Shown here one piece after another: positions 1-64,000 of a stretch of 64,000 bases of DNA. The DNA lies in contig NZ_JARXIA010000005.1 in the NCBI RefSeq assembly GCF_031127875.1, positions 186,001-250,000 of the forward strand. Direction: 5' to 3'. The stretch's first letter is position 1, and every line of letters starts with the position of its first letter. Below the pieces are notes generated by a model, which saw nothing but the letters and a program-made list of their open reading frames with translations, did no database searches and was not told the origin of the DNA. The position numbers and the translations under genes were made by a program. The DNA comes from Pelagicoccus sp. SDUM812005 (lineage in GTDB: Bacteria > Verrucomicrobiota > Verrucomicrobiia > Opitutales > Opitutaceae).

Positions 1-1
1 T

Positions 2-127
2 CAAAGTGCAATTCTCGAACTCGAAAGCAGAAACAAACCAGTCAAGATCCTCCACCAACGCATCAACCTTGAAGTCGACAACAATGCGAAGTCCCGCTTT
101 TTCCGCTTCATCCTCCATCAGCAATAG
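2..127 (+). CDS. C-terminal end of an unrecognised protein (cut by window start)
   Basis: An open frame enters from the left edge and ends at a TAG at 125-127, giving 41 residues with many Lys, Arg, Asn and Gln and the ending RFFRFILHQQ. Only 16 bases separate it from the next gene, so it is probably the preceding gene of the same polysaccharide operon. No family can be named from so short a tail. Confidence 0.5.
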   Translation, partial: QSAILELESRNKPVKILHQRINLEVDNNAKSRFFRFILHQQ

Positions 128-143
128 CTCCTTCTATTGAACT

Positions 144-893
144 ATGAGTAACACACACAAAGATCCTATCAGCAAGTCGCTCTATGCAGGTCTTCGCACC
201 GAAGCGCAGGAACGCCTAGAACTGCGAGACTATACAGATCACAATCTCAACGAACGCCTGCGATCGACCGGCGTCGAAGCCAAGGAGATCATTAACCTTA
301 GCGTGCGTCCCGATAATTGGATACCCGGCGTCGAGCTGATGCCGCGCCGCGTTCACAGGCAACGCCAGCGCGGACATTTCGGCGAGATAGTCAGGCTTGA
401 AGAGAACCTAATGCAAAAGATGGGCTTCTCTCCAAAGCAATGGTCCTCCGCGCTCATGTATTCAGGAACGATGAAGGGTTTCCATATCCATCCCCCCTAC
501 GTCCCGCCCGACCATAAACCTGAAGATTGGTTTCGCAGGCAATTCATCGACGAACCAGAAAACTACAGCCTCCGAGACTACCGCAAAGAACAATGGGAAA
601 TGTCGTTTTTCCTACTAGGCACCGTAGAACTATTTCTCGTCGACGAACGAGCAGGAATGCCCCGACGACAGATGCGCGTCGTTATCGACGGCGACGATTC
701 TCCTGGCGACAACAATGCAGGTGTCATCATTCCCCCTGGAGTTGCCCATGCATTTCGCGCTGAAGGCTCTGCAGACCTCCTTCTCGTCTATGGAACCTCC
801 ACTACTTTTCGGGCAGAGTTCGAGGGACGCCTGGTCAGCAGCGTAGAGCGCGCGGAAATAGACGGCGACTGGATCGAGTACCTCGGAAAATAA
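144..893 (+). CDS. RmlC-like cupin, sugar epimerase-related protein
   Basis: A 249-residue soluble protein resembling the dTDP-4-dehydrorhamnose 3,5-epimerase (RmlC) superfamily of cupins. The FHIHPPY motif at about 113-119 sits where RmlC proteins carry their catalytic histidine, and a second cupin motif IPPGVAHAF near 195-204 is followed by a beta-strand LLLVYGTST typical of the fold's end. It lies directly before the export genes, so a role in making or modifying a nucleotide-sugar for the exported polysaccharide is likely. It is longer than a classical RmlC (about 180 residues) and the sequence between the two motifs is unusual, so the substrate and even the epimerase reaction are uncertain. 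Start: ATG, 16 bases after the preceding stop. Confidence 0.7.
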   Translation: MSNTHKDPISKSLYAGLRTEAQERLELRDYTDHNLNERLRSTGVEAKEIINLSVRPDNWIPGVELMPRRVHRQRQRGHFGEIVRLEENLMQKMGFSPKQWSSALMYSGTMKGFHIHPPYVPPDHKPEDWFRRQFIDEPENYSLRDYRKEQWEMSFFLLGTVELFLVDERAGMPRRQMRVVIDGDDSPGDNNAGVIIPPGVAHAFRAEGSADLLLVYGTSTTFRAEFEGRLVSSVERAEIDGDWIEYLGK

Positions 894-959
894 TCAAGCC
901 TCCTCGAAGATTCTGTACACACCGTCCCACTGCCGCAAACCTCCTTTCCTTCTGAAGCC

Positions 960-1721
960 ATGATTTCCATTTCCTCTCTTGAACGCGTCCAGATACGGAA
1001 CCGCTTGTACCGCTACGCGGCGCTAGCCCTAGCAAGCCTTTGCCTCAGCGGATGCACCACTCCCCATCCAACTAGAAACAGCTTTCGCGGAGAACTTCAG
1101 CCCGCCTCCATGTACTCCCAAAGCGCAAGCCCGTATCGCTATGCGATCCAGCCGGGTGACGTACTACGAATCGATTTCGCGACCGAACTGAGTGGAAACC
1201 GCGACATCACCGTTCAACCGGACGGCTGGATATCCCCACCGCACATACCTGCCTTCCAGGCCTCGAGGCTTACGCTCGAAGAGCTGGAGGACAAACTTGA
1301 GAACGCATACGCCAAAGTGCTACGCTTTTCCGACCTCACGCTAGACCTCGTAAGCAGCCACCCACTTTACATTTACGTCGGCGGCGAGGTAACGCTCAAC
1401 GGTCGCCTTCCTTACCAAGAAGGCACCACGGTACGGCAGGCGATCCTGCAAGCGGGAGGCACTCGCAAGGGAGCTGCCCTCAAAAAAGCCTTCGTGATAA
1501 GGGATACTGGGAAAGACATACCGGCATACCTGGTTTTTGACTTCAACAACCTAGACCCCGCTCCTTATCACGACCTTTACCTACAGCCTAAAGACATCGT
1601 CATCGTACCCAAAACAGGCATCTCGAAGTTCTCCCACTTCATAGACTCGTACATCAATGAAATCCTTCCCTTTTCTCGCAGTGTGAATGCCAACTACTAC
1701 AGCGAGGACCTCAAACGATGA
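960..1721 (+). CDS. Wza-type polysaccharide export lipoprotein
   Basis: A 253-residue outer-membrane polysaccharide export protein. The N-terminus has a signal peptide with lipobox LCLSGC (lipidated Cys about 32). A poly-export domain follows (YAIQPGDVLRIDF at about 60-72, then VQPDGWISPP) and then one SLBB-type domain (VGGEVTLNGRLPYQEGTTV at about 140-158). Proteins of this family form the periplasmic/outer-membrane channel that works with a Wzz-type copolymerase, which is the very next gene: the stop overlaps the next ATG as ATGA, so the two are translationally coupled. It is shorter than E. coli Wza (about 380 residues), matching the smaller single-SLBB exporters. Confidence 0.9.
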   Translation: MISISSLERVQIRNRLYRYAALALASLCLSGCTTPHPTRNSFRGELQPASMYSQSASPYRYAIQPGDVLRIDFATELSGNRDITVQPDGWISPPHIPAFQASRLTLEELEDKLENAYAKVLRFSDLTLDLVSSHPLYIYVGGEVTLNGRLPYQEGTTVRQAILQAGGTRKGAALKKAFVIRDTGKDIPAYLVFDFNNLDPAPYHDLYLQPKDIVIVPKTGISKFSHFIDSYINEILPFSRSVNANYYSEDLKR

Positions 1722-3301
1722 ACACCAGCCACATTACCACGATCGAAAAGGACGCCGGACCATCCATTGAGGACCTGAGCGAAGACATTCTAGGTGTCGC
1801 TAAGCGGAAGAAGAAATTGATAGCATCCGTCGTCATCCTCACCACGCTCCTCGCATACGTCGGACTCCAATTCAAAAGCGACCTGTACGATACCACAGCC
1901 TCGCTCATCGTTTCCCTAGGGCCTGAAAACGCCGATGTACCTATTGCCGTCGACAAAGGAACGGTGCACCGCCAAGGCGTAATGAAGGAGGAAATCAATA
2001 CTTACATTTCGCTTCTATCGAACGTCGGTCTTCTCGAAGACGTTATCGAAGAAATTGGAATGGAACGCTTCGAGCCTCGAACAACCGAACCGCAATCAGC
2101 GATACAATGGGTAAAGCAGCAACTCAAAGGCTTCGCGAGATGGAGCAAAAGCTCCCTTAACGAAGCCCTAATTACTCTCAATTTGCGGGCGCGGTTGAGC
2201 GAGAAAGAACTGGCTGTAATCGGGATTCAAAGGCGCCTAAGCATTGAACAAGTGAAGGATTCCAACGTTATTCAGCTCTATCTCCAACTGCCAGACCCCA
2301 TTCTGGCGCAAGATATACTAGATACACTAATTCGGAAATACCTGACGCTCCATCGGGAGCGATTCCTGAGCAATGCGACCACCATTTCGATTTTTCAGGA
2401 ACAAGTCCAAAACTACGATTCCCAACTGAAGCTGAAGAACGCCGAACTCTTGGAAAGGAAGCGCTCTCTCGGAATCGGCTCCATCTCGCAAGCCCGCAAC
2501 AATTTGGAGTCACTCAGGATGTCTATCGAAGCGGAACGCTTAGACAGGAGCCGACAGCTGGCGCAATTGGAGGAGACAAGACAAGCCATCCTAGACAACC
2601 TAGCGGACATCGAAACCTTCGTGCTTGCAGAAAAGGTCGAAGAACCCAACGCCAACCGAGCCGCCCTCAGCCAAACCTTGGCTGGACTCACTTCGAGAAG
2701 AGCCAACCTTCTTTCTGATTTCCTAGAAGAATCACCGCAAATTCAAGCGATCGACTTCGAAATCGCTGCAATAAGAGAGCTGATCGACACAGAGAACACC
2801 GATGTTGTGCTCAGCACCAAGTTCACTCGCAATCCGATACGTTCTCGATTCGAATCCGAACTAGAATCCACCGAGATCCAATCAGCTTCCCTCAAGTCGG
2901 CCATAGCCAAAGCCAACGAACAACTCCTAGACTTGCGCGGCCGGATTCAGGCCTTGAACCATGCTGAGAGCGAGATCCGCAAGCTCCAGATAGAGATCGG
3001 TGTCGCAGAAAAAAGACTCGAAGAGAGCGCCTTAAAGCTCTCTGAAGCAAGTTCACGAGAAGCGCTCAGCAAGAGTGAATTCGCCAACGTCAACATCCTA
3101 GCTGCTCCTGCATACAACCCCAAGCCCTCAGCGCCGAAAAGACTGTTGATCATGCTCGCTGCAGTAATCGGGTCTTTCGGTCTCGGCTTCGGATTGGCAC
3201 TCCTGCTAGAATGGTTGGACTCACGCATATACGACATAAAAAGCCTCCGTTCCATTCGTGGAGTGGTACTCTTAGGGGAATTCGAATCCTCTCGCTTCTA
3301 G
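1718..3301 (+). CDS. Wzz/GumC-type polysaccharide chain-length determinant
   Basis: A 527-residue inner-membrane polysaccharide copolymerase. A transmembrane helix at about 34-51 is followed by the Wzz periplasmic domain, a long coiled coil at about 225-430, a proline-rich PKPSAPKRL segment, and a second transmembrane helix at about 480-500. The protein stops shortly after this helix, so it has no fused tyrosine-kinase domain of the CapB/CpsD type; a separate kinase-like protein without a P-loop is encoded at 15877-16470 and may be its partner. It sets polymer length and couples synthesis to export through the Wza-type protein whose gene overlaps its start. Confidence 0.9.
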   Translation: MNTSHITTIEKDAGPSIEDLSEDILGVAKRKKKLIASVVILTTLLAYVGLQFKSDLYDTTASLIVSLGPENADVPIAVDKGTVHRQGVMKEEINTYISLLSNVGLLEDVIEEIGMERFEPRTTEPQSAIQWVKQQLKGFARWSKSSLNEALITLNLRARLSEKELAVIGIQRRLSIEQVKDSNVIQLYLQLPDPILAQDILDTLIRKYLTLHRERFLSNATTISIFQEQVQNYDSQLKLKNAELLERKRSLGIGSISQARNNLESLRMSIEAERLDRSRQLAQLEETRQAILDNLADIETFVLAEKVEEPNANRAALSQTLAGLTSRRANLLSDFLEESPQIQAIDFEIAAIRELIDTENTDVVLSTKFTRNPIRSRFESELESTEIQSASLKSAIAKANEQLLDLRGRIQALNHAESEIRKLQIEIGVAEKRLEESALKLSEASSREALSKSEFANVNILAAPAYNPKPSAPKRLLIMLAAVIGSFGLGFGLALLLEWLDSRIYDIKSLRSIRGVVLLGEFESSRF

Positions 3302-3315
3302 CCAGCCTCGCCTAG

Positions 3316-4842
3316 ATGCCAGCCAACCGAATCCTTCCCACATTGCCACCCTTGGCCCTCAGCAGAGCCACTGTCCTAGGCTTAGCCGGAACTATCGCAG
3401 CATGTGTTGGGCTCGTCGCTATGGCTCTACGCAGCCCTGCGATCGCCCTAGCGATGGGACTCTCGATTCCCATCGCAATCGCCACGTTGCGTTGGCCCTT
3501 CTTCGGGTTCGCATTCCTCACCTTCCTACTTCCGCTAGAACGGATCCAACGATTCACGGACGACACCTCGGAATTCACTATTTCGATCATGCGCTTCGTT
3601 GCACTGGGAACCCTAGCGGTCCTGATGCTCTACCGAATTACACGAAAGGAGCGCATCATCTGGGACAAGTCATGGATTCTCTACGGTGGCTACGTGATCA
3701 TAGCCTCTTTTGGCTTGTTCGTCAGTTCGGACGTCGGAGGAACAAAACGAGCACTCGGTACCATAGGCGCGAACTGCATTTTCCTCTTCATGTATTTAAA
3801 CTTTTTCCGGACGAGGAAGCAGATCTACGCGATACTCGGAATCTGGATAGGCGCCAGTTTGCTAGCTGTGCTCTACTCTACGTACGACTGGCACCTCGGA
3901 TCTGGAAGAGACGAAGGCATACAAACTGAAGTCGACCCAGGAAAAGGAGCCCAAACCACCGAGAACCGTTGGTCTACCGTCTGGCAAGACAGGGCAGAAT
4001 GGGAAACGCTTGGCGGTCACGCTCTGCGGCGGAGCATGGGACCTACTTCGCATGCCGCAGTCTACGGTATCAACATGATCATGACCCTGCCTTTTTTGAT
4101 CTATCTCTTACAAAGGTCCCAGCGTCAGATCTGGCGAATGACCGCGCTAGCCTCAGCTCTCGGCCTTACTTTGTACAACGTCATGCTTACCAATACTCGG
4201 GCTGTCATGCTGCAAGCTGCCCTAACCTGTGCCCTCTGTATCGGACTCGGTCTTTTCAAAATCCGAACCTTCCACCTTCTCATTGGGATCGTCGTTGCCG
4301 GAATCGGCCTTTTGCTAATGCCGCCGGACGTCTACAACCGAATCCTAGACATCGAAAACTACGACCTCGAAAACTCCGCTGCCATGCGTGTACGCATCGA
4401 ATACTGGAAAGCAGGCATGCGCATCATCAATGACAACTGGCTGGTGGGTATGGGCGTCGGCAACGAATATGAGATCCCCAAGTACGTCAAAGGAGGACTG
4501 ACCGCCGAAAAGAGCACCGTTCACAATACGTTTCTACAGTTTTTCTTGGAAGTAGGCGTCTTCGGGTGGCTTCTCTTCTACTCGTTCGTCGGCACCCTGC
4601 TCTATTACGCAAACAAAGCTGCACGAACTTTTAAGCCGCGACCGGACTGGCAACTGGAATATAAAATACTCGTAGCAATTCAGGTAGCCATGGTTTCAGT
4701 CCTTACCTTCGGGCTTCAAGTCGACGTCTTCCTGTTCCCGCTAAAAGGCTGGTGGCTATTAGCAACCATCGCTACCGTACTCTATCGCTGGTCTCAAGCG
4801 CTCCCAACTCTTGATGAGAGCGTGGAGACTCGAAAAGTGTAA
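3316..4842 (+). CDS. O-antigen polymerase/ligase-type membrane protein (Wzy/WaaL-like)
   Basis: A 508-residue integral membrane protein with about ten to twelve hydrophobic helices and a large hydrophilic loop at about 190-240 between them, followed by the conserved Wzy_C region (NTRAVMLQAAL near 295, then the NDNWLVGMGVGNEY segment near 373). This organisation is that of O-antigen polymerases and ligases, which join lipid-linked repeat units at the periplasmic side of the inner membrane. Coming straight after the exporter and copolymerase genes, polymerase is more likely than ligase, but sequence alone cannot separate them. The start is an ATG 14 bases after the previous stop. Confidence 0.82.
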   Translation: MPANRILPTLPPLALSRATVLGLAGTIAACVGLVAMALRSPAIALAMGLSIPIAIATLRWPFFGFAFLTFLLPLERIQRFTDDTSEFTISIMRFVALGTLAVLMLYRITRKERIIWDKSWILYGGYVIIASFGLFVSSDVGGTKRALGTIGANCIFLFMYLNFFRTRKQIYAILGIWIGASLLAVLYSTYDWHLGSGRDEGIQTEVDPGKGAQTTENRWSTVWQDRAEWETLGGHALRRSMGPTSHAAVYGINMIMTLPFLIYLLQRSQRQIWRMTALASALGLTLYNVMLTNTRAVMLQAALTCALCIGLGLFKIRTFHLLIGIVVAGIGLLLMPPDVYNRILDIENYDLENSAAMRVRIEYWKAGMRIINDNWLVGMGVGNEYEIPKYVKGGLTAEKSTVHNTFLQFFLEVGVFGWLLFYSFVGTLLYYANKAARTFKPRPDWQLEYKILVAIQVAMVSVLTFGLQVDVFLFPLKGWWLLATIATVLYRWSQALPTLDESVETRKV

Positions 4843-5029
4843 GAAAAGCCGAACCGCCTATTCCCCTCAAAATCAACAACTTAAGAAATCAACCAGCGCA
4901 ATGGTTCTGATTCCTTACAAATCGTAAAGCTGGCGAACGAACAAAGGAATCTGACGGCGATCCTCAAGCCGCTTATAATCAAAAGAATACACGCCCCTCC
5001 TCCTCCTCCTCCTGTTTTCTGGTATGATA

Positions 5030-5045
5030 GCTGCTGCAGGGTTTA
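5030..5045 (+). promoter_or_regulatory. Candidate sigma-54 (-24/-12) promoter of the sorting-tagged gene
   Basis: The sequence TGGTATGATAGCTGCT has the invariant GG and GC pairs at sigma-54 spacing (consensus TGGCACG-N4-TTGCA). It ends 33 bases before the ATG at 5079. The other sorting-tagged gene in this window has a better copy at 40826-40841. Confidence 0.5.
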
Positions 5046-5078
5046 CGATTTCACTTAACCACCTTCCGTTCAGCTCCT

Positions 5079-5609
5079 ATGAAAACTAAGACTATCCTCC
5101 TCACCCTACTGTCTATCGTAGCAATCAGCACCTCCTCGGCCATCACCTTTAATTTCCAACACTCCGGATTCTCCGACGGCGGAATCCTTTATGGCACCTT
5201 CACCGGAGAAGACGCGAACAACGACGGCTTCATCATCGACAGCGCGGTTTTCCCAACGGGCGAAATCAGCTTCTTCGGCTTCGTCTGGACCGGCAATGCT
5301 AATTCGCCAGCGTTCACTCTATCCTCTAGCGACATCCCAACCCCTGAATGGTCACTTGTATTTGAATGGCCAAACGGCGACAAGCTCGGCGACAACCCTG
5401 CAGAGTTCTCCTTCAACCTGGGATCCGGGGTGGGTTACCTTGCTAGCGGAATCGGTGGAGCGATCTACACAGGAGATATAGTCCCCTCCGCATTCAGCCA
5501 AGAACTGCTTGTCATCACCGTCGCAAACGTCCCTGACCACAGCTCCGCGCTTGCGTTGCTAAGCTTCTCAATAGTCGGAATCGCAGCCCTTCGTCGCCGA
5601 TTCCGCTAA
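5079..5609 (+). CDS. Secreted protein with PEP-CTERM/VPD-type sorting tail
   Basis: A 176-residue protein with a Sec signal peptide (hydrophobic core at about 5-20, cleavage near SSA) and a C-terminal sorting signal: VPDHSSALALL, a hydrophobic helix and the basic end RRRFR. This three-part tail is that of the VPDSG/PEP-CTERM family recognised by exosortases, so the mature protein is probably processed at the membrane and released to or anchored at the cell surface. The body is rich in Gly, Phe, Asp and Asn and predicted beta; no enzymatic motif is seen. PEP-CTERM proteins are commonly associated with exopolysaccharide loci, as here. No exosortase gene is present in the window. A strong terminator follows at 5644-5674. 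Confidence 0.85.
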   Translation: MKTKTILLTLLSIVAISTSSAITFNFQHSGFSDGGILYGTFTGEDANNDGFIIDSAVFPTGEISFFGFVWTGNANSPAFTLSSSDIPTPEWSLVFEWPNGDKLGDNPAEFSFNLGSGVGYLASGIGGAIYTGDIVPSAFSQELLVITVANVPDHSSALALLSFSIVGIAALRRRFR

Positions 5610-5643
5610 AGATATGGCAGCCTCAAGAGAAGGCTATACTTTG

Positions 5644-5674
5644 AAGACCTCCCCCCATAGGGGAGGTCTTTTTT
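5644..5674 (+). terminator. Rho-independent terminator after the sorting-tagged gene
   Basis: A perfect 11-bp stem (aagacctcccc / ggggaggtctt) with a 5-base loop runs into TTTT. It separates the small secreted-protein gene from the giant gene that follows and argues against any start codon upstream of it for the latter. Confidence 0.9.
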
Positions 5675-5742
5675 GTTCCCATCACAGCCGGACTTCCACC
5701 AATATAAAGCAGCTTCAACCATTAGACGCCCTAAAATTCAAC

Positions 5743-8700
5743 GTGCTCCGCCCCCTCATACTTTGCCTCTCCTCCGCACTCGTCGCATTCTTTTCGGCTT
5801 ACACGTCGCTGGGGCAAGCAATTCAAAGCCCTGACGGACGCCTCACTGCGAACTTCAGCCTATCCGACGACTCATCCCTACTGTATTCAATATACTACGA
5901 CGGAAACCCTATCAGCCTAGATTCGCCACTAGGAATAGAAGTAGATGGAGTTCTATTCGGAGCCGACGTGAAATCGACTTCCCTCGTCGAACGCTCACAA
6001 CAACAGACGGAGCAGCACGGCATCCACTCGAGCTACAATCGTTTCGATCTCTGGGTTGCAAGAAACTCCGACGTGGACGCCCTTTTGATAATCGAAATCA
6101 GGCTTTTCAACAATGCCCTCGCTTTGCGCTACGAAATCCCCGACTACGGAAAGCGATCTATCCAAAACGAGGTGACAAGTTGGGATCTGCCTCAATCAGC
6201 GGATCGGATCTGGTATCAAGCCGAGTCAGAGTCCCTCTGGCAAACGAGCCCCCCCTCCCCCCTGTCGTCGTTCACTGAATCGCCCGTTCTAGTAACGTAT
6301 CCAATCCACGGATACTACGCACTATTGTGCGAAGTAGCAACCCCGCTCTCTCCCCGCATGCAATTCGTATCCTACGAAAATTCAAGCAGGCTACACGTTC
6401 ACGTCCCAGATCCACAGTGGACCCAATACGGCGGCGACTACACAGCTTGGCGGCTTTCCGTCATCGCAGACTCGCTCCCCGAACTCTACGAAACTCGCGC
6501 AATAATCTCCGCTCTATCAGAAGAACCAGACCCTCTAGCCTTTCCCGCTGGACCATCCTCACACTGGATAAAACCTGGAAAAATGCTTTCCGCCTATTGG
6601 AACGCTCCCCTCGAATCCGGAAATTTTGACTTACAACTCGAATACCTCGACTACGCGACCTTACTCGGCTTCGACTATCTTCTCATTGGCAAAGGCTGGG
6701 AAAATGGGTTCCAAACCGAAAGCCTTAGCTGGTACGAAAGCTTACAGCAACTAGCTGGCCAAGCCAGAGCTAGAAACCGCCCCATAGGACTCTTCCTCCA
6801 TATCCCTTTCGCCGACCTCGATACCGCAGAAGAAAGAGACCAACTTCTCTGGCTATACAATCAAGCCGGAATAACCGGCCTGTTGATCGAATTCACTCCC
6901 GATGATGACAATCGTAGCGCTAAAACAGCAGAAGCCATTCGCGACCTACTGAAAGCCAGCGCAACACTTCGCCTTCAGGTAGCCTTCTCAGGCCAACATC
7001 AAGGAACCGGTCTCACTCGGCCATTTCCGAACTTACTCACCGCTGATGGCAGCTATGGCCAAGAAAACGCGTTACTCGCAAATCAAACCAGCCTCCCCCT
7101 TCGGCAGCACACCATCCTGCCCTTTACCCGAAACCTGATGGGACCCAACCTCATCAACGCACTATCGCTAGATCCCAACCGCCGCGGTCCTAGCACGACA
7201 CTCTTTGAAATCGCCAGCCTCGCTGTAACAGATACGCCCCTAATCTCCGTATGGGAGGCCCCCTTGCTGCTCGTAAACGAAAACTTGGCTCGAGAAGCGA
7301 TGCAGGAAATCCCAACGACTTGGGACGAGACAATCGCACTTAACGAAAGCTCCCTAGGAGAGCGCGTTGTGATGGCGCGACGCCACAATCAGCGATGGTA
7401 TCTATTCATCCTCAACGCATCCCAGGCCCCCCTCCAAAACTTTGAAGTCAACCTACCTTTCCTAGACAATGTCCGCTACGACCTGCGTTACTACGAAGAC
7501 CTCGACCCAGTCTCAATACGACGTTCGACACTACCCAACCGATCCCCCGATACTCCCCTTACGATCGACCTGCTCCCCGGCGGCGGCTTCATGGGGATAC
7601 TAACGCCAAGGGCAACCGAGCTCAGAGAACTTCGACTCGGCGTAGAGTACGACGATCTTCAGAAAACGAATAGCCCACCGCCTCACGATCTCGTCAAGCT
7701 CAGCCTAACTCCCAGCATTCCCTGGACCATAGCCTCAAACGAATCCGAATGGCAAAACTACCCCGCGAGCCTTCTAGCCGAATGGGCTGAGCTAAAGTCA
7801 AACCTTCCCCCAGAAGTCGATCTGTTCCTCGACGTCTCGCCTTATCCAAACTCCCACTACACCTCCCTATCGACGGAATGGAAGGAGCTTCCTCACCAGC
7901 CCCTTTCACCCCCTTGGGACAGCTACAAGTTTTCGAGCGCCAGCGTAAAGACCGCCTATACTAACTTTCTTAGAGCAGCTATCGACTACTTCGAACCTGA
8001 CTATATTTCAGTCGCCCCTCGGGCAAACCAAGCCCTCGCTGAAGCTCCTCAAGTTTGGCCAGAGTTGAAAAGCTTAATATTTTCAACCCACTCAAAACTA
8101 GCAATCGAGTATCCAGAAGTAAAATACGCTCTATCTCTCGACTATGAAACGCTTTCAGGGATTAGCCCCGAATCTCAATCGCTCCTAGAATCTAGCCGTG
8201 ATACTTACCCCGACATCCTCACCAACGAGCCCGCAAGCCTTGTAGAAGTCTCCAATCTTATCGCCCTCAGCTCACTTCCTGAGCTTTATAGCAACGACAC
8301 TTCCATCTCCTCCTACTACGCACCTGCATTCGAATACGCAGACCAACTAGGAAAACCGCTAGCCTTCGCGCAGATTGCCTTCGCTTCCCAAGCATTTCCA
8401 CCCACCGATTCCCTCAGCCCAGCAACGCAATTCGAAAAACTAGACGAACTCCTACTTCAAGCCTTCGAACACCGGTCCCCCTTCATCGTTTACACACAAA
8501 TAGCAGACGAAGGCTCAGCGACAGAAGACCCACGCGAAAAGCTTCAATACATTGCTGGCTTGGCCAACACCCAGGGCGAGCCAAAACCGGCCCTCACCAT
8601 ATGGAAAAGCTACTTCGACATCGAATTTACAGATCTCGCGGCAAAGGAAAAAACCACGGATAGCGATTCAGACGGAGTTTTCGACGCTTTCGATACAGCT

Positions 8701-11370
8701 CCCCACAATCCGTCGCATTCCTCCCTACACTATTACTTTGAAGACCGAGACAATGACAGTTTCGGCGACGCAGCTGCCCCAATCGCCGTCAATTCCGATT
8801 CTCCCCCACCTTCCACTTCTGCTTGGCGGGGCGATCCGAATGATCACTTCAAGATGTCCACCCCCGCGATTCACCCTAAAGCCGGGCGCACTTTCGGATT
8901 CGATGCCAACGGAGATCTATCACAACTGGTCGACCATAAATCGGAACTTCAGGAACTTGGAGTAGATTGTCTCCACCTTACCGTTTCGTGGGCCGACCTA
9001 GACCTGGGAAACGGAGACACTAAAGCCATCGATCTAGGGCAGATCCCTGACACCGTTGAACTTTGTCGAGAGCTCGGCATTAAGCTATCCTTGACCCTAA
9101 ACCTTATTGATGGAGAAGAGTTAACCGTCCCACCTGAACTGCGCTCCGCGCTTTCCTTTCAACTCACATCCTGGAGTAGCGAATACGTAAAGCCGCGCTT
9201 CTTTGATCTCATTGAAGCTATCCTGGAAGAAACGGGCCCCAACACCCTTGCCTCGATTCAACTAGGAACCGACATCCAGACATACTCGCCGGACGTCGAA
9301 CCAAACATATTCTGGGACGACCTAACAGCATTCATCCAATCATTGCATGGATACTTAGACGCTACATGTGAATCGAAACCCAAACTCGGTTTTCGATGCA
9401 GCCTCGATTCCACAGACAACCTTAATTCACTTCCTACGAAACTGGAAGAACTCCTCACAAAACAGGATTTCTTAGGGATAGACTACCAGCCGAAAGAAGG
9501 GCGAGAGCCCATCGTAATCGCACAAGACATCGAAGCCTTGCTGGCAACCCTTCCCAATGAATTAACTGTCCGCCTCCATGAACTCGCTCATTCTAGCTCA
9601 CCCTCAATTGGAAGTTCCGAAACCAAGCAAAGCCAATTCACCCTAGCATTATTCGAGATATGGGACCGCTACCCTAATCGTATCCAGCACTTAGGGTTCA
9701 CCTCCCTTTTTGACTCGGACCGCGTGACCGAAACTGGTTTCCTCAAGCGCGACTACTCCAAAAAGCGAGCCTACCACACCCTGCGCACCCAAAGCATGAA
9801 TCGCGGATGGTGGAAACTTCCAGCCGAACAACGCCGGAGCTACTACCTGGGCTTTAGCCACACTCCCTATGACTCCGCGAGCGATCTAGCCGAAATCAAG
9901 GAAGTTGACGACTGGATGTGGAAGCGGATCGCTGACGATTCCGACATCGTAAACCTTCAGCTCGACGGTGGAATTCCATGGCCAGAGGCCCTTGCCGACG
10001 ATCTCGAAGGCGACATTCCTCCCTTTTCGAACGATTTACTTGGCTACTGGGAAAAATTAAGAAGAGAGGTACCGGAGAACCACAAACGAGTCGTAAGCTT
10101 CAGTCCTACAGGAAACCCACGCAGCAGGCTCGAAGGCTACTGGGGTTACGGACGAAGCACAGCATTCATAGACGACGACGGTTTCATTATCGAACCTGTC
10201 GGTGACTACAAGGAAACGACGGACGCATTTCTCCCCTTTCCTTGGAGCAAGCTCCGCTTCAATGACGACCCCGTCAAGACAGCCCTCGTAAACTACGCAA
10301 AGCGGGTTATCCGCTACTTCGAACCTGATTACTTGGTCGTCGGACTAGAGGCATCCGAATCGATCCCCGAAGACCCAGTCCGCTTCGACGAATACATCGA
10401 ACTACAAACACACCTATACCATGCGCTCAAAGAAGACCCCGATACCGCGCACATTCCACTTATTGTATCCGTGTCATCCACCTCGCTGATGACGGACGAG
10501 TTCGGAGTGCCATTTAAGTTCGACCAACAACCGCCAAACGCCCGAAAACAACAAATCGAAGGGTTGCGACGCATTCTTCCCATCACCGACATACTCGGAA
10601 TATCACATTACCCACACTTCGGAAAATTCAACGCTGAGCTAATCCCCAGCGGGATGTACCAATCGCTTTTCGAATTGCTCGAAGAACTAGATGCCCATGA
10701 CAAGCCAATCGCCATCACGGAGAGCGGCTACACCGCGGATCCCTTCACAATCTTCGATACGCACTTTTCGGGGTCACCGGAAAAGCAGGACCTCTATATG
10801 AAACACTTCCTCTACGAAATGGAGAAATCCTCCCACCCGGTAGAATTTATCATAAATTACGAGATCCGAGATACAGACTACACTTGGCTGCGCCAAAAGG
10901 AGCTCGCAGACCGCGGCGAATTTAACCCCGTCTTTCTGCAATTTTTCCAGTACTTTCGAGACATCGGTCTATACGACGGCGAGGGTAGTTCAAACCGACC
11001 AGCCTATGCTACATGGAAAAATGCGCTACAGAGCCCTCTCCTACCGAAAGGAGCGCTCGTGTCAGAAACCGTGGACCTCCACCTCTTTATTCGCTCATAC
11101 CTCCAATTCGACGACAACCAGCAAGCTTGGCTCGTTTTGCGCTATTATCCATCGCAACAGCTTGACGGCTTGAACTTCCAAGTAGAGCAAACCAACGCTA
11201 CTTTGGCATGGCAAGATCTCCCAGAAGAGGAAGACACCATTATCACCTCCAACATTTCGGCGCAATTGTGCGATGACGAACGCGACCAAATCGAAACAAG
11301 AATAAATCTAGGCCAGCTTCCACCGCCCTATCTATTCAGAGTCGTCGTAAACCGCACCAAAGCCGACTAA
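5743..11370 (+). CDS. Giant secreted GH97-like plus three-barrel glycosidase-like protein
   Basis: About 1875 residues from a GTG at 5743. An in-frame ATG at 5614 exists, but reading from it would cross the terminator at 5644-5674, whereas the GTG opens a good signal peptide (LRPLILCLSSALVAFF). Residues about 29-270 match the GH97 N-terminal beta domain (SPDGRLTANFSLSDD), 274-535 the GH97 barrel (LTRPFPNLLTADG near 420, LPFTRNLMGPN near 460) and 540-620 its beta end. Three more TIM-barrel-like modules follow at about 645-963, 1035-1353 and 1365-1765, with a calcium-binding-like DSDSDGVFD link near 975 and a C-terminal beta domain. Barrels 2 and 4 resemble each other and the lipoprotein at 16592-18289. 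Only barrel 4 keeps both candidate catalytic glutamates (E1536, E1660); barrel 2 has R760 and Q877. Likely periplasmic or surface processing of the locus polysaccharide; substrate unknown. Confidence 0.75.
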   Translation: MLRPLILCLSSALVAFFSAYTSLGQAIQSPDGRLTANFSLSDDSSLLYSIYYDGNPISLDSPLGIEVDGVLFGADVKSTSLVERSQQQTEQHGIHSSYNRFDLWVARNSDVDALLIIEIRLFNNALALRYEIPDYGKRSIQNEVTSWDLPQSADRIWYQAESESLWQTSPPSPLSSFTESPVLVTYPIHGYYALLCEVATPLSPRMQFVSYENSSRLHVHVPDPQWTQYGGDYTAWRLSVIADSLPELYETRAIISALSEEPDPLAFPAGPSSHWIKPGKMLSAYWNAPLESGNFDLQLEYLDYATLLGFDYLLIGKGWENGFQTESLSWYESLQQLAGQARARNRPIGLFLHIPFADLDTAEERDQLLWLYNQAGITGLLIEFTPDDDNRSAKTAEAIRDLLKASATLRLQVAFSGQHQGTGLTRPFPNLLTADGSYGQENALLANQTSLPLRQHTILPFTRNLMGPNLINALSLDPNRRGPSTTLFEIASLAVTDTPLISVWEAPLLLVNENLAREAMQEIPTTWDETIALNESSLGERVVMARRHNQRWYLFILNASQAPLQNFEVNLPFLDNVRYDLRYYEDLDPVSIRRSTLPNRSPDTPLTIDLLPGGGFMGILTPRATELRELRLGVEYDDLQKTNSPPPHDLVKLSLTPSIPWTIASNESEWQNYPASLLAEWAELKSNLPPEVDLFLDVSPYPNSHYTSLSTEWKELPHQPLSPPWDSYKFSSASVKTAYTNFLRAAIDYFEPDYISVAPRANQALAEAPQVWPELKSLIFSTHSKLAIEYPEVKYALSLDYETLSGISPESQSLLESSRDTYPDILTNEPASLVEVSNLIALSSLPELYSNDTSISSYYAPAFEYADQLGKPLAFAQIAFASQAFPPTDSLSPATQFEKLDELLLQAFEHRSPFIVYTQIADEGSATEDPREKLQYIAGLANTQGEPKPALTIWKSYFDIEFTDLAAKEKTTDSDSDGVFDAFDTAPHNPSHSSLHYYFEDRDNDSFGDAAAPIAVNSDSPPPSTSAWRGDPNDHFKMSTPAIHPKAGRTFGFDANGDLSQLVDHKSELQELGVDCLHLTVSWADLDLGNGDTKAIDLGQIPDTVELCRELGIKLSLTLNLIDGEELTVPPELRSALSFQLTSWSSEYVKPRFFDLIEAILEETGPNTLASIQLGTDIQTYSPDVEPNIFWDDLTAFIQSLHGYLDATCESKPKLGFRCSLDSTDNLNSLPTKLEELLTKQDFLGIDYQPKEGREPIVIAQDIEALLATLPNELTVRLHELAHSSSPSIGSSETKQSQFTLALFEIWDRYPNRIQHLGFTSLFDSDRVTETGFLKRDYSKKRAYHTLRTQSMNRGWWKLPAEQRRSYYLGFSHTPYDSASDLAEIKEVDDWMWKRIADDSDIVNLQLDGGIPWPEALADDLEGDIPPFSNDLLGYWEKLRREVPENHKRVVSFSPTGNPRSRLEGYWGYGRSTAFIDDDGFIIEPVGDYKETTDAFLPFPWSKLRFNDDPVKTALVNYAKRVIRYFEPDYLVVGLEASESIPEDPVRFDEYIELQTHLYHALKEDPDTAHIPLIVSVSSTSLMTDEFGVPFKFDQQPPNARKQQIEGLRRILPITDILGISHYPHFGKFNAELIPSGMYQSLFELLEELDAHDKPIAITESGYTADPFTIFDTHFSGSPEKQDLYMKHFLYEMEKSSHPVEFIINYEIRDTDYTWLRQKELADRGEFNPVFLQFFQYFRDIGLYDGEGSSNRPAYATWKNALQSPLLPKGALVSETVDLHLFIRSYLQFDDNQQAWLVLRYYPSQQLDGLNFQVEQTNATLAWQDLPEEEDTIITSNISAQLCDDERDQIETRINLGQLPPPYLFRVVVNRTKAD

Positions 11371-11397
11371 ACGAATATACAACGACCTTAGTACTAT

Positions 11398-13470
11398 CTA
11401 TACTACGCACAGGGCACTGGAGCCACGCCCCTTGACCTCTTCCGCTACCTTTGATTGCCACCGATCAAGCAACCCAGCTTGCTCCTCCTCTGTAGCAAAC
11501 AGGTATTCGGATAGATAACCGAACCCCGTCTCAATATCCACCGAAGGAGACCAAGCGAACAACTCTCGCGCCTTCTTGTTGTCGCACAAGCTACGCAAAA
11601 TTTCCCCAGGTCGAATAGCCGCGCTGCAAGCGACAACCTCCGTCTCCGGGCTCCTTTGAGAAATGAAGCGTTTCGAGAGCTCAAGAACGCTCGCCTCTTC
11701 CCCGCCTCCGATCGGCAACGCCCGCCCTTTAACGGACTCTATATTCTGGGCCGCGGAAAGATATGCGTGAATTACATCCGTTATAAAAATGGGGTCACGC
11801 GTTTGCCTTCCTCCACTCAACTCTATCCTATCACGCCCCTCCTTTACACAATTGGCTAGGAACGTAAAAAGATTAAATGCCTGACCAGGTCCGTAGATCA
11901 ACGTGGGACGCAAGCTCGCAACTGCCAGCCCATGGTTTCGCGCGTAAATCTCAGCAATCACCCAAGCAGCATACTTCGTGGCAGCATAAGAGGACTCAGC
12001 TAGGACTGAAGACTCCTCATGGTGCGGCACCGGAGCGTTGCCATAGACCTTGCACGAGTCCGCAACAAGGAAACGCTCCGTTCCATAAAGCCGAGCCGCC
12101 TCCAAGAGGCGCGTAGTCCCCAACGTATTGCTCGCAATCCGATCTTCGATATTAGCAAATGCCTCCTTTCCGTCCGGACACGAAGCAAAATGAAACACAG
12201 CTTCAGGTAAGAATTCCTCAAATAGAGGGGCTACCTTATTTTCCCCGGCGCTTAGATCACATTGAATCGCTTTGATCCGATCGTTTTCCAGCAAGGTTGA
12301 CGAAATTTTGCTCCGATACAACGCGACAACAATGGCGCCCAGCTTTTCCAAAACGCCACACATAAAAGCTCCGAGCGAACCACCAGCTCCAGTAACCAAA
12401 ACCCTACGGCCTTCCCAAAAGTCATTGCCACCAATCGCTTCTTTCGCGATGCAGCGCGGCACGACACCTAAGGTATCGGCATAGGCATCCAAAGTACGAC
12501 GAAGCCCTTCCGAGAATTCAACCCGTGGAGACCAACCGAGTTTAGCGCGAAGAGCGCCTGTATCCGTAACGTAGTCTCCAGTCTCAATCGCCTTGTAGTC
12601 GGTTGGCCAGTCCTGGTATGCGAGAACAGAACTTGGCACCTCCTTAACAATGGACGTGGCAGCATCCCGCATGCTGATGGCTGACGGCCCCCCAAGATTG
12701 AAAGTAGCTCCTTCCGCCTCCTTTACCACCGCCCCTCGCAGAAACACATCCACCACATCTTCGATAAAAATATAGTCACGAAGTTGGGCACCATCCCCAA
12801 AAAGGCTGAGCGTTTCCCCCTTTAATGCACGCGAGATGAACTGATTCATAACCCCGTAGGATTTACCATCCTGCCAAGGGAACGGACCATACGGGTTCGA
12901 CAGTCGAAACACCAGATAACGCAACCCATGCAACTCATGGAAGACCTTCAAATAACGCTCTAAAGCTAGCTTATGAACAGCGTATATACTGCTCGGATTC
13001 GTAGGATGCTGCTCGTCTACTGGCAGACGCTCCGGTCGGCCGTAAACGGTTCGGGAGCTGCAAAACACGACCAAAGGCGATTCTTTCAAACGCGAGGCCG
13101 ATTCGAAAAGCTTAAGGTGAGGCGCCGATTCCACATAGAGATTGTCTGCAGCGTTTCGATTGCTATCGATCCCGCCGCTCGCCCCAGCCATATCGAAAAC
13201 GATTTCCTGTCCAGGCAAAGCATGGTCTACAATCGAGGTACTGCTCAGGTCGCCCTTGAATACACGTAACGACTCCCCAGCAAGCAAAGGCCTTTCCCTG
13301 CGGGAAACGATCGTCACATCCGCGCCCATTCGTTGCAATGCCAACGCGAGATAACTCCCTAAAAAGCCGTCAGCGCCTAGGACCAGCACCCGCCGTCCGC
13401 GGTACGCTGCGGCAAGCTGCTTGTTGTCAAGAACTCGGGATATAGCTTCCTCAGCAAGAATTGAACTCAT
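11398..13470 (-). CDS. Fusion of two extended SDR (NAD-dependent epimerase/dehydratase) domains
   Basis: 690 residues containing two complete extended short-chain dehydrogenase domains in tandem. The first has the Rossmann motif GADGFLG at 32-38 and the active-site YAVHK at about 163-167; the second has GAGGSLG at 361-367 and YAATK at about 495-499. Both also keep the strand-and-tyrosine motif (CSSRTVYG; DSCKVYG) and the RDYIFIEDV / RDPIFITDV region. Such domains convert nucleotide-sugars (4-epimerases, 4,6-dehydratases, 4-reductases), so one chain may run two successive steps. It is the last gene of the minus-strand polysaccharide operon. The ATG at 13470 was preferred to a TTG one codon upstream. 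Substrates cannot be told. Confidence 0.85.
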   Translation of the reverse strand: MSSILAEEAISRVLDNKQLAAAYRGRRVLVLGADGFLGSYLALALQRMGADVTIVSRRERPLLAGESLRVFKGDLSSTSIVDHALPGQEIVFDMAGASGGIDSNRNAADNLYVESAPHLKLFESASRLKESPLVVFCSSRTVYGRPERLPVDEQHPTNPSSIYAVHKLALERYLKVFHELHGLRYLVFRLSNPYGPFPWQDGKSYGVMNQFISRALKGETLSLFGDGAQLRDYIFIEDVVDVFLRGAVVKEAEGATFNLGGPSAISMRDAATSIVKEVPSSVLAYQDWPTDYKAIETGDYVTDTGALRAKLGWSPRVEFSEGLRRTLDAYADTLGVVPRCIAKEAIGGNDFWEGRRVLVTGAGGSLGAFMCGVLEKLGAIVVALYRSKISSTLLENDRIKAIQCDLSAGENKVAPLFEEFLPEAVFHFASCPDGKEAFANIEDRIASNTLGTTRLLEAARLYGTERFLVADSCKVYGNAPVPHHEESSVLAESSYAATKYAAWVIAEIYARNHGLAVASLRPTLIYGPGQAFNLFTFLANCVKEGRDRIELSGGRQTRDPIFITDVIHAYLSAAQNIESVKGRALPIGGGEEASVLELSKRFISQRSPETEVVACSAAIRPGEILRSLCDNKKARELFAWSPSVDIETGFGYLSEYLFATEEEQAGLLDRWQSKVAEEVKGRGSSALCVV

Positions 13471-13514
13471 CAAATTTTGGGCTATGCGGGCCAGCGACTT
13501 GAGCTTGATCGGAC

Positions 13515-14258
13515 CTAGAATGCACCATCGCGCTTAAGCACGCTGATAGCAGTCCCGATGAGAATCTTGATATCCAAGAGTACCGACTTGTTATTCACGT
13601 ACTGCAGATCGTAGTCGACCGTCTCATAGAATCCCAAATCACCACGCCCTTTAATCTGCGCGAGACCTGTGATTCCCGGACGCGTCGCGAACTTCCGTAA
13701 CATCTCGCCTTCGTAGTAAGGTACCATTTCAGGAATTTCAGGGCGAGGTCCCGTTAATGACAGATTTCCGACCACAGCATTCCAAAAATTCGGCAACTCG
13801 TCGAGACTGGCCTTACGCAACCACTTGCCTTCCGGAGTCACCCTCGGATCATCCTTCACCTTAAACTTGAGTTCCTTCAATGCCGCATCGTCATACTTAT
13901 AGGCATAAAGCTCAGGAAAGCGTTCGCGAGCATCGGCATACATAGTTCGGAACTTGTAGAACTTAAAAGTTTTCCCGCCTTGCCCCACTCGCTCTTGAAC
14001 AAAAATAACGGGCCCCGGTGAGCCAAAGCGTATGCGAAGATAAATAAGCAGCATCACCGGCGTTAGAACCAAGAAGATGAGCAAAGCGACGAATCGCTCC
14101 ACCATCTGGTACAGAATACCATCTTCGATCAATTCGGGCTTTCTTTCGGGCGAGATAGTCTCGTTACCGAATTTACTTCGAGGAGTCTTTTCTAAATCAG
14201 GCTGAGCTAAGGTAAGCCCATAGGACATTTCACGTAGAGTCTCGTTTTCTGCTGGCAT
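13515..14258 (-). CDS. Initiating sugar-phosphate transferase (WcaJ/WbaP/ExoY family)
   Basis: A 247-residue membrane-associated phosphoglycosyl transferase that moves a sugar-1-phosphate from a nucleotide-sugar to undecaprenyl phosphate, the first step of repeat-unit assembly. It has one membrane helix at about 54-75, then the family motifs FKFYKFRTM (98-106), LDELPNFWN (152-160) and SLTGPRPE (167-174). The long N-terminal sensor/multi-helix part of WbaP is missing, so it is the short, single-helix, ExoY/PglC-like form with about 50 extra N-terminal residues. It sits 44 bases before the SDR fusion gene in the same direction. Confidence 0.92.
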   Translation of the reverse strand: MPAENETLREMSYGLTLAQPDLEKTPRSKFGNETISPERKPELIEDGILYQMVERFVALLIFLVLTPVMLLIYLRIRFGSPGPVIFVQERVGQGGKTFKFYKFRTMYADARERFPELYAYKYDDAALKELKFKVKDDPRVTPEGKWLRKASLDELPNFWNAVVGNLSLTGPRPEIPEMVPYYEGEMLRKFATRPGITGLAQIKGRGDLGFYETVDYDLQYVNNKSVLLDIKILIGTAISVLKRDGAF

Positions 14259-14714
14259 GGGAGAGGAGGATTAGGAATTGAGTAAAAAACTCTTAAAAAC
14301 ACCTACCTAGGTCAATAAACAATAGGCATTAATGTCAGCTCTCAGCCTGTCCCCTAGGCCAAAGTCCTCCTAACCTAGGTTCCAATCCCTAGGCCTCCCC
14401 CAATTCAACTCCCTCCAACGCCATAGACGAACCTACATGGCGTTCTTTCGCATTCGACTCTACGCACGGCTTCGAAACCGCCTCATTGAGGCATTCGCCG
14501 CCCCTCGCACGAGCCCTAGGACCATCTTACGCCGCTACCGGCCTGGGACCCGTCCAGCTTCAACCGGAGCGAGAGAGCTCGAAGGACTCGCTCTGTAATC
14601 CCCTTTCCTGTCCAGAGCGATGCGGACTCACAAGCATCTGCATGCTAGGCCTCCGCAGACTGCGTCCTAACAAAGATCGCGGAGACCGAATCGGCCTTCA
14701 CAAACAGCAAGAAG
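14259..14714. other. 456-bp non-coding stretch inside the minus-strand operon
   Basis: No convincing gene is seen; the open frames here lack family features. The stretch holds five copies of the palindrome CCTAGG (starting at 14306, 14353, 14374, 14388 and 14515). It separates the GT4 gene from the sugar-transferase gene, so it may hold an internal promoter or a control region for the last two genes of the operon. Confidence 0.45.
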
Positions 14715-15857
14715 TCACCGGCCTACCAAACTGCGGTAGCTTTGAGCAAGAATCGCAACGGCGGCCTCCAGGGAGTACTCTTCAGCGATGAATCGCTTAG
14801 CCTCACTTCCCATACGCTTCCGTAGGGAGCAATCCTGCAGCAACGATACGGCCCTATCCTTCAAGGACTCCATATCGTCGACATCCACCAAATAACCTGA
14901 CTTCCCGTTCTCGATCACCTCCGGAATACCACCGACAGCAGTTGAAACGATCGGCAGGCCAGCGGCCATTCCCGAACAAATGGCCAAGGGCACCCCTTCG
15001 TTGAAAGAGGGATGGATCTGAACATCGCACAACGAGAGCTCATCCATCAAGTTCGAAGCAAAACCGAGAAAACGCACGCTCTCGCCAAGACCCAACTCCT
15101 CATGAAGCGCCTCAAGCTCCTTTTGCAAAGGCCCGACTCCATAAATCCACAGAACGGCAGATGGAACCTTTCTGACGATATCTGGCCAGTGCTCCAACAA
15201 CCGAGCGTGCCCTTTTTCTGGATACAATCTAGCAATATTGCAAACGACCAAAGTAGAGTCGCCCGCTCCTCTCTCAGCGCGCAATCGACGCCTGCTATCT
15301 AAATCAAGAAGCGACGGAGGAGGAACCTCAAACCCCGAGGGCAAGATTTCAACCGACTCGAAGGGAACCCCCCACTCCACACCGTCCTCCGCGGTCTTTT
15401 TACATTGAGCGCTCAACTTGTCATATTTCGCCGTCAATGCGGCGCTCAACTTTTGAAGGATCAAACGTTTGAATCCGAACCCTCGATCCCAAACGTAAAA
15501 AGTACTCATCAACTTTACCGGCGTTCCTCGAGCCGCCCACCAAGCGACGAGCTCCGCATAGGTGTTATGGGCGTGAAGAACCTCCGTGCCATGGGATCGA
15601 AGGAGTTCGCGTAGCTCTTTCGCAGCCCGCCCCACCGGCTTCCAACGCGACCAATGAATGTACTCGACGCGGAGCCCCTCCTTGGCCGCCTCGACCACAA
15701 ACGGTCTCTCGGAATCGTCAGGCATCTTGAAAACAATCAATTGCACATCGACCTCCGACCGAGGCATAGCCTTCAACCAGTTTATGATAACCGTCTCAAT
15801 CCCTCCATACGCCATCGTATGCAGCAGATGAGTAACTTTCACAGAAGAATCACCCAT
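14715..15857 (-). CDS. GT4-family glycosyltransferase
   Basis: A 380-residue GT-B fold glycosyltransferase. The N-terminal half begins KVTHLLHTMAYGGIETV, the usual glycine-rich acceptor-side start of GT4 enzymes; the C-terminal half has VVCNIARLYPEKGHARLLE and the donor-binding region FNEGVPLAICSGMAAGLPIV, in which the E-x7-E type motif is partly changed (the second acidic residue is replaced by Cys or Ser). The start at 15857 was chosen because the frame upstream of it encodes an unrelated Trp-rich stretch overlapping the preceding gene. It probably adds one sugar to the lipid-linked repeat unit in the cytoplasm. Confidence 0.85.
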   Translation of the reverse strand: MGDSSVKVTHLLHTMAYGGIETVIINWLKAMPRSEVDVQLIVFKMPDDSERPFVVEAAKEGLRVEYIHWSRWKPVGRAAKELRELLRSHGTEVLHAHNTYAELVAWWAARGTPVKLMSTFYVWDRGFGFKRLILQKLSAALTAKYDKLSAQCKKTAEDGVEWGVPFESVEILPSGFEVPPPSLLDLDSRRRLRAERGAGDSTLVVCNIARLYPEKGHARLLEHWPDIVRKVPSAVLWIYGVGPLQKELEALHEELGLGESVRFLGFASNLMDELSLCDVQIHPSFNEGVPLAICSGMAAGLPIVSTAVGGIPEVIENGKSGYLVDVDDMESLKDRAVSLLQDCSLRKRMGSEAKRFIAEEYSLEAAVAILAQSYRSLVGR

Positions 15858-15876
15858 GGTATTCAACAAACCGATA

Positions 15877-16470
15877 CTACCCAACCAAAACGGCGCCCAC
15901 AGGAGTTGGAGCGACCAACTTGCACTCGCCCACAAATTGTCCGAATTCCACCTTGGAGCTCTCGCCTCTTCGCAGGCTTACTACACAAAAGTCCGCCAAG
16001 GCTACCGTTGTAAATATCTCCCTTCCTCGAACGGGGACTCCGCTTAGCAGAACAAAAGCGTACCGATCCTTAGCTTCTTTCAGAAAAGCCTTGAGAGAAA
16101 GAAGTTGGTTTTCCGTAGCTTCCCCTGAAGCGACGACGAATCCATCCAAACCTCCAGCAAGTGGGCGTGCCAACGCGCTAAAGCTAGCGGCGCCTAAAGA
16201 GTCGATCGAAACCACCTGCCCCTCACCCTCTAAATCCTTCGAGTCGCCCCACTCAACCAACAACGCCTTTCCCTCTCCATGCAGGGACAAACGAGCGCCA
16301 ACTTGGGATGCAAGCGAACCAGTTTCGAGATCATCCTCCATGGAAGCGAAAAGCAAAACCGCTGGGCGCGCTGCCACAAGGCTGCGTATCTGTTCAGCAA
16401 TACGCACCGCATCGCGATTTGGCTCGATACCGAACCGAGGGTTAGCAGACTCAGGCGAAGGATTGTCCAT
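15877..16470 (-). CDS. BY-kinase/CpsD-like protein lacking the Walker A motif
   Basis: 197 residues whose fold order resembles the nucleotide-binding domain of bacterial tyrosine kinases (CpsD/CapB, MinD-like): a strand AVLLFASM, then where GEGKS-type Walker A would stand EDDLETGSLASQ, then KALLVEW where the ID-A-D Walker A' strand stands, and later YAFVLLSGVPV in place of the Walker B strand, followed by the ADFCVVSLRRGES strand. All nucleotide-binding residues appear lost, and there is no C-terminal tyrosine cluster. It may be a non-catalytic partner of the kinase-less Wzz at 1718-3301. The family assignment is by pattern only and needs a profile search. It lies 19 bases before the GT4 gene in the same operon. 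Confidence 0.5.
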   Translation of the reverse strand: MDNPSPESANPRFGIEPNRDAVRIAEQIRSLVAARPAVLLFASMEDDLETGSLASQVGARLSLHGEGKALLVEWGDSKDLEGEGQVVSIDSLGAASFSALARPLAGGLDGFVVASGEATENQLLSLKAFLKEAKDRYAFVLLSGVPVRGREIFTTVALADFCVVSLRRGESSKVEFGQFVGECKLVAPTPVGAVLVG

Positions 16471-16591
16471 GGCAAATGTGAAAGAGTAGTTCCGTTTTAT
16501 GTAATTGGCGATTAGGGGCTACTCCTAGCGAAACGCAAGACTCCACCTCCATTGGCAGCCGATCCCCTTGATAGCTCGATCGCGAAGCCCA

Positions 16592-18289
16592 TCACGGACT
16601 AACGCCCTCAATAGCGACCTCCACAGTCCTACTCCCGCTCGCGCCAGAGTCCTTTACGCCACCGTCAGCGAGCATCACAGAAGCAACCTCGCCAAGCTCA
16701 AGCATCCCATTCTTTCGTGTGCCCTCGTCCAAGCTAAAGCTTTCGACAGCCAGTTCGACTCGCCTCCAGTCGACCTCAGGTTCTAGAACCGCGAAATACT
16801 TCTCACCGCTTGCTTCAGTCAGCTGAAGCAAGAGCGCCGTAGAACGGTCACTGCGGATGTTGAGTCCCAACTCGTCCGACCAAGCTTCCGATAGACCGCT
16901 TACATCCAATTGAATCCACTCGAAGTCAGATCTGTATTCAAATTGCCATACCAAACTTGCGCTACCTCCAGGGCCTTCCCCTACGACCGGCGCCTCGGAA
17001 CCAGATGATGCCGTCACCCCAGCCCAAGAGCCCGCTTTCTCGCCTTGAGAACTCTGGAGAGCACTCTCAACAACGCCCCTTTCGCGCCCCAACCAAGCCT
17101 TGCGATACGAGTACCAGGCCGGTTTCGGGAAATAGTTCATGTCAAAGAAGCCCGTGCTCTGCCAAAGAGCCATGATGTCTACCGACTCTGGCAGCTTAGC
17201 GGCAAGACGATCGTAATCGATCGGCAGGAAAAAGACCGTGAACAGATAGTTGTCTCTCGCCGCATACCGAGCCAAGTCTTCCACGTACTCTACCTGAAGG
17301 TCCGGACTCGCCGACATATCGAGATTCCAAGCCTTCACGACGACATCCTCGCTTGAATAAGCAGTCTCACAAATAGCGATCGGCTTGCTTACGTTCTCCG
17401 CGAGCCAGTTAAGAGGCTTACGCCACTGATCTGGTGGCCCTTCCAACTGAATGCCGCTAGTAGATCGATAGAAGTCATCAAGATACGGATAAAAGCTCAC
17501 TCCTACGAAGTCTGACTTCTCAATTACCGCTTTCGATTTCTCTAGATTGCCCTCCGCCATCAACACCGGCAGAGTGAACGACATTCCCACCATCAAATCA
17601 GGGTAACGAGCCTTCACCGCATCGTAGGTACGCGCATAGAGAAGCTCCATCTGCCGCCATAGCGCAGCATCCTTTTCCGCAAGCTCCCCAGCCTCGACTC
17701 CGACATTCAGGTAGTCAGGGCCAAAATACTCGACCGCCTCCAACGTATAGTTGATATAGGCTGCCACCATTTGGTCATTCAACTCACCCGCATCCCTAAC
17801 CCACTTTGGAGCGAGAGCCCCATCATAACCATCAGCCCAATAGCTACGATCCATTTTCAAGGGAGCGATAGCCAGATAGAGATCCTGATGGCTAGACCGG
17901 GAGTTTCGGTGCGACTTCCACTCATCAAGCAATTTTTTGTCGTAGCCATCCCCCGACAGGGCCGCCTCCCACGGGATTCCATTGTCGAGCTGGACGATAT
18001 ACAAATCACCGTTCGATGAGACCACGCTTCGGCATGCATCAACCGCTTCAGCAGTGATGTCGGGAGGAAAAGGCATGATTCCCACCTTCGAACCAACCAC
18101 GGACTTAAGCTTCTCGCCAACATGTCCTCGCAAGCGTTCCTTGGCGCCAACTAACAAAACGGACGGAGCGGAGGGAGCAACCTCGGGACCTTCCTCTTCG
18201 CACCCAGTTAGCAACATACTCGCAAGGACGATGAATCCCGCATTCCTCACGCGAAAAAGATACGATAGAGTATTAATCATAGATAGCAT
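16592..18289 (-). CDS. Glycosidase-like barrel lipoprotein
   Basis: A 565-residue lipoprotein: signal peptide with lipobox LLTGC (Cys30), a TIM-barrel-like domain at about 45-395 and a C-terminal beta-sandwich at about 420-555. The barrel has YFGPDYLNVGVEAGE with E199 and KPIAICETAY with E308, at the positions of the acid/base and nucleophile strands of clan A glycosidases; fourth barrel of the giant protein at 5743-11370 has the matching YFEPDYLVVGLEASE and KPIAITESGY. The GIPWEAAL segment near 104-111 is also shared. It is probably a periplasmic or outer-membrane hydrolase trimming the polysaccharide, in the manner of PslG or PelA of other exopolysaccharide systems (analogy only). Either ATG 18289 or ATG 18280 fits. 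Confidence 0.72.
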   Translation of the reverse strand: MLSMINTLSYLFRVRNAGFIVLASMLLTGCEEEGPEVAPSAPSVLLVGAKERLRGHVGEKLKSVVGSKVGIMPFPPDITAEAVDACRSVVSSNGDLYIVQLDNGIPWEAALSGDGYDKKLLDEWKSHRNSRSSHQDLYLAIAPLKMDRSYWADGYDGALAPKWVRDAGELNDQMVAAYINYTLEAVEYFGPDYLNVGVEAGELAEKDAALWRQMELLYARTYDAVKARYPDLMVGMSFTLPVLMAEGNLEKSKAVIEKSDFVGVSFYPYLDDFYRSTSGIQLEGPPDQWRKPLNWLAENVSKPIAICETAYSSEDVVVKAWNLDMSASPDLQVEYVEDLARYAARDNYLFTVFFLPIDYDRLAAKLPESVDIMALWQSTGFFDMNYFPKPAWYSYRKAWLGRERGVVESALQSSQGEKAGSWAGVTASSGSEAPVVGEGPGGSASLVWQFEYRSDFEWIQLDVSGLSEAWSDELGLNIRSDRSTALLLQLTEASGEKYFAVLEPEVDWRRVELAVESFSLDEGTRKNGMLELGEVASVMLADGGVKDSGASGSRTVEVAIEGVSP

Positions 18290-18338
18290 GCTTTTAGAGT
18301 TTGATCGAAAATCCGCTCTGCCGACCTCCGTTCAACAA

Positions 18339-19607
18339 TTAAACTGCGGAAACGACAGGCCTTCGCAACCCCAAGACGATGGCTACGTAAAAAACTAACT
18401 TCAACAATCGAGTTCCGACGAAAATCCAAGCCATCCCATGCAACCACCACTCCAAGCCCCCGCGCCCCAACAAGAAACCGCAGGCTACGACAAAAAATAT
18501 GAAAACGACCGCCTCCGCAACGGCGGACATCCGAGGGGCCTTGAGTATCCCCAGGGTCATAAAGACCGGAACCACCAGCAAATCAACGATGCCTCCCCAA
18601 ACCATGATTTCCAGGATGCCTACCGTTGCAGAAAAGTCTTCCCCAAAAAGCAGGCGCACAACGAACTCACCCATCCCCAACCAGAAAGCCAGCCCACAGA
18701 GAGCCCCTACCCCGACGGCAGCTCCAACGTTGGCCACTACGTAACGAGCCAACGCCCCCCGTTCCCAAACCCTCACTACTTTCGGCTGAGTTACGACACA
18801 GGCATACAAAGCCAACTGAGACAGGAGTTGGGTGAGTTGCGATGCAGCTCCGTAGGCTGCCAAGCTGGACTCATCTACCTGCAGCGAAAGCGCCAGCAAG
18901 TCAGCTCGCCCCGTCACAGCCCCCAAAGCGAGCACCACGAATATAGCGCCCAAACCACTTAGAAACTGCGACGCATCTTTCCCACTTGGAAGACGTCCAA
19001 AAACCGGCCTCATACCCAGAGCTCCACACGCCCAAAAAACCACCAGCACCCCCACCGCTGCATAACAAAAAAGAAAACCCTCCGCCGAAACCGCCCCGAA
19101 AAGCGCCAACAAGCAGAATCCAAACATTCGGAGCGCCCCTTGTGACACATCCAATTTCGAATAGAGCCTGAAACGACCTGCCATCTGCAAAGACAACGCG
19201 ACGCTTCGAGCGAGAACGATTCCAAAACTGGCAGCGACTGCGCCCCAAACTGGCAGAGAACCACCTTCGAAATCCCAGATGGCATCGCTTACCAAGTAAA
19301 TCACCAAAAGGCAGGCAAGCACGATCCATTTCAAGTGGAACCCTGCGCGTTGCAACGACTCAGTCCCTCCATCCCCCAACTCTCCACTGGAGACCTGCAG
19401 GACCCTCAAATCAAAGGCGGAACCTAGCACGCCATCCAACAGCAACGCCAAAGTTATACCTGCTACAAACCCGCCATATACCGAAGCTCCCCCAAATCGA
19501 GCCGCCATTAAGCCACCCGCAAACACAACCAGCAACGTTGCGGATTTTCCGAAGAAGACTAGGAGTAAGTCCCAAATTCCGCGATGCGGCTTGCTAGCGA
19601 CACTCAT
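18339..19607 (-). CDS. Wzx-like polysaccharide flippase
   Basis: A 422-residue integral membrane protein with about twelve hydrophobic helices over its whole length and no large soluble domain. The glycine-rich first helices (FGKSATLLVVFAGGLMAARF) followed by DGVLGSAFDLRVLQ resemble MATE/MVF-superfamily oligosaccharide flippases. In this context, between glycosyltransferase genes and with a Wzy-type polymerase across the locus, it most likely turns undecaprenyl-linked repeat units to the periplasmic face. The similarity is at the level of topology and general composition, so function rests partly on the neighbours. Confidence 0.78.
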   Translation of the reverse strand: MSVASKPHRGIWDLLLVFFGKSATLLVVFAGGLMAARFGGASVYGGFVAGITLALLLDGVLGSAFDLRVLQVSSGELGDGGTESLQRAGFHLKWIVLACLLVIYLVSDAIWDFEGGSLPVWGAVAASFGIVLARSVALSLQMAGRFRLYSKLDVSQGALRMFGFCLLALFGAVSAEGFLFCYAAVGVLVVFWACGALGMRPVFGRLPSGKDASQFLSGLGAIFVVLALGAVTGRADLLALSLQVDESSLAAYGAASQLTQLLSQLALYACVVTQPKVVRVWERGALARYVVANVGAAVGVGALCGLAFWLGMGEFVVRLLFGEDFSATVGILEIMVWGGIVDLLVVPVFMTLGILKAPRMSAVAEAVVFIFFVVACGFLLGRGGLEWWLHGMAWIFVGTRLLKLVFYVAIVLGLRRPVVSAV

Positions 19608-19628
19608 TTCCTAGACCGCCTCCGCTCC

Positions 19629-20582
19629 CTACTTCGTACCGCCAACCGCGACCCAAGGAAGGAATGGACTAGGCCTGAGGAATCGAAACGCGCGAGTCGA
19701 AGCGAGCCGGAAAGCCAACTTGATCGGAGCGCTCAGCAACCTCCCCTTAATCGAATTATTCATAGTGACAAACCCCCAGAAACCTTCGACAGGTAAGGAT
19801 TCAACCTTAGAGCAACCTGCGGAACCGAACATCCTCTTGTAATCACCAATGGAGAGAAGAAAACGGCTACCCCATGGATTAAATCGCGGAAGGTAACTGC
19901 CTGCCTCGCGGCCGTGGAAAATATCGAACGGACACATGCGGTTCGGACTGCAAGCGACCACCAACCCCGAGGGCTTCGCAACTCGAACCATCTCGTCCGC
20001 TAACTTCTGTCGGTCCAGCAAGTAGGTCTCGCTCGTAATGTTCGAGTCCCCCACGACCCCCACGTGAGGGAAAACACAGCCACAGAAAACAGCATCAAAA
20101 GAATCCGATTTAAATGGCATATGCATTGCGTTGGCCAACAGAAGCCCGGAACTGAACTTACGCTTCGGCCAATCCTTGGTTCGGTTTCCATTGTCGATTC
20201 CGTAGCAGGCAAACCCCGCTTCACACAGCATCTCTACCTCCACGCCAATGCCGCAACCTACCGACAAGATCCTCGGCCGCTCTCCCCTCTCCAGTTCCGC
20301 CTTGAATCGGCGCTTGAACAGGGGAATCCAAAAATTCTCCGTGCTATACTCGTTGCTGCTAATCTCGTAACAACGGCAACGTTCATCCGTCTCGTCGTCG
20401 AAACGTCCCCCGAGCACTAGGTCTGGAAAGCCGTTCTCTTGCTTCCAAGTCTCCAACCCCCTTCCGTCCTCGTCAACCGAAACAAAAGTTTCACCTTTCT
20501 GAATCATCGGCGACCTTGTCCGAGGACACACCAATTCTATCTCATCGCCGTGAGGCCCCGCGAAAACTACTGACTTATTCAT
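19629..20582 (-). CDS. SAM-dependent methyltransferase
   Basis: 317 residues with a class I methyltransferase core: motif I ILSVGCGIGVEVEML at about 105-119, an acidic turn GIDNG, and motif SFDAVFCGCVFPHV followed by a post-motif LADEMVRVAKPSGLVVACSPN. The first 60 residues (ELVCPRTRSPMIQKGETFV) look like the small N-terminal segment found in other sugar or quinone methyltransferases, here with only one of the expected cysteines. Within the operon it probably methylates a sugar or the growing glycan. The acceptor is unknown. Confidence 0.8.
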   Translation of the reverse strand: MNKSVVFAGPHGDEIELVCPRTRSPMIQKGETFVSVDEDGRGLETWKQENGFPDLVLGGRFDDETDERCRCYEISSNEYSTENFWIPLFKRRFKAELERGERPRILSVGCGIGVEVEMLCEAGFACYGIDNGNRTKDWPKRKFSSGLLLANAMHMPFKSDSFDAVFCGCVFPHVGVVGDSNITSETYLLDRQKLADEMVRVAKPSGLVVACSPNRMCPFDIFHGREAGSYLPRFNPWGSRFLLSIGDYKRMFGSAGCSKVESLPVEGFWGFVTMNNSIKGRLLSAPIKLAFRLASTRAFRFLRPSPFLPWVAVGGTK

Positions 20583-20607
20583 TTCGAACGCACGTAATAA
20601 CAGTTAA

Positions 20608-21522
20608 CTATCTAGAGCTGAGCCGAGCAATCAACAACATGCCCAACGCTCGCGTTCCAAGCAACAATCGAACCAATATGCTTCCCGGATGAAACGCATT
20701 CAGTTCGTGGTGGTCGCGATAGGCTCGGTAGGCCCCCCGATGGAAATCGACGATATGGAACTTCTTCACCTTGTAGGATCTCCGACTCCCGCTGCCCTTA
20801 CCCTCGAAATGGATGATTTTCGATGACGGATGCAGCACCACCCGGTAACCGCTCTTGATCAGGCGACTACATATAACCGCTTCATGCCAATAATAGTAGC
20901 TCTCGTCAAAGCCGCCCACCTCCCAAAAAGCCTTAGGCGAGACGATCTGCCCCGCCGCCGAAACCCAATCAACATCCGCAGGCTCTCCTCGTTCCAATTC
21001 GTCGATACACAGATAACGACGGACCCAAGGAGCATTCGGAAAGGCTTTCGTCAACGGTGACCGCCGCCCCATAAATGAACTCAAGAGCGTCGGGAAGCGG
21101 CGCCCCGAATACTGCTCGCTCATATCCGGGTAGAGTAATCGACTCCCCGCGGTTCCGACATCGGAGTGAGAATCCATGTAGTCAACGAGGAGACTCAATG
21201 CATCATCAATCACGAGCGTATCATCGTTGATAAAATAGTAGTATCTGCTGTTCGAGGCGCGAGCGCCGATATTCGCCGCCTTGCAAAATCCTATGTTAGA
21301 ACCGTTTTCGATGATCTTCACCCACGGAAAGTCTCGCCGTAGCGCGTCGACCGTACCATCAACCGAGCCGTTGTCGCTGTACACGACCTCGTAGCTCTTA
21401 TCGTTCCATTTCGCGTTTTCGATCGATTCGACGCAACCAACCACAAAGTCGCGAGCATTCAGTCCAACGATCACGATCGAAAGATCCTTTAAATCAACAG
21501 CAGAGGAGTCCATTTCGGTCAT
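20608..21522 (-). CDS. GT2-family glycosyltransferase
   Basis: A 304-residue GT-A fold enzyme: LSIVIVGLNARDFVVGCV at the start, the SDNGSVDGTVD donor-binding turn, the YYFINDDTLVID segment carrying the DxD-like metal site, and the W-V-S-A-A acceptor region with FDESYYYWHEAVICSRL. This is the pattern of rhamnosyl-type GT2 enzymes. It is the first gene of the minus-strand operon. An ATG at 21522 was preferred over longer frames because the sequence upstream of it is Cys-rich and unlike the family; ATG 21513 is also possible. A weak sigma-54-like site lies upstream at 21566-21581. Confidence 0.87.
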   Translation of the reverse strand: MTEMDSSAVDLKDLSIVIVGLNARDFVVGCVESIENAKWNDKSYEVVYSDNGSVDGTVDALRRDFPWVKIIENGSNIGFCKAANIGARASNSRYYYFINDDTLVIDDALSLLVDYMDSHSDVGTAGSRLLYPDMSEQYSGRRFPTLLSSFMGRRSPLTKAFPNAPWVRRYLCIDELERGEPADVDWVSAAGQIVSPKAFWEVGGFDESYYYWHEAVICSRLIKSGYRVVLHPSSKIIHFEGKGSGSRRSYKVKKFHIVDFHRGAYRAYRDHHELNAFHPGSILVRLLLGTRALGMLLIARLSSR

Positions 21523-21565
21523 GACGTTACAATTGCAGTCCGACGTCAAGCGCCAGCACTCCAAA

Positions 21566-21581
21566 AACAATATTCACGCCA
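21566..21581 (-). promoter_or_regulatory. Weak sigma-54-like site upstream of the minus-strand operon
   Basis: Read on the minus strand the sequence is TGGCGTGAATATTGTT: the -24 element matches well, but the -12 element has GT instead of the near-invariant GC. It lies 43 bases upstream of the first gene of the operon. It is listed because both sorting-tagged genes have better versions of the same element. Confidence 0.25.
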
Positions 21582-21640
21582 CGCATCGTCCCTGAATCGG
21601 CTGGACAGATTGTACGAGCAGGCTTAAGACCCCCAAAAAC

Positions 21641-22228
21641 ATGGCCAAGCTTCATTTCATCTACGGCACAGTTGGCTCTGGCAAATCCCTCCAGCTCCTT
21701 TCCACTCTCCACAACTACAAACAAAAAGGATTGCAACCTCTGGTCGCCAAACCTGCGATCGATTGTCGATTCGGAGAAAACATGGTCGCGTCGCGATCAG
21801 GACTGAAGTACGAAGCGAACCTGCAATTGCAACCGGAACAAGACACGATCCCCGTCGAATACCTTGAGGACAAATGCGCCGTCCTAATAGACGAATGCCA
21901 ATTCGTCACCCCGGCATTGGTAGATCACTTGCGCCACCTGTCCCTAAATCGCGATGTCCCCGTCCTCTGCTACGGACTAAAAACAGATTTCCAAACCAAA
22001 CTCTTCCCGGCAAGCCAACGTCTCATCGAAGTTGCCGACACGATCCAAGAAATCAAAAACCTGTGTAGGCACTGCGAAAGAAAAGCCACCATGAACATCC
22101 GTATCGCAAACGGAACTCCGTGCTTGGACGGCCCCATAGTCCAAATTGGCGCCGACGAACTCTATCAAGGCGTTTGCTTTGAGCACTATCACGCAATGAC
22201 AGCTCCCCTAAAGGATCGCAATCGATGA
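21641..22228 (+). CDS. tdk: Thymidine kinase (type II)
   Basis: A 195-residue cytosolic salvage enzyme that phosphorylates thymidine with ATP. Walker A is GTVGSGKS at about 9-16, the Walker B/lid part is CAVLIDECQFV (DECQF being diagnostic of the family), and the C-terminal zinc site has CRHC near 143-146 and CFEHY near 180-184, matching the Cys-Cys...Cys-His arrangement of E. coli Tdk. Length is normal. Its stop overlaps the next start as ATGA, so it is coupled to a glycosyltransferase gene, an unusual partner. It is transcribed away from the minus-strand polysaccharide operon. Confidence 0.95.
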   Translation: MAKLHFIYGTVGSGKSLQLLSTLHNYKQKGLQPLVAKPAIDCRFGENMVASRSGLKYEANLQLQPEQDTIPVEYLEDKCAVLIDECQFVTPALVDHLRHLSLNRDVPVLCYGLKTDFQTKLFPASQRLIEVADTIQEIKNLCRHCERKATMNIRIANGTPCLDGPIVQIGADELYQGVCFEHYHAMTAPLKDRNR

Positions 22229-23376
22229 AAGTAGGCTTCCTTGTTATGAACGTTGGCAAAAACGCTGGTGGTCCCGAATCTTACGAACGGGCGCTCCTTC
22301 AGCAATTTTCGCTTCAGGCGACCAACATCGAGTTCCATCTCTACTGCTTCGTACCGCCCACTGAATTCATTAGGGATTTAAGCAGGAAAAACTTCGTCGT
22401 TCACGACCTTAGTTCAAAGAACCGATTTGTTAGCTTGGCTTTTCAGCTCCCACGGCTGCTAAAACGACACGGAATCGCTTTCTTTCACGCCCCCTTCGTT
22501 CCGCCTCCATTTACGAGCACCCCTTACCTCTTTACCCACCATTGCTTCAGCCCTTACGTCCATCCCGAGTTCTACGACAAAGCAATTTTACTACGACTGA
22601 GACCCTTGATCTCACGCGGTCTCAACAAAGCGCAGCACACCCTTTGCGTTTCAGAAAATGTCCGAAGGCTCTCTGCTGAAGAGTTGAACATTCCCTACGA
22701 ACGCATGAGTGTCGTGCACAATGGAGTCGATTCCTTCTTTCAGCGAGTCCCCAAAACGGAAGCGAAAGAGTACCTAGAATCTGAATACAATTTAACATCC
22801 CCCTTCTTCTTCTTCGCTGGCAAACTGCAAAAGCGAAAGAACATCAACCGCATCCTAAAGTCGTATCGAAATTTTCTGGACGAAACCGACAGCACTATCA
22901 AATTCGCGCTCGCGGGATCGCGAACTTGGGCATCTGACGATCTCGACGAAATGCTGCGAAAATACGATTTGGAATCTAACGTGATTGAGCTTGGCTACGT
23001 CCCGGTAGACAAGCTTCCGTATTTCTATTCGGCATGTGAAGCGTTCGTCTTCGCAACTCTATGGGAAGGATTCGGCATTCCCCTTATCGAAGCGATGGCA
23101 TGTGGAGCTCCCGTAATAGCGTCCAACCTATCATCCCTCCCTGAAATCGCAGATGGAGCCGCCTACCTCGTCGACCCCTACTCCTGCGACGAAATCGCCA
23201 ACGCGATGAAGGAGATATCCAGATCGCCAGAACTTAAAGAGAGATTGAGAAATCTAGGCGAACAACAAGCTCGAAAATTCAGCTGGGAACGCTGCGCCAG
23301 AGAAACCTTAGAAGCTTACCACGAAATATTTGGACTGCCCATTTCAGCAAATGAGTCTACCAAAGTAGCCCAATAA
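22225..23376 (+). CDS. GT4-family glycosyltransferase
   Basis: A 383-residue GT-B fold glycosyltransferase. It starts KVGFLVMNVGKNAGGPESYE, has the linker motif VVHNGVDSFF near 167-176, the C-domain start FFAGKLQKRKNINRIL, and the complete donor-binding motif LWEGFGIPLIEAMACGAPVI near 287-306 with both glutamates of E-x7-E. This is the pattern of mannosyl- and related GT4 transferases of O-antigen and exopolysaccharide pathways. It overlaps tdk by four bases and is the last gene of the low-GC locus; the next gene is on the opposite strand. Confidence 0.9.
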   Translation: MKVGFLVMNVGKNAGGPESYERALLQQFSLQATNIEFHLYCFVPPTEFIRDLSRKNFVVHDLSSKNRFVSLAFQLPRLLKRHGIAFFHAPFVPPPFTSTPYLFTHHCFSPYVHPEFYDKAILLRLRPLISRGLNKAQHTLCVSENVRRLSAEELNIPYERMSVVHNGVDSFFQRVPKTEAKEYLESEYNLTSPFFFFAGKLQKRKNINRILKSYRNFLDETDSTIKFALAGSRTWASDDLDEMLRKYDLESNVIELGYVPVDKLPYFYSACEAFVFATLWEGFGIPLIEAMACGAPVIASNLSSLPEIADGAAYLVDPYSCDEIANAMKEISRSPELKERLRNLGEQQARKFSWERCARETLEAYHEIFGLPISANESTKVAQ

Positions 23377-23442
23377 TAGCGATCCAAACTCGAAAAAGCC
23401 CCGCCCCACGTTAACTCAGCAGGGCCATCGCTCGCGCCTCGT

Positions 23443-24555
23443 TTACTTCACTCGCCGCATCAGCACGTAGGCGAGGATGATCATGATCGCCATGGGCGAC
23501 CAAGCCGCGACCTCCGGCGAGAGCGAACCTTCGCGGCCGAGGGCGTTGAGAACGCTGGTCAGGATATAGAAGATGAAGAACAGGCCGATCGACTTGGAAA
23601 CGCCAACCGCCGGATTGGTACGCACGCCGGAAACCGCGAAGGGAATCGCGATCCCGGCTACGATCAAGCAGCTCGCCGCGCTCGCCATCAAGGCGTGCAG
23701 CCGTGCCTCGTAGGCCAAAACCGCCGGATTGTCCTCCTTGGAAAAGTTATCCGTGATCCGCTTCAACTGTAGAAACGACAAGTCCTTCGGTCGCTTCCCG
23801 AAGAGCAGCATCAGCGACGGGTCGTCCGTCAGGTCCTTGGCTTCCAGTCGCTCGAAAGGCGGCCAAAGCTCCTGCCCCGTATCCAAATCGTTAAGACGCT
23901 CGCGCCCGTCGAACAAAGACCAATACCCCTCCTCCTCGTTGTACCAGCCATAGCGAGCCATCACCCGCCGCACCTCGCGACGCTGCTCGTCCATGATAGA
24001 AACGGAGATCCCGTAGGCCTCCTTCTTGTACTCGCTGTAGCGGTTGATGAACCACATCCGGTTCTCGTTGCGATTGTCGAAAGCCAGGCCTTCCACAATC
24101 CCGACCTCGTTCGTATCCAAAGTCTTGGCCTCGCTATCGAGACGGATCGTTTTGATCAGCTGGTCCGACTGCTCGACCGACCAGGGGATCAAGCTGGAGT
24201 TCAAATACCACAGCCCCGCCGAAATGATCAGGCTCGCCAACCAGATGGAGCGGGTCACGCGATACACGCTCATGCCGGCGGCTCGCAGGGCAATGAACTC
24301 GTTGGAGCGATGCAGCTGCCCCAGCGCGTATAAAATGGATACAAGCACCGTGGCCGGCAGCGTGATCGTAAGGAAGCTGGGAGCGATCACCGCATAGTAC
24401 TTGAGGATCTGCCCGGTCGTCGCCTCGTAGCCGATCAGGTCGGTGAAGCTGTCCTGGATCTCGAAAAGCAGCAGCAAGCCAAACATCGAGCCCAAGACGA
24501 GCACGAAGGCTTTGAGCCATTCTGAAAAAACGTATCTGTCGGCGACGCTGAACAT
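23443..24555 (-). CDS. LptF/LptG-family lipopolysaccharide export permease
   Basis: A 370-residue inner-membrane protein of the YjgP/YjgQ family: three N-terminal helices, a periplasmic beta domain at about 125-265, and three C-terminal helices. The FIALRAAGMSVYRV motif near 99-112 is the coupling helix that docks on the LptB ATPase. LptF and LptG form the transmembrane part of the Lpt exporter whose LptC, LptA and LptB homologues are encoded at 51939-53829. Only one permease gene is here; the partner must lie elsewhere or the complex is homodimeric. The start ATG 24555 fits the family N-terminus (MFSVADRYV); the frame continues upstream as a non-family Arg-rich stretch. Confidence 0.9.
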   Translation of the reverse strand: MFSVADRYVFSEWLKAFVLVLGSMFGLLLLFEIQDSFTDLIGYEATTGQILKYYAVIAPSFLTITLPATVLVSILYALGQLHRSNEFIALRAAGMSVYRVTRSIWLASLIISAGLWYLNSSLIPWSVEQSDQLIKTIRLDSEAKTLDTNEVGIVEGLAFDNRNENRMWFINRYSEYKKEAYGISVSIMDEQRREVRRVMARYGWYNEEEGYWSLFDGRERLNDLDTGQELWPPFERLEAKDLTDDPSLMLLFGKRPKDLSFLQLKRITDNFSKEDNPAVLAYEARLHALMASAASCLIVAGIAIPFAVSGVRTNPAVGVSKSIGLFFIFYILTSVLNALGREGSLSPEVAAWSPMAIMIILAYVLMRRVK

Positions 24556-24648
24556 GCGGATTGGACAAAGACACTGCGAGCGGCGCCCTCGAAGTCCAGC
24601 GGCTTTTGACTGGCGTTTCAAGCAAGCCGCTTTACAAGTCAGTCGCTA

Positions 24649-26400
24649 ATGTCGTCGAAAGTCCCTAAAGAGTCCTGGAATTCCCGACTCGGAATAATCC
24701 TCGCCGTTGCCGGTAGCGCCGTTGGCCTTGGCAACTTCCTCAGATTCCCAGGCCAAGCTGCCCAATATGGCGGCGGAGCCTTTATGGTAGCCTACTTCGT
24801 AGCCCTCGTACTCATCGGACTTCCGATTTGCTGGGCGGAGTGGGCCATCGGTCGCAAGGGAGGCCAAGCGGGCCTCAACTCCAGCCCCGGTATCCTTGGA
24901 GTGGTGACAGGACAAAAGCGCTTCCGCTACCTCGGCATCATCGGCGTCATCATCCCCGTGGTCATCTACATGTACTACGTCTACATCGAGGCTTGGTGCT
25001 TGGGATACGCGGTCAATTTCGCCAAGGGCTCCATGGATTTCGACACCGTCGACCAAGCGGGCGCCTTCTGGGGCCAGTTCATCGGCATCAAGGAAGACGG
25101 CTCCGCCCTCGGCTTCGGCTGGACGGAAGTCGGAGGCTTCCTCCTCGTGGTCTTCATCTTCAACTTCTTCCTGATCTACCGCGGACTTTCCAAAGGCATC
25201 GAGCTCTTCTGCAAGTACGCCATGCCGACCCTGATCGTGCTCGCCATCATCATCCTCGTGCGCGTGCTCACCCTCGGAGCCCCTGTTGCCGAGCATCCGG
25301 AGAACAACGTGCAGAACGGCCTCGGCTTCATGTGGAACCCCACCAAGACCATACTCTACGAACGCGTCGCCGACGAAGCGACCGGCGCGGAGAAGTGGCA
25401 ACCGCTTCCGGACGGCGAAGTCGTCGGCCCACGCATGATCGCCGACGCCCAAGAGCGGGCCGCCGCTGATCCCAACCTCGAGCTGCGCGAAATCGGCATG
25501 GCAACCCAACTCCTGAATCCACAGCTTTGGCTGGCCGCCGCCGGACAAATCTTCTTTTCGCTCTCGGTCGGATTCGGAGTCATCATCACCTATTCCAGCT
25601 ACCTGAAGAAAAACGACGACGTAGTGCTCTCCGGCCTCGCCGCCACCAGCACCAACGAATTTTGCGAGGTCGGCCTCGGCGGGCTCACCACCCTGCCCGC
25701 CGGCTACGCCTTCCTCGGCATTTCCGGAGTCGCCGGCATGGGAACCTTCGGCCTCGGCTTCAACGTGCTGCCCATGGTCTTTTCCGAAATGCCGGGCGGA
25801 CAGTTCTTTGGCTTCGCCTTCTTCTTCCTGCTTTTCCTGGCGGCTGTCACCAGCTCGCTCTCCATGCTGCAGCCGGGCATCGCCTTCCTGGAAGAGGCCA
25901 TGAACATCAATCGCAAGCAGTCCGTCGCCATCCTCGGCTTCGTCACCGCAGCGGGCTGCGCCTTCGTGGTCTACTTCTCCGCCGGCGTGAAGGCCCTCGA
26001 CACCATCGACTTCTGGGTCACCAACCTGCTCATGGTGGTGCTGGCCACCATCCAGATCATCATATTCGGCTGGGTCATCGGCATCGAGCGCGGCTTCGAG
26101 ATCGCCCATCAAGGTGCTGCCATCCGCATCCCGGGCTTCTTCAAGTTCATCATGAAGTACGTCAGCCCGCTCTTCCTCATCGTGGTCTTCGGCGCCTGGT
26201 TCTATACTAGCGTGCTCGGCTTCCAGTTCGGCACCGACGAGAAGAAGTACAGCTCCTACATCGTCGACCTCTTTATCGAGCCGAACCGCAGCGCCTGGCT
26301 GAGCGTCGGGGTCATCGTCCTGACAGGAGCCTTCCTGACCCTCCTCACCGCAGGGGGCGTCTTCAAAGCCAAAACCATCAAAGAGGAGGGCTCCCAATGA
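24649..26400 (+). CDS. Sodium-dependent NSS-family (LeuT-like) transporter
   Basis: 583 residues, about twelve transmembrane helices. The first helix has the family hallmark [13 protein letters not shown] (22-34), where the unwound region binds substrate and sodium. A hydrophilic insertion at about 225-285 between helices is larger than in LeuT. NSS proteins import amino acids or related compounds with sodium. The stop codon overlaps the start of a 48-residue gene (ATGA) that encodes a MetS-like small subunit; this pairing is known for the methionine/alanine-type members of the family, so a neutral amino acid substrate is a reasonable guess. Confidence 0.92.
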
Positions 26401-26543
26401 CTATCGGCGGTTGGATCATCATGCTCGTCTCCACCCTATCCGTAACCGGCCTCTTCGGCTGGTGCATCTGGAAAGTCCTCACCACCGAAGGCGAAGACGA
26501 GAAAGTGCACGGATTCGAGATCGAGACGCCCGACAAAGACTAG
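26397..26543 (+). CDS. MetS-like small subunit of NSS transporter
   Basis: A 48-residue protein starting four bases inside the stop of the transporter gene. It consists of one membrane helix ([19 protein letters not shown] at about 4-22), the motif CIWKVL, and a short acidic tail. Small proteins of this kind (MetS/MetP family, described in Corynebacterium) accompany particular NSS transporters and are needed for their activity. The assignment rests on size, topology, the W-C-x-W-K-V-L motif and the translational coupling. A terminator follows at 26578-26606, which closes the two-gene unit. Confidence 0.82.
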
Positions 26544-26577
26544 CGCAGCATTCGCTCGCTCCCCTTTATCTTTTCCT

Positions 26578-26606
26578 AGCCCGCTTCGCCCGAAGCGGGC
26601 TTTTTC
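26578..26606 (+). terminator. Rho-independent terminator of the NSS transporter unit
   Basis: An 11-bp GC-rich stem (agcccgcttcg / cgaagcgggct) with a 2-base loop as written is followed by a run of T. Confidence 0.92.
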
Positions 26607-26829
26607 GTACCGGCGACGGCAACCTGCACCTTCCACTCTCCAACGCCTCCCTCGATTGAGGGTTCCTACTTAGGCGACGCTTAAGCTTTTTTAACCAAAA
26701 AAGCGGAGCCAGCTCTCAAGGGAAAGGAACGCGAGGCCGATTAACGATGCAGAAAGCTCCCCTCGAGCTCTCGACCGACCTCGAGCAAAAACAGGAGGCG
26801 GCCAAAAGCAACGAAACGACCGATCGCAC

Positions 26830-27825
26830 ATGTCACAGCAAAGCACCCTTACCAAGGCTAGCACGAAGACCGATATCCTCCTCGAAGTGGGAACCAACGA
26901 GGTGGAAGTCTTCGAATTCAATCTGGCCGGACAGCACTACGGCGTAAACGTCGCCAAGGTGAACCAGATCGTGCAACGCGAGCAGCTCAAGATCACGCGC
27001 GCGGATTGCCCCCCCAACGGAGTGCTGGGCAGCATCACCTTCCGCGGCCAACCCATCATGGTCATCGACTTGCGCCAGATCCTCGGCATCTACGAAGAAG
27101 CGCCGGACCCCAGCCGGGCCCTCATGCTCGTCACCCAATTCAACGACCAAATCGTCGCCTTCGCCATCGACGGAGCGGAGCGCATCCACCGCGTCTCCTG
27201 GAAAAGCTTCGAACCGATCAGCTCCAACTTCGCCCAAGAGAATCCCTACGTAAACGGGATCATCCGCCTCGAGGACCGCCTCGTGCTCATCCTCGACCTC
27301 GAGTACATCCTCACCCTGATCAACCCGCGCCTCGGCATGTCCATCGACCACGGCCAAATCGCCAAGATCGAACAGGAGTACAAGCCCCGCGACCACATCA
27401 AGATCCTCTTCGCCGAAGACTCCGCCATGATCCGCAAGATGGTCTTCAACCAGCTCAACGACGTCGGCTTCACCAACGTAGACCTCGCCACCAATGGAAA
27501 GGAAGCGCTCGACAAGATCGCCGCCGCCCAGGCCGACTCCAAGGAGAGCGGCAAGCCCTTCTCCGACTACTACGACCTGATCCTCACCGACATCGAAATG
27601 CCGGTCATGGACGGCCTCACCTTCTGCAAGAACGTGAAGCAAGAGTTCAAGCTGGATACGCCCGTCATCGTCTTTTCCTCCCTCATCAACGACCAGATGA
27701 TCGCCAAGTGCCGCGCCGTCGGAGCCAACGGCTGGGGAACCAAGCCCAAGGTCAACCTCATCGTAAACATCATCGATCGCCTCATCGTACAGGGCGAAGA
27801 AAACATCGGCGACCTGCTCCAGTAG
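26830..27825 (+). CDS. cheV: CheV-type chemotaxis adaptor (CheW plus receiver)
   Basis: 331 residues: a CheW domain at about 20-175 (VFEFNLAGQHYGVNVAKV, then GSITFRGQPIMVIDLRQIL) followed by a response-regulator receiver at about 195-325. The receiver keeps the acidic pair in AEDS, the phospho-acceptor Asp254 in LILTDIEMPVMDG, the Ser in IVFSS and Lys305 in GTKPK, so it should be phosphorylatable. CheV couples chemoreceptors to the CheA kinase and tunes adaptation. No other chemotaxis gene is nearby; the gene stands alone between two terminators. Confidence 0.93.
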   Translation: MSQQSTLTKASTKTDILLEVGTNEVEVFEFNLAGQHYGVNVAKVNQIVQREQLKITRADCPPNGVLGSITFRGQPIMVIDLRQILGIYEEAPDPSRALMLVTQFNDQIVAFAIDGAERIHRVSWKSFEPISSNFAQENPYVNGIIRLEDRLVLILDLEYILTLINPRLGMSIDHGQIAKIEQEYKPRDHIKILFAEDSAMIRKMVFNQLNDVGFTNVDLATNGKEALDKIAAAQADSKESGKPFSDYYDLILTDIEMPVMDGLTFCKNVKQEFKLDTPVIVFSSLINDQMIAKCRAVGANGWGTKPKVNLIVNIIDRLIVQGEENIGDLLQ

Positions 27826-27862
27826 GAAATCCCGACCTTGTAATAAAATTTCAACTACTAAA

Positions 27863-27900
27863 ACGCCCGTGGCCTTCTTCCGAAAGCCACGGGCGTATTT
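27863..27900 (+). terminator. Terminator after cheV
   Basis: Stem acgcccgtggc / gccacgggcgt (11 bp) with a 12-base loop, followed by a short T-rich tail (attt). Confidence 0.8.
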
Positions 27901-27960
27901 GTAATCCGGGCACAGGGGCCGTACTCCCCATGCCTATCTAACGACTAAACGAAAAAACAA

Positions 27961-28569
27961 TCAGTAAGGGGCAAAGCCGCCCAAGCTGAGGCGCAGTTCG
28001 ATCTCGTCAGCAACCTTGTCCTCGGAATCCCCCGGATTCACTCCGAAATCGGAACGCTTCACCGAGAACGAAGAACGGATGACCAAAATATCCCCCGGAG
28101 TCCGCTGGCGATCCGCCAGCTTGCCCTTCAAGTAAGAGAGCGAGACTGGAATTTCCATCTCCTTGCTCACGCCCTTGATCGTCATCACGCCGCGTGCAGT
28201 CCCTTCCAGCTTGGCCCCTTTTTCCTTCACTCCGCTCAAGCCCTTCAGCTCGAAAGTGATGGTTTGATGCTTCTTCTGGTCGAGCCACTTCGCTCCCATC
28301 ATGTGCTCGACCATCTTGGGATTCGCCACCGAGAGCGAATCGACCGCCACCACCACCTTGCCGGTCGTGGCTTCCGGCTTCGCCGGATCGAAGGAGACCG
28401 TCCCCGTGATTCCGGTCGCCGTGCCATTGATCGACTCCAAAGGAGCGTCCAATAAAAAGACGATATTGTTGACCCCCTTCGGGTCCTCCAGGTCAAAGTC
28501 GATCGCGTTCGCGAAAGGAACGAGGCCGAGGGCTGCGCTAGCGGCGAGGCTGAGAATAGTGTTCTTCAT
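27961..28569 (-). CDS. YceI-family periplasmic lipid-binding protein
   Basis: 202 residues with a cleavable signal peptide (MKNTILSLAASAALG, ending FANA) and a YceI-type lipocalin-like beta barrel: early TGTVSFDP, then the VDSLSVANP and MMGAKWLDQKKHQTITFEL segments, and the late FSVKRSDFGVNPG motif. YceI proteins bind polyisoprenoids or similar amphiphiles in the periplasm. It lies 28 bases after a small two-helix membrane protein gene on the same strand, so the two are probably cotranscribed; YceI genes are often next to small membrane proteins such as cytochrome b561, but this neighbour is not one. Confidence 0.9.
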   Translation of the reverse strand: MKNTILSLAASAALGLVPFANAIDFDLEDPKGVNNIVFLLDAPLESINGTATGITGTVSFDPAKPEATTGKVVVAVDSLSVANPKMVEHMMGAKWLDQKKHQTITFELKGLSGVKEKGAKLEGTARGVMTIKGVSKEMEIPVSLSYLKGKLADRQRTPGDILVIRSSFSVKRSDFGVNPGDSEDKVADEIELRLSLGGFAPY

Positions 28570-28597
28570 AAATGTATCTTGGTGATCTAAAAAAATC

Positions 28598-28864
28598 TTA
28601 GGTCCGGGCGGACGACTCCTTCCGCTCGAAGAAAGCGCCCACTGCCACGAGGGCCACGAACGCCATGAAGCCGAGAGCCAGGGACTCGATGCCCGGCAAG
28701 AACGCTTCGACCTTGACCGGATGCGAAAACTCCAGGATCGGGTCGAACTCCATCACCTCGTAATACTCCGCGTAGAAGCCCCGGCGAGCGCCTCCGTACA
28801 TCCAAAGGCCGTACCCGAGCACCATGGCTCCAATCCCTGCTAGTCTAAATGCAAGCGCTTTCAT
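28598..28864 (-). CDS. Small two-helix membrane protein, function unknown
   Basis: 88 residues with helices at about 5-23 and 57-79 and a 30-residue loop rich in Tyr and Glu (FYAEYYEVMEFDPILEF) that would face the periplasm if both ends are inside. The basic C-terminus RKESSART supports that topology. No family is recognised. An upstream extension of 29 residues is possible but is Arg-rich and lacks a membrane-protein start. It precedes the YceI gene and probably shares its transcript. Confidence 0.65.
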   Translation of the reverse strand: MKALAFRLAGIGAMVLGYGLWMYGGARRGFYAEYYEVMEFDPILEFSHPVKVEAFLPGIESLALGFMAFVALVAVGAFFERKESSART

Positions 28865-29133
28865 CAGAAGTCGAAGCGGATCCAACCGCCTTCCCTCTAC
28901 CCAACGAGACCCTTTCCCAACTGCATGCGCGACCTCCCGCAAAATCTTCACCTAAATGCCAATCCGATTCGCCCCCTTCCAGAAGAGACGGACAGAGCCA
29001 GCCCATAGCCCAGCCCATACAACCCAGAACCCGCCACACTCCACCGACAACCCAAACTTCCGGCTTGAAGCCGTCACTGGGTGGATTACCCATTTAGCCC
29101 ACAAAATTTCACAGCACTTACCAATATCTAATC

Positions 29134-30981
<1,848 letters not shown>

Positions 30982-31029
30982 CCCGCAGCGCGGCCCTCCA
31001 GCCCGCGACCACGAAACCCAATTCAACCA

Positions 31030-31065
31030 AGCCCGGCTCGCCCCCCGCGACCCGGGCTTTTGTTT
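31030..31065 (+). terminator. Terminator after htpG
   Basis: Stem agcccgg / ccgggct around a 15-base C-rich loop, then tttgttt. Confidence 0.75.
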
Positions 31066-31343
31066 GCCACCCCTAAACCAAGCTGACGTTCAGGGATTTC
31101 CCAGCGGACGACACGGAGGTCGACCCTCCAAAGTTATTTGCGCTGGAGGGACCGGTTCCCCCCAGCCCGCGTTGCAAGATCCGATCCGCGTCACTGCCTG
31201 AACTCGTGGACAATAGTTTTGCGGCCCTCCGCGCAAAAAACACGAAATAGACTTTTTGCCCAGATTGTGTGCGATTCGACCTAGCCTCGGGTATTGTAAC
31301 GCAAACACACCTTCCAACTCCCCGACCACTTGCTACGAGTTCC
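31066..31343. other. Non-coding stretch before the sigma-factor gene
   Basis: With the htpG terminator this leaves about 360 bases without a gene between htpG and the sigma-factor gene. Minus-strand open frames exist, but are Ser/Arg-rich and featureless. The near-palindrome gggaccggttccc at about 31149-31161 is the only local symmetry noticed. The promoter of the sigma gene must lie here; I cannot place it with confidence. Confidence 0.4.
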
Positions 31344-32636
31344 ATGGCTCTCCAATTAGAATCCGATTCCGCCCTGCTCGATCGCTTCCATTCCCAGGCG
31401 GACGAACCTGCCTTCACTCTACTCGTTGAACGTCACCTTCGAGTCGTGTTCGCAGTCGCCCAAAATCGACTCGGCGGCGATACTCAACTCGCGGAAGACG
31501 TCTGCCAAATCGTCTTCTCCCAGCTCGCCCGCAATGCCAAAAGCCTGAGGCACCATAGCAACATCAAGGCTTGGCTCTTTAAAACCAGCCGTTTCACAGC
31601 CTCAAAGTTAGTCCGGGCTCGAGTTCGCCAGAAAACGAGAGAACAAGATTATGAATACGTGCGCGATCTCCCAAACCCCAAAGAGAAAGAAAGCCTAACG
31701 CAATTTATCGACGAATTGATCGAACAGCTCCCCTCATCAGACCAAGAAGTGCTGCTCCTTCGCTACTTCGAATCAATGGACTACAAGACCATCGGAACTC
31801 GTCTGAGCATAAAGCCTAACACCGCTCGCATGAGAGCCGAACGGGCCCTAGTCAAGCTGCAAGCTCGCTTCAAAAAGAGAGGCATCGCAACCGGAACGGC
31901 GTTGAGTGCCGCCCTAAACGCCTATGCAAGCTGCTCCCTTCCTGCTCATCTAGCGACAAGCGTAACAAACGTAACCCTGGCAAGCCTAGGAAGTCTTGCG
32001 AGCATTGGACTCGTATCCGCCCTTAAACTACCATTGGCAGCTAGCTTAGCCATACTCCTCACCGGTGTCGCAATCGAGCGCCAAAACACTAGCGCGGCCA
32101 TGGATTCAAATGTAGCCATAGAACAACCGCCTCGCGCCCATGCGGAGCAAGCAGTATCCCCGCCTTCCGCTCGTTCAAATTCAAGTGCCCTCGACAATAT
32201 AGATCTCGCCTACGCCGCGCTAGACAAAGATGCAACCGTACTCGCGCAACGCCTTGAGGCAATAGAGTCCGCTATTCAGAAACTGCACAACAGAAGGCCA
32301 GCACCGGAAAAGATCTATAGTCTAAGTGAATTGGATACGAAACCTCGAGCATCCGCAATGATGATGCCCGAGTACCCGATTAGTCACCTGGTAACCAAGG
32401 AAGAAGGCAGGGCTGTCGTGGAATTCGTCCTCGGAACTGATGGTAAGACTAGCGACCTCCGGGTCGTCAAAGCATCTCACCCAGACTTCGGGAAAAACGC
32501 CCTAGAGGCCGTTTCAAAAAGTGAATTCACTCCAGGAAGAATCGGCGCGACTGCCGTTCAATCCCGCGTACGAATTCCGATCATGTTCACTCCCTCGCCA
32601 ACAGAGGACCAAGCTGAAACCCAAAACTGGTTCTGA
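31344..32636 (+). CDS. ECF-type sigma factor fused to a membrane helix and a TonB C-terminal domain
   Basis: 430 residues from ATG 31344. Region sigma-2 is at about 25-90 (QLAEDVCQIVFSQLAR, NIKAWLFKTSRF) and sigma-4 at about 125-172, with the helix-turn-helix DYKTIGTRLSIKPNTARMRA. A hydrophobic stretch at about 209-245 follows (SLGSLASIGLVSALKL then PLAASLAILLTGVA), then a Ser/Ala/Pro-rich linker, a short coiled coil, and at about 341-415 a TonB-type C-terminal domain (PEYPISHLVTKEEGRAVVEF, then SEFTPGRIGA and VRIPIMF). If the hydrophobic part spans the membrane, the sigma domains are cytoplasmic and the TonB domain periplasmic. No anti-sigma gene is adjacent; a membrane protein gene starts at the very next base. 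Confidence 0.8.
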   Translation: MALQLESDSALLDRFHSQADEPAFTLLVERHLRVVFAVAQNRLGGDTQLAEDVCQIVFSQLARNAKSLRHHSNIKAWLFKTSRFTASKLVRARVRQKTREQDYEYVRDLPNPKEKESLTQFIDELIEQLPSSDQEVLLLRYFESMDYKTIGTRLSIKPNTARMRAERALVKLQARFKKRGIATGTALSAALNAYASCSLPAHLATSVTNVTLASLGSLASIGLVSALKLPLAASLAILLTGVAIERQNTSAAMDSNVAIEQPPRAHAEQAVSPPSARSNSSALDNIDLAYAALDKDATVLAQRLEAIESAIQKLHNRRPAPEKIYSLSELDTKPRASAMMMPEYPISHLVTKEEGRAVVEFVLGTDGKTSDLRVVKASHPDFGKNALEAVSKSEFTPGRIGATAVQSRVRIPIMFTPSPTEDQAETQNWF

Positions 32637-33416
32637 ATGATCTCTCCTCGTATCGCTAAAGCCTTTTGGCTTTTACCCATTTTCGTAGCGACCATCCTCG
32701 TGATGCGAATCGTCGATACCTCGAACCCTCAAGAAATCGAGGCGGATGAATCGCTCCTCTCTATCCCTACGCATCAACCAGCGGCCGGCCTTCTCCAACA
32801 AACAAACGCGGATGGAGCCCTTCAGTCACTACGCGCCGAGATCGAAGAACTCGAACGACGCATCGAGAAACGCGAGCAAGCCTTAGCCCAACGCAAAAAG
32901 GAGCAACAATACACGGATGCCGCCTCGATCAGCCACTCCGGCCTTACCCCCGAACAATGGGCAAAGAAGGGCTATGGCACTCCTTACGAAAGCGTGGAAA
33001 CGCTCATCTATTCCGCTGCCAGCGGAGACCTCGAAGCGATGAAAACCTCGCTCGTCTTTTCCCCCGACTCCGAGGCCTTGGCGAAACGTTTGTTCGAAAG
33101 CCTCCCTCCGTCTGTCCGCGAAGAGCAAGGGTCTTTCGAATCAATAACGGCCATGATGACCATCGACCAAGTTCCCCTCGCTAAAGCTCGGGTACATGCA
33201 TTTAAGGAAATCTCCGAGGACGCACGGGAGGTGTTCATTGTATTTACCTCAAACCTGGAGTCTCCCAAATCCATCAAACTCGACTTGATTCAATTGCCCG
33301 ACGAGACCTGGAAAGTGCTTGTCCCTCCCCAAGCGCTTTATGCTTACGCAGACAAACTGGGGATCGAACTCGAAACAACCAACTCAGAGACAGCGCATCT
33401 CGTACCTAAGGACTGA
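32637..33416 (+). CDS. Membrane-anchored coiled-coil protein paired with the sigma fusion
   Basis: 259 residues whose ATG directly abuts the stop of the sigma gene, so the two are surely cotranscribed. It has an N-terminal membrane anchor at about 8-25, a coiled coil at about 60-92 (LRAEIEELERRIEKRE) and a C-terminal alpha/beta domain starting with WAKKGYGTPYESVETLIY (about 108-125). I recall similar W-x-x-x-G-x-x-TP-E-S-x-E-T-x-x-x-A-x-x-GD segments in proteins next to ECF sigma factors of Verrucomicrobia, but no function. It may sense or hold the sigma protein on the periplasmic side; it does not look like a classical ZAS anti-sigma factor. Confidence 0.75.
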   Translation: MISPRIAKAFWLLPIFVATILVMRIVDTSNPQEIEADESLLSIPTHQPAAGLLQQTNADGALQSLRAEIEELERRIEKREQALAQRKKEQQYTDAASISHSGLTPEQWAKKGYGTPYESVETLIYSAASGDLEAMKTSLVFSPDSEALAKRLFESLPPSVREEQGSFESITAMMTIDQVPLAKARVHAFKEISEDAREVFIVFTSNLESPKSIKLDLIQLPDETWKVLVPPQALYAYADKLGIELETTNSETAHLVPKD

Positions 33417-33437
33417 ATACAACAACAGGATGATCCA

Positions 33438-33474
33438 AAAAAGCCCTTACCTGAAATAACATCAGGTAAGGGCC
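33438..33474 (-). terminator. Terminator of grpE-dnaJ (minus strand)
   Basis: A perfect 12-bp stem (gcccttacctga / tcaggtaagggc) with a 7-base loop. On the minus strand it runs into six T, so it ends the dnaJ transcript; on the plus strand the T-run is absent. Confidence 0.88.
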
Positions 33475-33494
33475 TAGAAATCTATCAGACGATT

Positions 33495-34652
33495 CTAGTC
33501 GAAGATCTTCTTCGCCTTTTCGAAGAAGCCTTTCGGCTCGTCGCCATCATCCGCATCGCCGCAGGCGAGAGCGAACTCCTCGAGCTTTTCGCGCTGCTCG
33601 GAAGTGAGCGACTTGGGTACCTCGATCTTTACGCGCACCATCTGGTCGCCGTAATAACCGCCGCGCAAGCTGGGCATGCCCTTGCCCTTGAGGCGGAACG
33701 TAGTGCCAGACTGGGTACCGGCCGGAATCTTCAAGCTGGCCTTGCCGTTCAAGGTCGGGACCTCGATGGTGCCGCCGAGCGTGGCCAAAGTGAACTTGAT
33801 CGGAATTTCGCAATACAGGTTTTCATCCTGGCGATCGAAGATCTCGTGGTCGCGAACGTGCAAAACGATGTAGAGGTCGCCAGTCGGACCGCCGTGCGAG
33901 CCAGCTTCTCCGTTGCCCGCGGAGCGGAGCTTGGAACCAGTATCCACGCCGGGCGGAACCTTGACCTTGATCTTCGTCGTTTCGTTGGTGCGGCCTTCGC
34001 CGCCACAGGTGCCGCAGGGCTTCTCGATCTTTTGGCCGCTGCCGTTGCAGGTCGGGCAGGTTTGACGCACGGAAAAGAATCCCTTGGACGCGGTCACTTG
34101 ACCGTGGCCCGCGCAGGTCGGACAGGTTTTCACGCCGCTGCCGGGTTCCGCTCCGGAGCCGGAACACTTGCTGCAGGTCGTCGGCTTGCGGAAGGAAATC
34201 TCCTTCTCCACGCCCTTGGCCGCTTCCTCGAGGTCGATCTCGAGATCGTAGCGCAGGTCCGAGCCGCGAGAAGCTCCGCCGCGACCGCGACCACCGCCGC
34301 CTCCGCCACCGAAGAACTCTTCGAAGATGCTGCCGCCACCGCCGCCGCCGCCGAACACTTCGCTAAAGATGTCGAAAGGATCGTGGAAAGGACCGCCGGC
34401 GGACGCGCCGCCTCCGCCGCCCATACCGCCGCTGAAGGCTGCATGGCCATAGCGGTCGTAAGCCGCCCGCTTCTGCTCGTCCTTCAGAACCTCGTAAGCC
34501 TCCGAGACCTTCTTGAAGTTCTCTTCCGCTTCCTTGTTGCCGGGATTCTTGTCGGGATGGTACTTAACCGCCATCTTGCGGTAAGCCTTCTTGAGCTCGT
34601 CTTGGGTCGCTTGCTTGCTGACGCCAAGCAGTTCGTAATAGTCTTCTTTCAC
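33495..34652 (-). CDS. dnaJ: Chaperone DnaJ (type I Hsp40)
   Basis: 385 residues. The J domain (1-70) keeps HPD in [10 protein letters not shown], followed by a long Gly/Phe-rich region with several Gly runs (about 75-130), four zinc motifs of CxxCxGxG type ([32 protein letters not shown] at about 158-225), and the C-terminal substrate-binding domains. It stimulates DnaK ATPase and delivers substrates. It begins with GTG, with an AGGAGG element 11 bases upstream, one of the few clear ribosome binding sites in this window. grpE lies 39 bases upstream in the same direction; dnaK is not in the window. Confidence 0.97.
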
Positions 34653-34663
34653 TGTGTTGGTTT

Positions 34664-34669
34664 CCTCCT
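34664..34669 (-). promoter_or_regulatory. Strong ribosome binding site of dnaJ
   Basis: AGGAGG on the minus strand, 11 bases before the GTG start codon. It supports the GTG and stands out because most genes here have no such element. Confidence 0.8.
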
Positions 34670-34691
34670 GGTTCCCAATTTAAACGAGCAA

Positions 34692-35333
34692 CTACTCGCT
34701 CTCTACTGCGGGACCTCCGCTTACGACGACAGAGGCCGGGCGGATCAGGCGACCGTTTAGCTTGAAGCCCTTGCGCATGAGGGAGAGGACCTTGCCTTCC
34801 TCGATTTCGTCGCTGGGCTGGGTCTGGAAGGCTTCCGCCACGTTCGGGTCGAACTCGTCGCCAGCCGCGGGAGCCACTTCGGTGATGCCGTTGTCCTCGA
34901 GCAAGCTCTTGAACTGGGTCAACACCATCTGGATGCCTTGCACGACGACCTTCGGGTCGGACGTTTGCTCGGCTGACATCAGCCCCAAACCGAGATTGTC
35001 GTACACGGGGAGGAAGTCCTCCAGCAGGCCGGAGATCGCGTACTGCTTGAGCTCGTCCTTCTCGCGCATCACGCGGCGACGGTAGGTGTCGAGGTCGGCG
35101 ACCGATCTCAAATAATTGTTGTAGTTTTCAGCAGCCTCCGCCTTCGCGGCTTCGAGCTGCTCTTCAAGCGTCAACTCCTTCGGCTCTTCAGCGACCTCGG
35201 TCGCCGCTTCCGCTGCCTCTTCCGGGGCAGCTTCCGTCGCCTCCGCAGAAGGCTCTGCTGCTTCAGCGCTCGCCGCTTCGGCCTGCGCGTCTACGTTTTC
35301 TTCTACTTCTGGTGTGTCCTTAGCGTTTTCCAT
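34692..35333 (-). CDS. grpE: Nucleotide exchange factor GrpE
   Basis: 213 residues. The first 60 are Ala/Glu-rich and disordered, followed by the long dimerisation coil ([20 protein letters not shown], then LDTYRRRVMREKDELKQYA) and the C-terminal beta wing, with LPVYDNLGLGLM and the ending GFKLNGRLIRPASVVVS. It releases ADP from DnaK. The ATG at 35333 was chosen because the open frame upstream is not GrpE-like. It is followed by dnaJ. Confidence 0.95.
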   Translation of the reverse strand: MENAKDTPEVEENVDAQAEAASAEAAEPSAEATEAAPEEAAEAATEVAEEPKELTLEEQLEAAKAEAAENYNNYLRSVADLDTYRRRVMREKDELKQYAISGLLEDFLPVYDNLGLGLMSAEQTSDPKVVVQGIQMVLTQFKSLLEDNGITEVAPAAGDEFDPNVAEAFQTQPSDEIEEGKVLSLMRKGFKLNGRLIRPASVVVSGGPAVESE

Positions 35334-35439
35334 AGCCAAACTGAGATTCTCTAGATCAGTTCCTCCGGGAATCAAAGAGATTTTCGTCAAGGTCGAGCCC
35401 CTTTTTAAGAGAAAGGTTCCCCAGCAAGCTGGAAATCCC

Positions 35440-35958
35440 TCAATTGCGGGCCGGAGACAAGGCTCGCTTTCTCGGCGCGGCGGCCTCATCGACGGGCATC
35501 ATCCCCATCGGCCGCCGGGCTGAAGCAGCGGGCGATTCCACGCCCTTACCCTTCCAGTCCTTGTCCAGCTCGCTTCTCAGCTCCGCGATCTTCTCGTCGC
35601 ACATCCCATGGGAAACCGCGTAGCCGAGCTGGTCGCCCAGGAATTCGCGCAAGGAAACCCAACGCCCGTCCACCTTGACCTGATGGGTCCAGGCGCAAAC
35701 CACCACCATGTCACGCATCGCGTTGGATTTGCCCAGATAATGGAGCGTGATCCAAATGCTGAAAACGCCCACCAAACCGACCAGGCAGGCAGAAACGTAG
35801 GCTGAGTAGAGCGAGACATTCGTCTTCACCCCGCCAATGCTAGCCAGCAGGTCGTAGCGCTGGTTCGCAAAGATGAAGGTGATGATCAACAGGAAGGAGA
35901 GAGCCTGCCCGGATACGATCGCAATTTGAGTGCGGTTGAGAGAGTGAAGCTTCGGCAT
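35440..35958 (-). CDS. Two-helix membrane protein, function unknown
   Basis: 172 residues from ATG 35958. Two hydrophobic helices at about 11-31 and 51-74 are followed by a cytoplasmic-looking domain of about 50 residues with the pattern VVVCAWTHQVKVDGRWVSL and EFLGDQLGYAVSHG, and a basic, Ala/Pro-rich tail. The V-C-A-W-T-H and LGY-x-V-S-H-G segments look conserved rather than random, but I recognise no family. It is 106 bases upstream of grpE on the same strand and could share its transcript. A longer frame upstream was not used since it is Cys/Gly-rich and unlike a membrane protein start. Confidence 0.65.
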   Translation of the reverse strand: MPKLHSLNRTQIAIVSGQALSFLLIITFIFANQRYDLLASIGGVKTNVSLYSAYVSACLVGLVGVFSIWITLHYLGKSNAMRDMVVVCAWTHQVKVDGRWVSLREFLGDQLGYAVSHGMCDEKIAELRSELDKDWKGKGVESPAASARRPMGMMPVDEAAAPRKRALSPARN

Positions 35959-36163
35959 GATCTGATAGCTGCCCGGTTCGCAAGCAGCGCACAGCGACCC
36001 GCATCGCCCACTTTTACTGGATCCTTTGACGCTCCGCCCAAAACCGCGTAGCAAACCGCAGATCTCCGGCTCCTCACGCGCATAGCCTTCCCTATGGGAT
36101 CCCGAGAAGGCACCTCCCTACCCCTTGGGGTGGATGCGATACGCTTTGGGTAACGGCGCGAAA

Positions 36164-36808
36164 CTACGGAACCGGCAGGGCCCCAACGCCACGGGCCAGC
36201 TCGAACAGCGGCCCAAAAAGATCGCGGGACTGCTCCAAGTCCGCCCGCTCCGAGTCGAGCATCGCCCGGATCCCATGGCGCGAGGGGATGATCTTGCTGT
36301 TGTCCACGAACACGACCTCGTCGACCACTAGCCTTACCTTCTCGGCGAAAAACGGCAGCTGGGCGCCGGTAGCCGGATCCGCAAAAAGGCGGCTCGCGAA
36401 AACGTCCAAATTCAAGCGGCCGTTTTCGTTCACGACCAGAGTGGCCCGCGAGATATGCATTTCCAGCTCGTAGAGCCAGATCTCGCCTCGCCCCAGCGAC
36501 GACAAGCTCGCGCTGCCCTTGATGCTCTCGATCTCCAGCATTGCATCGCCGCCTCCATAGGCTCCGGGATTGCCGATGGTCAGCTTCTTGCCATCGATCG
36601 AGAGCCCACCGACCGGATTTATGGCCATGGACTCGGCCTCGGCCGGAAATCCGGTCCGGGCCTCGATCTCCAGCTGCACCGCGTCCGGCATCAGCAGCAT
36701 CCAGCCCAACACGCCGCCGGCGCTAAGCACCGTCAGCAAGGCCAAAGCGGACTTCAGCACGCCACCGCGCTTGCTACGAAGCGACCTGCGAAAACGTTTT
36801 CTATACAT
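36164..36808 (-). CDS. AsmA-like membrane-anchored periplasmic protein
   Basis: 214 residues. A very basic N-terminus (YRKRFRRSLRSKRGG) and one membrane helix at about 19-40 lead into a periplasmic beta domain that resembles the N-terminal part of AsmA-family proteins: NPVGGLSIDGKKLTIGNPG, the turn LSSLGRGEIWLYELEMHIS, then LVVNENGRLNLD. AsmA-type proteins are implicated in lipid transport between the membranes; this one holds only a single short repeat. An upstream TTG would add four residues. No operon partner is evident. Confidence 0.62.
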   Translation of the reverse strand: MYRKRFRRSLRSKRGGVLKSALALLTVLSAGGVLGWMLLMPDAVQLEIEARTGFPAEAESMAINPVGGLSIDGKKLTIGNPGAYGGGDAMLEIESIKGSASLSSLGRGEIWLYELEMHISRATLVVNENGRLNLDVFASRLFADPATGAQLPFFAEKVRLVVDEVVFVDNSKIIPSRHGIRAMLDSERADLEQSRDLFGPLFELARGVGALPVP

Positions 36809-36905
36809 GAGCGTATGCAATAACCACCCGATCTACGATTGCCGCAATCCTCGACGAACGATCAGGGAGAAACTGAGCCATCTGCGGTGAAAAGAAAAAG
36901 GCGAC

Positions 36906-37850
36906 CTAAACGAAACGCTCGGTCACCAAGAAGGCCGCGCCCGCTTCGCCCTTGATTTCCCAGGCCGTATCGGCGGTGAGCAAAACGTTGTCGCCGCGCG
37001 AAACCTCTACCCCATTGGCCAAGACCTTGCCGTCGACTGGGCTAAGCAAGCGACCTTCTCCAGCTGGGATCTGAACCGCGGGCTGGCTCGCGCTGAGCGT
37101 GTACTTCACCAAGCGAAATTCCTTGCAGTCCGCCAGCACGACCGCGTCGCCCTCGGACTTCATGGCGCTCGGCTCGAAATCGTTCCACTCGATGCTGGCG
37201 AGCGACTCCTCGATGTGCAGCTGGCGAGGAGCGCCGTCCAGTCCCACGCGACCCCAGTCGTAAACGCGATAGGTCGTGTCCGAGTTCTGCTGGATCTCCA
37301 GGATCAGATTTCCCGCGTCGATCGCATGCAAGCGACCGCTCTCTACCAAAATCGAATCGCCCGGCTGCACTGGAAAACGATGGATGCACTCCTCCAAGGA
37401 ATTGTCCTTCAAGCGGCGCTCGAACTCCTCGCGCGTGGCCCCGTTCTTCAAGCCCACGATGAGCGACGAGTCCGGCTTGCAGTCCGCGATGTACCAATTC
37501 TCCGTCTTGGGCTCGCCCTTGAGCTGGGGCGCCACCGACGCCGGCGGATGCACCTGCAGGCTCAACCGGTCCGCGCAATCGAGCCACTTCACCAATATCG
37601 GAAAGGGCCGCTGCGGATCGTAACCTTCTCCCATAACCGCTGTCGCATGCTCGGATATGAGCTCCCGAATCGTCTTCCCCGCGTACTCGCCGCTGGCCAC
37701 TACCGACTGGGCTTCCGGCCGGTCGACCACTTCCCAGGCCTCCCCGATGACTTTGCCCTCGGGCAAGTCCCGCCCCAGAGCCTCGCTCAGGTTTCGGGCG
37801 CCCCAGACGCGTTCTTGATAGATCGGTTTGAAGAAAATCGGTGCTGACAT
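36906..37850 (-). CDS. manA: Mannose-6-phosphate isomerase
   Basis: 314 residues, the short class of type I phosphomannose isomerases (as in Bacillus ManA/Pmi). Zinc ligands are visible: Q99 and H101 in LSLQVHPP, E117 in PKTENWY, and H175 in ESGRLHAI. It interconverts mannose-6-phosphate and fructose-6-phosphate, which would supply GDP-mannose for envelope glycans such as those of the 1-23 kb locus. The single gene lies on the minus strand between an AsmA-like gene and the divergent ftsK. Confidence 0.95.
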   Translation of the reverse strand: MSAPIFFKPIYQERVWGARNLSEALGRDLPEGKVIGEAWEVVDRPEAQSVVASGEYAGKTIRELISEHATAVMGEGYDPQRPFPILVKWLDCADRLSLQVHPPASVAPQLKGEPKTENWYIADCKPDSSLIVGLKNGATREEFERRLKDNSLEECIHRFPVQPGDSILVESGRLHAIDAGNLILEIQQNSDTTYRVYDWGRVGLDGAPRQLHIEESLASIEWNDFEPSAMKSEGDAVVLADCKEFRLVKYTLSASQPAVQIPAGEGRLLSPVDGKVLANGVEVSRGDNVLLTADTAWEIKGEAGAAFLVTERFV

Positions 37851-38131
37851 GATAAAAGGTGGTTTAGCTCAAAACCAAAGCCCCGCCCTCACCGCAAAAC
37901 AAGCAGTAAATCCCTCCAGACCAACAAAGTCCCAACAAGCTGCCCACATTCTCAATTTCGCTCGCGTCTTTCTCGAGAATCCCCATCCCAGCCCCCTTCC
38001 AGCCAATCCAACGGATGCTCCGCCTTGCGAAGAGTTTAATTGCAAAGCCGAACCAATCCCATCTTCTCGACTCTATTAAACAAGACTAGCGCCAGCCTTC
38101 GGCCCGACACTATCCTCCCTCTTTCTTTCCA

Positions 38132-40600
38132 ATGGCGAAAAAGCGACCTTCGACCAAAGAACCCGAATCCGACATCAAGCAAGCGAGCATGAAAAGCCGC
38201 TTCATCTGGGCTGGCCTGTGCTTCCTCATCGCCGTGCTGCTCGCCCTCGCCCTCGGAGACTACACCCCCTACCAAGTCTCCATCGGACGCTCCGTCGGCT
38301 CCACCAACCCGAACGAAAACAACATGGTCGGCATCCTCGGAGCCGAAGCTTCCGAGCTACTCATCGCCGCCTTCGGACGCATGTCCTGGTTCGTCCCGCT
38401 CTTCGTCGGCTGGCTGGGCGGCGCCTTCCTGGCCCGCGACCGCCGCAACAAACTCATCCTCTCCGGCGTCATGCTGGTGGCCATGATCACCGGCTCCGGC
38501 CTCTTCACCGCCACCGGCACCACCTTCGCGAACCCCGAAGTCTACGTCACCGGCGCCGGCGGAGCCGTGGGCAACCTGCTTTACAACAACCTCCTGCACG
38601 TCTACCTCGGCACCGTCGGCTCCGCCGTCATCCTCGGAGCCATCTACCTGGCTTGCCTGACCATGATCGTCTTCCCGAGCCTGCCGGAATCGGGCGAATT
38701 CTTCCGCCACTCCTTCGCCGAATGGCGCGAACGCCGAGCCGCCGCCGCAGAGGAACGCCGCGAAGCCAAACGCCTCGCCAAGCTAGCCGCCCAAGAGGAA
38801 AAGCAACGCCTCAAGGAAGAGAAGGCCGAAGCCAAGCGCCTCGCCCAAGAGGAAAAGGAAGCCACCAAGGCCCTCATCCGCGAAGCCAAGGGCAAGAGGG
38901 CAGCCGAACCGGAAATCGATCCGGAACCCAAGATCAAAGTCAACATTCCGAGCCGCAAGAAAGCCGCCCCAGCTCCCGAGCCCGAAGAAGAGGAACCCAA
39001 GAAAAAAACCTTGGGCGAAGTCCTCAAGATCGTCGCCCCCGAAAAGACCAAGAAAGCCCGCACCGCCACCCTGCCCGTGGCCTCCGGCAACTACACCTTC
39101 CCCAAGCTCGACCTGCTCGCCGAACTGGAAGCCCCAGACGGCGCCAATTCGGAAGAGGAGCACACCGAAAACGCGGAACGCCTCAAGCAGACCCTCAAGG
39201 AATTCGGGGTCGACGTCACCATGGGCGAAATCCACATCGGCCCCGTCATCACCCGCTATGAGGTCTACCCGGCGCCCGGCGTGCGCGTGGAGAAAATTTC
39301 CAACCTGGACAAGAACATCGCCCTTGGCATGCGGGCCGTCTCCGTCCGTATCCTCGCCCCCGTACCCGGCAAGGGCTGCGTTGGCATCGAAGTGCCGAAC
39401 CAAGTCCCCATGCCGGTCGGCATCCGCGAAATCCTCGAGTCCGAGGACTGGGTCAAATCCAAGGCGGAAATCCCCATCGCCCTCGGTCGCGACGTTTCCG
39501 GCAAGCCGATCATCTCCGACCTTACCAAGATGCCTCACCTCCTCATCGCGGGTGCCACCGGCGCGGGTAAGACGGTCTGCATCAACGCCATCATCACCTC
39601 CCTGCTCTTCCACTCCAGCCCCGAGAACCTCCGCTTCATCATGGTCGACCCTAAGATCGTGGAAATGAAGGTCTTCAACTCCCTCCCGCACATGCTCATT
39701 CCGGTCGTCACCGACCCGAAAAAAGTGCCGGGCGCCCTCAAGTGGCTGCTCAACGAGATGGAATCCCGCTACGAAATGTTCGCCAAGGTCGGCGTGCGCA
39801 ACATCGCCGGCTTCAACGGCCGCAAGAAGCCGGAAAAGGAAAAGACCGAAGACGAAAAGTTCGAAGAGCAAATCCAGGAGGAGCTGGAAATCCGTGTCCC
39901 CCGCGACGAAGGCGTGCTGGACGAAATCCCCGAAAAGCTCCCCTACATCGTCTGCATCGTGGACGAGCTGGCCGACCTCATGATGGTCGCCCCCGCCGAC
40001 ATCGAAACCGGCATCGCCCGCCTCGCCCAGCTGGCCCGCGCCGCCGGCATCCACCTCGTGCTCGCCACCCAGCGCCCCTCCGTCAACGTCATCACCGGCG
40101 TCATCAAGGCCAACTTGCCCTGCCGTATCTCCTTCCAGGTTTCTTCCAAGATCGACTCCCGCACCATCCTCGACGGCGGTGGAGCGGAACAGCTTATCGG
40201 CCGCGGCGACATGCTATTCTCCCCTCCCGGCTCCTCCCGCCTCGTACGTTCCCAAGGCGCCTTCGTCTCCGACGAGGAGATCGCCGACATCGTGGAATTC
40301 CTCAAGGCCAACGGCCCGCCCAAGTTCGCCGAAGAAGTGCAGAAACAAATCGAAGCTGGCGACGAAATGGATCTCGGCGGCGGCGGTGAAGGCGGCGAAG
40401 ACGGCGACGAACTCTTCAACAAAGCCATCGACGTGCTTCGCTCCACCAAGCGCGCTTCCACCTCCATGCTCCAGCGCCGCCTGCGGATCGGCTACAACCG
40501 TGCCGCCAACCTCATGGACCAACTGGAAGACCGCGGCATCGTCGGCCCCGAAAACGGCTCCAGCCCCCGCGAAATCCTCGTCGACCTCGACTCGATGTAA
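38132..40600 (+). CDS. ftsK: DNA translocase FtsK/SpoIIIE
   Basis: 822 residues. Four or so N-terminal membrane helices (about 29-190), a charged Lys/Glu/Ala-rich linker (200-310), the alpha/beta motor with Walker A GATGAGKT at 474-481 and Walker B CIVDELADLMM near 610, the ATQRPSVNVITG motif, and a C-terminal gamma winged-helix domain (STSMLQRRLRIGYNRAANL) that reads KOPS-like DNA polarity signals. It pumps chromosomal DNA at the septum and activates XerCD. The motor contains a charged insertion (KPEKEKTEDEKFEEQ near 570) seen in several other bacterial phyla. Confidence 0.96.
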   Translation: MAKKRPSTKEPESDIKQASMKSRFIWAGLCFLIAVLLALALGDYTPYQVSIGRSVGSTNPNENNMVGILGAEASELLIAAFGRMSWFVPLFVGWLGGAFLARDRRNKLILSGVMLVAMITGSGLFTATGTTFANPEVYVTGAGGAVGNLLYNNLLHVYLGTVGSAVILGAIYLACLTMIVFPSLPESGEFFRHSFAEWRERRAAAAEERREAKRLAKLAAQEEKQRLKEEKAEAKRLAQEEKEATKALIREAKGKRAAEPEIDPEPKIKVNIPSRKKAAPAPEPEEEEPKKKTLGEVLKIVAPEKTKKARTATLPVASGNYTFPKLDLLAELEAPDGANSEEEHTENAERLKQTLKEFGVDVTMGEIHIGPVITRYEVYPAPGVRVEKISNLDKNIALGMRAVSVRILAPVPGKGCVGIEVPNQVPMPVGIREILESEDWVKSKAEIPIALGRDVSGKPIISDLTKMPHLLIAGATGAGKTVCINAIITSLLFHSSPENLRFIMVDPKIVEMKVFNSLPHMLIPVVTDPKKVPGALKWLLNEMESRYEMFAKVGVRNIAGFNGRKKPEKEKTEDEKFEEQIQEELEIRVPRDEGVLDEIPEKLPYIVCIVDELADLMMVAPADIETGIARLAQLARAAGIHLVLATQRPSVNVITGVIKANLPCRISFQVSSKIDSRTILDGGGAEQLIGRGDMLFSPPGSSRLVRSQGAFVSDEEIADIVEFLKANGPPKFAEEVQKQIEAGDEMDLGGGGEGGEDGDELFNKAIDVLRSTKRASTSMLQRRLRIGYNRAANLMDQLEDRGIVGPENGSSPREILVDLDSM

Positions 40601-40609
40601 GGAACGACA

Positions 40610-40642
40610 CGTATTTCTGTCAGAGCCGTCGACAGAAATACG
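40610..40642 (+). terminator. Long hairpin just after ftsK, possible terminator
   Basis: A perfect 12-bp stem (cgtatttctgtc / gacagaaatacg) with a 9-base loop starts nine bases after the ftsK stop. It lacks a downstream T-run and is AT-rich, so it may be a mRNA 3'-end stabiliser instead of a true intrinsic terminator. Confidence 0.45.
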
Positions 40643-40825
40643 GGACCTCACTTAATCGATTTAAACCCCTTATAATAAACAACCTACAACAGAACACAAG
40701 TAATGACCTCTAGGATCCGTCAGCTACGCTTACACTTCCACGACAAGGTCAGAAAGAACCCAAAACAACACAACCTACTGTAGATAAACACCTTAAAACA
40801 AAACTAAACAAGAGTCGCCCCCTGA

Positions 40826-40841
40826 TGGCGCAGAGCCTGCA
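40826..40841 (+). promoter_or_regulatory. Candidate sigma-54 promoter of the second sorting-tagged gene
   Basis: TGGCGCAGAGCCTGCA matches the -24/-12 consensus at TGGC, the second C, and TGCA, with correct GG-to-GC spacing. It ends 51 bases before the ATG at 40893. A related site precedes the sorting-tagged gene at 5079. Confidence 0.58.
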
Positions 40842-40892
40842 ACTACGAACTGTCTCTAATCCAATCACCATCATACCTTATATTTTCGACTC

Positions 40893-41468
40893 ATGAAAAA
40901 AACTATCATCACCCTCTTCGCAGCTCTGACTGCGACGGTCGCGGCCAACGCGATTGCGATAAATATCGATGATCGCTTAGTAGGAATCTACGGCAGAGAA
41001 TACGACACAAGGGCCATTCCCAACGGTCATAAGGTCAAGGCAACCGGTAACGAACACTTGGACGAGCTGGTAACCATGCTTGGACTTTACAATACGACCA
41101 GCACTCAGATTGGCTATAGCATCGGAACTTTGGCGAGCGGTTCTGCAGTTCCAGCGCCTCTCCTTCCGGTTCCCACCACCCATTTCCTGCAAGCCAGCAG
41201 CGGCCCTGGAACTCCCACCCTCACTACCGTCCTTCCCAACATCGGCTCCCTCTATCTCGGCCTCAAGTCGGCGAACGAAGTAGCATTCTACTATCTCGGC
41301 GGCCTCTCAGCAGGGACTGAAATCACCGTAACGAACGCAAATGATTCCAAGGACATCTCCAACTGGTCCTACTACGGAACAGCTCTAGTCCCCGATTCCG
41401 GCACAACCCTCGCTCTCCTCGGAGCAGCTCTCTTCGGACTCATCGGCTTCCGTCGCTTCAAGAAGTAA
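40893..41468 (+). CDS. Secreted protein with VPDSG-type C-terminal sorting tail
   Basis: 191 residues: Sec signal peptide (KKTIITLFAALTATVAA, cleavage near ANA), a beta-rich body without enzymatic motifs, and the tail VPDSGTTLALL, a hydrophobic helix and RRFKK, a textbook VPDSG-CTERM signal. Exosortase processing at the inner membrane and delivery to the surface are expected. The body is unrelated to that of the first sorting-tagged protein at 5079-5609, but the promoter type is shared. It is monocistronic, with a terminator at 41495-41521. Confidence 0.88.
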   Translation: MKKTIITLFAALTATVAANAIAINIDDRLVGIYGREYDTRAIPNGHKVKATGNEHLDELVTMLGLYNTTSTQIGYSIGTLASGSAVPAPLLPVPTTHFLQASSGPGTPTLTTVLPNIGSLYLGLKSANEVAFYYLGGLSAGTEITVTNANDSKDISNWSYYGTALVPDSGTTLALLGAALFGLIGFRRFKK

Positions 41469-41494
41469 GCGAAGCGCAAACAAGCTTTCCAAAG

Positions 41495-41521
41495 AGCCAA
41501 GCGTCACGCTTGGCTTTTTTT
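41495..41521 (+). terminator. Terminator of the VPDSG-tagged gene
   Basis: Stem agccaagcg / cgcttggct with a 3-base loop (tca), followed by T6-7. Confidence 0.93.
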
Positions 41522-41578
41522 CGTGCGTTCGGCCTCCGCTATCCGAGGCTCCCGCCCCTCGCGAATCGCTTCCGCCTC

Positions 41579-44500
41579 TCACTCCCCTGCCGCAAAAACG
41601 TACAGCGGCCCCTCGCTGATCGCTACCAGTAATTCGCAGCGTCCATCTCCGTCGAGGTCCGACCAGACCAAGCGCCGCGCAGCGCCCTTCTCGATCGACA
41701 CCCCCGAGCGCCCGGGAAGCTCGCAGCGAAAAACTCCTTTCCCGTCGTTGATCAACAGTAGAACGAAACTCGATTCCGGAAGCACCGAGGCCACCGGCTG
41801 CGGCGAGAGCGATTGCAAAATCGCCGCCACATCGACATCACCGTCGCCATCGAAATCCGCCGCCAACAAGTCGATCGCCGTTCCCGCTTGAGCGAGCGCC
41901 GGCAGTCGCTCCCGCCGAAACCCGCCCGTCTCGTCCTGCAGCAACAAGAGCGAACGCCGCTCCGTAAATTCGTAGCGATCGTAAGCCTCCAAAACCTCCT
42001 CCCCAAACGCCTCCCCCACGCTCATCTTCGCATACTCCGCATAGGCTCCGGTCCGCTTCGCGATTTCCGGAAAATCCAACTGGTGAAAGATGCGCGACTC
42101 CCGCGGATACAAAACGCCATCGATCGCTTCCGCTTCGATGTACTTTCCCTGCACCGTCTCCTCACGCGGAGCCCACAAGACAGCCGGCGACTCCTCCGAA
42201 ACCGCATACTTGTTGTTCTCCCCCAGGTTTCCCAAAACGATATCCAGCCGGCCGTCCCCATTGAAATCCGCTACCGCGGCGCTTTTCCAAAGCCCACTCC
42301 CCACTCCCGCAAAGACCTCCGGCCACTCCCGCAATTCGTCCGCCTCCTGCTTCCCGGCCAGGGGCGAAGCATACTCCCGCAGCTGCACCACGTCACGATC
42401 CCCGTCGGCGTCCAAATCCGCCAACACCAGCCGAGCCGTACGACCGCTCTCGGCAAACGCATGCGGCAAGAGCTCCCCCTCCCTCGAGTAGACACGATTG
42501 TCATGGGCCTGCGGATACCAACCTCGAACCGTTCCGCCCGCCAAGAGCATGAGACCGTTTTCCAAACGAACCGCAGCAGACGAAGCCTCCGGCGGCGACT
42601 CAAAATCCGCTCTCTCGAACTCCAGCCCTCCCTGGTTCAAATAGAGCCGATCCGCGTAGTACTCGTCCCCCGCATCGAGCTCGACGCCGCCGCTGGACAC
42701 GAACAAGTCAAGATCGCCATCACCATCGAAATCGAAAGGAACGATCGCGGAATCCTCCGCCAGTTCGTCGTCCTCGAAAACGTCCACCGCTACAGCTCGC
42801 AAAGCCCGACCGCCCTCGTTCCTCAATAGGACCAACGCTTGACCGGTCGCACCGCCCAGCAGCACATCCTTGAAACCATCCCCGTCCAAATCCGCAAGGG
42901 CCATGGCCGGCCCCAATCGATCCTCCGTAAACGGCAACAGCGCCTGCCCGCGACGCACAAAGAAACGATCCTCCAGTCGCTCGCTTTTCGGATCCACCCA
43001 AATGTCCGATCGCTGAAAGCGCGCCTTTTCCTTCGGTCCGTTCTCCGAGCTCGCGAGAACGTCTTCCCGAACCGTATAGCGCTTCCCAAAGGCCAGCCCC
43101 TCCAAGCGCTGCCGCTTGCCCGACGGCCATTCCACCACCAGCGATTTGATCGCGTCGCCTGCAGTGGCCGCGAAGTGCAGAGTCGGATCGTCAACCGACA
43201 TGTATCCACGCATCGACGACAGCTCCCGCGTTTGCGTCCCCGAGCGGGTCTCCAGCCTCACCGTCGCCCCCAGGCCCATTCGATTGCTTTGCACTCCCTC
43301 TAAACGCAAGGCCAGCCGCTGCCCCTCCCCGCTATTGTTTCGATAAACTCCCAGCCCTTCCTTCCAATTGCTGGTAACAAGATCCAAATCGCCATCGAGG
43401 TCGAAGTCCGCAAACGCCGCCGCAAAACTAACGCCCTCCGCGGCCAGCCCCCAAGCTTCGCTTACCTCGGAAAAGCGGAAATCCCCGTCGTTGCGAAACG
43501 CCAGATTCCGCTCCCGCAGCGGCGGACTCGCCTCGAAGACCCGCACCCGCGTCGCCAAGCTCCGCGCCTTCGTCATCTGGTAGGCGAGGTCTCCGTCGTG
43601 AAACGCCCGCGTCATCCCGTTCGCAAAAAAGACGTCCAGCAGCCCATCGTTATCAAGATCCACGAAGCGAGTCGCCCAAGTCCAATCGCTCGCGTGCAAG
43701 CCGGCAAAGCGGCTCACCTCAGCAAAACGCCCATCCCCCAAGGCCGCCCAAACCATGTTCTGCATGTATTGGTTTACACCCGAACGCCGGGCCCCGATCA
43801 ACTTGCCCGAGAGCGGCCCCACCGCTCTATGATAGTACTCGCGGTCGCGAGCCAGCATCTCTGCAGCGATCAAGTCGGCATGCCCGTCGTTGTTCAAATC
43901 CCCAGCATCCACTCCCATCGAGGAATACGGAGCGCTGCCAAGCGCCTCTCGGATCACATCGCTAAACGTACCGTCCTTGTTATTCCGATACAGCTTATCG
44001 ACCGCTTCGAAGTCGTTGGAAACATAGATATCCAGCCAACCGTCTTCGTCGAAATCCCACCATAGCGCCGTATGCCCCTGCCCCTCTCCAGCGATGCCAG
44101 CCTGCTCCGTCACGTCGACGAAGCGCCCCTCGTCATTGCGAAACAACAAGTCCGGCAGCCCGTCCAAGCTCTCCGATCCATGCAGGTAGTTCTGCTGCAG
44201 ATACAAGTCCAGGTCACCATCCCGATCGTAGTCGGCAAACGACGGAGCGTTGGATCCGCCACGGTAGTCGAGCCCCCAATCCGCCGCCCGGTTCTCGAAG
44301 CGTCCGCTTCCATCGTTCACCCACAGCTCGTTAGTCCCCGACACGTAGCAAACGTAGAGATCCAAATCTCCGTCCCCATCGATATCCACCCAAGCCGCGC
44401 CCGTGCCAAAGCCCGTCCCGCCCGCCACGCCCGCCAACGCCGTCACGTCTTCGAACCGGAAATCCCCTCCATTTCGGAAAAGGCCGTTCGGCGAATCCTT

Positions 44501-44791
44501 TCCCACCGCGAACAGATCCGGCAAGCCGTCCCCATCCATGTCCCCCAAGGCTACGCCCGTTCCGATCGAGCCATTGTAGTATTGCTTCCAAAGCTCCCGC
44601 CAGCGCCGCGGATGGTCGAAGCGATTCTCGAACGCGATCCCCGTACGCTCCGTATCCATTCTTTCGAACAACGGCTGGCCCGCCCCGCCACCGCTTGCCG
44701 GCTCCAGGTCCTGCACGGACACGATTTGCCCCATCGATACGGATGGGAAGCAGGTCAAAACGCTCAGGGCTGCAATTCGCTTAAGGGGCAT
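41579..44791 (-). CDS. Large secreted FG-GAP/VCBS repeat protein with UnbV/ASPIC domain
   Basis: 1070 residues with a signal peptide (RIAALSVLTCFPSVSMG). The body is a series of FG-GAP/VCBS beta-propeller blades, each with a calcium-binding DxDxDG loop (DMDGDGLPD, DIDGDGDLD, DYDRDGDLD, DFDEDGWLD, DLNNDGHAD and others). In the middle, around residues 480-570, is the UnbV/ASPIC domain (RMGLGATVRLE, MRGYMSVDD, LVVEWPSGKRQRLEG). Proteins of this CRTAC1-like group are common in Opitutae and Bacteroidetes and are thought to act outside the cell; the substrate or partner is not known. It has no sorting tail. It is transcribed divergently from rodZ. Confidence 0.88.
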   Translation of the reverse strand: MPLKRIAALSVLTCFPSVSMGQIVSVQDLEPASGGGAGQPLFERMDTERTGIAFENRFDHPRRWRELWKQYYNGSIGTGVALGDMDGDGLPDLFAVGKDSPNGLFRNGGDFRFEDVTALAGVAGGTGFGTGAAWVDIDGDGDLDLYVCYVSGTNELWVNDGSGRFENRAADWGLDYRGGSNAPSFADYDRDGDLDLYLQQNYLHGSESLDGLPDLLFRNDEGRFVDVTEQAGIAGEGQGHTALWWDFDEDGWLDIYVSNDFEAVDKLYRNNKDGTFSDVIREALGSAPYSSMGVDAGDLNNDGHADLIAAEMLARDREYYHRAVGPLSGKLIGARRSGVNQYMQNMVWAALGDGRFAEVSRFAGLHASDWTWATRFVDLDNDGLLDVFFANGMTRAFHDGDLAYQMTKARSLATRVRVFEASPPLRERNLAFRNDGDFRFSEVSEAWGLAAEGVSFAAAFADFDLDGDLDLVTSNWKEGLGVYRNNSGEGQRLALRLEGVQSNRMGLGATVRLETRSGTQTRELSSMRGYMSVDDPTLHFAATAGDAIKSLVVEWPSGKRQRLEGLAFGKRYTVREDVLASSENGPKEKARFQRSDIWVDPKSERLEDRFFVRRGQALLPFTEDRLGPAMALADLDGDGFKDVLLGGATGQALVLLRNEGGRALRAVAVDVFEDDELAEDSAIVPFDFDGDGDLDLFVSSGGVELDAGDEYYADRLYLNQGGLEFERADFESPPEASSAAVRLENGLMLLAGGTVRGWYPQAHDNRVYSREGELLPHAFAESGRTARLVLADLDADGDRDVVQLREYASPLAGKQEADELREWPEVFAGVGSGLWKSAAVADFNGDGRLDIVLGNLGENNKYAVSEESPAVLWAPREETVQGKYIEAEAIDGVLYPRESRIFHQLDFPEIAKRTGAYAEYAKMSVGEAFGEEVLEAYDRYEFTERRSLLLLQDETGGFRRERLPALAQAGTAIDLLAADFDGDGDVDVAAILQSLSPQPVASVLPESSFVLLLINDGKGVFRCELPGRSGVSIEKGAARRLVWSDLDGDGRCELLVAISEGPLYVFAAGE

Positions 44792-44979
44792 GGGGTACGC
44801 TCGCGGAGGACAATTCGAGTGGAACCAAGCCCCGCTCCAAGGTACAACCTTTAATTGGACTCACACGAGAACAAGCCTCCCCCAGCCCTGCGCCCATTTC
44901 GCGGCTTCCGCTCGAATTATGCGCTCTCTTCACTCTGGAGGCTTGTTTTACAAAAAATTCCGTTTAAACACAGAAACTG

Positions 44980-45819
44980 ATGCAGAGTATTGGCGAAAGA
45001 CTGGAAGAAGCGCGCAAGCGCAAGGGTGTCACGATCCGCGAAGCGGCCGAAGCGACGAAGATTCGCGGTGACTACCTCAACAGTTTCGAAAACAACAACT
45101 TCCAAATCAACGTCCCCGACATCTACGTGCGCGGATTCCTGCGCTCCTACTGCAATTTCCTCAAGGTCAACAGCGAGAAGGTCATCACCGACTACAACGC
45201 TAACCTGCTCGGCGAAGCCAAGGCCGCCAAACGCGAACACCGCGAGTTCTTCGGCCGCATGGAGCTCCAGCAAACGCCCCTCGTAAACGAGGAAAGCAAA
45301 GCCGGCGCCCCCGCAACCCCCATCGACGACGACAAGCTCCGCGCCGAAGAGGAAGACGAAGACAAGATCAGCTTCCTCGACAAGATCGACAAGGAAGCCG
45401 CCATCAAGATCGGCATCGTCGCCGTGATCGCCGTCATGCTGCTGCTCGTCATCATCTGGCTCTTCCGCACGCTCACCAGCGGCGGAATCGACGACACGGT
45501 AGCCACCAACAGCACCGGCCTCGTCCCCACCCAGCAAACCACTTCCGCTCCCGCCGCCAACAGCAACAACGCCCCAGCTGCGGCTAAGGAAAAAATCGTC
45601 CTCATCGCTACTGGCGACGTCCGCGTTTCGGTCACCGAACGCAACACCGGCAAGGTCCTGCTCGACTACTTCCCCATGGTAGCCGGACAACGGGAAACCA
45701 TCGAGAAGAGCGGCCCCGTCAAAATCGACTACACCGCGGGCGAAAACCTGCAGGTCGAGGTCAAGGGTACCGCCTACGGCACCGGCAAGACCGGCCAGAA
45801 CTACTCGACTATTCCTTGA
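44980..45819 (+). CDS. RodZ-like cell-shape protein
   Basis: 279 residues with the RodZ order: an Xre-type helix-turn-helix at about 4-65 (RLEEARKRKGVTIREAAEAT, DIYVRGFLRSYCNFL), an acidic/basic linker, one membrane helix at about 142-162, and a periplasmic beta domain of the RodZ C-terminal type at about 205-275 (IVLIATGDVRVSVTE). RodZ links MreB filaments to the elongasome. The HTH lacks a recognition helix of strong DNA-binding type, as usual. Its 3' end overlaps that of the convergent gene 45809-47014 by 11 bases. Confidence 0.87.
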   Translation: MQSIGERLEEARKRKGVTIREAAEATKIRGDYLNSFENNNFQINVPDIYVRGFLRSYCNFLKVNSEKVITDYNANLLGEAKAAKREHREFFGRMELQQTPLVNEESKAGAPATPIDDDKLRAEEEDEDKISFLDKIDKEAAIKIGIVAVIAVMLLLVIIWLFRTLTSGGIDDTVATNSTGLVPTQQTTSAPAANSNNAPAAAKEKIVLIATGDVRVSVTERNTGKVLLDYFPMVAGQRETIEKSGPVKIDYTAGENLQVEVKGTAYGTGKTGQNYSTIP

Positions 45820-47014
45820 TCCCCGTCGCGATCGGTACGGTCAAGCGCTGCTCGGCCGGATAGCCCTCCACTACCGCCGGCAAGAAGACCCAGTCCTTCA
45901 CCGCCGCCAGCAACTGCTTGGCAGCCGGCGTATCGCCCCCCTCCACCATGCGGGCGTCTTGTGCGCGTCCCAGGCGATCCACCAGCAGCTCCACCCTCAG
46001 CGCCTTCGTCTTCTTCGAAAGCTCCAGCTGGGGCAACGGCGAATACAACGGACGGGCCGACCTGTCCTTCATTTCCGGATACGGGATCATCTCCAAAGCC
46101 TCCGAAAAGGGAGCGAACTCATTGAAGAAGAAGTTTTGCCGCACCGTCGTGACCAACGGCTTCCCCTTGAAGGTCCCCGCCTGGTAACGCGTTTCAACCA
46201 CCGTCTTCCATACCTCGGGTAGAAATGCGGCATGGTCCGCGGAAAAATCGATGATCTCGATCACGCGCCCATCCTGGCCGATCGAATAGATCGCCGACGC
46301 ATAACCGCCGCCCACCTTTCCTTGCAGCGACTTCGGAAAGTCCAACAAGCGGGCCTTCACCACCTTGGCTGGTTCCACCTCGCCATCGACCGATGACGCC
46401 CGTCGGGCAGCCGGTCGAGCGGAAGTCGAACCGCCGCCCCTCATTTCGTCCACCACGATAGGATCGTCCGGTTCGTAGCGCCGGATCTCCTGTCCCTTCG
46501 AAAAGACGCGATAGCCAAAGGAGCCGCCTCCGAAGCCCGCATTCACCGGCAAGGTTATCGAAATCCGCTCCGCCCCTGTGGTGTTGATATCCGAAATCTC
46601 CCGCAGTAGGTACGTGTTCTCGCCCTGCTCCGGCGCGATGATGAAAAGGATAAAGCAGTCCTCGAAATCGCGCTCCGCCTGCACCGTCGCCACGAAGCGA
46701 AAATAGAAGCCACCCAAGGGCGAACCGTAATCCTGCCCCATGATAGCGTTGCGCTCGATCACCTCGATCGCCCCGTCCGTAAACTCGTTCGCGTCCACCA
46801 CCCGCACGTACGCATCCGGCACCAGCATGCGCTCGCCCTGCACTTCCACCACCGGCGTCGATCCGCTCATCGCCACCACCGGCAGCATCTCGTCCTCGTA
46901 CGAAACCAAAACCTGCGTCTGCGAAAAGCCCCACGAAACCGCGCCCAAGCCCATCGCCACCGCCGCCCACCAACGCCTCGCTTCGCCCATTCGATTTCCC
47001 GATAAATATTTCAT
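45809..47014 (-). CDS. Secreted protein with two TonB C-terminal-like domains
   Basis: 401 residues with a signal peptide (WWAAVAMGLGAVSWGFS). The first 200 residues are beta-rich with no known motif. Two tandem domains follow that resemble the TonB C-terminal fold: about 225-300 (GGYASAIYSIGQDGRVIEI ... ETRYQAGTFKGKPL) and about 330-398 (ALRVELLVDRLGRAQDARMV ... DWVFLPAVVEGYP). Each has the beta-strand, D/G-R-V, helix, F/Y-x-P/A-G pattern. It lacks the N-terminal helix of a true TonB, so it is probably a periplasmic protein. The last codons overlap the end of rodZ on the other strand. Confidence 0.68.
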   Translation of the reverse strand: MKYLSGNRMGEARRWWAAVAMGLGAVSWGFSQTQVLVSYEDEMLPVVAMSGSTPVVEVQGERMLVPDAYVRVVDANEFTDGAIEVIERNAIMGQDYGSPLGGFYFRFVATVQAERDFEDCFILFIIAPEQGENTYLLREISDINTTGAERISITLPVNAGFGGGSFGYRVFSKGQEIRRYEPDDPIVVDEMRGGGSTSARPAARRASSVDGEVEPAKVVKARLLDFPKSLQGKVGGGYASAIYSIGQDGRVIEIIDFSADHAAFLPEVWKTVVETRYQAGTFKGKPLVTTVRQNFFFNEFAPFSEALEMIPYPEMKDRSARPLYSPLPQLELSKKTKALRVELLVDRLGRAQDARMVEGGDTPAAKQLLAAVKDWVFLPAVVEGYPAEQRLTVPIATGIKE

Positions 47015-47178
47015 CCTTTCAATAGCCAGAGAATCGTAAAACTATCACCGCCCCGCTTCGCTCGCAAGCGACAGCTACACAATTCCCTCAGCGAAATCTC
47101 CCTCAAAGGGCAAGCCACTCCCGGCGGCCTCCTTTTTGGTTTGAACCCCCGCCTCCCTCGCCCTAAACACCGCCCACC

Positions 47179-47625
47179 ATGAGCAAACTCACCGTTGCAA
47201 TCGGCTCCGACCACGCCGGCTATAATTACAAGCAAGCCATCATCGCCCACCTCGAGGGCCAAGGCTACTCCGTCAAGGACTACGGAACGAACTCCACGGA
47301 ATCCTGCGACTACCCCGACTTCATCCGCCCCGTCGCCGAAGCTGTCGCCGCCGGCGAATACGACCGCGGCATCGTGCTCGGAGGCTCCGGCAACGGCGAA
47401 GCCATCGTAGCGAACCGCGTCAAAGGCGTGCGCTGCGGACTCTGCTGGAACGAGCAGATCGCCATCTGGAACCGCTCCCACAACGACGGAAACGTCCTCT
47501 CCATCGGCGAACGCACCGTCAACCAAGAAGACGCCCTCAACATCGTGGACACCTGGCTCAACACCGAGTTCGAAGGCGGACGCCACCAGCCTCGCATCGA
47601 CAAGATCGACAACCCTTCCCGCTAG
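47179..47625 (+). CDS. rpiB: Ribose-5-phosphate isomerase B
   Basis: 148 residues of the RpiB/LacAB fold, interconverting ribose-5-phosphate and ribulose-5-phosphate in the pentose phosphate pathway. SDHAGYNYK (about 10-18) binds the phosphate, and GGSGNGEAIVANR (about 68-80) is the Glu-type active site known from Mycobacterium RpiB (E74 in place of the Cys of E. coli). The HNDGNVLSIGER motif is present. The aldo-keto reductase gene follows by 48 bases. Confidence 0.93.
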   Translation: MSKLTVAIGSDHAGYNYKQAIIAHLEGQGYSVKDYGTNSTESCDYPDFIRPVAEAVAAGEYDRGIVLGGSGNGEAIVANRVKGVRCGLCWNEQIAIWNRSHNDGNVLSIGERTVNQEDALNIVDTWLNTEFEGGRHQPRIDKIDNPSR

Positions 47626-47673
47626 TCGCCCCTCCCAAGAGCCAGCGCCTAGCGCCCAGCCCACCCCGAGTTC

Positions 47674-48657
47674 ATGCAATACCGTCGCCTCGGCAAATCC
47701 GGCCTTCAAGTCAGCGCCCTCTCCTTCGGGTCCTGGGTCACCTTCGGAGACCAAGCCTCCAACCGGACCGCCGAAGCCTGCCTGCAACTCGCCTACGACT
47801 CCGGCGTCAACTTCTTCGACAACGCTGAAGGCTACGCCAACGGCCAGTCCGAAGAAGTCATGGGCTCCGCCCTCGCCAAGGCCGGCTGGGCCCGCGACAC
47901 CTTCGTCGTCTCTTCCAAAGTATTCTGGGGCGGCGACAAGCCCAACCAGATCGGCCTCTCCAAGAAGCACGTCATCGAAGCCTGCGAAGCCGCCCTCAAG
48001 CGCCTGCGCGTCGACTACCTCGACCTCTACTACTGCCACCGCCCCGATCCCGACACCCCCATCGAGGAAACCGTCCGCGCCATGGACGTGCTCATCCAGC
48101 AAGGCAAGATCCTCTACTGGGGCACCTCCGAATGGTCCGCCGCCGAGATCATGGAAGCCTACTCCATCGCCCGCCAGTACCACCTGACGCCCCCCACTAT
48201 GGAGCAGCCCGAGTACAACCTCCTCAAGCGCCACCGCTTCGAGGTCGAGTACGCCCGCCTCTTCTCCCAAATCGGACTCGGAGCCACCACCTTCTCCCCC
48301 CTCGCCAGCGGCATCCTCACCGGCAAGTACAACGATGGCATCCCTGAAGACAGCCGACTTGCCCACACCCAATTCGATTGGATGCAAGAAAAGCTCGCCC
48401 GCCTGCGAGCCCAAGGCGGCATCCAGATCCTGCAAGAGCTCACCGCCATCGCCCAAAAGCTCGGAGCCACCCTGCCCCAGCTCAGCATCGCCTGGCTCCT
48501 CAAGAACCCCAACGTCAGCTCCGTCATCCTGGGCGCCTCCCGCCCCGAGCAATTGGAACAAAACCTCAAGGCCCTGGACATTCTCGATACTCTCAATGAC
48601 GAGATCATGGATGAAATCGAAATCGCCATCAGCCGCTTCCAAGAAATCGACGCGTAA
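47674..48657 (+). CDS. Aldo/keto reductase (potassium-channel beta-subunit type)
   Basis: 327 residues, NADPH-dependent TIM-barrel oxidoreductase. The catalytic tetrad is visible: D49 and Y54 in FFDNAEGYANG, K82 in VVSSKVFWGG, H122 in LYYCHRPD. The C-terminal VILGASRPEQLEQNL motif binds NADPH. The sequence WGTSEWSAAEI and the LLKRHRFEVEY segment group it with the YghZ/Kv-beta branch, which reduces small aldehydes such as methylglyoxal. It forms a short operon with rpiB and perhaps with the overlapping lipoprotein gene. Confidence 0.93.
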   Translation: MQYRRLGKSGLQVSALSFGSWVTFGDQASNRTAEACLQLAYDSGVNFFDNAEGYANGQSEEVMGSALAKAGWARDTFVVSSKVFWGGDKPNQIGLSKKHVIEACEAALKRLRVDYLDLYYCHRPDPDTPIEETVRAMDVLIQQGKILYWGTSEWSAAEIMEAYSIARQYHLTPPTMEQPEYNLLKRHRFEVEYARLFSQIGLGATTFSPLASGILTGKYNDGIPEDSRLAHTQFDWMQEKLARLRAQGGIQILQELTAIAQKLGATLPQLSIAWLLKNPNVSSVILGASRPEQLEQNLKALDILDTLNDEIMDEIEIAISRFQEIDA

Positions 48658-49192
48658 GACGCCTCCCGTAGCGCTGAGCTTCAGCCAGCGACCGCAGTGC
48701 AGGAGCACGCAAACGAAAGCTCCGCGCTACGCAGCGAGCCTCGCTGCCCTGCCGCTGCTAGCCGCTGCGCTCCTCGCCTTCAGCAGCTGCGCCACCGCCC
48801 CGGCATCCTCCCAGGTCGAAGTCACCGCTCCCAGCGCAATCACTCCCGCCATCCCGCCCGCAGGCGAGCCGCATACCCGGTCCATCACGGTTCAGACGCC
48901 CACTCCCGGCTGGACGCTCGTCCCCATGATGCTCTACCGCAGCGGCGAAAACCGGTACCTCTGCATCCACAGCCTAAGCGCCCCGCAAGGCATGGTCGCC
49001 CAAATGCTGTCTACCGCGTCCACCCAGTTGACCTTCCGCCACGACGGCTCCGCAGAGCCCAGCATCCGCCACTACGTTCTCGGCAAAACCTGGAATTGGA
49101 ACGGCAATCCCGAGCTCACCTTCATCGATTCGCTCGACCAGATCAAAGATGCCCTTGCCGACGCCCGAAGCGTCCCTTTCACTACGCCCTAA
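48611..49192 (+). CDS. Putative lipoprotein, start uncertain
   Basis: The frame gives a clear lipoprotein signal (LAALPLLAAALLAFSSC at 48737-48790), followed by a Pro/Thr-rich linker and a domain of about 100 residues with TVQTPTPGWTLVP, MLYRSGENRYLCIHSLS and VLGKTWNWNG. No ATG, GTG or TTG lies close before the signal; the nearest is ATG 48611, which overlaps the reductase gene by 47 bases and adds about 40 Ser/Lys-rich residues. An unusual CTG start near 48677 is an alternative. No family is recognised. Confidence 0.5.
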   Translation: MKSKSPSAASKKSTRKTPPVALSFSQRPQCRSTQTKAPRYAASLAALPLLAAALLAFSSCATAPASSQVEVTAPSAITPAIPPAGEPHTRSITVQTPTPGWTLVPMMLYRSGENRYLCIHSLSAPQGMVAQMLSTASTQLTFRHDGSAEPSIRHYVLGKTWNWNGNPELTFIDSLDQIKDALADARSVPFTTP

Positions 49193-49250
49193 ATTACCGG
49201 AGTTCCGCTCCCCATTCACTTTTTCACTACTCACCACTCACTCCTTTTTA

Positions 49251-51308
49251 ATGTCTGTCGCACGCAGCAAGGTCCCCTTTCCTGAAACTCCGAGCCTCCT
49301 GCTCGAACGCGATCTCCGTATCGCCCAATCCGGCGTCACCGACGAGGACCTCCTCCTCGCCTTCCGCTGGATGACCTACTCCCGCTTCACCGACCAGCGC
49401 ATCTTCGAGCTCTACCGCCAAGGAAAGATGAAAGGTACCGTCACCGTCTCCGACGGAAACGAAGGCCTCGTCGCCCCCCTCGCCCTCATGATGGACAAGG
49501 AAATCGACTGCGTTTCCTGGACCCACCGCGGCATGCCCGGCCACCTCATCTGGTCCGACCACCTCGGCGACCACGTCTGCCAATTCCTCGGCAACTCCGG
49601 CTCCCCCACCAAAGGACGCGAAGGCAACGCCCACCACGGCGACCCCGCCAACCGCTCCTACCCCATGATTTCCCACCTCGGCAAGATGTCCTCCAACGTG
49701 CTCGGCGGCACCGAGTCCCAGCGACGCAAAGGCCACAAGGCCATCGGCATCACCTTCTTCGGCGACGGAGGATCCTCCACCGGCGAGATCCACGAAAGCA
49801 TGAACCTCGCCTCCGTGCTCAACATCCCCGTCATCTTCGTCATCGAGAACAACAACTACGCCTACTCCACCCCCCTCCACGAGCAATACAACGGCAAGCT
49901 CGTCGACCGGGCCAAGGGCTACGGCATGAAAGGCATCGAGCTCGACGTCGCCAATATCGAAGAAAACCTCAAGGTCTTCCAAGACGCCATCGACGAAACC
50001 CGCGAAACCGGCCGCCCCATGCTCATCGAGATGCACACCCTGCGCCTCCTCGGCCACGCGGGCTACGACACTCTCGACTACATCGACCCCGAGCTCACCC
50101 AAAAGTGGCTCGACGAAGACTGCCTCAAAAATCTCCGAGCCCGCCTCGTCGAAAAAGGCCACCGCGAACGCATCGAAGCCGAAGAAGCCGAGCTCAAAAG
50201 CTTCGTCAACGCCACCGTCAACCACGCCCTCAAGCTCCCCATGTGCAAACCCGAAGGCCTCATCGAAGACGTCTTCGCCCCCACCACCACCTCCGTCGCC
50301 TGGATCCCAGAACCCGAAGCCTCAAAACCGCCGGTCCTCACCTTCGCCCTCGCCATCAACAAGGCCCTCGACCGCATCCTCGCCGACTCCCCCGAGTCCC
50401 TCGTCATGGGCCAGGACATCGCCGACTACGGCGGTCCCTTCAAGGTAACCAAGAACCTCTTCAAAAAATACGGCCGTAGCCGCGTCATCAATACGCCCAT
50501 CTGCGAATCCGCCATGGTCGGCTTCGCCACCGGCCAAGCCATCAACGGACACCGCCCCATCGTCGAATTCCAATTCGCCGACTTCGCCACCGACGCCACC
50601 ACCCAGATCACCCTCAACACCGCCACCTACCACTTCCGCTCCGGAGCCAAGGCCCCCATGGTATTCCGCTTCCCCTGCGGCGGCGGCCTCACCTTCGGCT
50701 CCTTCCACTCCCAGGACCTCGAAGCGCTCTACCTGCACATTCCCGGACTCAAGTTCCTCTACCCCTCCACCCCGCAGGACGCCCACGACGCCATGCTCGC
50801 AGCCTACGAAGACGACAACCCCGTCATCTTCTTCGAGCACAAAAACCTCTACAACCTGCTCAAGGCTCCCGTCACCTTCAACCCGAACTACCGCGACGTC
50901 TGGCAACCCGCCCTGCGCCACCAAGGCGACTTCGCCACGGTAGTCACCTACGGCGAGATGACCCTCTGGGCCAACGACGCCATCCAGTATCTAGAAAAAG
51001 AATACGACCATAGCTGCGACCTCTGGGACCTGCGGGCCCTTAACCCCCTCAAGCTCGAACGTATCCAAGAATCCGTACGCAAGACCGGCCGCCTCGTCGT
51101 CATCACCGAATCCCGCCGCAACGTCGGCTTCGCCGCCGAGCTCATCGCCCGCATCACCGAAAGCCAATTCTTCGACCTCGAGGCCCCGCCCTTGCGCATC
51201 ACCGCCCAAGACATGCCCGTCCCCTTCGCCGCCGAACTCGAAGCCGACTACCGTCCCAGCACCAACTCCATCCTCAACCAACTCATCGACTGGATCGAAG
51301 CCGAGTAA
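49251..51308 (+). CDS. 2-oxoacid dehydrogenase E1, alpha and beta subunits fused
   Basis: 685 residues. The N-terminal half is an E1 alpha chain with the thiamine diphosphate motif GDGGSSTGEIHE starting at 171 and ending in ENNNYAYSTP near 200; the C-terminal half from about 363 (FALAINKALDRILADSPES) is an E1 beta chain with GQDIADYGG and the PIVEFQFADF and FPCGGG segments. Fused enzymes of this layout are usually of the branched-chain 2-oxoacid (2-oxoisovalerate) type, decarboxylating the substrate and passing acyl groups to E2. No E2 or E3 gene is adjacent. The ATG at 49251 matches family starts; frames further upstream overlap the lipoprotein gene. Confidence 0.87.
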   Translation: MSVARSKVPFPETPSLLLERDLRIAQSGVTDEDLLLAFRWMTYSRFTDQRIFELYRQGKMKGTVTVSDGNEGLVAPLALMMDKEIDCVSWTHRGMPGHLIWSDHLGDHVCQFLGNSGSPTKGREGNAHHGDPANRSYPMISHLGKMSSNVLGGTESQRRKGHKAIGITFFGDGGSSTGEIHESMNLASVLNIPVIFVIENNNYAYSTPLHEQYNGKLVDRAKGYGMKGIELDVANIEENLKVFQDAIDETRETGRPMLIEMHTLRLLGHAGYDTLDYIDPELTQKWLDEDCLKNLRARLVEKGHRERIEAEEAELKSFVNATVNHALKLPMCKPEGLIEDVFAPTTTSVAWIPEPEASKPPVLTFALAINKALDRILADSPESLVMGQDIADYGGPFKVTKNLFKKYGRSRVINTPICESAMVGFATGQAINGHRPIVEFQFADFATDATTQITLNTATYHFRSGAKAPMVFRFPCGGGLTFGSFHSQDLEALYLHIPGLKFLYPSTPQDAHDAMLAAYEDDNPVIFFEHKNLYNLLKAPVTFNPNYRDVWQPALRHQGDFATVVTYGEMTLWANDAIQYLEKEYDHSCDLWDLRALNPLKLERIQESVRKTGRLVVITESRRNVGFAAELIARITESQFFDLEAPPLRITAQDMPVPFAAELEADYRPSTNSILNQLIDWIEAE

Positions 51309-51320
51309 GGATTCCCTTCT

Positions 51321-51419
51321 CCCGCAGATAACGAAGATTCTCGCAGATGAAACCTTCAGATACCGAAACCTTCCGCCTTATCACCCAATCCATCTGAGTT
51401 CATCCGCGCAATCTGCGGG
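51321..51419. repeat. Imperfect inverted repeat with CGCAGAT units
   Basis: Two arms, 51321-51350 and 51390-51419, form an imperfect inverted repeat. The outer 9 bp (CCCGCAGAT / ATCTGCGGG) are perfect, and inner parts repeat GCAGATGA / CATCTGA. It sits between the E1 gene and kdsC. I recall similar dispersed CGCAGAT-type intergenic repeats in other bacterial genomes; only one copy is seen in this window. Confidence 0.55.
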
Positions 51420-51433
51420 CAAAAAAAACACAA

Positions 51434-51937
51434 ATGCCATCCAACTCATCCCACTCCCTAGACTGGTCCGCCATCAAAGTCTTCGCCATGGACGTCGACG
51501 GCATCCTCACCGACGGCACCATCTACACCCACTCCGACGGCACCGAAGCCAAGCGCTTCTCTATTATAGACGGTCTCGGCCTCGCTCGCCTGCGCGACGC
51601 CGGCATCATCCTAGCCTGGATCTCCGGCCGCCACTCCGAATCCACCACCGTACGGGCCAAGGAACTCAAGATCCCCCACCTCGTGCAAGGCAAGCTCGAC
51701 AAAGTCACCGGCCTCAAGGACCTGCTCGCCGAATTGGAACTAGAGCCCCATCAAGCCGTCTACATGGGCGACGACGTCATCGACGTCGACGCCATCAAAT
51801 ACGCCGGCATCGGAGTCACCGTCCCGGAAGCCCAAGAAGAAGCCCTCGCCGCCGCCGACTACGTCACCACTAAAACCGGCGGCAACGGCGCCGTGCGCGA
51901 AGTCTGCAACCACATCTACAAAGCCCTTTCCCGATAA
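51434..51937 (+). CDS. kdsC: 3-deoxy-D-manno-octulosonate 8-phosphate phosphatase
   Basis: 167 residues, a cap-less HAD phosphatase that makes free Kdo for lipopolysaccharide. HAD motifs: D20 and D22 in VFAMDVDGILTDG, ISGRHSES (motif II), KLDKVTGL with the motif III lysine, and MGDDVIDVDAI (motif IV). The length is typical of KdsC. It heads the run kdsC-lptC-lptA-lptB-hprK, an order close to the one in Enterobacteria; the next ATG is one base after its stop. Confidence 0.93.
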   Translation: MPSNSSHSLDWSAIKVFAMDVDGILTDGTIYTHSDGTEAKRFSIIDGLGLARLRDAGIILAWISGRHSESTTVRAKELKIPHLVQGKLDKVTGLKDLLAELELEPHQAVYMGDDVIDVDAIKYAGIGVTVPEAQEEALAAADYVTTKTGGNGAVREVCNHIYKALSR

Positions 51938-51938
51938 A

Positions 51939-52379
51939 ATGCTACGCGTCACCAAAAACCGAATACTCGCGATCGCCGCCGTAGCAGCCACCTTGGCCGC
52001 CTACGGCCAGCTCCGCCCGGATACCGCCATCGAAGGCTTCCGCATCCCCCTCTTCGACGAAACCGGCTACCGCACCTGGCAGCTGCGCGGCGACCTCGCC
52101 ACCTACCAGAGCGAAACCCAGATCAAGATCAACGGCATGCATGTGAGCCAATTCGTGGCCGACGAAGAAAACCGCGAGATCGCCAAGCTCACCAGCCCGG
52201 AAGCCGTCTTCCACTTCGACACCACCACCGCCTACGGCCCAGGAGAGCTGCACGTCGAAACCAAGTCCTTCGAGATCACCGGCTTCGACTGGATCTGGCT
52301 CGGCGAGAAAAAGCAAATCACCTTCAACGACACCGTTAAAGTCACCCTCTACGAACAAATCGGAGACATCCTAAAATGA
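51939..52379 (+). CDS. lptC: LptC-like lipopolysaccharide export protein
   Basis: 146 residues: an N-terminal hydrophobic anchor or signal (NRILAIAAVAATLAAYG), then a small beta-jellyroll of the LptC type (AIEGFRIPLFDETGYRTWQL, then LRGDLATYQSE, ending with the GELHVETKSFEITGF strand). LptC sits on the LptBFG complex and passes lipopolysaccharide to LptA. Sequence similarity within this family is low, so the call leans on size, fold pattern and the gene order. The stop overlaps the lptA start (ATGA). Confidence 0.8.
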   Translation: MLRVTKNRILAIAAVAATLAAYGQLRPDTAIEGFRIPLFDETGYRTWQLRGDLATYQSETQIKINGMHVSQFVADEENREIAKLTSPEAVFHFDTTTAYGPGELHVETKSFEITGFDWIWLGEKKQITFNDTVKVTLYEQIGDILK

Positions 52380-53044
52380 GAGCCCGCACTTCCCTGTCCC
52401 TTCTCGCCGCCGGAGCCCTCGCAGTCTCCGCCTTCGCCCAAACCGAAGAAAAGCAGCCCGTCGCCACCGAAATCGAATCGGTCCGCCTCCAAGTCCAGAA
52501 CGACGGCGAAAAAGCCTACTTCCACTTCAGCGACGCCGTTAAGCTCACCGCCACCAACATGGTCGTGGAGTGCGACAGCCTCGAAGTCTTCGCCACCCGC
52601 CAAGCCGAAGAGCAAAGCGCCATCGGAAAATTCAGCGCCATCAAGGAAATCGTCGCCACCGGCAACGTGCGCATCGAGCAGGAAGAGCGCACCGCCACCT
52701 GCCAAAAGGCCATCGTAAAGCCCAACGAAGAACGCATCATCCTCACCGGCAACCCCGTCGTGGTGCAACCGGGCGGACGCATCGTCACCTACAATCCCGA
52801 CGACGAAATCCTGCTCGACCGCGGAAACGGCCGCATCTCCATCATCACGAAAGGCCCCCGCAAGCTCCGCCTCACCAGCTCCGCCATCGGCGACCTCGGC
52901 TTCGAAACCAAGGAGCCCATCCCCACCGATTCCGGCCACAGCCTAGACGGCGAGGAAGTTCCCGCCACCCTCGAGTCCGACGAAAAGCAATCCGAGGAAT
53001 CCGCTCCCGCCACGGAAGAAACAGAAAAAGCCGACAGCGAATAA
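52376..53044 (+). CDS. lptA: LptA-like periplasmic lipopolysaccharide bridge protein
   Basis: 222 residues: signal peptide (SLSLLAAGALAVSAFA) and an OstA/LptA beta-jellyroll at about 30-160, with YFHFSDAVKLTATNM, ATGNVRIEQEERTATCQKAI and ILTGNPVVVQPGGRIVTYN, the typical alternation of strands ending in -G-N-V- and -P-V-. A Glu/Ser-rich disordered tail of about 45 residues is extra compared with E. coli LptA. It would carry lipopolysaccharide across the periplasm. The TAA stop shares its last base with the lptB ATG (TAATG). Confidence 0.85.
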   Translation: MRARTSLSLLAAGALAVSAFAQTEEKQPVATEIESVRLQVQNDGEKAYFHFSDAVKLTATNMVVECDSLEVFATRQAEEQSAIGKFSAIKEIVATGNVRIEQEERTATCQKAIVKPNEERIILTGNPVVVQPGGRIVTYNPDDEILLDRGNGRISIITKGPRKLRLTSSAIGDLGFETKEPIPTDSGHSLDGEEVPATLESDEKQSEESAPATEETEKADSE

Positions 53045-53829
53045 TGACCGAAACCACCGCACCGACAGAAGCGAAGCCTCAGGCCAAAGACGGCGAAAGC
53101 CGCCCAGCCAAGAGCATCGTCGCCAAAGGCCTCGTCAAAGCCTACGGCTCCAAGACCGTCGTCAAAGGCATCGACCTCGAGGTAAACACCGGCGAAGTGG
53201 TCGGACTGCTCGGCCCCAACGGAGCCGGCAAGACCACCACCTTCTACATGATCGCCGGCCTGGTGGAAGCCACCAAAGGCAACGTTTTCCTCAACAACAA
53301 GGACGTCGCCTACCTCAAGATCCACCGCCGGGCCCGCCTCGGCATCGGCTACCTCGCCCAGGAACCGAGCGTATTCAAAAAGCTGACCGTCTGGCAAAAC
53401 GTGCAAGCCGTGGCCGAAACCATCCCCTTCACCCGCAAGGAACGCAAGGAGGTCATCGAGCGCCAGCTCAACGACCTCGGCCTGCTCTCCCTCGCCAAGC
53501 AAAAGGCCTACACCCTCTCCGGCGGAGAACGCCGCCGGCTCGAGATCGCCCGCTGCCTGGTCACCCAACCAGACTTCCTCCTCATGGACGAACCCTTCGC
53601 CGGCGTCGACCCCATCAACGTCTCCGAAGTCCAGCGCATCGTGCTCGGACTCAAGGACCGCGGTATCGGAATTCTCATTACCGACCACAACGTGCGCGAC
53701 ACCCTCTCCATCACCGACCGAGCCTACATCGTCAACAAAGGCGAAATCCTCGCCAGCGGAGACCGGCATTTCCTCGTCAACGACCCGCAAAGCCGCCAAA
53801 TCTACCTCGGCGAGAACTTCAACATGTGA
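53044..53829 (+). CDS. lptB: LptB ATPase of lipopolysaccharide export
   Basis: 261 residues, an ABC ATPase that powers the LptFG permease. Walker A is GPNGAGKTTT, the signature LSGGERRRLEIARCL, Walker B FLLMDEPFAGVDP, and the switch His is in LITDHNVRDTL; GERRRLEIAR and VDPINVSEVQ are the LptB hallmarks. A 25-residue Glu/Lys/Pro-rich N-terminal extension is unusual. The permease gene is at 23443-24555. Confidence 0.96.
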   Translation: MTETTAPTEAKPQAKDGESRPAKSIVAKGLVKAYGSKTVVKGIDLEVNTGEVVGLLGPNGAGKTTTFYMIAGLVEATKGNVFLNNKDVAYLKIHRRARLGIGYLAQEPSVFKKLTVWQNVQAVAETIPFTRKERKEVIERQLNDLGLLSLAKQKAYTLSGGERRRLEIARCLVTQPDFLLMDEPFAGVDPINVSEVQRIVLGLKDRGIGILITDHNVRDTLSITDRAYIVNKGEILASGDRHFLVNDPQSRQIYLGENFNM

Positions 53830-53897
53830 CGCGAAACAACGGAGGGCCGATCGCCCGGCCGTTCACCATCCACTCCACACAACACTCTTCCTTCCCC

Positions 53898-54860
53898 ATG
53901 CCTCTTCCCAAGCCCGTAAAGCGAATCGACGGACTCCCCGTCCGAGACTTTCTCGAGAAACATCAAGAGCTGCTTAAGCTGGAAGTCGTGGCCGGGCACC
54001 GCGGGCTGCGCCGCATCATCAAGGAAGGCAGCGTCAACCGCCCCTCCCTCGCCCTCACCGGATTCTACAAGTACTTCGCCAACAAGCGCCTGCAGGTCAT
54101 CGGGGCCGCCGAGATGACCTACCTGCGCAGCCTGCCCTCCGAGGTGGTGCACGAGCGCTTCAACACCATGATCAGCAAGGGCATCCCTTGCCTCATCATC
54201 GCCCGCAACTACAACCCGCTGCCCGTCATGCTGGAGCTCGCGGAGAAACGCAGCCTGCCCATCCTGCGCACCTCCATGATCACCATGAACTTCCTCAACG
54301 CCGCCACCCTCGCGGTCGACGGCGAGTTCGCCCCCACCACCACCGAGCACGGCACCATGATGGACATCAAAGGCATCGGCACCATGATCCGCGGCTCCAG
54401 CGGCGTGGGCAAAAGCGAGTGCGCCCTCGCCCTCATCGAGCGCGGACACTCCATCGTCGCCGACGACATGACCCGCATCAAGCTCATCGACGAGCGCGAG
54501 CTCACCGCCTCCTCCATGGAACTCAACCGCGGCCACATGGAATGCCGCGGCATCGGCATCATCAACGTCGGCGAAATGTTCGGCGTCCGCTCCGTACGCC
54601 TCGAGAAGCGCATCGACCTCGTCATCTCTTTAATAGAAGCCAACAGCGAAACCGAAGAAGATCGCACCGGCCTCGAACAGCAATACTACCCCATCCTCGG
54701 CATCGACGTCCCTCACGTGGAACTCTTCGTCCGCCCCGGACGCGACATGGCCCGCCTCGTGGAAGTCGCCGCCATGGTCCAGGCCCTCAAGCTCCTCGGC
54801 CACGATCCCGCCAAGGAATTCAACGACCGGCTCATCGCCTTCATGGCCAAAAACGCCTGA
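53898..54860 (+). CDS. hprK: HPr kinase/phosphorylase
   Basis: 320 residues. The N-terminal domain (about 1-130) precedes a PEPCK-like kinase domain with P-loop GSSGVGKSECAL near 172-183, the HprK signature region EVVHERF/ECRGIGIINV, and the C-terminal helix with PGRDMARLVEVAA. In Gram-positives HprK phosphorylates HPr at Ser46; in Gram-negatives it is often coupled to incomplete PTS systems that regulate carbon or envelope functions. An in-frame GTG at 53826 overlaps the lptB stop, but ATG 53898 gives the family N-terminus. No HPr or EI gene is in the window. Confidence 0.92.
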   Translation: MPLPKPVKRIDGLPVRDFLEKHQELLKLEVVAGHRGLRRIIKEGSVNRPSLALTGFYKYFANKRLQVIGAAEMTYLRSLPSEVVHERFNTMISKGIPCLIIARNYNPLPVMLELAEKRSLPILRTSMITMNFLNAATLAVDGEFAPTTTEHGTMMDIKGIGTMIRGSSGVGKSECALALIERGHSIVADDMTRIKLIDERELTASSMELNRGHMECRGIGIINVGEMFGVRSVRLEKRIDLVISLIEANSETEEDRTGLEQQYYPILGIDVPHVELFVRPGRDMARLVEVAAMVQALKLLGHDPAKEFNDRLIAFMAKNA

Positions 54861-54920
54861 TCCCGCCCCAGATTAGCCCGCCTTAAAAAAAACTTCCGCG
54901 GCAGGCCGAAAAGCCGCCGA

Positions 54921-54936
54921 AAAACGGGCCCGTTTT
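54921..54936. repeat. Perfect 16-bp palindrome AAAACGGGCCCGTTTT
   Basis: It lies 60 bases after hprK and is followed 3 bases on by TTTTT. It may be a protein-binding site or the remnant of a bidirectional terminator; a loop-free stem would not fold efficiently. Confidence 0.5.
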
Positions 54937-55025
54937 AACATTTTTGTAACCAACGAAACGCCGCCAACTCCCGTGCCTCTGGGCTTCGCCCACAGTTCGC
55001 CAACGCCCGAAAAAGCAATAAAAAG

Positions 55026-55034
55026 TTATCCTCA
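55026..55034 (+). promoter_or_regulatory. DnaA-box-like site (one mismatch)
   Basis: TTATCCTCA differs from TTATCCACA at one position. The following tgttaacaacttgt is of the AT-rich type often found near origins. Confidence 0.4.
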
Positions 55035-55175
55035 ACCGAGTGTTAACAACTTGTCGAAAACTAGGGCTTGAGAAAGCGGATCCAGTTTACGTTACTGTGA
55101 CACTCAACAGCACCCCTTCCTTCCTTCGTGGAGCGGCGGTTGCTCTAAGCCTCTGATTAATAGCCTTTAACAAAA

Positions 55176-55196
55176 CCAGCTCCCTTAAAGAGCTGG
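55176..55196. repeat. Hairpin in the dnaA upstream region
   Basis: Stem ccagctc / gagctgg with a 7-base loop (ccttaaa), no T-run afterwards. It would sit in the dnaA leader or inside the origin region. Confidence 0.45.
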
Positions 55197-55323
55197 TATT
55201 CAACATTTTAGCGACCACTCTTTTTCTTACGCCTCCCACTCAGTCTTTTTTATTCCCAAAGCTTCGCTAAAACCGGCAGAAATTACGTTAGAACATCCCA
55301 CCGACTCCATTCCTCAACACACC

Positions 55324-55332
55324 TGTGAATAA
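55324..55332 (-). promoter_or_regulatory. Exact DnaA box close to dnaA
   Basis: TGTGAATAA, the reverse complement of the consensus TTATTCACA, 22 bases before the dnaA ATG. This position suits autoregulation of dnaA. Confidence 0.65.
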
Positions 55333-55354
55333 CCGCCTGCTTTAACGTAAACCC

Positions 55355-56734
55355 ATGCCACAGCTCACTGAGCAGAATCTCCTCTGGGAAAAAGTCAGAA
55401 CCGAACTTTCCCACGTCCTCCCGAACGACATCTTCCAAAGTTGGTTCACCGACCTCGAATGCCTCGAGGTAAACGGTGAAAACGTCGTGCTCGGCGTCCA
55501 GAACGCCTTCACCGCCTACTGGATCAACGACAACTACTTGGACCTCATCGCCAAGTCCTTCCAGGCCGAGCTCGGGCGCCCCGTGTCCGTAACCATCTCC
55601 AACGATCGCTCCGTCAAGGAAGAAGCCGCCAAGGCCGAAGCCGCCCCAGCCCGCGAACGTCTCGTCACCGAAACGCCGCGTCCCCGCGTCAACACCGCCA
55701 AGAAAACCGGCGAGGCGAACCTCAATCCGCGCAACACCTTCGAGAACTTCGTCATCGGCTCCAACTCCCAGCTGGCCCACGCCGCCTCCATCGCGGTCGC
55801 CCACGCCCCAGCCGGAGCCTACAACCCACTCTTCCTCTACGGCGAAACCGGTCTGGGCAAGACCCACCTCATGCACGCCGTGGGGCACCACATCCTGCAA
55901 AACCGGCCCGACGCCCGCGTGGTCTACCTCTCTTCCGAGAAGTTCACCAACGAGTTCATCTCCGCCATCCAGGAAAACACCCTCACCAAATTCCGCCAAC
56001 GCTACCGCAGCGTCGACGTCCTCCTCATCGACGACGTCCAGTTCCTCAGCGGCAAGGAACGTATCCAGGAAGAGTTCTTCCACACCTTCAACGACCTCTT
56101 CGAGTCGCAAAAGCAGATCTTCCTCTCCAGCGACCGCCCGGCCAACGAAATCGCCAAGCTCGAGTCACGACTCGTCTCCCGCTTCCAGTGGGGACTCGTC
56201 ACCGACATCCAAGCCCCCGACTTCGAAACCCGCGTCGCCATCCTCCGCAAGAAGGCCCTGCAGCATAACTACGATATCTCCGACGAAGTCGTGAACTTCA
56301 TCGCCAAGCATATCGCCAAGAACATCCGCCGCCTCGAAGGCGCCCTCATCAAGGTCTGCAGCTACTCCTCGCTCACCAACAAGCCGCTCAACATCGCGAC
56401 TTGCGAGCAACTCCTCTCCGACGTGCTCATGGAAGCTGCCAAGCAGCAGCTCAACATCGACACCATCCAGAAGAAAGTCGCCGAGTACTTCGAGCTCCGC
56501 CACTCCGACATGCTTTCCCGCCGCCGCCCGGCCCACATCGCCGTGCCACGCCAGATCGCCATGTACCTCAGCCGCGAGCTCACCAAGCACTCCCTCCAGG
56601 AAGTCGGCGAAGCCTTCGGCGGCCGCGACCACGGCACCGTCATCCACGCCTGCAAGCAGGTCGACAACCTCGTCGAGCAAGACGACTCCGTGCGCCACTC
56701 CGTCGAGTATTTGAAGAACATCCTCTCCAAATAA
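55355..56734 (+). CDS. dnaA: Chromosomal replication initiator DnaA
   Basis: 459 residues. Domain I (about 5-85, [20 protein letters not shown]), a short linker, the AAA+ domain with [15 protein letters not shown], Walker A GETGLGKT (163-170), Walker [14 protein letters not shown], and domain IV with the DnaA signature [15 protein letters not shown] near 422, which reads DnaA boxes. It opens the origin for replication. dnaN does not follow, unlike the order in many phyla; a strong terminator comes straight after. Confidence 0.98.
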
Positions 56735-56761
56735 ACTTTCCCTTACCAAACCCTTGGTCCG

Positions 56762-56795
56762 AAAACGCCTCCGCCCCCCCGCGGAGGCGTTTTTT
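56762..56795 (+). terminator. Terminator after dnaA
   Basis: Stem aaaacgcctccgc / gcggaggcgtttt (13 bp) with a C6 loop and a T-run. Confidence 0.92.
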
Positions 56796-56851
56796 CTTTC
56801 TACAATTTCTTCCTTTCCCTTTTCGCCAATCGCCCTTCACTCTCCCAACAA

Positions 56852-57316
56852 ATGTCCCTTTCAAACGAGCAAAAGAGCCAAATCGCACAACAACTCGCCG
56901 ATGGAGCCAGCATCGCCGATATCCAGCGCCTCATCGTCGACGACTATAAAATTCCCATGACCTACATGGAAGTCCGCTTCCTCATGGACGATCTCAACCT
57001 CGACCTCGCCCCGCCACCCGAGCCCGAGCCAGACGCAGAGGCCGACGCCGATTCCCTCGAAGCCCAACCCGCCGAAGCAGAACTCGTCGGCGGCGACGGA
57101 TCCGTATCCGTCGAAATGGACAAGATCAAGCGCCCCGGCGCCGCCCTCAGCGGCAGCGTCACCTTCAGCGACGGCGTCAGCGCCAACTGGACCGTCGACC
57201 CCTACGGACGCCTCGGCCTCGACTGCGCCCAAGAAGGCTACCAGCCGAGCCCCGAAGACATCGAAGCCTTCCAGCTCGAGCTCCAACGCCAGATGCAAGG
57301 CCCCGCCGGCCTCTAG
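56852..57316 (+). CDS. Small acidic protein with N-terminal helical domain, function unknown
   Basis: 154 residues in three parts: a helical N-terminus (EQKSQIAQQLADGASIADIQ, about 6-25) followed by VDDYKIPMTYMEVRFLMDDL, reminiscent of a winged or helix-turn-helix unit; a Pro/Glu/Asp-rich linker (about 53-75); and a C-terminal beta part (GSVTFSDGVSANWTVDPYG, about 100-118) with a final helix. I recognise no family. It lies between dnaA and the arsenic genes, 120 bases before arsD, with the ars promoter in that gap, so it is probably a separate unit. Confidence 0.7.
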   Translation: MSLSNEQKSQIAQQLADGASIADIQRLIVDDYKIPMTYMEVRFLMDDLNLDLAPPPEPEPDAEADADSLEAQPAEAELVGGDGSVSVEMDKIKRPGAALSGSVTFSDGVSANWTVDPYGRLGLDCAQEGYQPSPEDIEAFQLELQRQMQGPAGL

Positions 57317-57376
57317 CCGAAAAAGCAGCGCGGCGCCTTAGCCCGCGACCGCATCGCTGGATCAAACACCAACAAG

Positions 57377-57394
57377 TATTCCCAAAAGTGAATA
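57377..57394. promoter_or_regulatory. Candidate ArsR operator 1
   Basis: TATTC-N8-GAATA, 15 of 18 bases identical to operator 2 located 50 bases downstream. It lies just upstream of the -35 element of the arsD promoter. Confidence 0.65.
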
Positions 57395-57400
57395 TACCTC

Positions 57401-57430
57401 TTGACCTTCCGGACGAGAAGGCAACATATT
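57401..57430 (+). promoter_or_regulatory. Candidate sigma-70-type promoter of arsD
   Basis: -35 TTGACC and -10 CATATT with 18 bases between. The -10 overlaps operator 2. A start site about seven bases after the -10 would fall at the arsD ATG, suggesting a leaderless or near-leaderless message. Confidence 0.45.
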
Positions 57431-57444
57431 CCCCAACATGAATA
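57427..57444. promoter_or_regulatory. Candidate ArsR operator 2
   Basis: TATTC-N8-GAATA, covering the -10 element and the arsD start codon, where a bound repressor would block transcription. Confidence 0.68.
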
Positions 57445-57833
57445 CTGTAGAGATCTACGATCCCGCCCTTTGCTGCTCGACCGGAGTTTGCGGCCCCACG
57501 CCCGACTCCGACCTTACCGCCTTCGCCTCCACCCTCGAGAAGCTCAAGGCCCAAGGCGTCGCGGTCAGCCGACACAACCTAGCTCAGGAGCCGCTCGCCT
57601 TCGCCCAAAACGCCGCCGTCAAAAGTATCCTCGAAACGCAGGGCGACTCCGCCCTGCCCCTCGTATTCATCGACGGCGCCCTCCAATTCCGCGGCGCCTA
57701 CCCCACCGCTGCCCAGCTCGAGCAAGCGCTCGCCCCCGCAGCCAAGCAGCCCATCGCCTTCAGCAAGGTCGACGCTCCCAAGGCCACCGTTAAGTCAAGC
57801 TCCTGCTGCGATCCTTCCTCCGGCTGCTGCTAA
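57438..57833 (+). CDS. arsD: Arsenite metallochaperone ArsD
   Basis: 131 residues of the thioredoxin-like ArsD family. It has the As(III)-binding cysteines C12, C13 and C18 in LCCSTGVCGP, exactly the numbering of E. coli ArsD, and a C-terminal Cys pair cluster (SSCCDPSSGCC) as in the plasmid proteins. It passes arsenite to ArsA, encoded next. Two operator-like repeats lie around its promoter, the second overlapping the ATG. Confidence 0.95.
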   Translation: MNTVEIYDPALCCSTGVCGPTPDSDLTAFASTLEKLKAQGVAVSRHNLAQEPLAFAQNAAVKSILETQGDSALPLVFIDGALQFRGAYPTAAQLEQALAPAAKQPIAFSKVDAPKATVKSSSCCDPSSGCC

Positions 57834-57948
57834 AACTCAGCCGCTCGACCATCGCGTCCCACCCCGCCTCGAACCCAATCTCGAAGCGGACCGGCTACCT
57901 AGCAGCCAACGAACCCGCCACCCGCAAACCATCATCCACTCTCCAAAC

Positions 57949-59688
57949 ATGAGCACCACCCTAGCCGCCCGCCCAGTCGCCCACTTCCTTGAGCAAGCCA
58001 CCCGCTTCCTCTTCTTCACCGGAAAAGGCGGCGTCGGAAAGACCTCCCTCGCCTGCGCCACCGCCGTAGCCCTCGCCGATGCCGGCAAGTCCGTCCTGCT
58101 CGTCAGCACCGACCCCGCCTCCAACCTCGACGAAGTCCTCAGCACCGAGCTTACCAACACGCCCTCTCCCGTCAAAGGCCTCGAAAGCAAGCTCGACGCC
58201 CTCAACATCGACCCCGAAGCCGCCGCCCGCGACTATCGCGAGCGCATCGTCGGCCCCATCCGCGGCATCCTGCCGGAGGCCACCGTGAAAAACATCGAGG
58301 AGCAGCTTTCCGGAGCCTGCACCACGGAAATCGCCAGCTTCAACGAATTCTCCAGCCTGCTCGGAAATCCCGAGTCGGTTTCCCGGTACGACCACATCAT
58401 CCTAGACACCGCTCCCACCGGGCACACCCTTCGTCTCCTCGCCCTCCCCGCCGCCTGGACCGACTTCATTGCGGAAAACAAATCCGGCTCCACCTGCCTC
58501 GGCCCCCTCTCCGGCCTCGCCGACCAACGCGACGTCTACGAGCGAGCCCTCGCCGCCTTGCAGGACTCCAGCCAAACCACCCTCGTCCTCGTCTCCCGCG
58601 CCGACACGCCTTCCCTACAAGAAGCCGAACGCGCCCGCGCCGAACTCTCAGCCATCGGAATTGCCAAGCAATCCCTCATCCTCAACGCCGTCTTCTACGC
58701 CAGCGCCAGCGGCGACCCCCTTGCCCAAGCCATCGAGCGCCGCGCCCAGGACGCCTTACAAAAGATCCCTGCTTCGCTCTCCGCCCTGCCGACCTTCCAA
58801 TCTCCCTACCGCGTCAGCGGACTCACCGGACTCGACCACCTTCGCTCCCTGTATTCAAATAGCGAAGACGACTCCCCCGTTCCCACCGCCCCCACCTCCC
58901 ACCAGAGCCATCCGCAGCTCGACGATCTCATCGAAGAAATCGCCGCCTCCGGACGCGGCGTCATCATGACCATGGGCAAAGGCGGCGTCGGAAAAACCAC
59001 CCTCGCCAAACGCATCGCCCTCGAGCTGGCCCAACGCGGAAAGAAAACGCTCCTCACCACTACCGATCCCGCCAACCACGTTTCGGACCTCGCAGCCGAA
59101 GCAGGCCTCCCGCTCTCCGTCAGCTCCATCGATCCCAAGGAAGTCACTCGCCAACACGTCGAAACCGTACTCGCTACCACCGGCAAGGATCTCGACGCAG
59201 CCGCCCGCGCCTTGCTCGAAGAGGAGCTCAGCTCGCCCTGCACCGAAGAAATCGCGGTCTTCACCGCCTTCGCCCACGAAGTGGCCAAGGGCCAGGACCA
59301 GTTCGTAGTCCTCGACACCGCCCCCACCGGGCACACCTTGCTGCTGCTCGACGCCACCGAAGCTTACCACCGCGAGGTGCTCAAGAACGCCTCCGCCCTG
59401 CCGGAAGCCGTGCAACACCTCCTCCCTCGCCTGCGCAACCCGGAGTACACCAAAACCCTCATCGTGGCCCTCCCCGAAGCCACCCCCGTACACGAAGCGG
59501 CCCAGCTCCAGAGCGACCTGCGACGAGCCGGCATCGAACCGCACGCCTGGATCCTCAACCAATGTATCGACGCCAAGGATACCAGCGATCCCAAGCTCCT
59601 CGCCAAGGCCCAGCACGAAAAAAACTACATCCAAGAAGTTGCCCAGCAACACGCCTCCCGCTACGCCCTCACCCCCTGGACCGCGTAG
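57949..59688 (+). CDS. arsA: Arsenite-stimulated ATPase ArsA
   Basis: 579 residues with two homologous ATPase halves, each with the deviant P-loop GKGGVGKT (about 25-32 and 343-350) and the DTAPTGHTL signal-transduction motif ([24 protein letters not shown]). The three cysteines of the As(III) site are kept: C124 (SGACTTEI), C183 (STCLGP) and C431 (SPCTEEI), equivalent to C113, C172 and C422 of E. coli ArsA. It normally energises the ArsB arsenite channel; no such channel gene is in this cluster. Confidence 0.96.
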
Positions 59689-59728
59689 CTCCCCCTTTCC
59701 ACGAGCAAACGTCAAAAAAGCTTACTCA

Positions 59729-60151
59729 ATGAAAAAGATCCTCATCCTCTGCACCGGAAACTCCTGCCGCAGCCACATGGCCGAAGGCATCCTCAGAAAC
59801 GCTCTCGGCGACGCCCATCAAGTCTTCTCCGCGGGAGCCAAGCCATCCGGCTACGTGCACCCGCAAGCCATCGAAGTAATGAAGGAAATCGGCATCGACG
59901 TCTCCGGCCACACCTCCAAGCACCTCGACCAGTTCCTGGACGCCGGCATCGACACCGTCATTACCGTTTGCGGCAACGCAGACCAAGCCTGCCCCACCTT
60001 CCCGGGCCAGGTCAATCGCTACCACTGGGGCTTCGAAGATCCCCCCCACGCCCAACGCGACGGCGAAGAGCTCGTCGACGCCTTCCGCCGCATCCGAGAC
60101 GAGATCAAGCTCGTCTTCGAAGCCTACGCGGCCGGCCTGCTGGAGAAGTAA
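59729..60151 (+). CDS. arsC: Arsenate reductase, thioredoxin-coupled (low-molecular-weight phosphatase type)
   Basis: 140 residues. The phosphatase-like P-loop CTGNSCRS holds C8 and C13, and C81 and C88 lie in [10 protein letters not shown], matching Cys10/15/82/89 of Staphylococcus ArsC. It reduces arsenate to arsenite, passing the disulfide to thioredoxin. The GHTSKHL segment after VSG is also family-typical. The start ATG 59729 was chosen over in-frame upstream codons inside arsA. Confidence 0.95.
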
Positions 60152-60176
60152 GGGCCACCCCAAAAATCGATCAGAA

Positions 60177-60204
60177 TTAACGGATCTAATGCAAGGTCCG
60201 TTAA
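60177..60204. repeat. Inverted repeat between arsC and the SulP gene
   Basis: Perfect 8-bp arms TTAACGGA / TCCGTTAA around a 12-base spacer. It might act as a weak terminator or as part of a leader structure for the permease gene. Confidence 0.4.
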
Positions 60205-60230
60205 GGAATCCTTTGACTCCGGTGGAAGAT

Positions 60231-60252
60231 CGTCCGTTGCTCGCAACGGACG
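60231..60252. repeat. Hairpin directly upstream of the SulP start codon
   Basis: A perfect 10-bp stem (cgtccgttgc / gcaacggacg) with a 2-base loop as written, ending 11 bases before the GTG start. It would occupy the ribosome-binding region. Confidence 0.45.
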
Positions 60253-60263
60253 TCTAAACCGCC

Positions 60264-62009
60264 GTGAAATCAAGCAAGCCGCGAAAATTCACCCTTCCCC
60301 TTTTCAAGTTCCTTAAAGGATACCGCAAGAAGGACCTAGTCTCAGACACCAAAGCAGGAGCCAACGTAGCCCTGCTCGACTTTCCCCAAGGCATGGCCTA
60401 CGCCATGATCGCTGGCCTACCGGTCAATTTCGGAATCTACTCCAGCGCCCTCGGCTCCCTCGTCGGCCCCCTCCTCGGAAGCTCCCGCTTCCTCATGCTG
60501 GGCCCCACCAACGCCAGCGCCGTCCTCCTGCTCAGCGGCTTCCTCTCCCTCGACTGGCCCGAAGCGCAGCGCATCGCCGCCATGCCGCTGCTCCTGCTCA
60601 TGATCGGCGCCATCATGATCGCAGGCGCCATCGCCCGGGCCGACATCGTCATCCGCTACGTCTCCCGATCCGTCGTCACCGGCTACGTCAGCGCCGCCGC
60701 CCTGCTCATCATCGTCAACCAGCTCAAGCCCGCCCTCGGCATCGAGGCCCCCCGAGCCGCCACCTTCCTAGACTCCCTCATCGTAACCGTTACCCACATC
60801 GGCTCCTTCTCGCCGGCCTCCCTCGGACTCTCCCTCGGCACCATCCTCCTCGCCCTCGCCTTCAAGCGCTGGTTCACAGCCGTCCCCTACGTCGCCGTCA
60901 CCCTGGCCCTCGCCGCCGGTGCCGCCTGGTTCCTGCCCCGCTTCGGCCTCAGCTTCCCCTCCCTCGACTCCGTGCCCGTGGGCAGCTGGCCCATCAGCAT
61001 CCCACGCTTCGACTGGGACCAAATGCACGACCTGCTCGGCGTCGCCTTCGCCATCGCCTTTCTCTCCCTGCTGGAAAGCGCCTCCATTGCCAAGGCTCTC
61101 GCCTCCCAAGCGGGCGACACCGTCGACATCCGCCAGCAAATGATCAGCATGGGCGTGGCGGATACGGTCAATGCCTTCGGATCCGGCATGCCTGTATCCG
61201 GATCTCTGACACGCTCCAGCCTCAACTACGCCAGCGGAGCCAAGTCCCCCATCTCCTCCATGACCAGCGGGGCCATCCTCGTCGTCGGAGCCCTGCTCCT
61301 CGGCCCCGTCATCGGCTACATCCCGAAGGCCGCCCTCGCCGCCCTCGTCATCCTCGTGGGCGTTTCGCTCATCCGCCCCGCCACCATCAAGGCCCTCGTC
61401 AAAGCTACCAAGTCCGACTGCACCACCTTCCTCATCACCTTTTTCGCCGGTCTGGTCTTCCCGCTCGATACCGCCATCTACGCAGGCGTAGCCGTCTCCG
61501 TACTGCTCTTCCTCAAGAAGGCCTCTACTCCCGACCTCGTGGAATACGGCTTCAACGAACGAGGCGAACTCACCGAAAAACAGGGCGACACCGAAAAGGC
61601 GGCCATTTCTATCATGCACGTGGAGGGCGATTTGTTCTTCGGATCTACCGACGTATTCGAAGAGCAACTACGCCATCTCGTAGTCATCCCGGAAATCAAG
61701 GTCATCATCCTGCGACTCAAGAATGCCCGCCACCTCGACGCCACCGGTGCCCTGGCCATCGGGGACTTCGTCAAGCAAGCCCGCAGCCGCGGCGTGGAAG
61801 TCGTTGTCAGCGGCGCCATGCCCGAGATCATGCGAGTGCTCAACAACACCGGAGTCAGCGAAATCCTCGGCAAGGAAAACCTCATGGAATTCACCCCTGA
61901 CAACGTCACCTTGAGCACCCGAAACGCCCTCAAGCGCGCTCAAGCCCTACTCGGCGCCGAATCCGCCGAAATCATGCTCTTCGGCCGCAAGAAAATCGTC
62001 GAAGACTAG
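60264..62009 (+). CDS. SulP-family anion transporter with STAS domain
   Basis: 581 residues. A membrane part of about 10-14 helices with ALLDFPQGMAYAMIAGLPV (the SulP signature, around 36-54), then a cytoplasmic STAS domain at about 451-555 (MHVEGDLFFGSTDVFEEQL, DATGALAIGDFV). SulP proteins import or exchange sulfate, bicarbonate or other anions. It starts with GTG; no ATG lies near. It is the only permease in the ars cluster, 112 bases after arsC in the same direction, and is bounded on the other side by arsR, so an arsenic-related role is possible but not shown by the sequence. Confidence 0.93.
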   Translation: MKSSKPRKFTLPLFKFLKGYRKKDLVSDTKAGANVALLDFPQGMAYAMIAGLPVNFGIYSSALGSLVGPLLGSSRFLMLGPTNASAVLLLSGFLSLDWPEAQRIAAMPLLLLMIGAIMIAGAIARADIVIRYVSRSVVTGYVSAAALLIIVNQLKPALGIEAPRAATFLDSLIVTVTHIGSFSPASLGLSLGTILLALAFKRWFTAVPYVAVTLALAAGAAWFLPRFGLSFPSLDSVPVGSWPISIPRFDWDQMHDLLGVAFAIAFLSLLESASIAKALASQAGDTVDIRQQMISMGVADTVNAFGSGMPVSGSLTRSSLNYASGAKSPISSMTSGAILVVGALLLGPVIGYIPKAALAALVILVGVSLIRPATIKALVKATKSDCTTFLITFFAGLVFPLDTAIYAGVAVSVLLFLKKASTPDLVEYGFNERGELTEKQGDTEKAAISIMHVEGDLFFGSTDVFEEQLRHLVVIPEIKVIILRLKNARHLDATGALAIGDFVKQARSRGVEVVVSGAMPEIMRVLNNTGVSEILGKENLMEFTPDNVTLSTRNALKRAQALLGAESAEIMLFGRKKIVED

Positions 62010-62025
62010 AGCCCAGCCGCTCCCC

Positions 62026-62406
62026 TCAATCGCAGGCGCCATCGCAGCAGCCCGCTTCGCGCGGAACGCAGGCAATGCTCGTATCCAATTTGCTAAGACG
62101 CTGCAGGTCGGCCGCATACTCCCCCTCCGAGAAGATAGCCTCCAACTCCCTCATATTCGCAGCGAATAGCGCATTGTCCGCCGCTGCGATCTCATAGATC
62201 GTCCAGTTGTTGTAGCGGCGCGACTCCAGCAAACCATGCTTCTTCAAGTACGAGAGCTGCTTGGAAACCTTGGACTGCGGCATCTCCAGCGCCTCCTGCA
62301 CGTGACACACGCACAAGGGACCCTGCCTCAAGAGGTTAAGAATCCGCAGCCGAGATTCCTCAGCCAAACACTTGTAAAACGAAACGCAGTCCATTGGATA
62401 CAGCAT
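62026..62406 (-). CDS. arsR: ArsR-family arsenic-responsive repressor
   Basis: 126 residues with the ArsR/SmtB winged helix: RLRILNLLRQGPLCVCHVQ (about 19-37), the recognition helix MPQSKVSKQLSYLKKHGLL, and a beta wing. Counting from ATG 62406 the metal-binding pair is C32 and C34, the numbering of E. coli ArsR; the third E. coli Cys (37) is absent, and a Cys-rich end (CCDGACD) may complete the site. ATG 62394 is an alternative start. It faces sulP tail to tail and follows ligA on the minus strand. An operator-like repeat at 62404-62421 suggests autoregulation. Confidence 0.92.
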   Translation of the reverse strand: MLYPMDCVSFYKCLAEESRLRILNLLRQGPLCVCHVQEALEMPQSKVSKQLSYLKKHGLLESRRYNNWTIYEIAAADNALFAANMRELEAIFSEGEYAADLQRLSKLDTSIACVPREAGCCDGACD

Positions 62407-62421
62407 TCTCCCCCTAGAATA
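62404..62421. promoter_or_regulatory. Candidate ArsR operator 3 at the arsR start
   Basis: CATTC-N8-GAATA, the same arms and spacing as the two sites before arsD with one base changed. It overlaps the arsR ATG, just as operator 2 overlaps the arsD ATG. Confidence 0.6.
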
Positions 62422-62461
62422 TTCAGTCAAGCATTCTGCTTCCGGAAAGCCTCGCCCGAGA

Positions 62462-64000
<1,539 letters not shown>

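Follow-up and report, generated by a model that had tools for sequence, protein, structure and literature searches.

The DNA analysed here (the window) is a stretch of 64,000 nucleotides from a host genome of 6.65 Mb in 118 contigs. Between genes recognised by eye, which we take to be htpG (plus strand) and dnaJ (minus strand), lie two plus-strand genes. The first encodes an ECF sigma factor, a hydrophobic segment and a TonB_C domain in one chain (the fusion), and the second encodes a smaller protein (the partner). The features of this locus are as follows.

31268–31297, plus strand: promoter-like element TGTGCG-N17-GTATTG, a predicted autoregulatory ECF promoter (upstream conservation, genome scans)
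31344–32636, plus strand: fusion gene, 430 aa, comprising ECF sigma factor, hydrophobic segment, long helix, TonB_C domain and Trp-Phe tail (open reading frame, Pfam, NCBIfam)
31422–31628, plus strand: sigma-70 region 2, residues 27–95 (PF04542, Sigma70_r2, E 1.1e-9)
31707–31859, plus strand: sigma-70 region 4, residues 122–172 (PF08281, Sigma70_r4_2, E 1.4e-11)
32004–32093, plus strand: hydrophobic segment, best window at residues 221–239 and predicted helix at 229–250 (hydropathy, AlphaFold)
32172–32291, plus strand: long helix, probable coiled coil, residues 277–316 (AlphaFold model)
32367–32591, plus strand: TonB_C domain, residues 342–416 (PF03544, E 4e-14, 53.3 bits against a cut-off of 24.6)
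32628–32633, plus strand: C-terminal Trp-Phe tail (such a tail ends 37 of 56 non-identical fusions)
32637–33416, plus strand: partner gene, 259 aa, its ATG directly after the TGA of the fusion (open reading frame; homologues downstream of other fusions)
32661–32717, plus strand: N-terminal hydrophobic stretch of the partner, residues 9–27 (hydropathy 1.97; model helix 13–27)
32799–32906, plus strand: long helix of the partner, probable coiled coil, residues 55–90 (structure model)
32958–33359, plus strand: NTF2-like domain of the partner, residues ~108–241 (model and Foldseek)

The fusion frame runs from the ATG at 31344 to the TGA at 32634–32636 with no internal stops, and the frameshift between two genes that a first-pass annotation of this DNA had weighed is absent. 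Sigma regions 2 and 4 both scored over the curated cut-offs, which places the N-terminal half among ECF (group 4) sigma factors, and NCBIfam models were concordant (sigma70-ECF, TIGR02937, 2.5e-21; tonB_Cterm, 7.5e-11). The C-terminal domain combined a score over the gathering cut-off with a TonB-like fold. The annotation's reading of a sigma factor, a hydrophobic stretch and a TonB-type domain in a single protein is thus borne out. A longer GTG-started frame from 31269 is unlikely to represent the start of the fusion because it begins inside the conserved promoter-like element. In an alignment of 14 fusions (A1), sigma and TonB_C models matched all 14 and were the only models to match at E 0.001, with the FecR-type anti-sigma domain absent; members of A1 were chosen as full-length matches, and the alignment demonstrates intact homologues, not their frequency. 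Pro342, Pro345, Gly367, Phe395 and Pro397 of the TonB_C region were invariant across these 14 proteins. The domain matched Escherichia coli TonB (1u07) by sequence at 9.5e-4, and Foldseek matched its model to 6i97_D, TonB of a FoxA complex (TM-target 0.84, rmsd 1.7), and then to 2gsk_B, TonB of a BtuB complex (TM-target 0.82). The best structural matches of the sigma part, taken from a model of fusion and partner as one joined chain, were AlgU and sigma-E.

The partner had been described as a coupled, membrane-anchored coiled-coil protein, and its abutting ATG, N-terminal hydrophobic stretch and probable coil agree with that description. Co-occurrence of the two genes also held up, as a full-length partner homologue lies downstream of 42 of the 54 resolvable fusions. 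Residues 101–250 of the partner were modelled with pLDDT values of 83–98 (means of ten-residue blocks). The top Foldseek match of this globular domain was 3k7c_A, an NTF2-like protein (E 4.5e-4, TM-target 0.62), which was the sole match at 0.001 or better; many weaker matches were NTF2-like or ketosteroid-isomerase-like. No Pfam or NCBIfam model matched the partner over cut-off, a partner profile found nothing among PDB sequences at E <0.03, and weak Pfam matches of individual partners were treated as noise. Used alone as a query, a single diverged partner sequence matched 2 of 87 genomes of the order. A profile of the partner's membrane-plus-coil region matched 48 of 57 fusions at E 0.01; in a joined alignment (A4) the partner coils were set on the sigma coil, and a version with trimmed partner rows (A5) was used.

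In hydropathy analysis of the fusion, only one stretch of 19 residues reached the threshold of 1.6 (residues 221–239, mean 2.08), within the hydrophobic region that had been placed at about residues 209–245. The best value in residues 180–215 was 1.42, the AlphaFold helix at 229–250 had pLDDT <50, and Lys228 was nearly invariant (at least 90% of A1). One or more hydrophobic stretches follow the sigma part in 55 of 56 fusions and in 66 of 73 related non-fusions, and the sigma factor is probably held at the inner membrane. This much of the earlier proposal of a membrane-held sigma factor stands. The number of stretches varies (one in 26 fusions, two in 24, three in 5 and none in 1; n = 56), and topology is not settled because about half of the fusions (29/56) score two or more windows. 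Two true membrane passes would put TonB_C in the cytoplasm, and a periplasmic TonB_C is the prediction for a single pass. We prefer a single pass over the two-pass form because the periplasm is a sensible location for both TonB_C and the NTF2-like partner.

The spacer of the fusions is 67–111 residues long, and its mean proline content is 4% (57 fusions) versus 19–20% in two TonB-like proteins of the same genome. The fusion shares the canonical TonB_C fold with proteins that carry a TonB C-terminal domain but, with a sigma factor at its N terminus and a spacer without proline richness, differs from energy-transducing TonB proteins. A membrane histidine proved not to be diagnostic of an energised TonB, as it is absent from the hydrophobic window in 55 of 57 fusions and also in the two TonB-like proteins of the same genome.

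The architecture recurs within one GTDB family. We scanned 252 family genomes with a profile of the post-sigma part (matches from model position 18 or earlier to 209 or later; 10 candidates scored per genome; sigma half checked in fetched loci only) and found matches that begin in the membrane region and reach TonB_C in at least 55, two of which (G183, G249) lie at contig edges. With 6 candidates scored in each of 387 genomes taken from across the phylum, a match of at least E 1e-45 was obtained in 11, and all 11 belong to the same family. At least four of eight genomes of the window's genus carry a fusion (G000, G279, G281, G284). Among the best 80 matches, contig names place fusions in Pelagicoccus, Opitutaceae, Opitutia, Opitutae, Oleiharenicola, Verrucomicrobiae and Verrucomicrobia; the closest named relative among the matches listed is from Pelagicoccus sp. 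SDUM812002 (65% identical), and homologues are 27–65% identical. No second full-length copy was found in the window's own genome. Counts of fetched loci leave out identical sequences, sigma matches that start beyond model position 40 or stop short of position 150, frames truncated by a 3' contig end, and L012, a partial copy of L024.

Related sigma factors carry other C-terminal parts. An NTF2-like domain of the partner type forms part of the sigma factor's own C-terminal region in 9 of 130 relatives, one relative (L093) has NHL repeats, and two (L125, L135) have carboxypeptidase-regulatory repeats; in these three, the repeats are preceded by one or two hydrophobic stretches. Seven of ten scanned non-TonB relatives had no further Pfam domain over cut-off. 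The fusions belong to a larger family of probably tethered sigma factors with differing C-terminal domains.

The Trp-Phe tail follows the end of the TonB_C profile after a gap of 2–25 residues, and twelve different kinds of residue precede it. Its presence tracks the partner gene. Downstream of the 37 fusions with the tail, we found a full-length partner in 36 cases, and the remaining locus is truncated by a contig end. The 19 fusions without it are followed by a full partner in 6 cases (L019, L026, L029, L072, L116, L159), by a short membrane-plus-coil protein in 9 and by neither in 3 (L015, L138, L197; a looser search found a 100-aa frame at L138), with 1 not resolvable. Among resolvable fusions, then, a full partner accompanies 36/36 with the tail versus 6/18 without it. 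Only 2 of 73 non-TonB relatives end in Trp-Phe (L089, L094), and both have a full partner; the other 71 comprise 5 with a full partner, 2 with a short one, 49 with none and 15 not resolvable. Six different sigma-less frames of at least 90 residues in the fetched loci also end in Trp-Phe; one comes from a split fusion (L119), one from a fusion truncated at a contig end (L167), and the other four resemble chance frames. The association is entangled with descent: for tail versus partner in fusions, Fisher's test gave p 5e-8 when sequences were clustered at 90%, p 0.006 at 60% and p 0.25 at 45%. On a tree with weak support, in which 24 of the 127 inner branches were starred, the supported branches yielded 5 independent tail/partner pairs, with means of 3.3 changing in the same sense, 0 in the opposite sense and 1.7 showing no difference, too few for significance. 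In the AlphaFold model of the joined chain (pTM 0.41), residues 423–437, which include the tail, were disordered (pLDDT <50) and the tail was not docked; joining the chains adds residues after the tail, which makes this a weak docking test.

An autoregulated promoter upstream of the gene is common, although not universal, among ECF sigma factors. Upstream of the genes of this family we found a conserved element of the general form TGTGCG-N16/17-GTRYTA or a variant, with the consensus TGTGCG[A/G]TT, 10–11 bases, CGGGT[A/G][C/T]TA and variants such as TGTTCGGTTT with GCCTGCTA. Of the 130 sigma factors, 118 entered the promoter counts, because several from a single locus were indexed together, and for 117 the upstream sequence was long enough. 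TGT[GT]CG occurs in the zone before the start codon in 87/117 family members versus 1/117 in an equal zone further up. The fuller pattern precedes 45 of 118 genes (21/38 fusions with the Trp-Phe tail, 8/18 other fusions, 16/60 non-fusions and 0/2 non-fusions with the tail), and variants are therefore common. The window's own element departs from the fuller pattern at its last base.

Whole-genome scans place this element almost exclusively at fusions. First, GTGCGRTT-N9..12-CGGGTRY occurs a single time in the whole genome of the window, at the fusion; it was found once in the window and in none of 100 shuffles. Second, a first pattern run against 20 genomes gave one site in each of 11, and 11/11 lie just upstream of a fusion by coordinates; of the nine siteless genomes, four (G103, G280, G282, G283) have no fusion among the matches listed, and five (G000, G281, G151, G101, G107) bear fusions with promoter variants. 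Third, when 20 genomes were scanned with another pattern, 14 of them contained a total of 15 sites, with 14/15 just upstream of a fusion; the six siteless genomes (G013, G098, G101, G105, G113, G118) are all fusion-bearing, with variants upstream of the fusion except in G118, where nothing was recognised. Finally, a loose pattern scanned across eight genomes of the genus gave three off-fusion sites in the four carriers and three in the four non-carriers, and the same pattern run backwards gave four and two. A second site in the window's genome at three or fewer mismatches was rejected; it lies inside a HAD-hydrolase-like frame, and about 1.3 such sites are expected by chance (estimate). Thus, the element, where found, appears to occur essentially once per genome and at the fusion, and autoregulation of the fusion operon from 31268–31297 is likely. 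No other targets of the sigma factor were seen in whole-genome scans with the patterns used. These scans support a private autoregulatory promoter, and any further targets would have promoters unlike those searched.

ECF sigma factors are, as a rule, under the control of separate anti-sigma proteins, and a SnoaL-like domain has the NTF2-like fold. The module described here is a variant of the membrane-tethered ECF sigma factors, and it is real, conserved and not ordinary. A close counterpart in layout is IutY of Pseudomonas putida (ECF243), in which an ECF sigma factor and a periplasmic domain share one membrane-bound chain, as described in the passages cited (PMC5411451, PMC8999054). The same account presents IutY as a sigma/anti-sigma fusion of cell-surface signalling that is activated by Prc and RseP (PMC5411451). 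The fusion is one chain with a hydrophobic segment, the side of its C-terminal part being predicted and 29/56 fusions having more than one window. In IutY the periplasmic domain is of the anti-sigma type and the receptor is known; the fusion instead has TonB_C, an NTF2-like membrane partner and, in most cases, a Trp-Phe tail. In actinobacterial ECF48, ECF52 and ECF53, one or two membrane helices also lie in a C-terminal extension and release by proteolysis is expected, but the extension is of the zinc-finger anti-sigma type in the review's description (PMC8999054). In ECF41 and other SnoaL-extended ECF sigma factors, a SnoaL-like domain governs the sigma factor, is part of the sigma chain and makes direct contact with it, according to the sections cited (PMC8999054); by contrast, the NTF2-like domain here is on the partner, predicted to lie beyond the membrane, and TonB_C stands behind region 4. 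In the MucE-AlgW-MucA system of Pseudomonas aeruginosa, a C-terminal aromatic-Phe envelope signal is also tied to sigma activation, but there a distinct small protein carries the signal and an anti-sigma factor is the target, as outlined in the portion cited (PMC3819740). The review counts at least 26 ECF groups with regulatory extensions, 15 of them still to be studied, and neither "TonB" nor "Verrucomicrobi-" occurs in its main text (PMC8999054). Titles and abstract openings listed by searches of the open literature gave no description of a sigma-TonB_C architecture. What is new here is the promoter-like element, the match between Trp-Phe tail and partner, and a neighbouring protein with a divergent TonB_C domain, which we discuss below. 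The first-pass annotation mentions neither the promoter-like element nor the Trp-Phe tail nor the NTF2-like domain of the partner.

Our main reading, to which we assign a probability of about 45%, is that the fusion is a tethered, self-activating ECF sigma factor whose outer part and partner form the sensor and which is perhaps freed by proteolysis in the manner of IutY. The sigma half, judged by its function, would lie in the cytoplasm, moored at the inner membrane by the predicted membrane segment, and the coil, TonB_C and free Trp-Phe C terminus would, given a single pass, be periplasmic. The partner would sit beside the fusion through its like membrane segment and coil, and its NTF2-like domain may, as co-occurrence suggests, read or mask the tail. 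An envelope signal might then arrive at TonB_C or the partner head, perhaps via the TonB_C-like lipoprotein considered next, and would free or reorient the sigma factor, most likely by stepwise proteolysis of the Prc/RseP type as in IutY. RseP-type and Prc-type proteases of this genome scored over cut-off, and release by proteolysis is consistent with the analysis. Freed sigma factor would transcribe its own operon from 31268–31297, as the upstream sequence suggests, and the response would therefore be self-amplifying; further targets, if any, would use promoters of another kind. A regulon of a single operon points to no obvious physiological output, which counts against this reading. A stricter version, in which the two genes form a closed envelope sensor whose regulon is itself, with one promoter per genome, an NTF2-like co-receptor that recognises the C-terminal Trp-Phe, and a product that is both regulator and effector, strikes us as improbable.

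A separate family of proteins with a divergent TonB_C domain is encoded within 1.6 kb of at least 12 of 57 fusions (L012 counted), a lower bound because many loci have 1.5 kb of flank. Such a protein occurs near 2 of 73 non-fusions, one beside a fusion (L058) and one at a split fusion (L119). Near fusions we counted 14 TonB_C frames, 6 with a lipobox pattern; ten aligned divergent proteins have a cysteine at the end of a hydrophobic N-terminal stretch and are therefore probably lipoproteins. None was found within the 64-kb window. Because these proteins adjoin fusions, TonB_C may pair with TonB_C at these loci. They also bear on the first-pass annotation's proposal of an outer-membrane transporter sensed through the TonB domain, which is not supported so far. 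If TonB_C contacted outer-membrane TonB-dependent transporters, whose transport or occupancy would pull on or release the sigma factor, then a fold like that of TonB from FoxA and BtuB complexes, the five invariant residues, and a spacer that could reach far would be explained. The proline-poor spacer, the replacement of TonB_C by NTF2-like, NHL or carboxypeptidase-regulatory domains in related sigma factors, and a TonB_C-related neighbour that is itself a probable lipoprotein with a divergent TonB_C domain all argue against such contact, which we consider doubtful.

RseB and MucB are shielding proteins, and known PDZ protease ligands want an aromatic residue at position –2. The Trp-Phe tail, which has Trp at –1, could instead act as a PDZ ligand through which a protease of the DegS/AlgW or Prc type is recruited or activated, with the partner merely shielding it. 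The tail stays terminal despite the variable gap behind TonB_C, the genome has Prc and RseP homologues, and MucE's C-terminal WVF activates AlgW, possibly via its PDZ domain, in the portion cited (PMC3819740). A general protease ligand would have no need to track the partner as this tail does, and, together with the position of the Trp, this makes the PDZ alternative unlikely.

Membrane regulators of the ToxR/CadC type act while still tethered, and a sigma factor with a single target immediately in front of its own gene could manage from a fixed position; in addition, no cleavage site was recognised in the fusion. It is quite unlikely, though, that the fusion works in this way without proteolysis, as a sigma factor must travel with the RNA polymerase core into initiation and IutY, the precedent, undergoes cleavage by Prc and RseP in the passages cited (PMC5411451). 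That the fusion is a chance or degenerate join of parts with no shared function is very improbable and already disfavoured: TonB_C state changes at least 16 times on the weakly supported tree, and domains therefore shuffle, but at least 55 of 252 family genomes have the arrangement and homologues with 27–65% identity largely keep the promoter element, tail and partner.

Under our main reading of a tethered, self-activating sigma factor, a probable sensor, tether and sigma factor occupy one chain with one partner and an easily mutated two-residue C-terminal signature. Such a family-wide module offers a compact system for how an envelope signal reaches RNA polymerase, with testable predictions in the private promoter, the match between tail and partner, and release from the membrane. 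Should the autoregulon prove to be a single operon, it would depart strikingly from the view that ECF sigma factors serve wider regulons, and were the stricter, closed-sensor version true, an envelope protein would be transcribing its own gene.

A good hairpin with a T-run directly after the operon was rejected as its terminator; it is a minus-strand feature and points towards the convergent dnaJ-like gene. No third gene is generally conserved after the partner in the fetched loci. Frames that do follow the partner encode divergent TonB_C proteins at L103, L165 and L201, and a further sigma gene at L058, L076 and L154. At L021, L164 and L171, three mutually related frames follow the partner. 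One contig of genome G107 carries at least 10 family matches, between 39.7 and 78.2 kb.

In most of the 45 sigma genes with the fuller promoter-like pattern upstream (for example, at loci L023, L021, and L110), roughly 7-18 bases separate the end of the predicted -10 element from the start codon, and because of this short distance the mRNAs of such genes could possibly be near-leaderless, as judged from sequence. Downstream of the operon that encodes the sigma-TonB_C fusion and its partner, the window contains an additional element:

33441-33475, minus strand: hairpin with a T-run, near a convergent dnaJ-like gene

This hairpin is likely to be the terminator of the dnaJ-like gene.

Among the matches listed, at least 10 tethered-sigma homologues lie inside 39 kb of a single contig of genome G107 (G107:C102:39702-78210), a stretch that overlaps locus L058 (G107:C102:38000-56000). 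TonB_C is present in some of these homologues and absent from others, and partners accompany part of them. Sigma factors of the same family at L093, L125, and L135 carry NHL or carboxypeptidase-regulatory repeats at the C-terminal end and reach 1119 amino acids in length. In a Candidatus Synoicihabitans palmerolidicus MAG (L119), the fusion occupies two frames rather than one, a sigma frame of 303 amino acids and a separate TonB_C frame with the Trp-Phe (WF) end, which may reflect either assembly error or decay.

Divergent TonB_C domain proteins, probably lipoproteins, are encoded within 1.6 kb of fusions at 12 loci (L022, L026, L029, L075, L078, L103, L110, L150, L154, L158, L165, and L201). 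The Pelagicoccus genome itself encodes two stand-alone TonB-type proteins, L061 and L002, both with proline-rich spacers, in the first 10 kb of G000:C31; a nearby frame with three predicted membrane segments may be ExbB.
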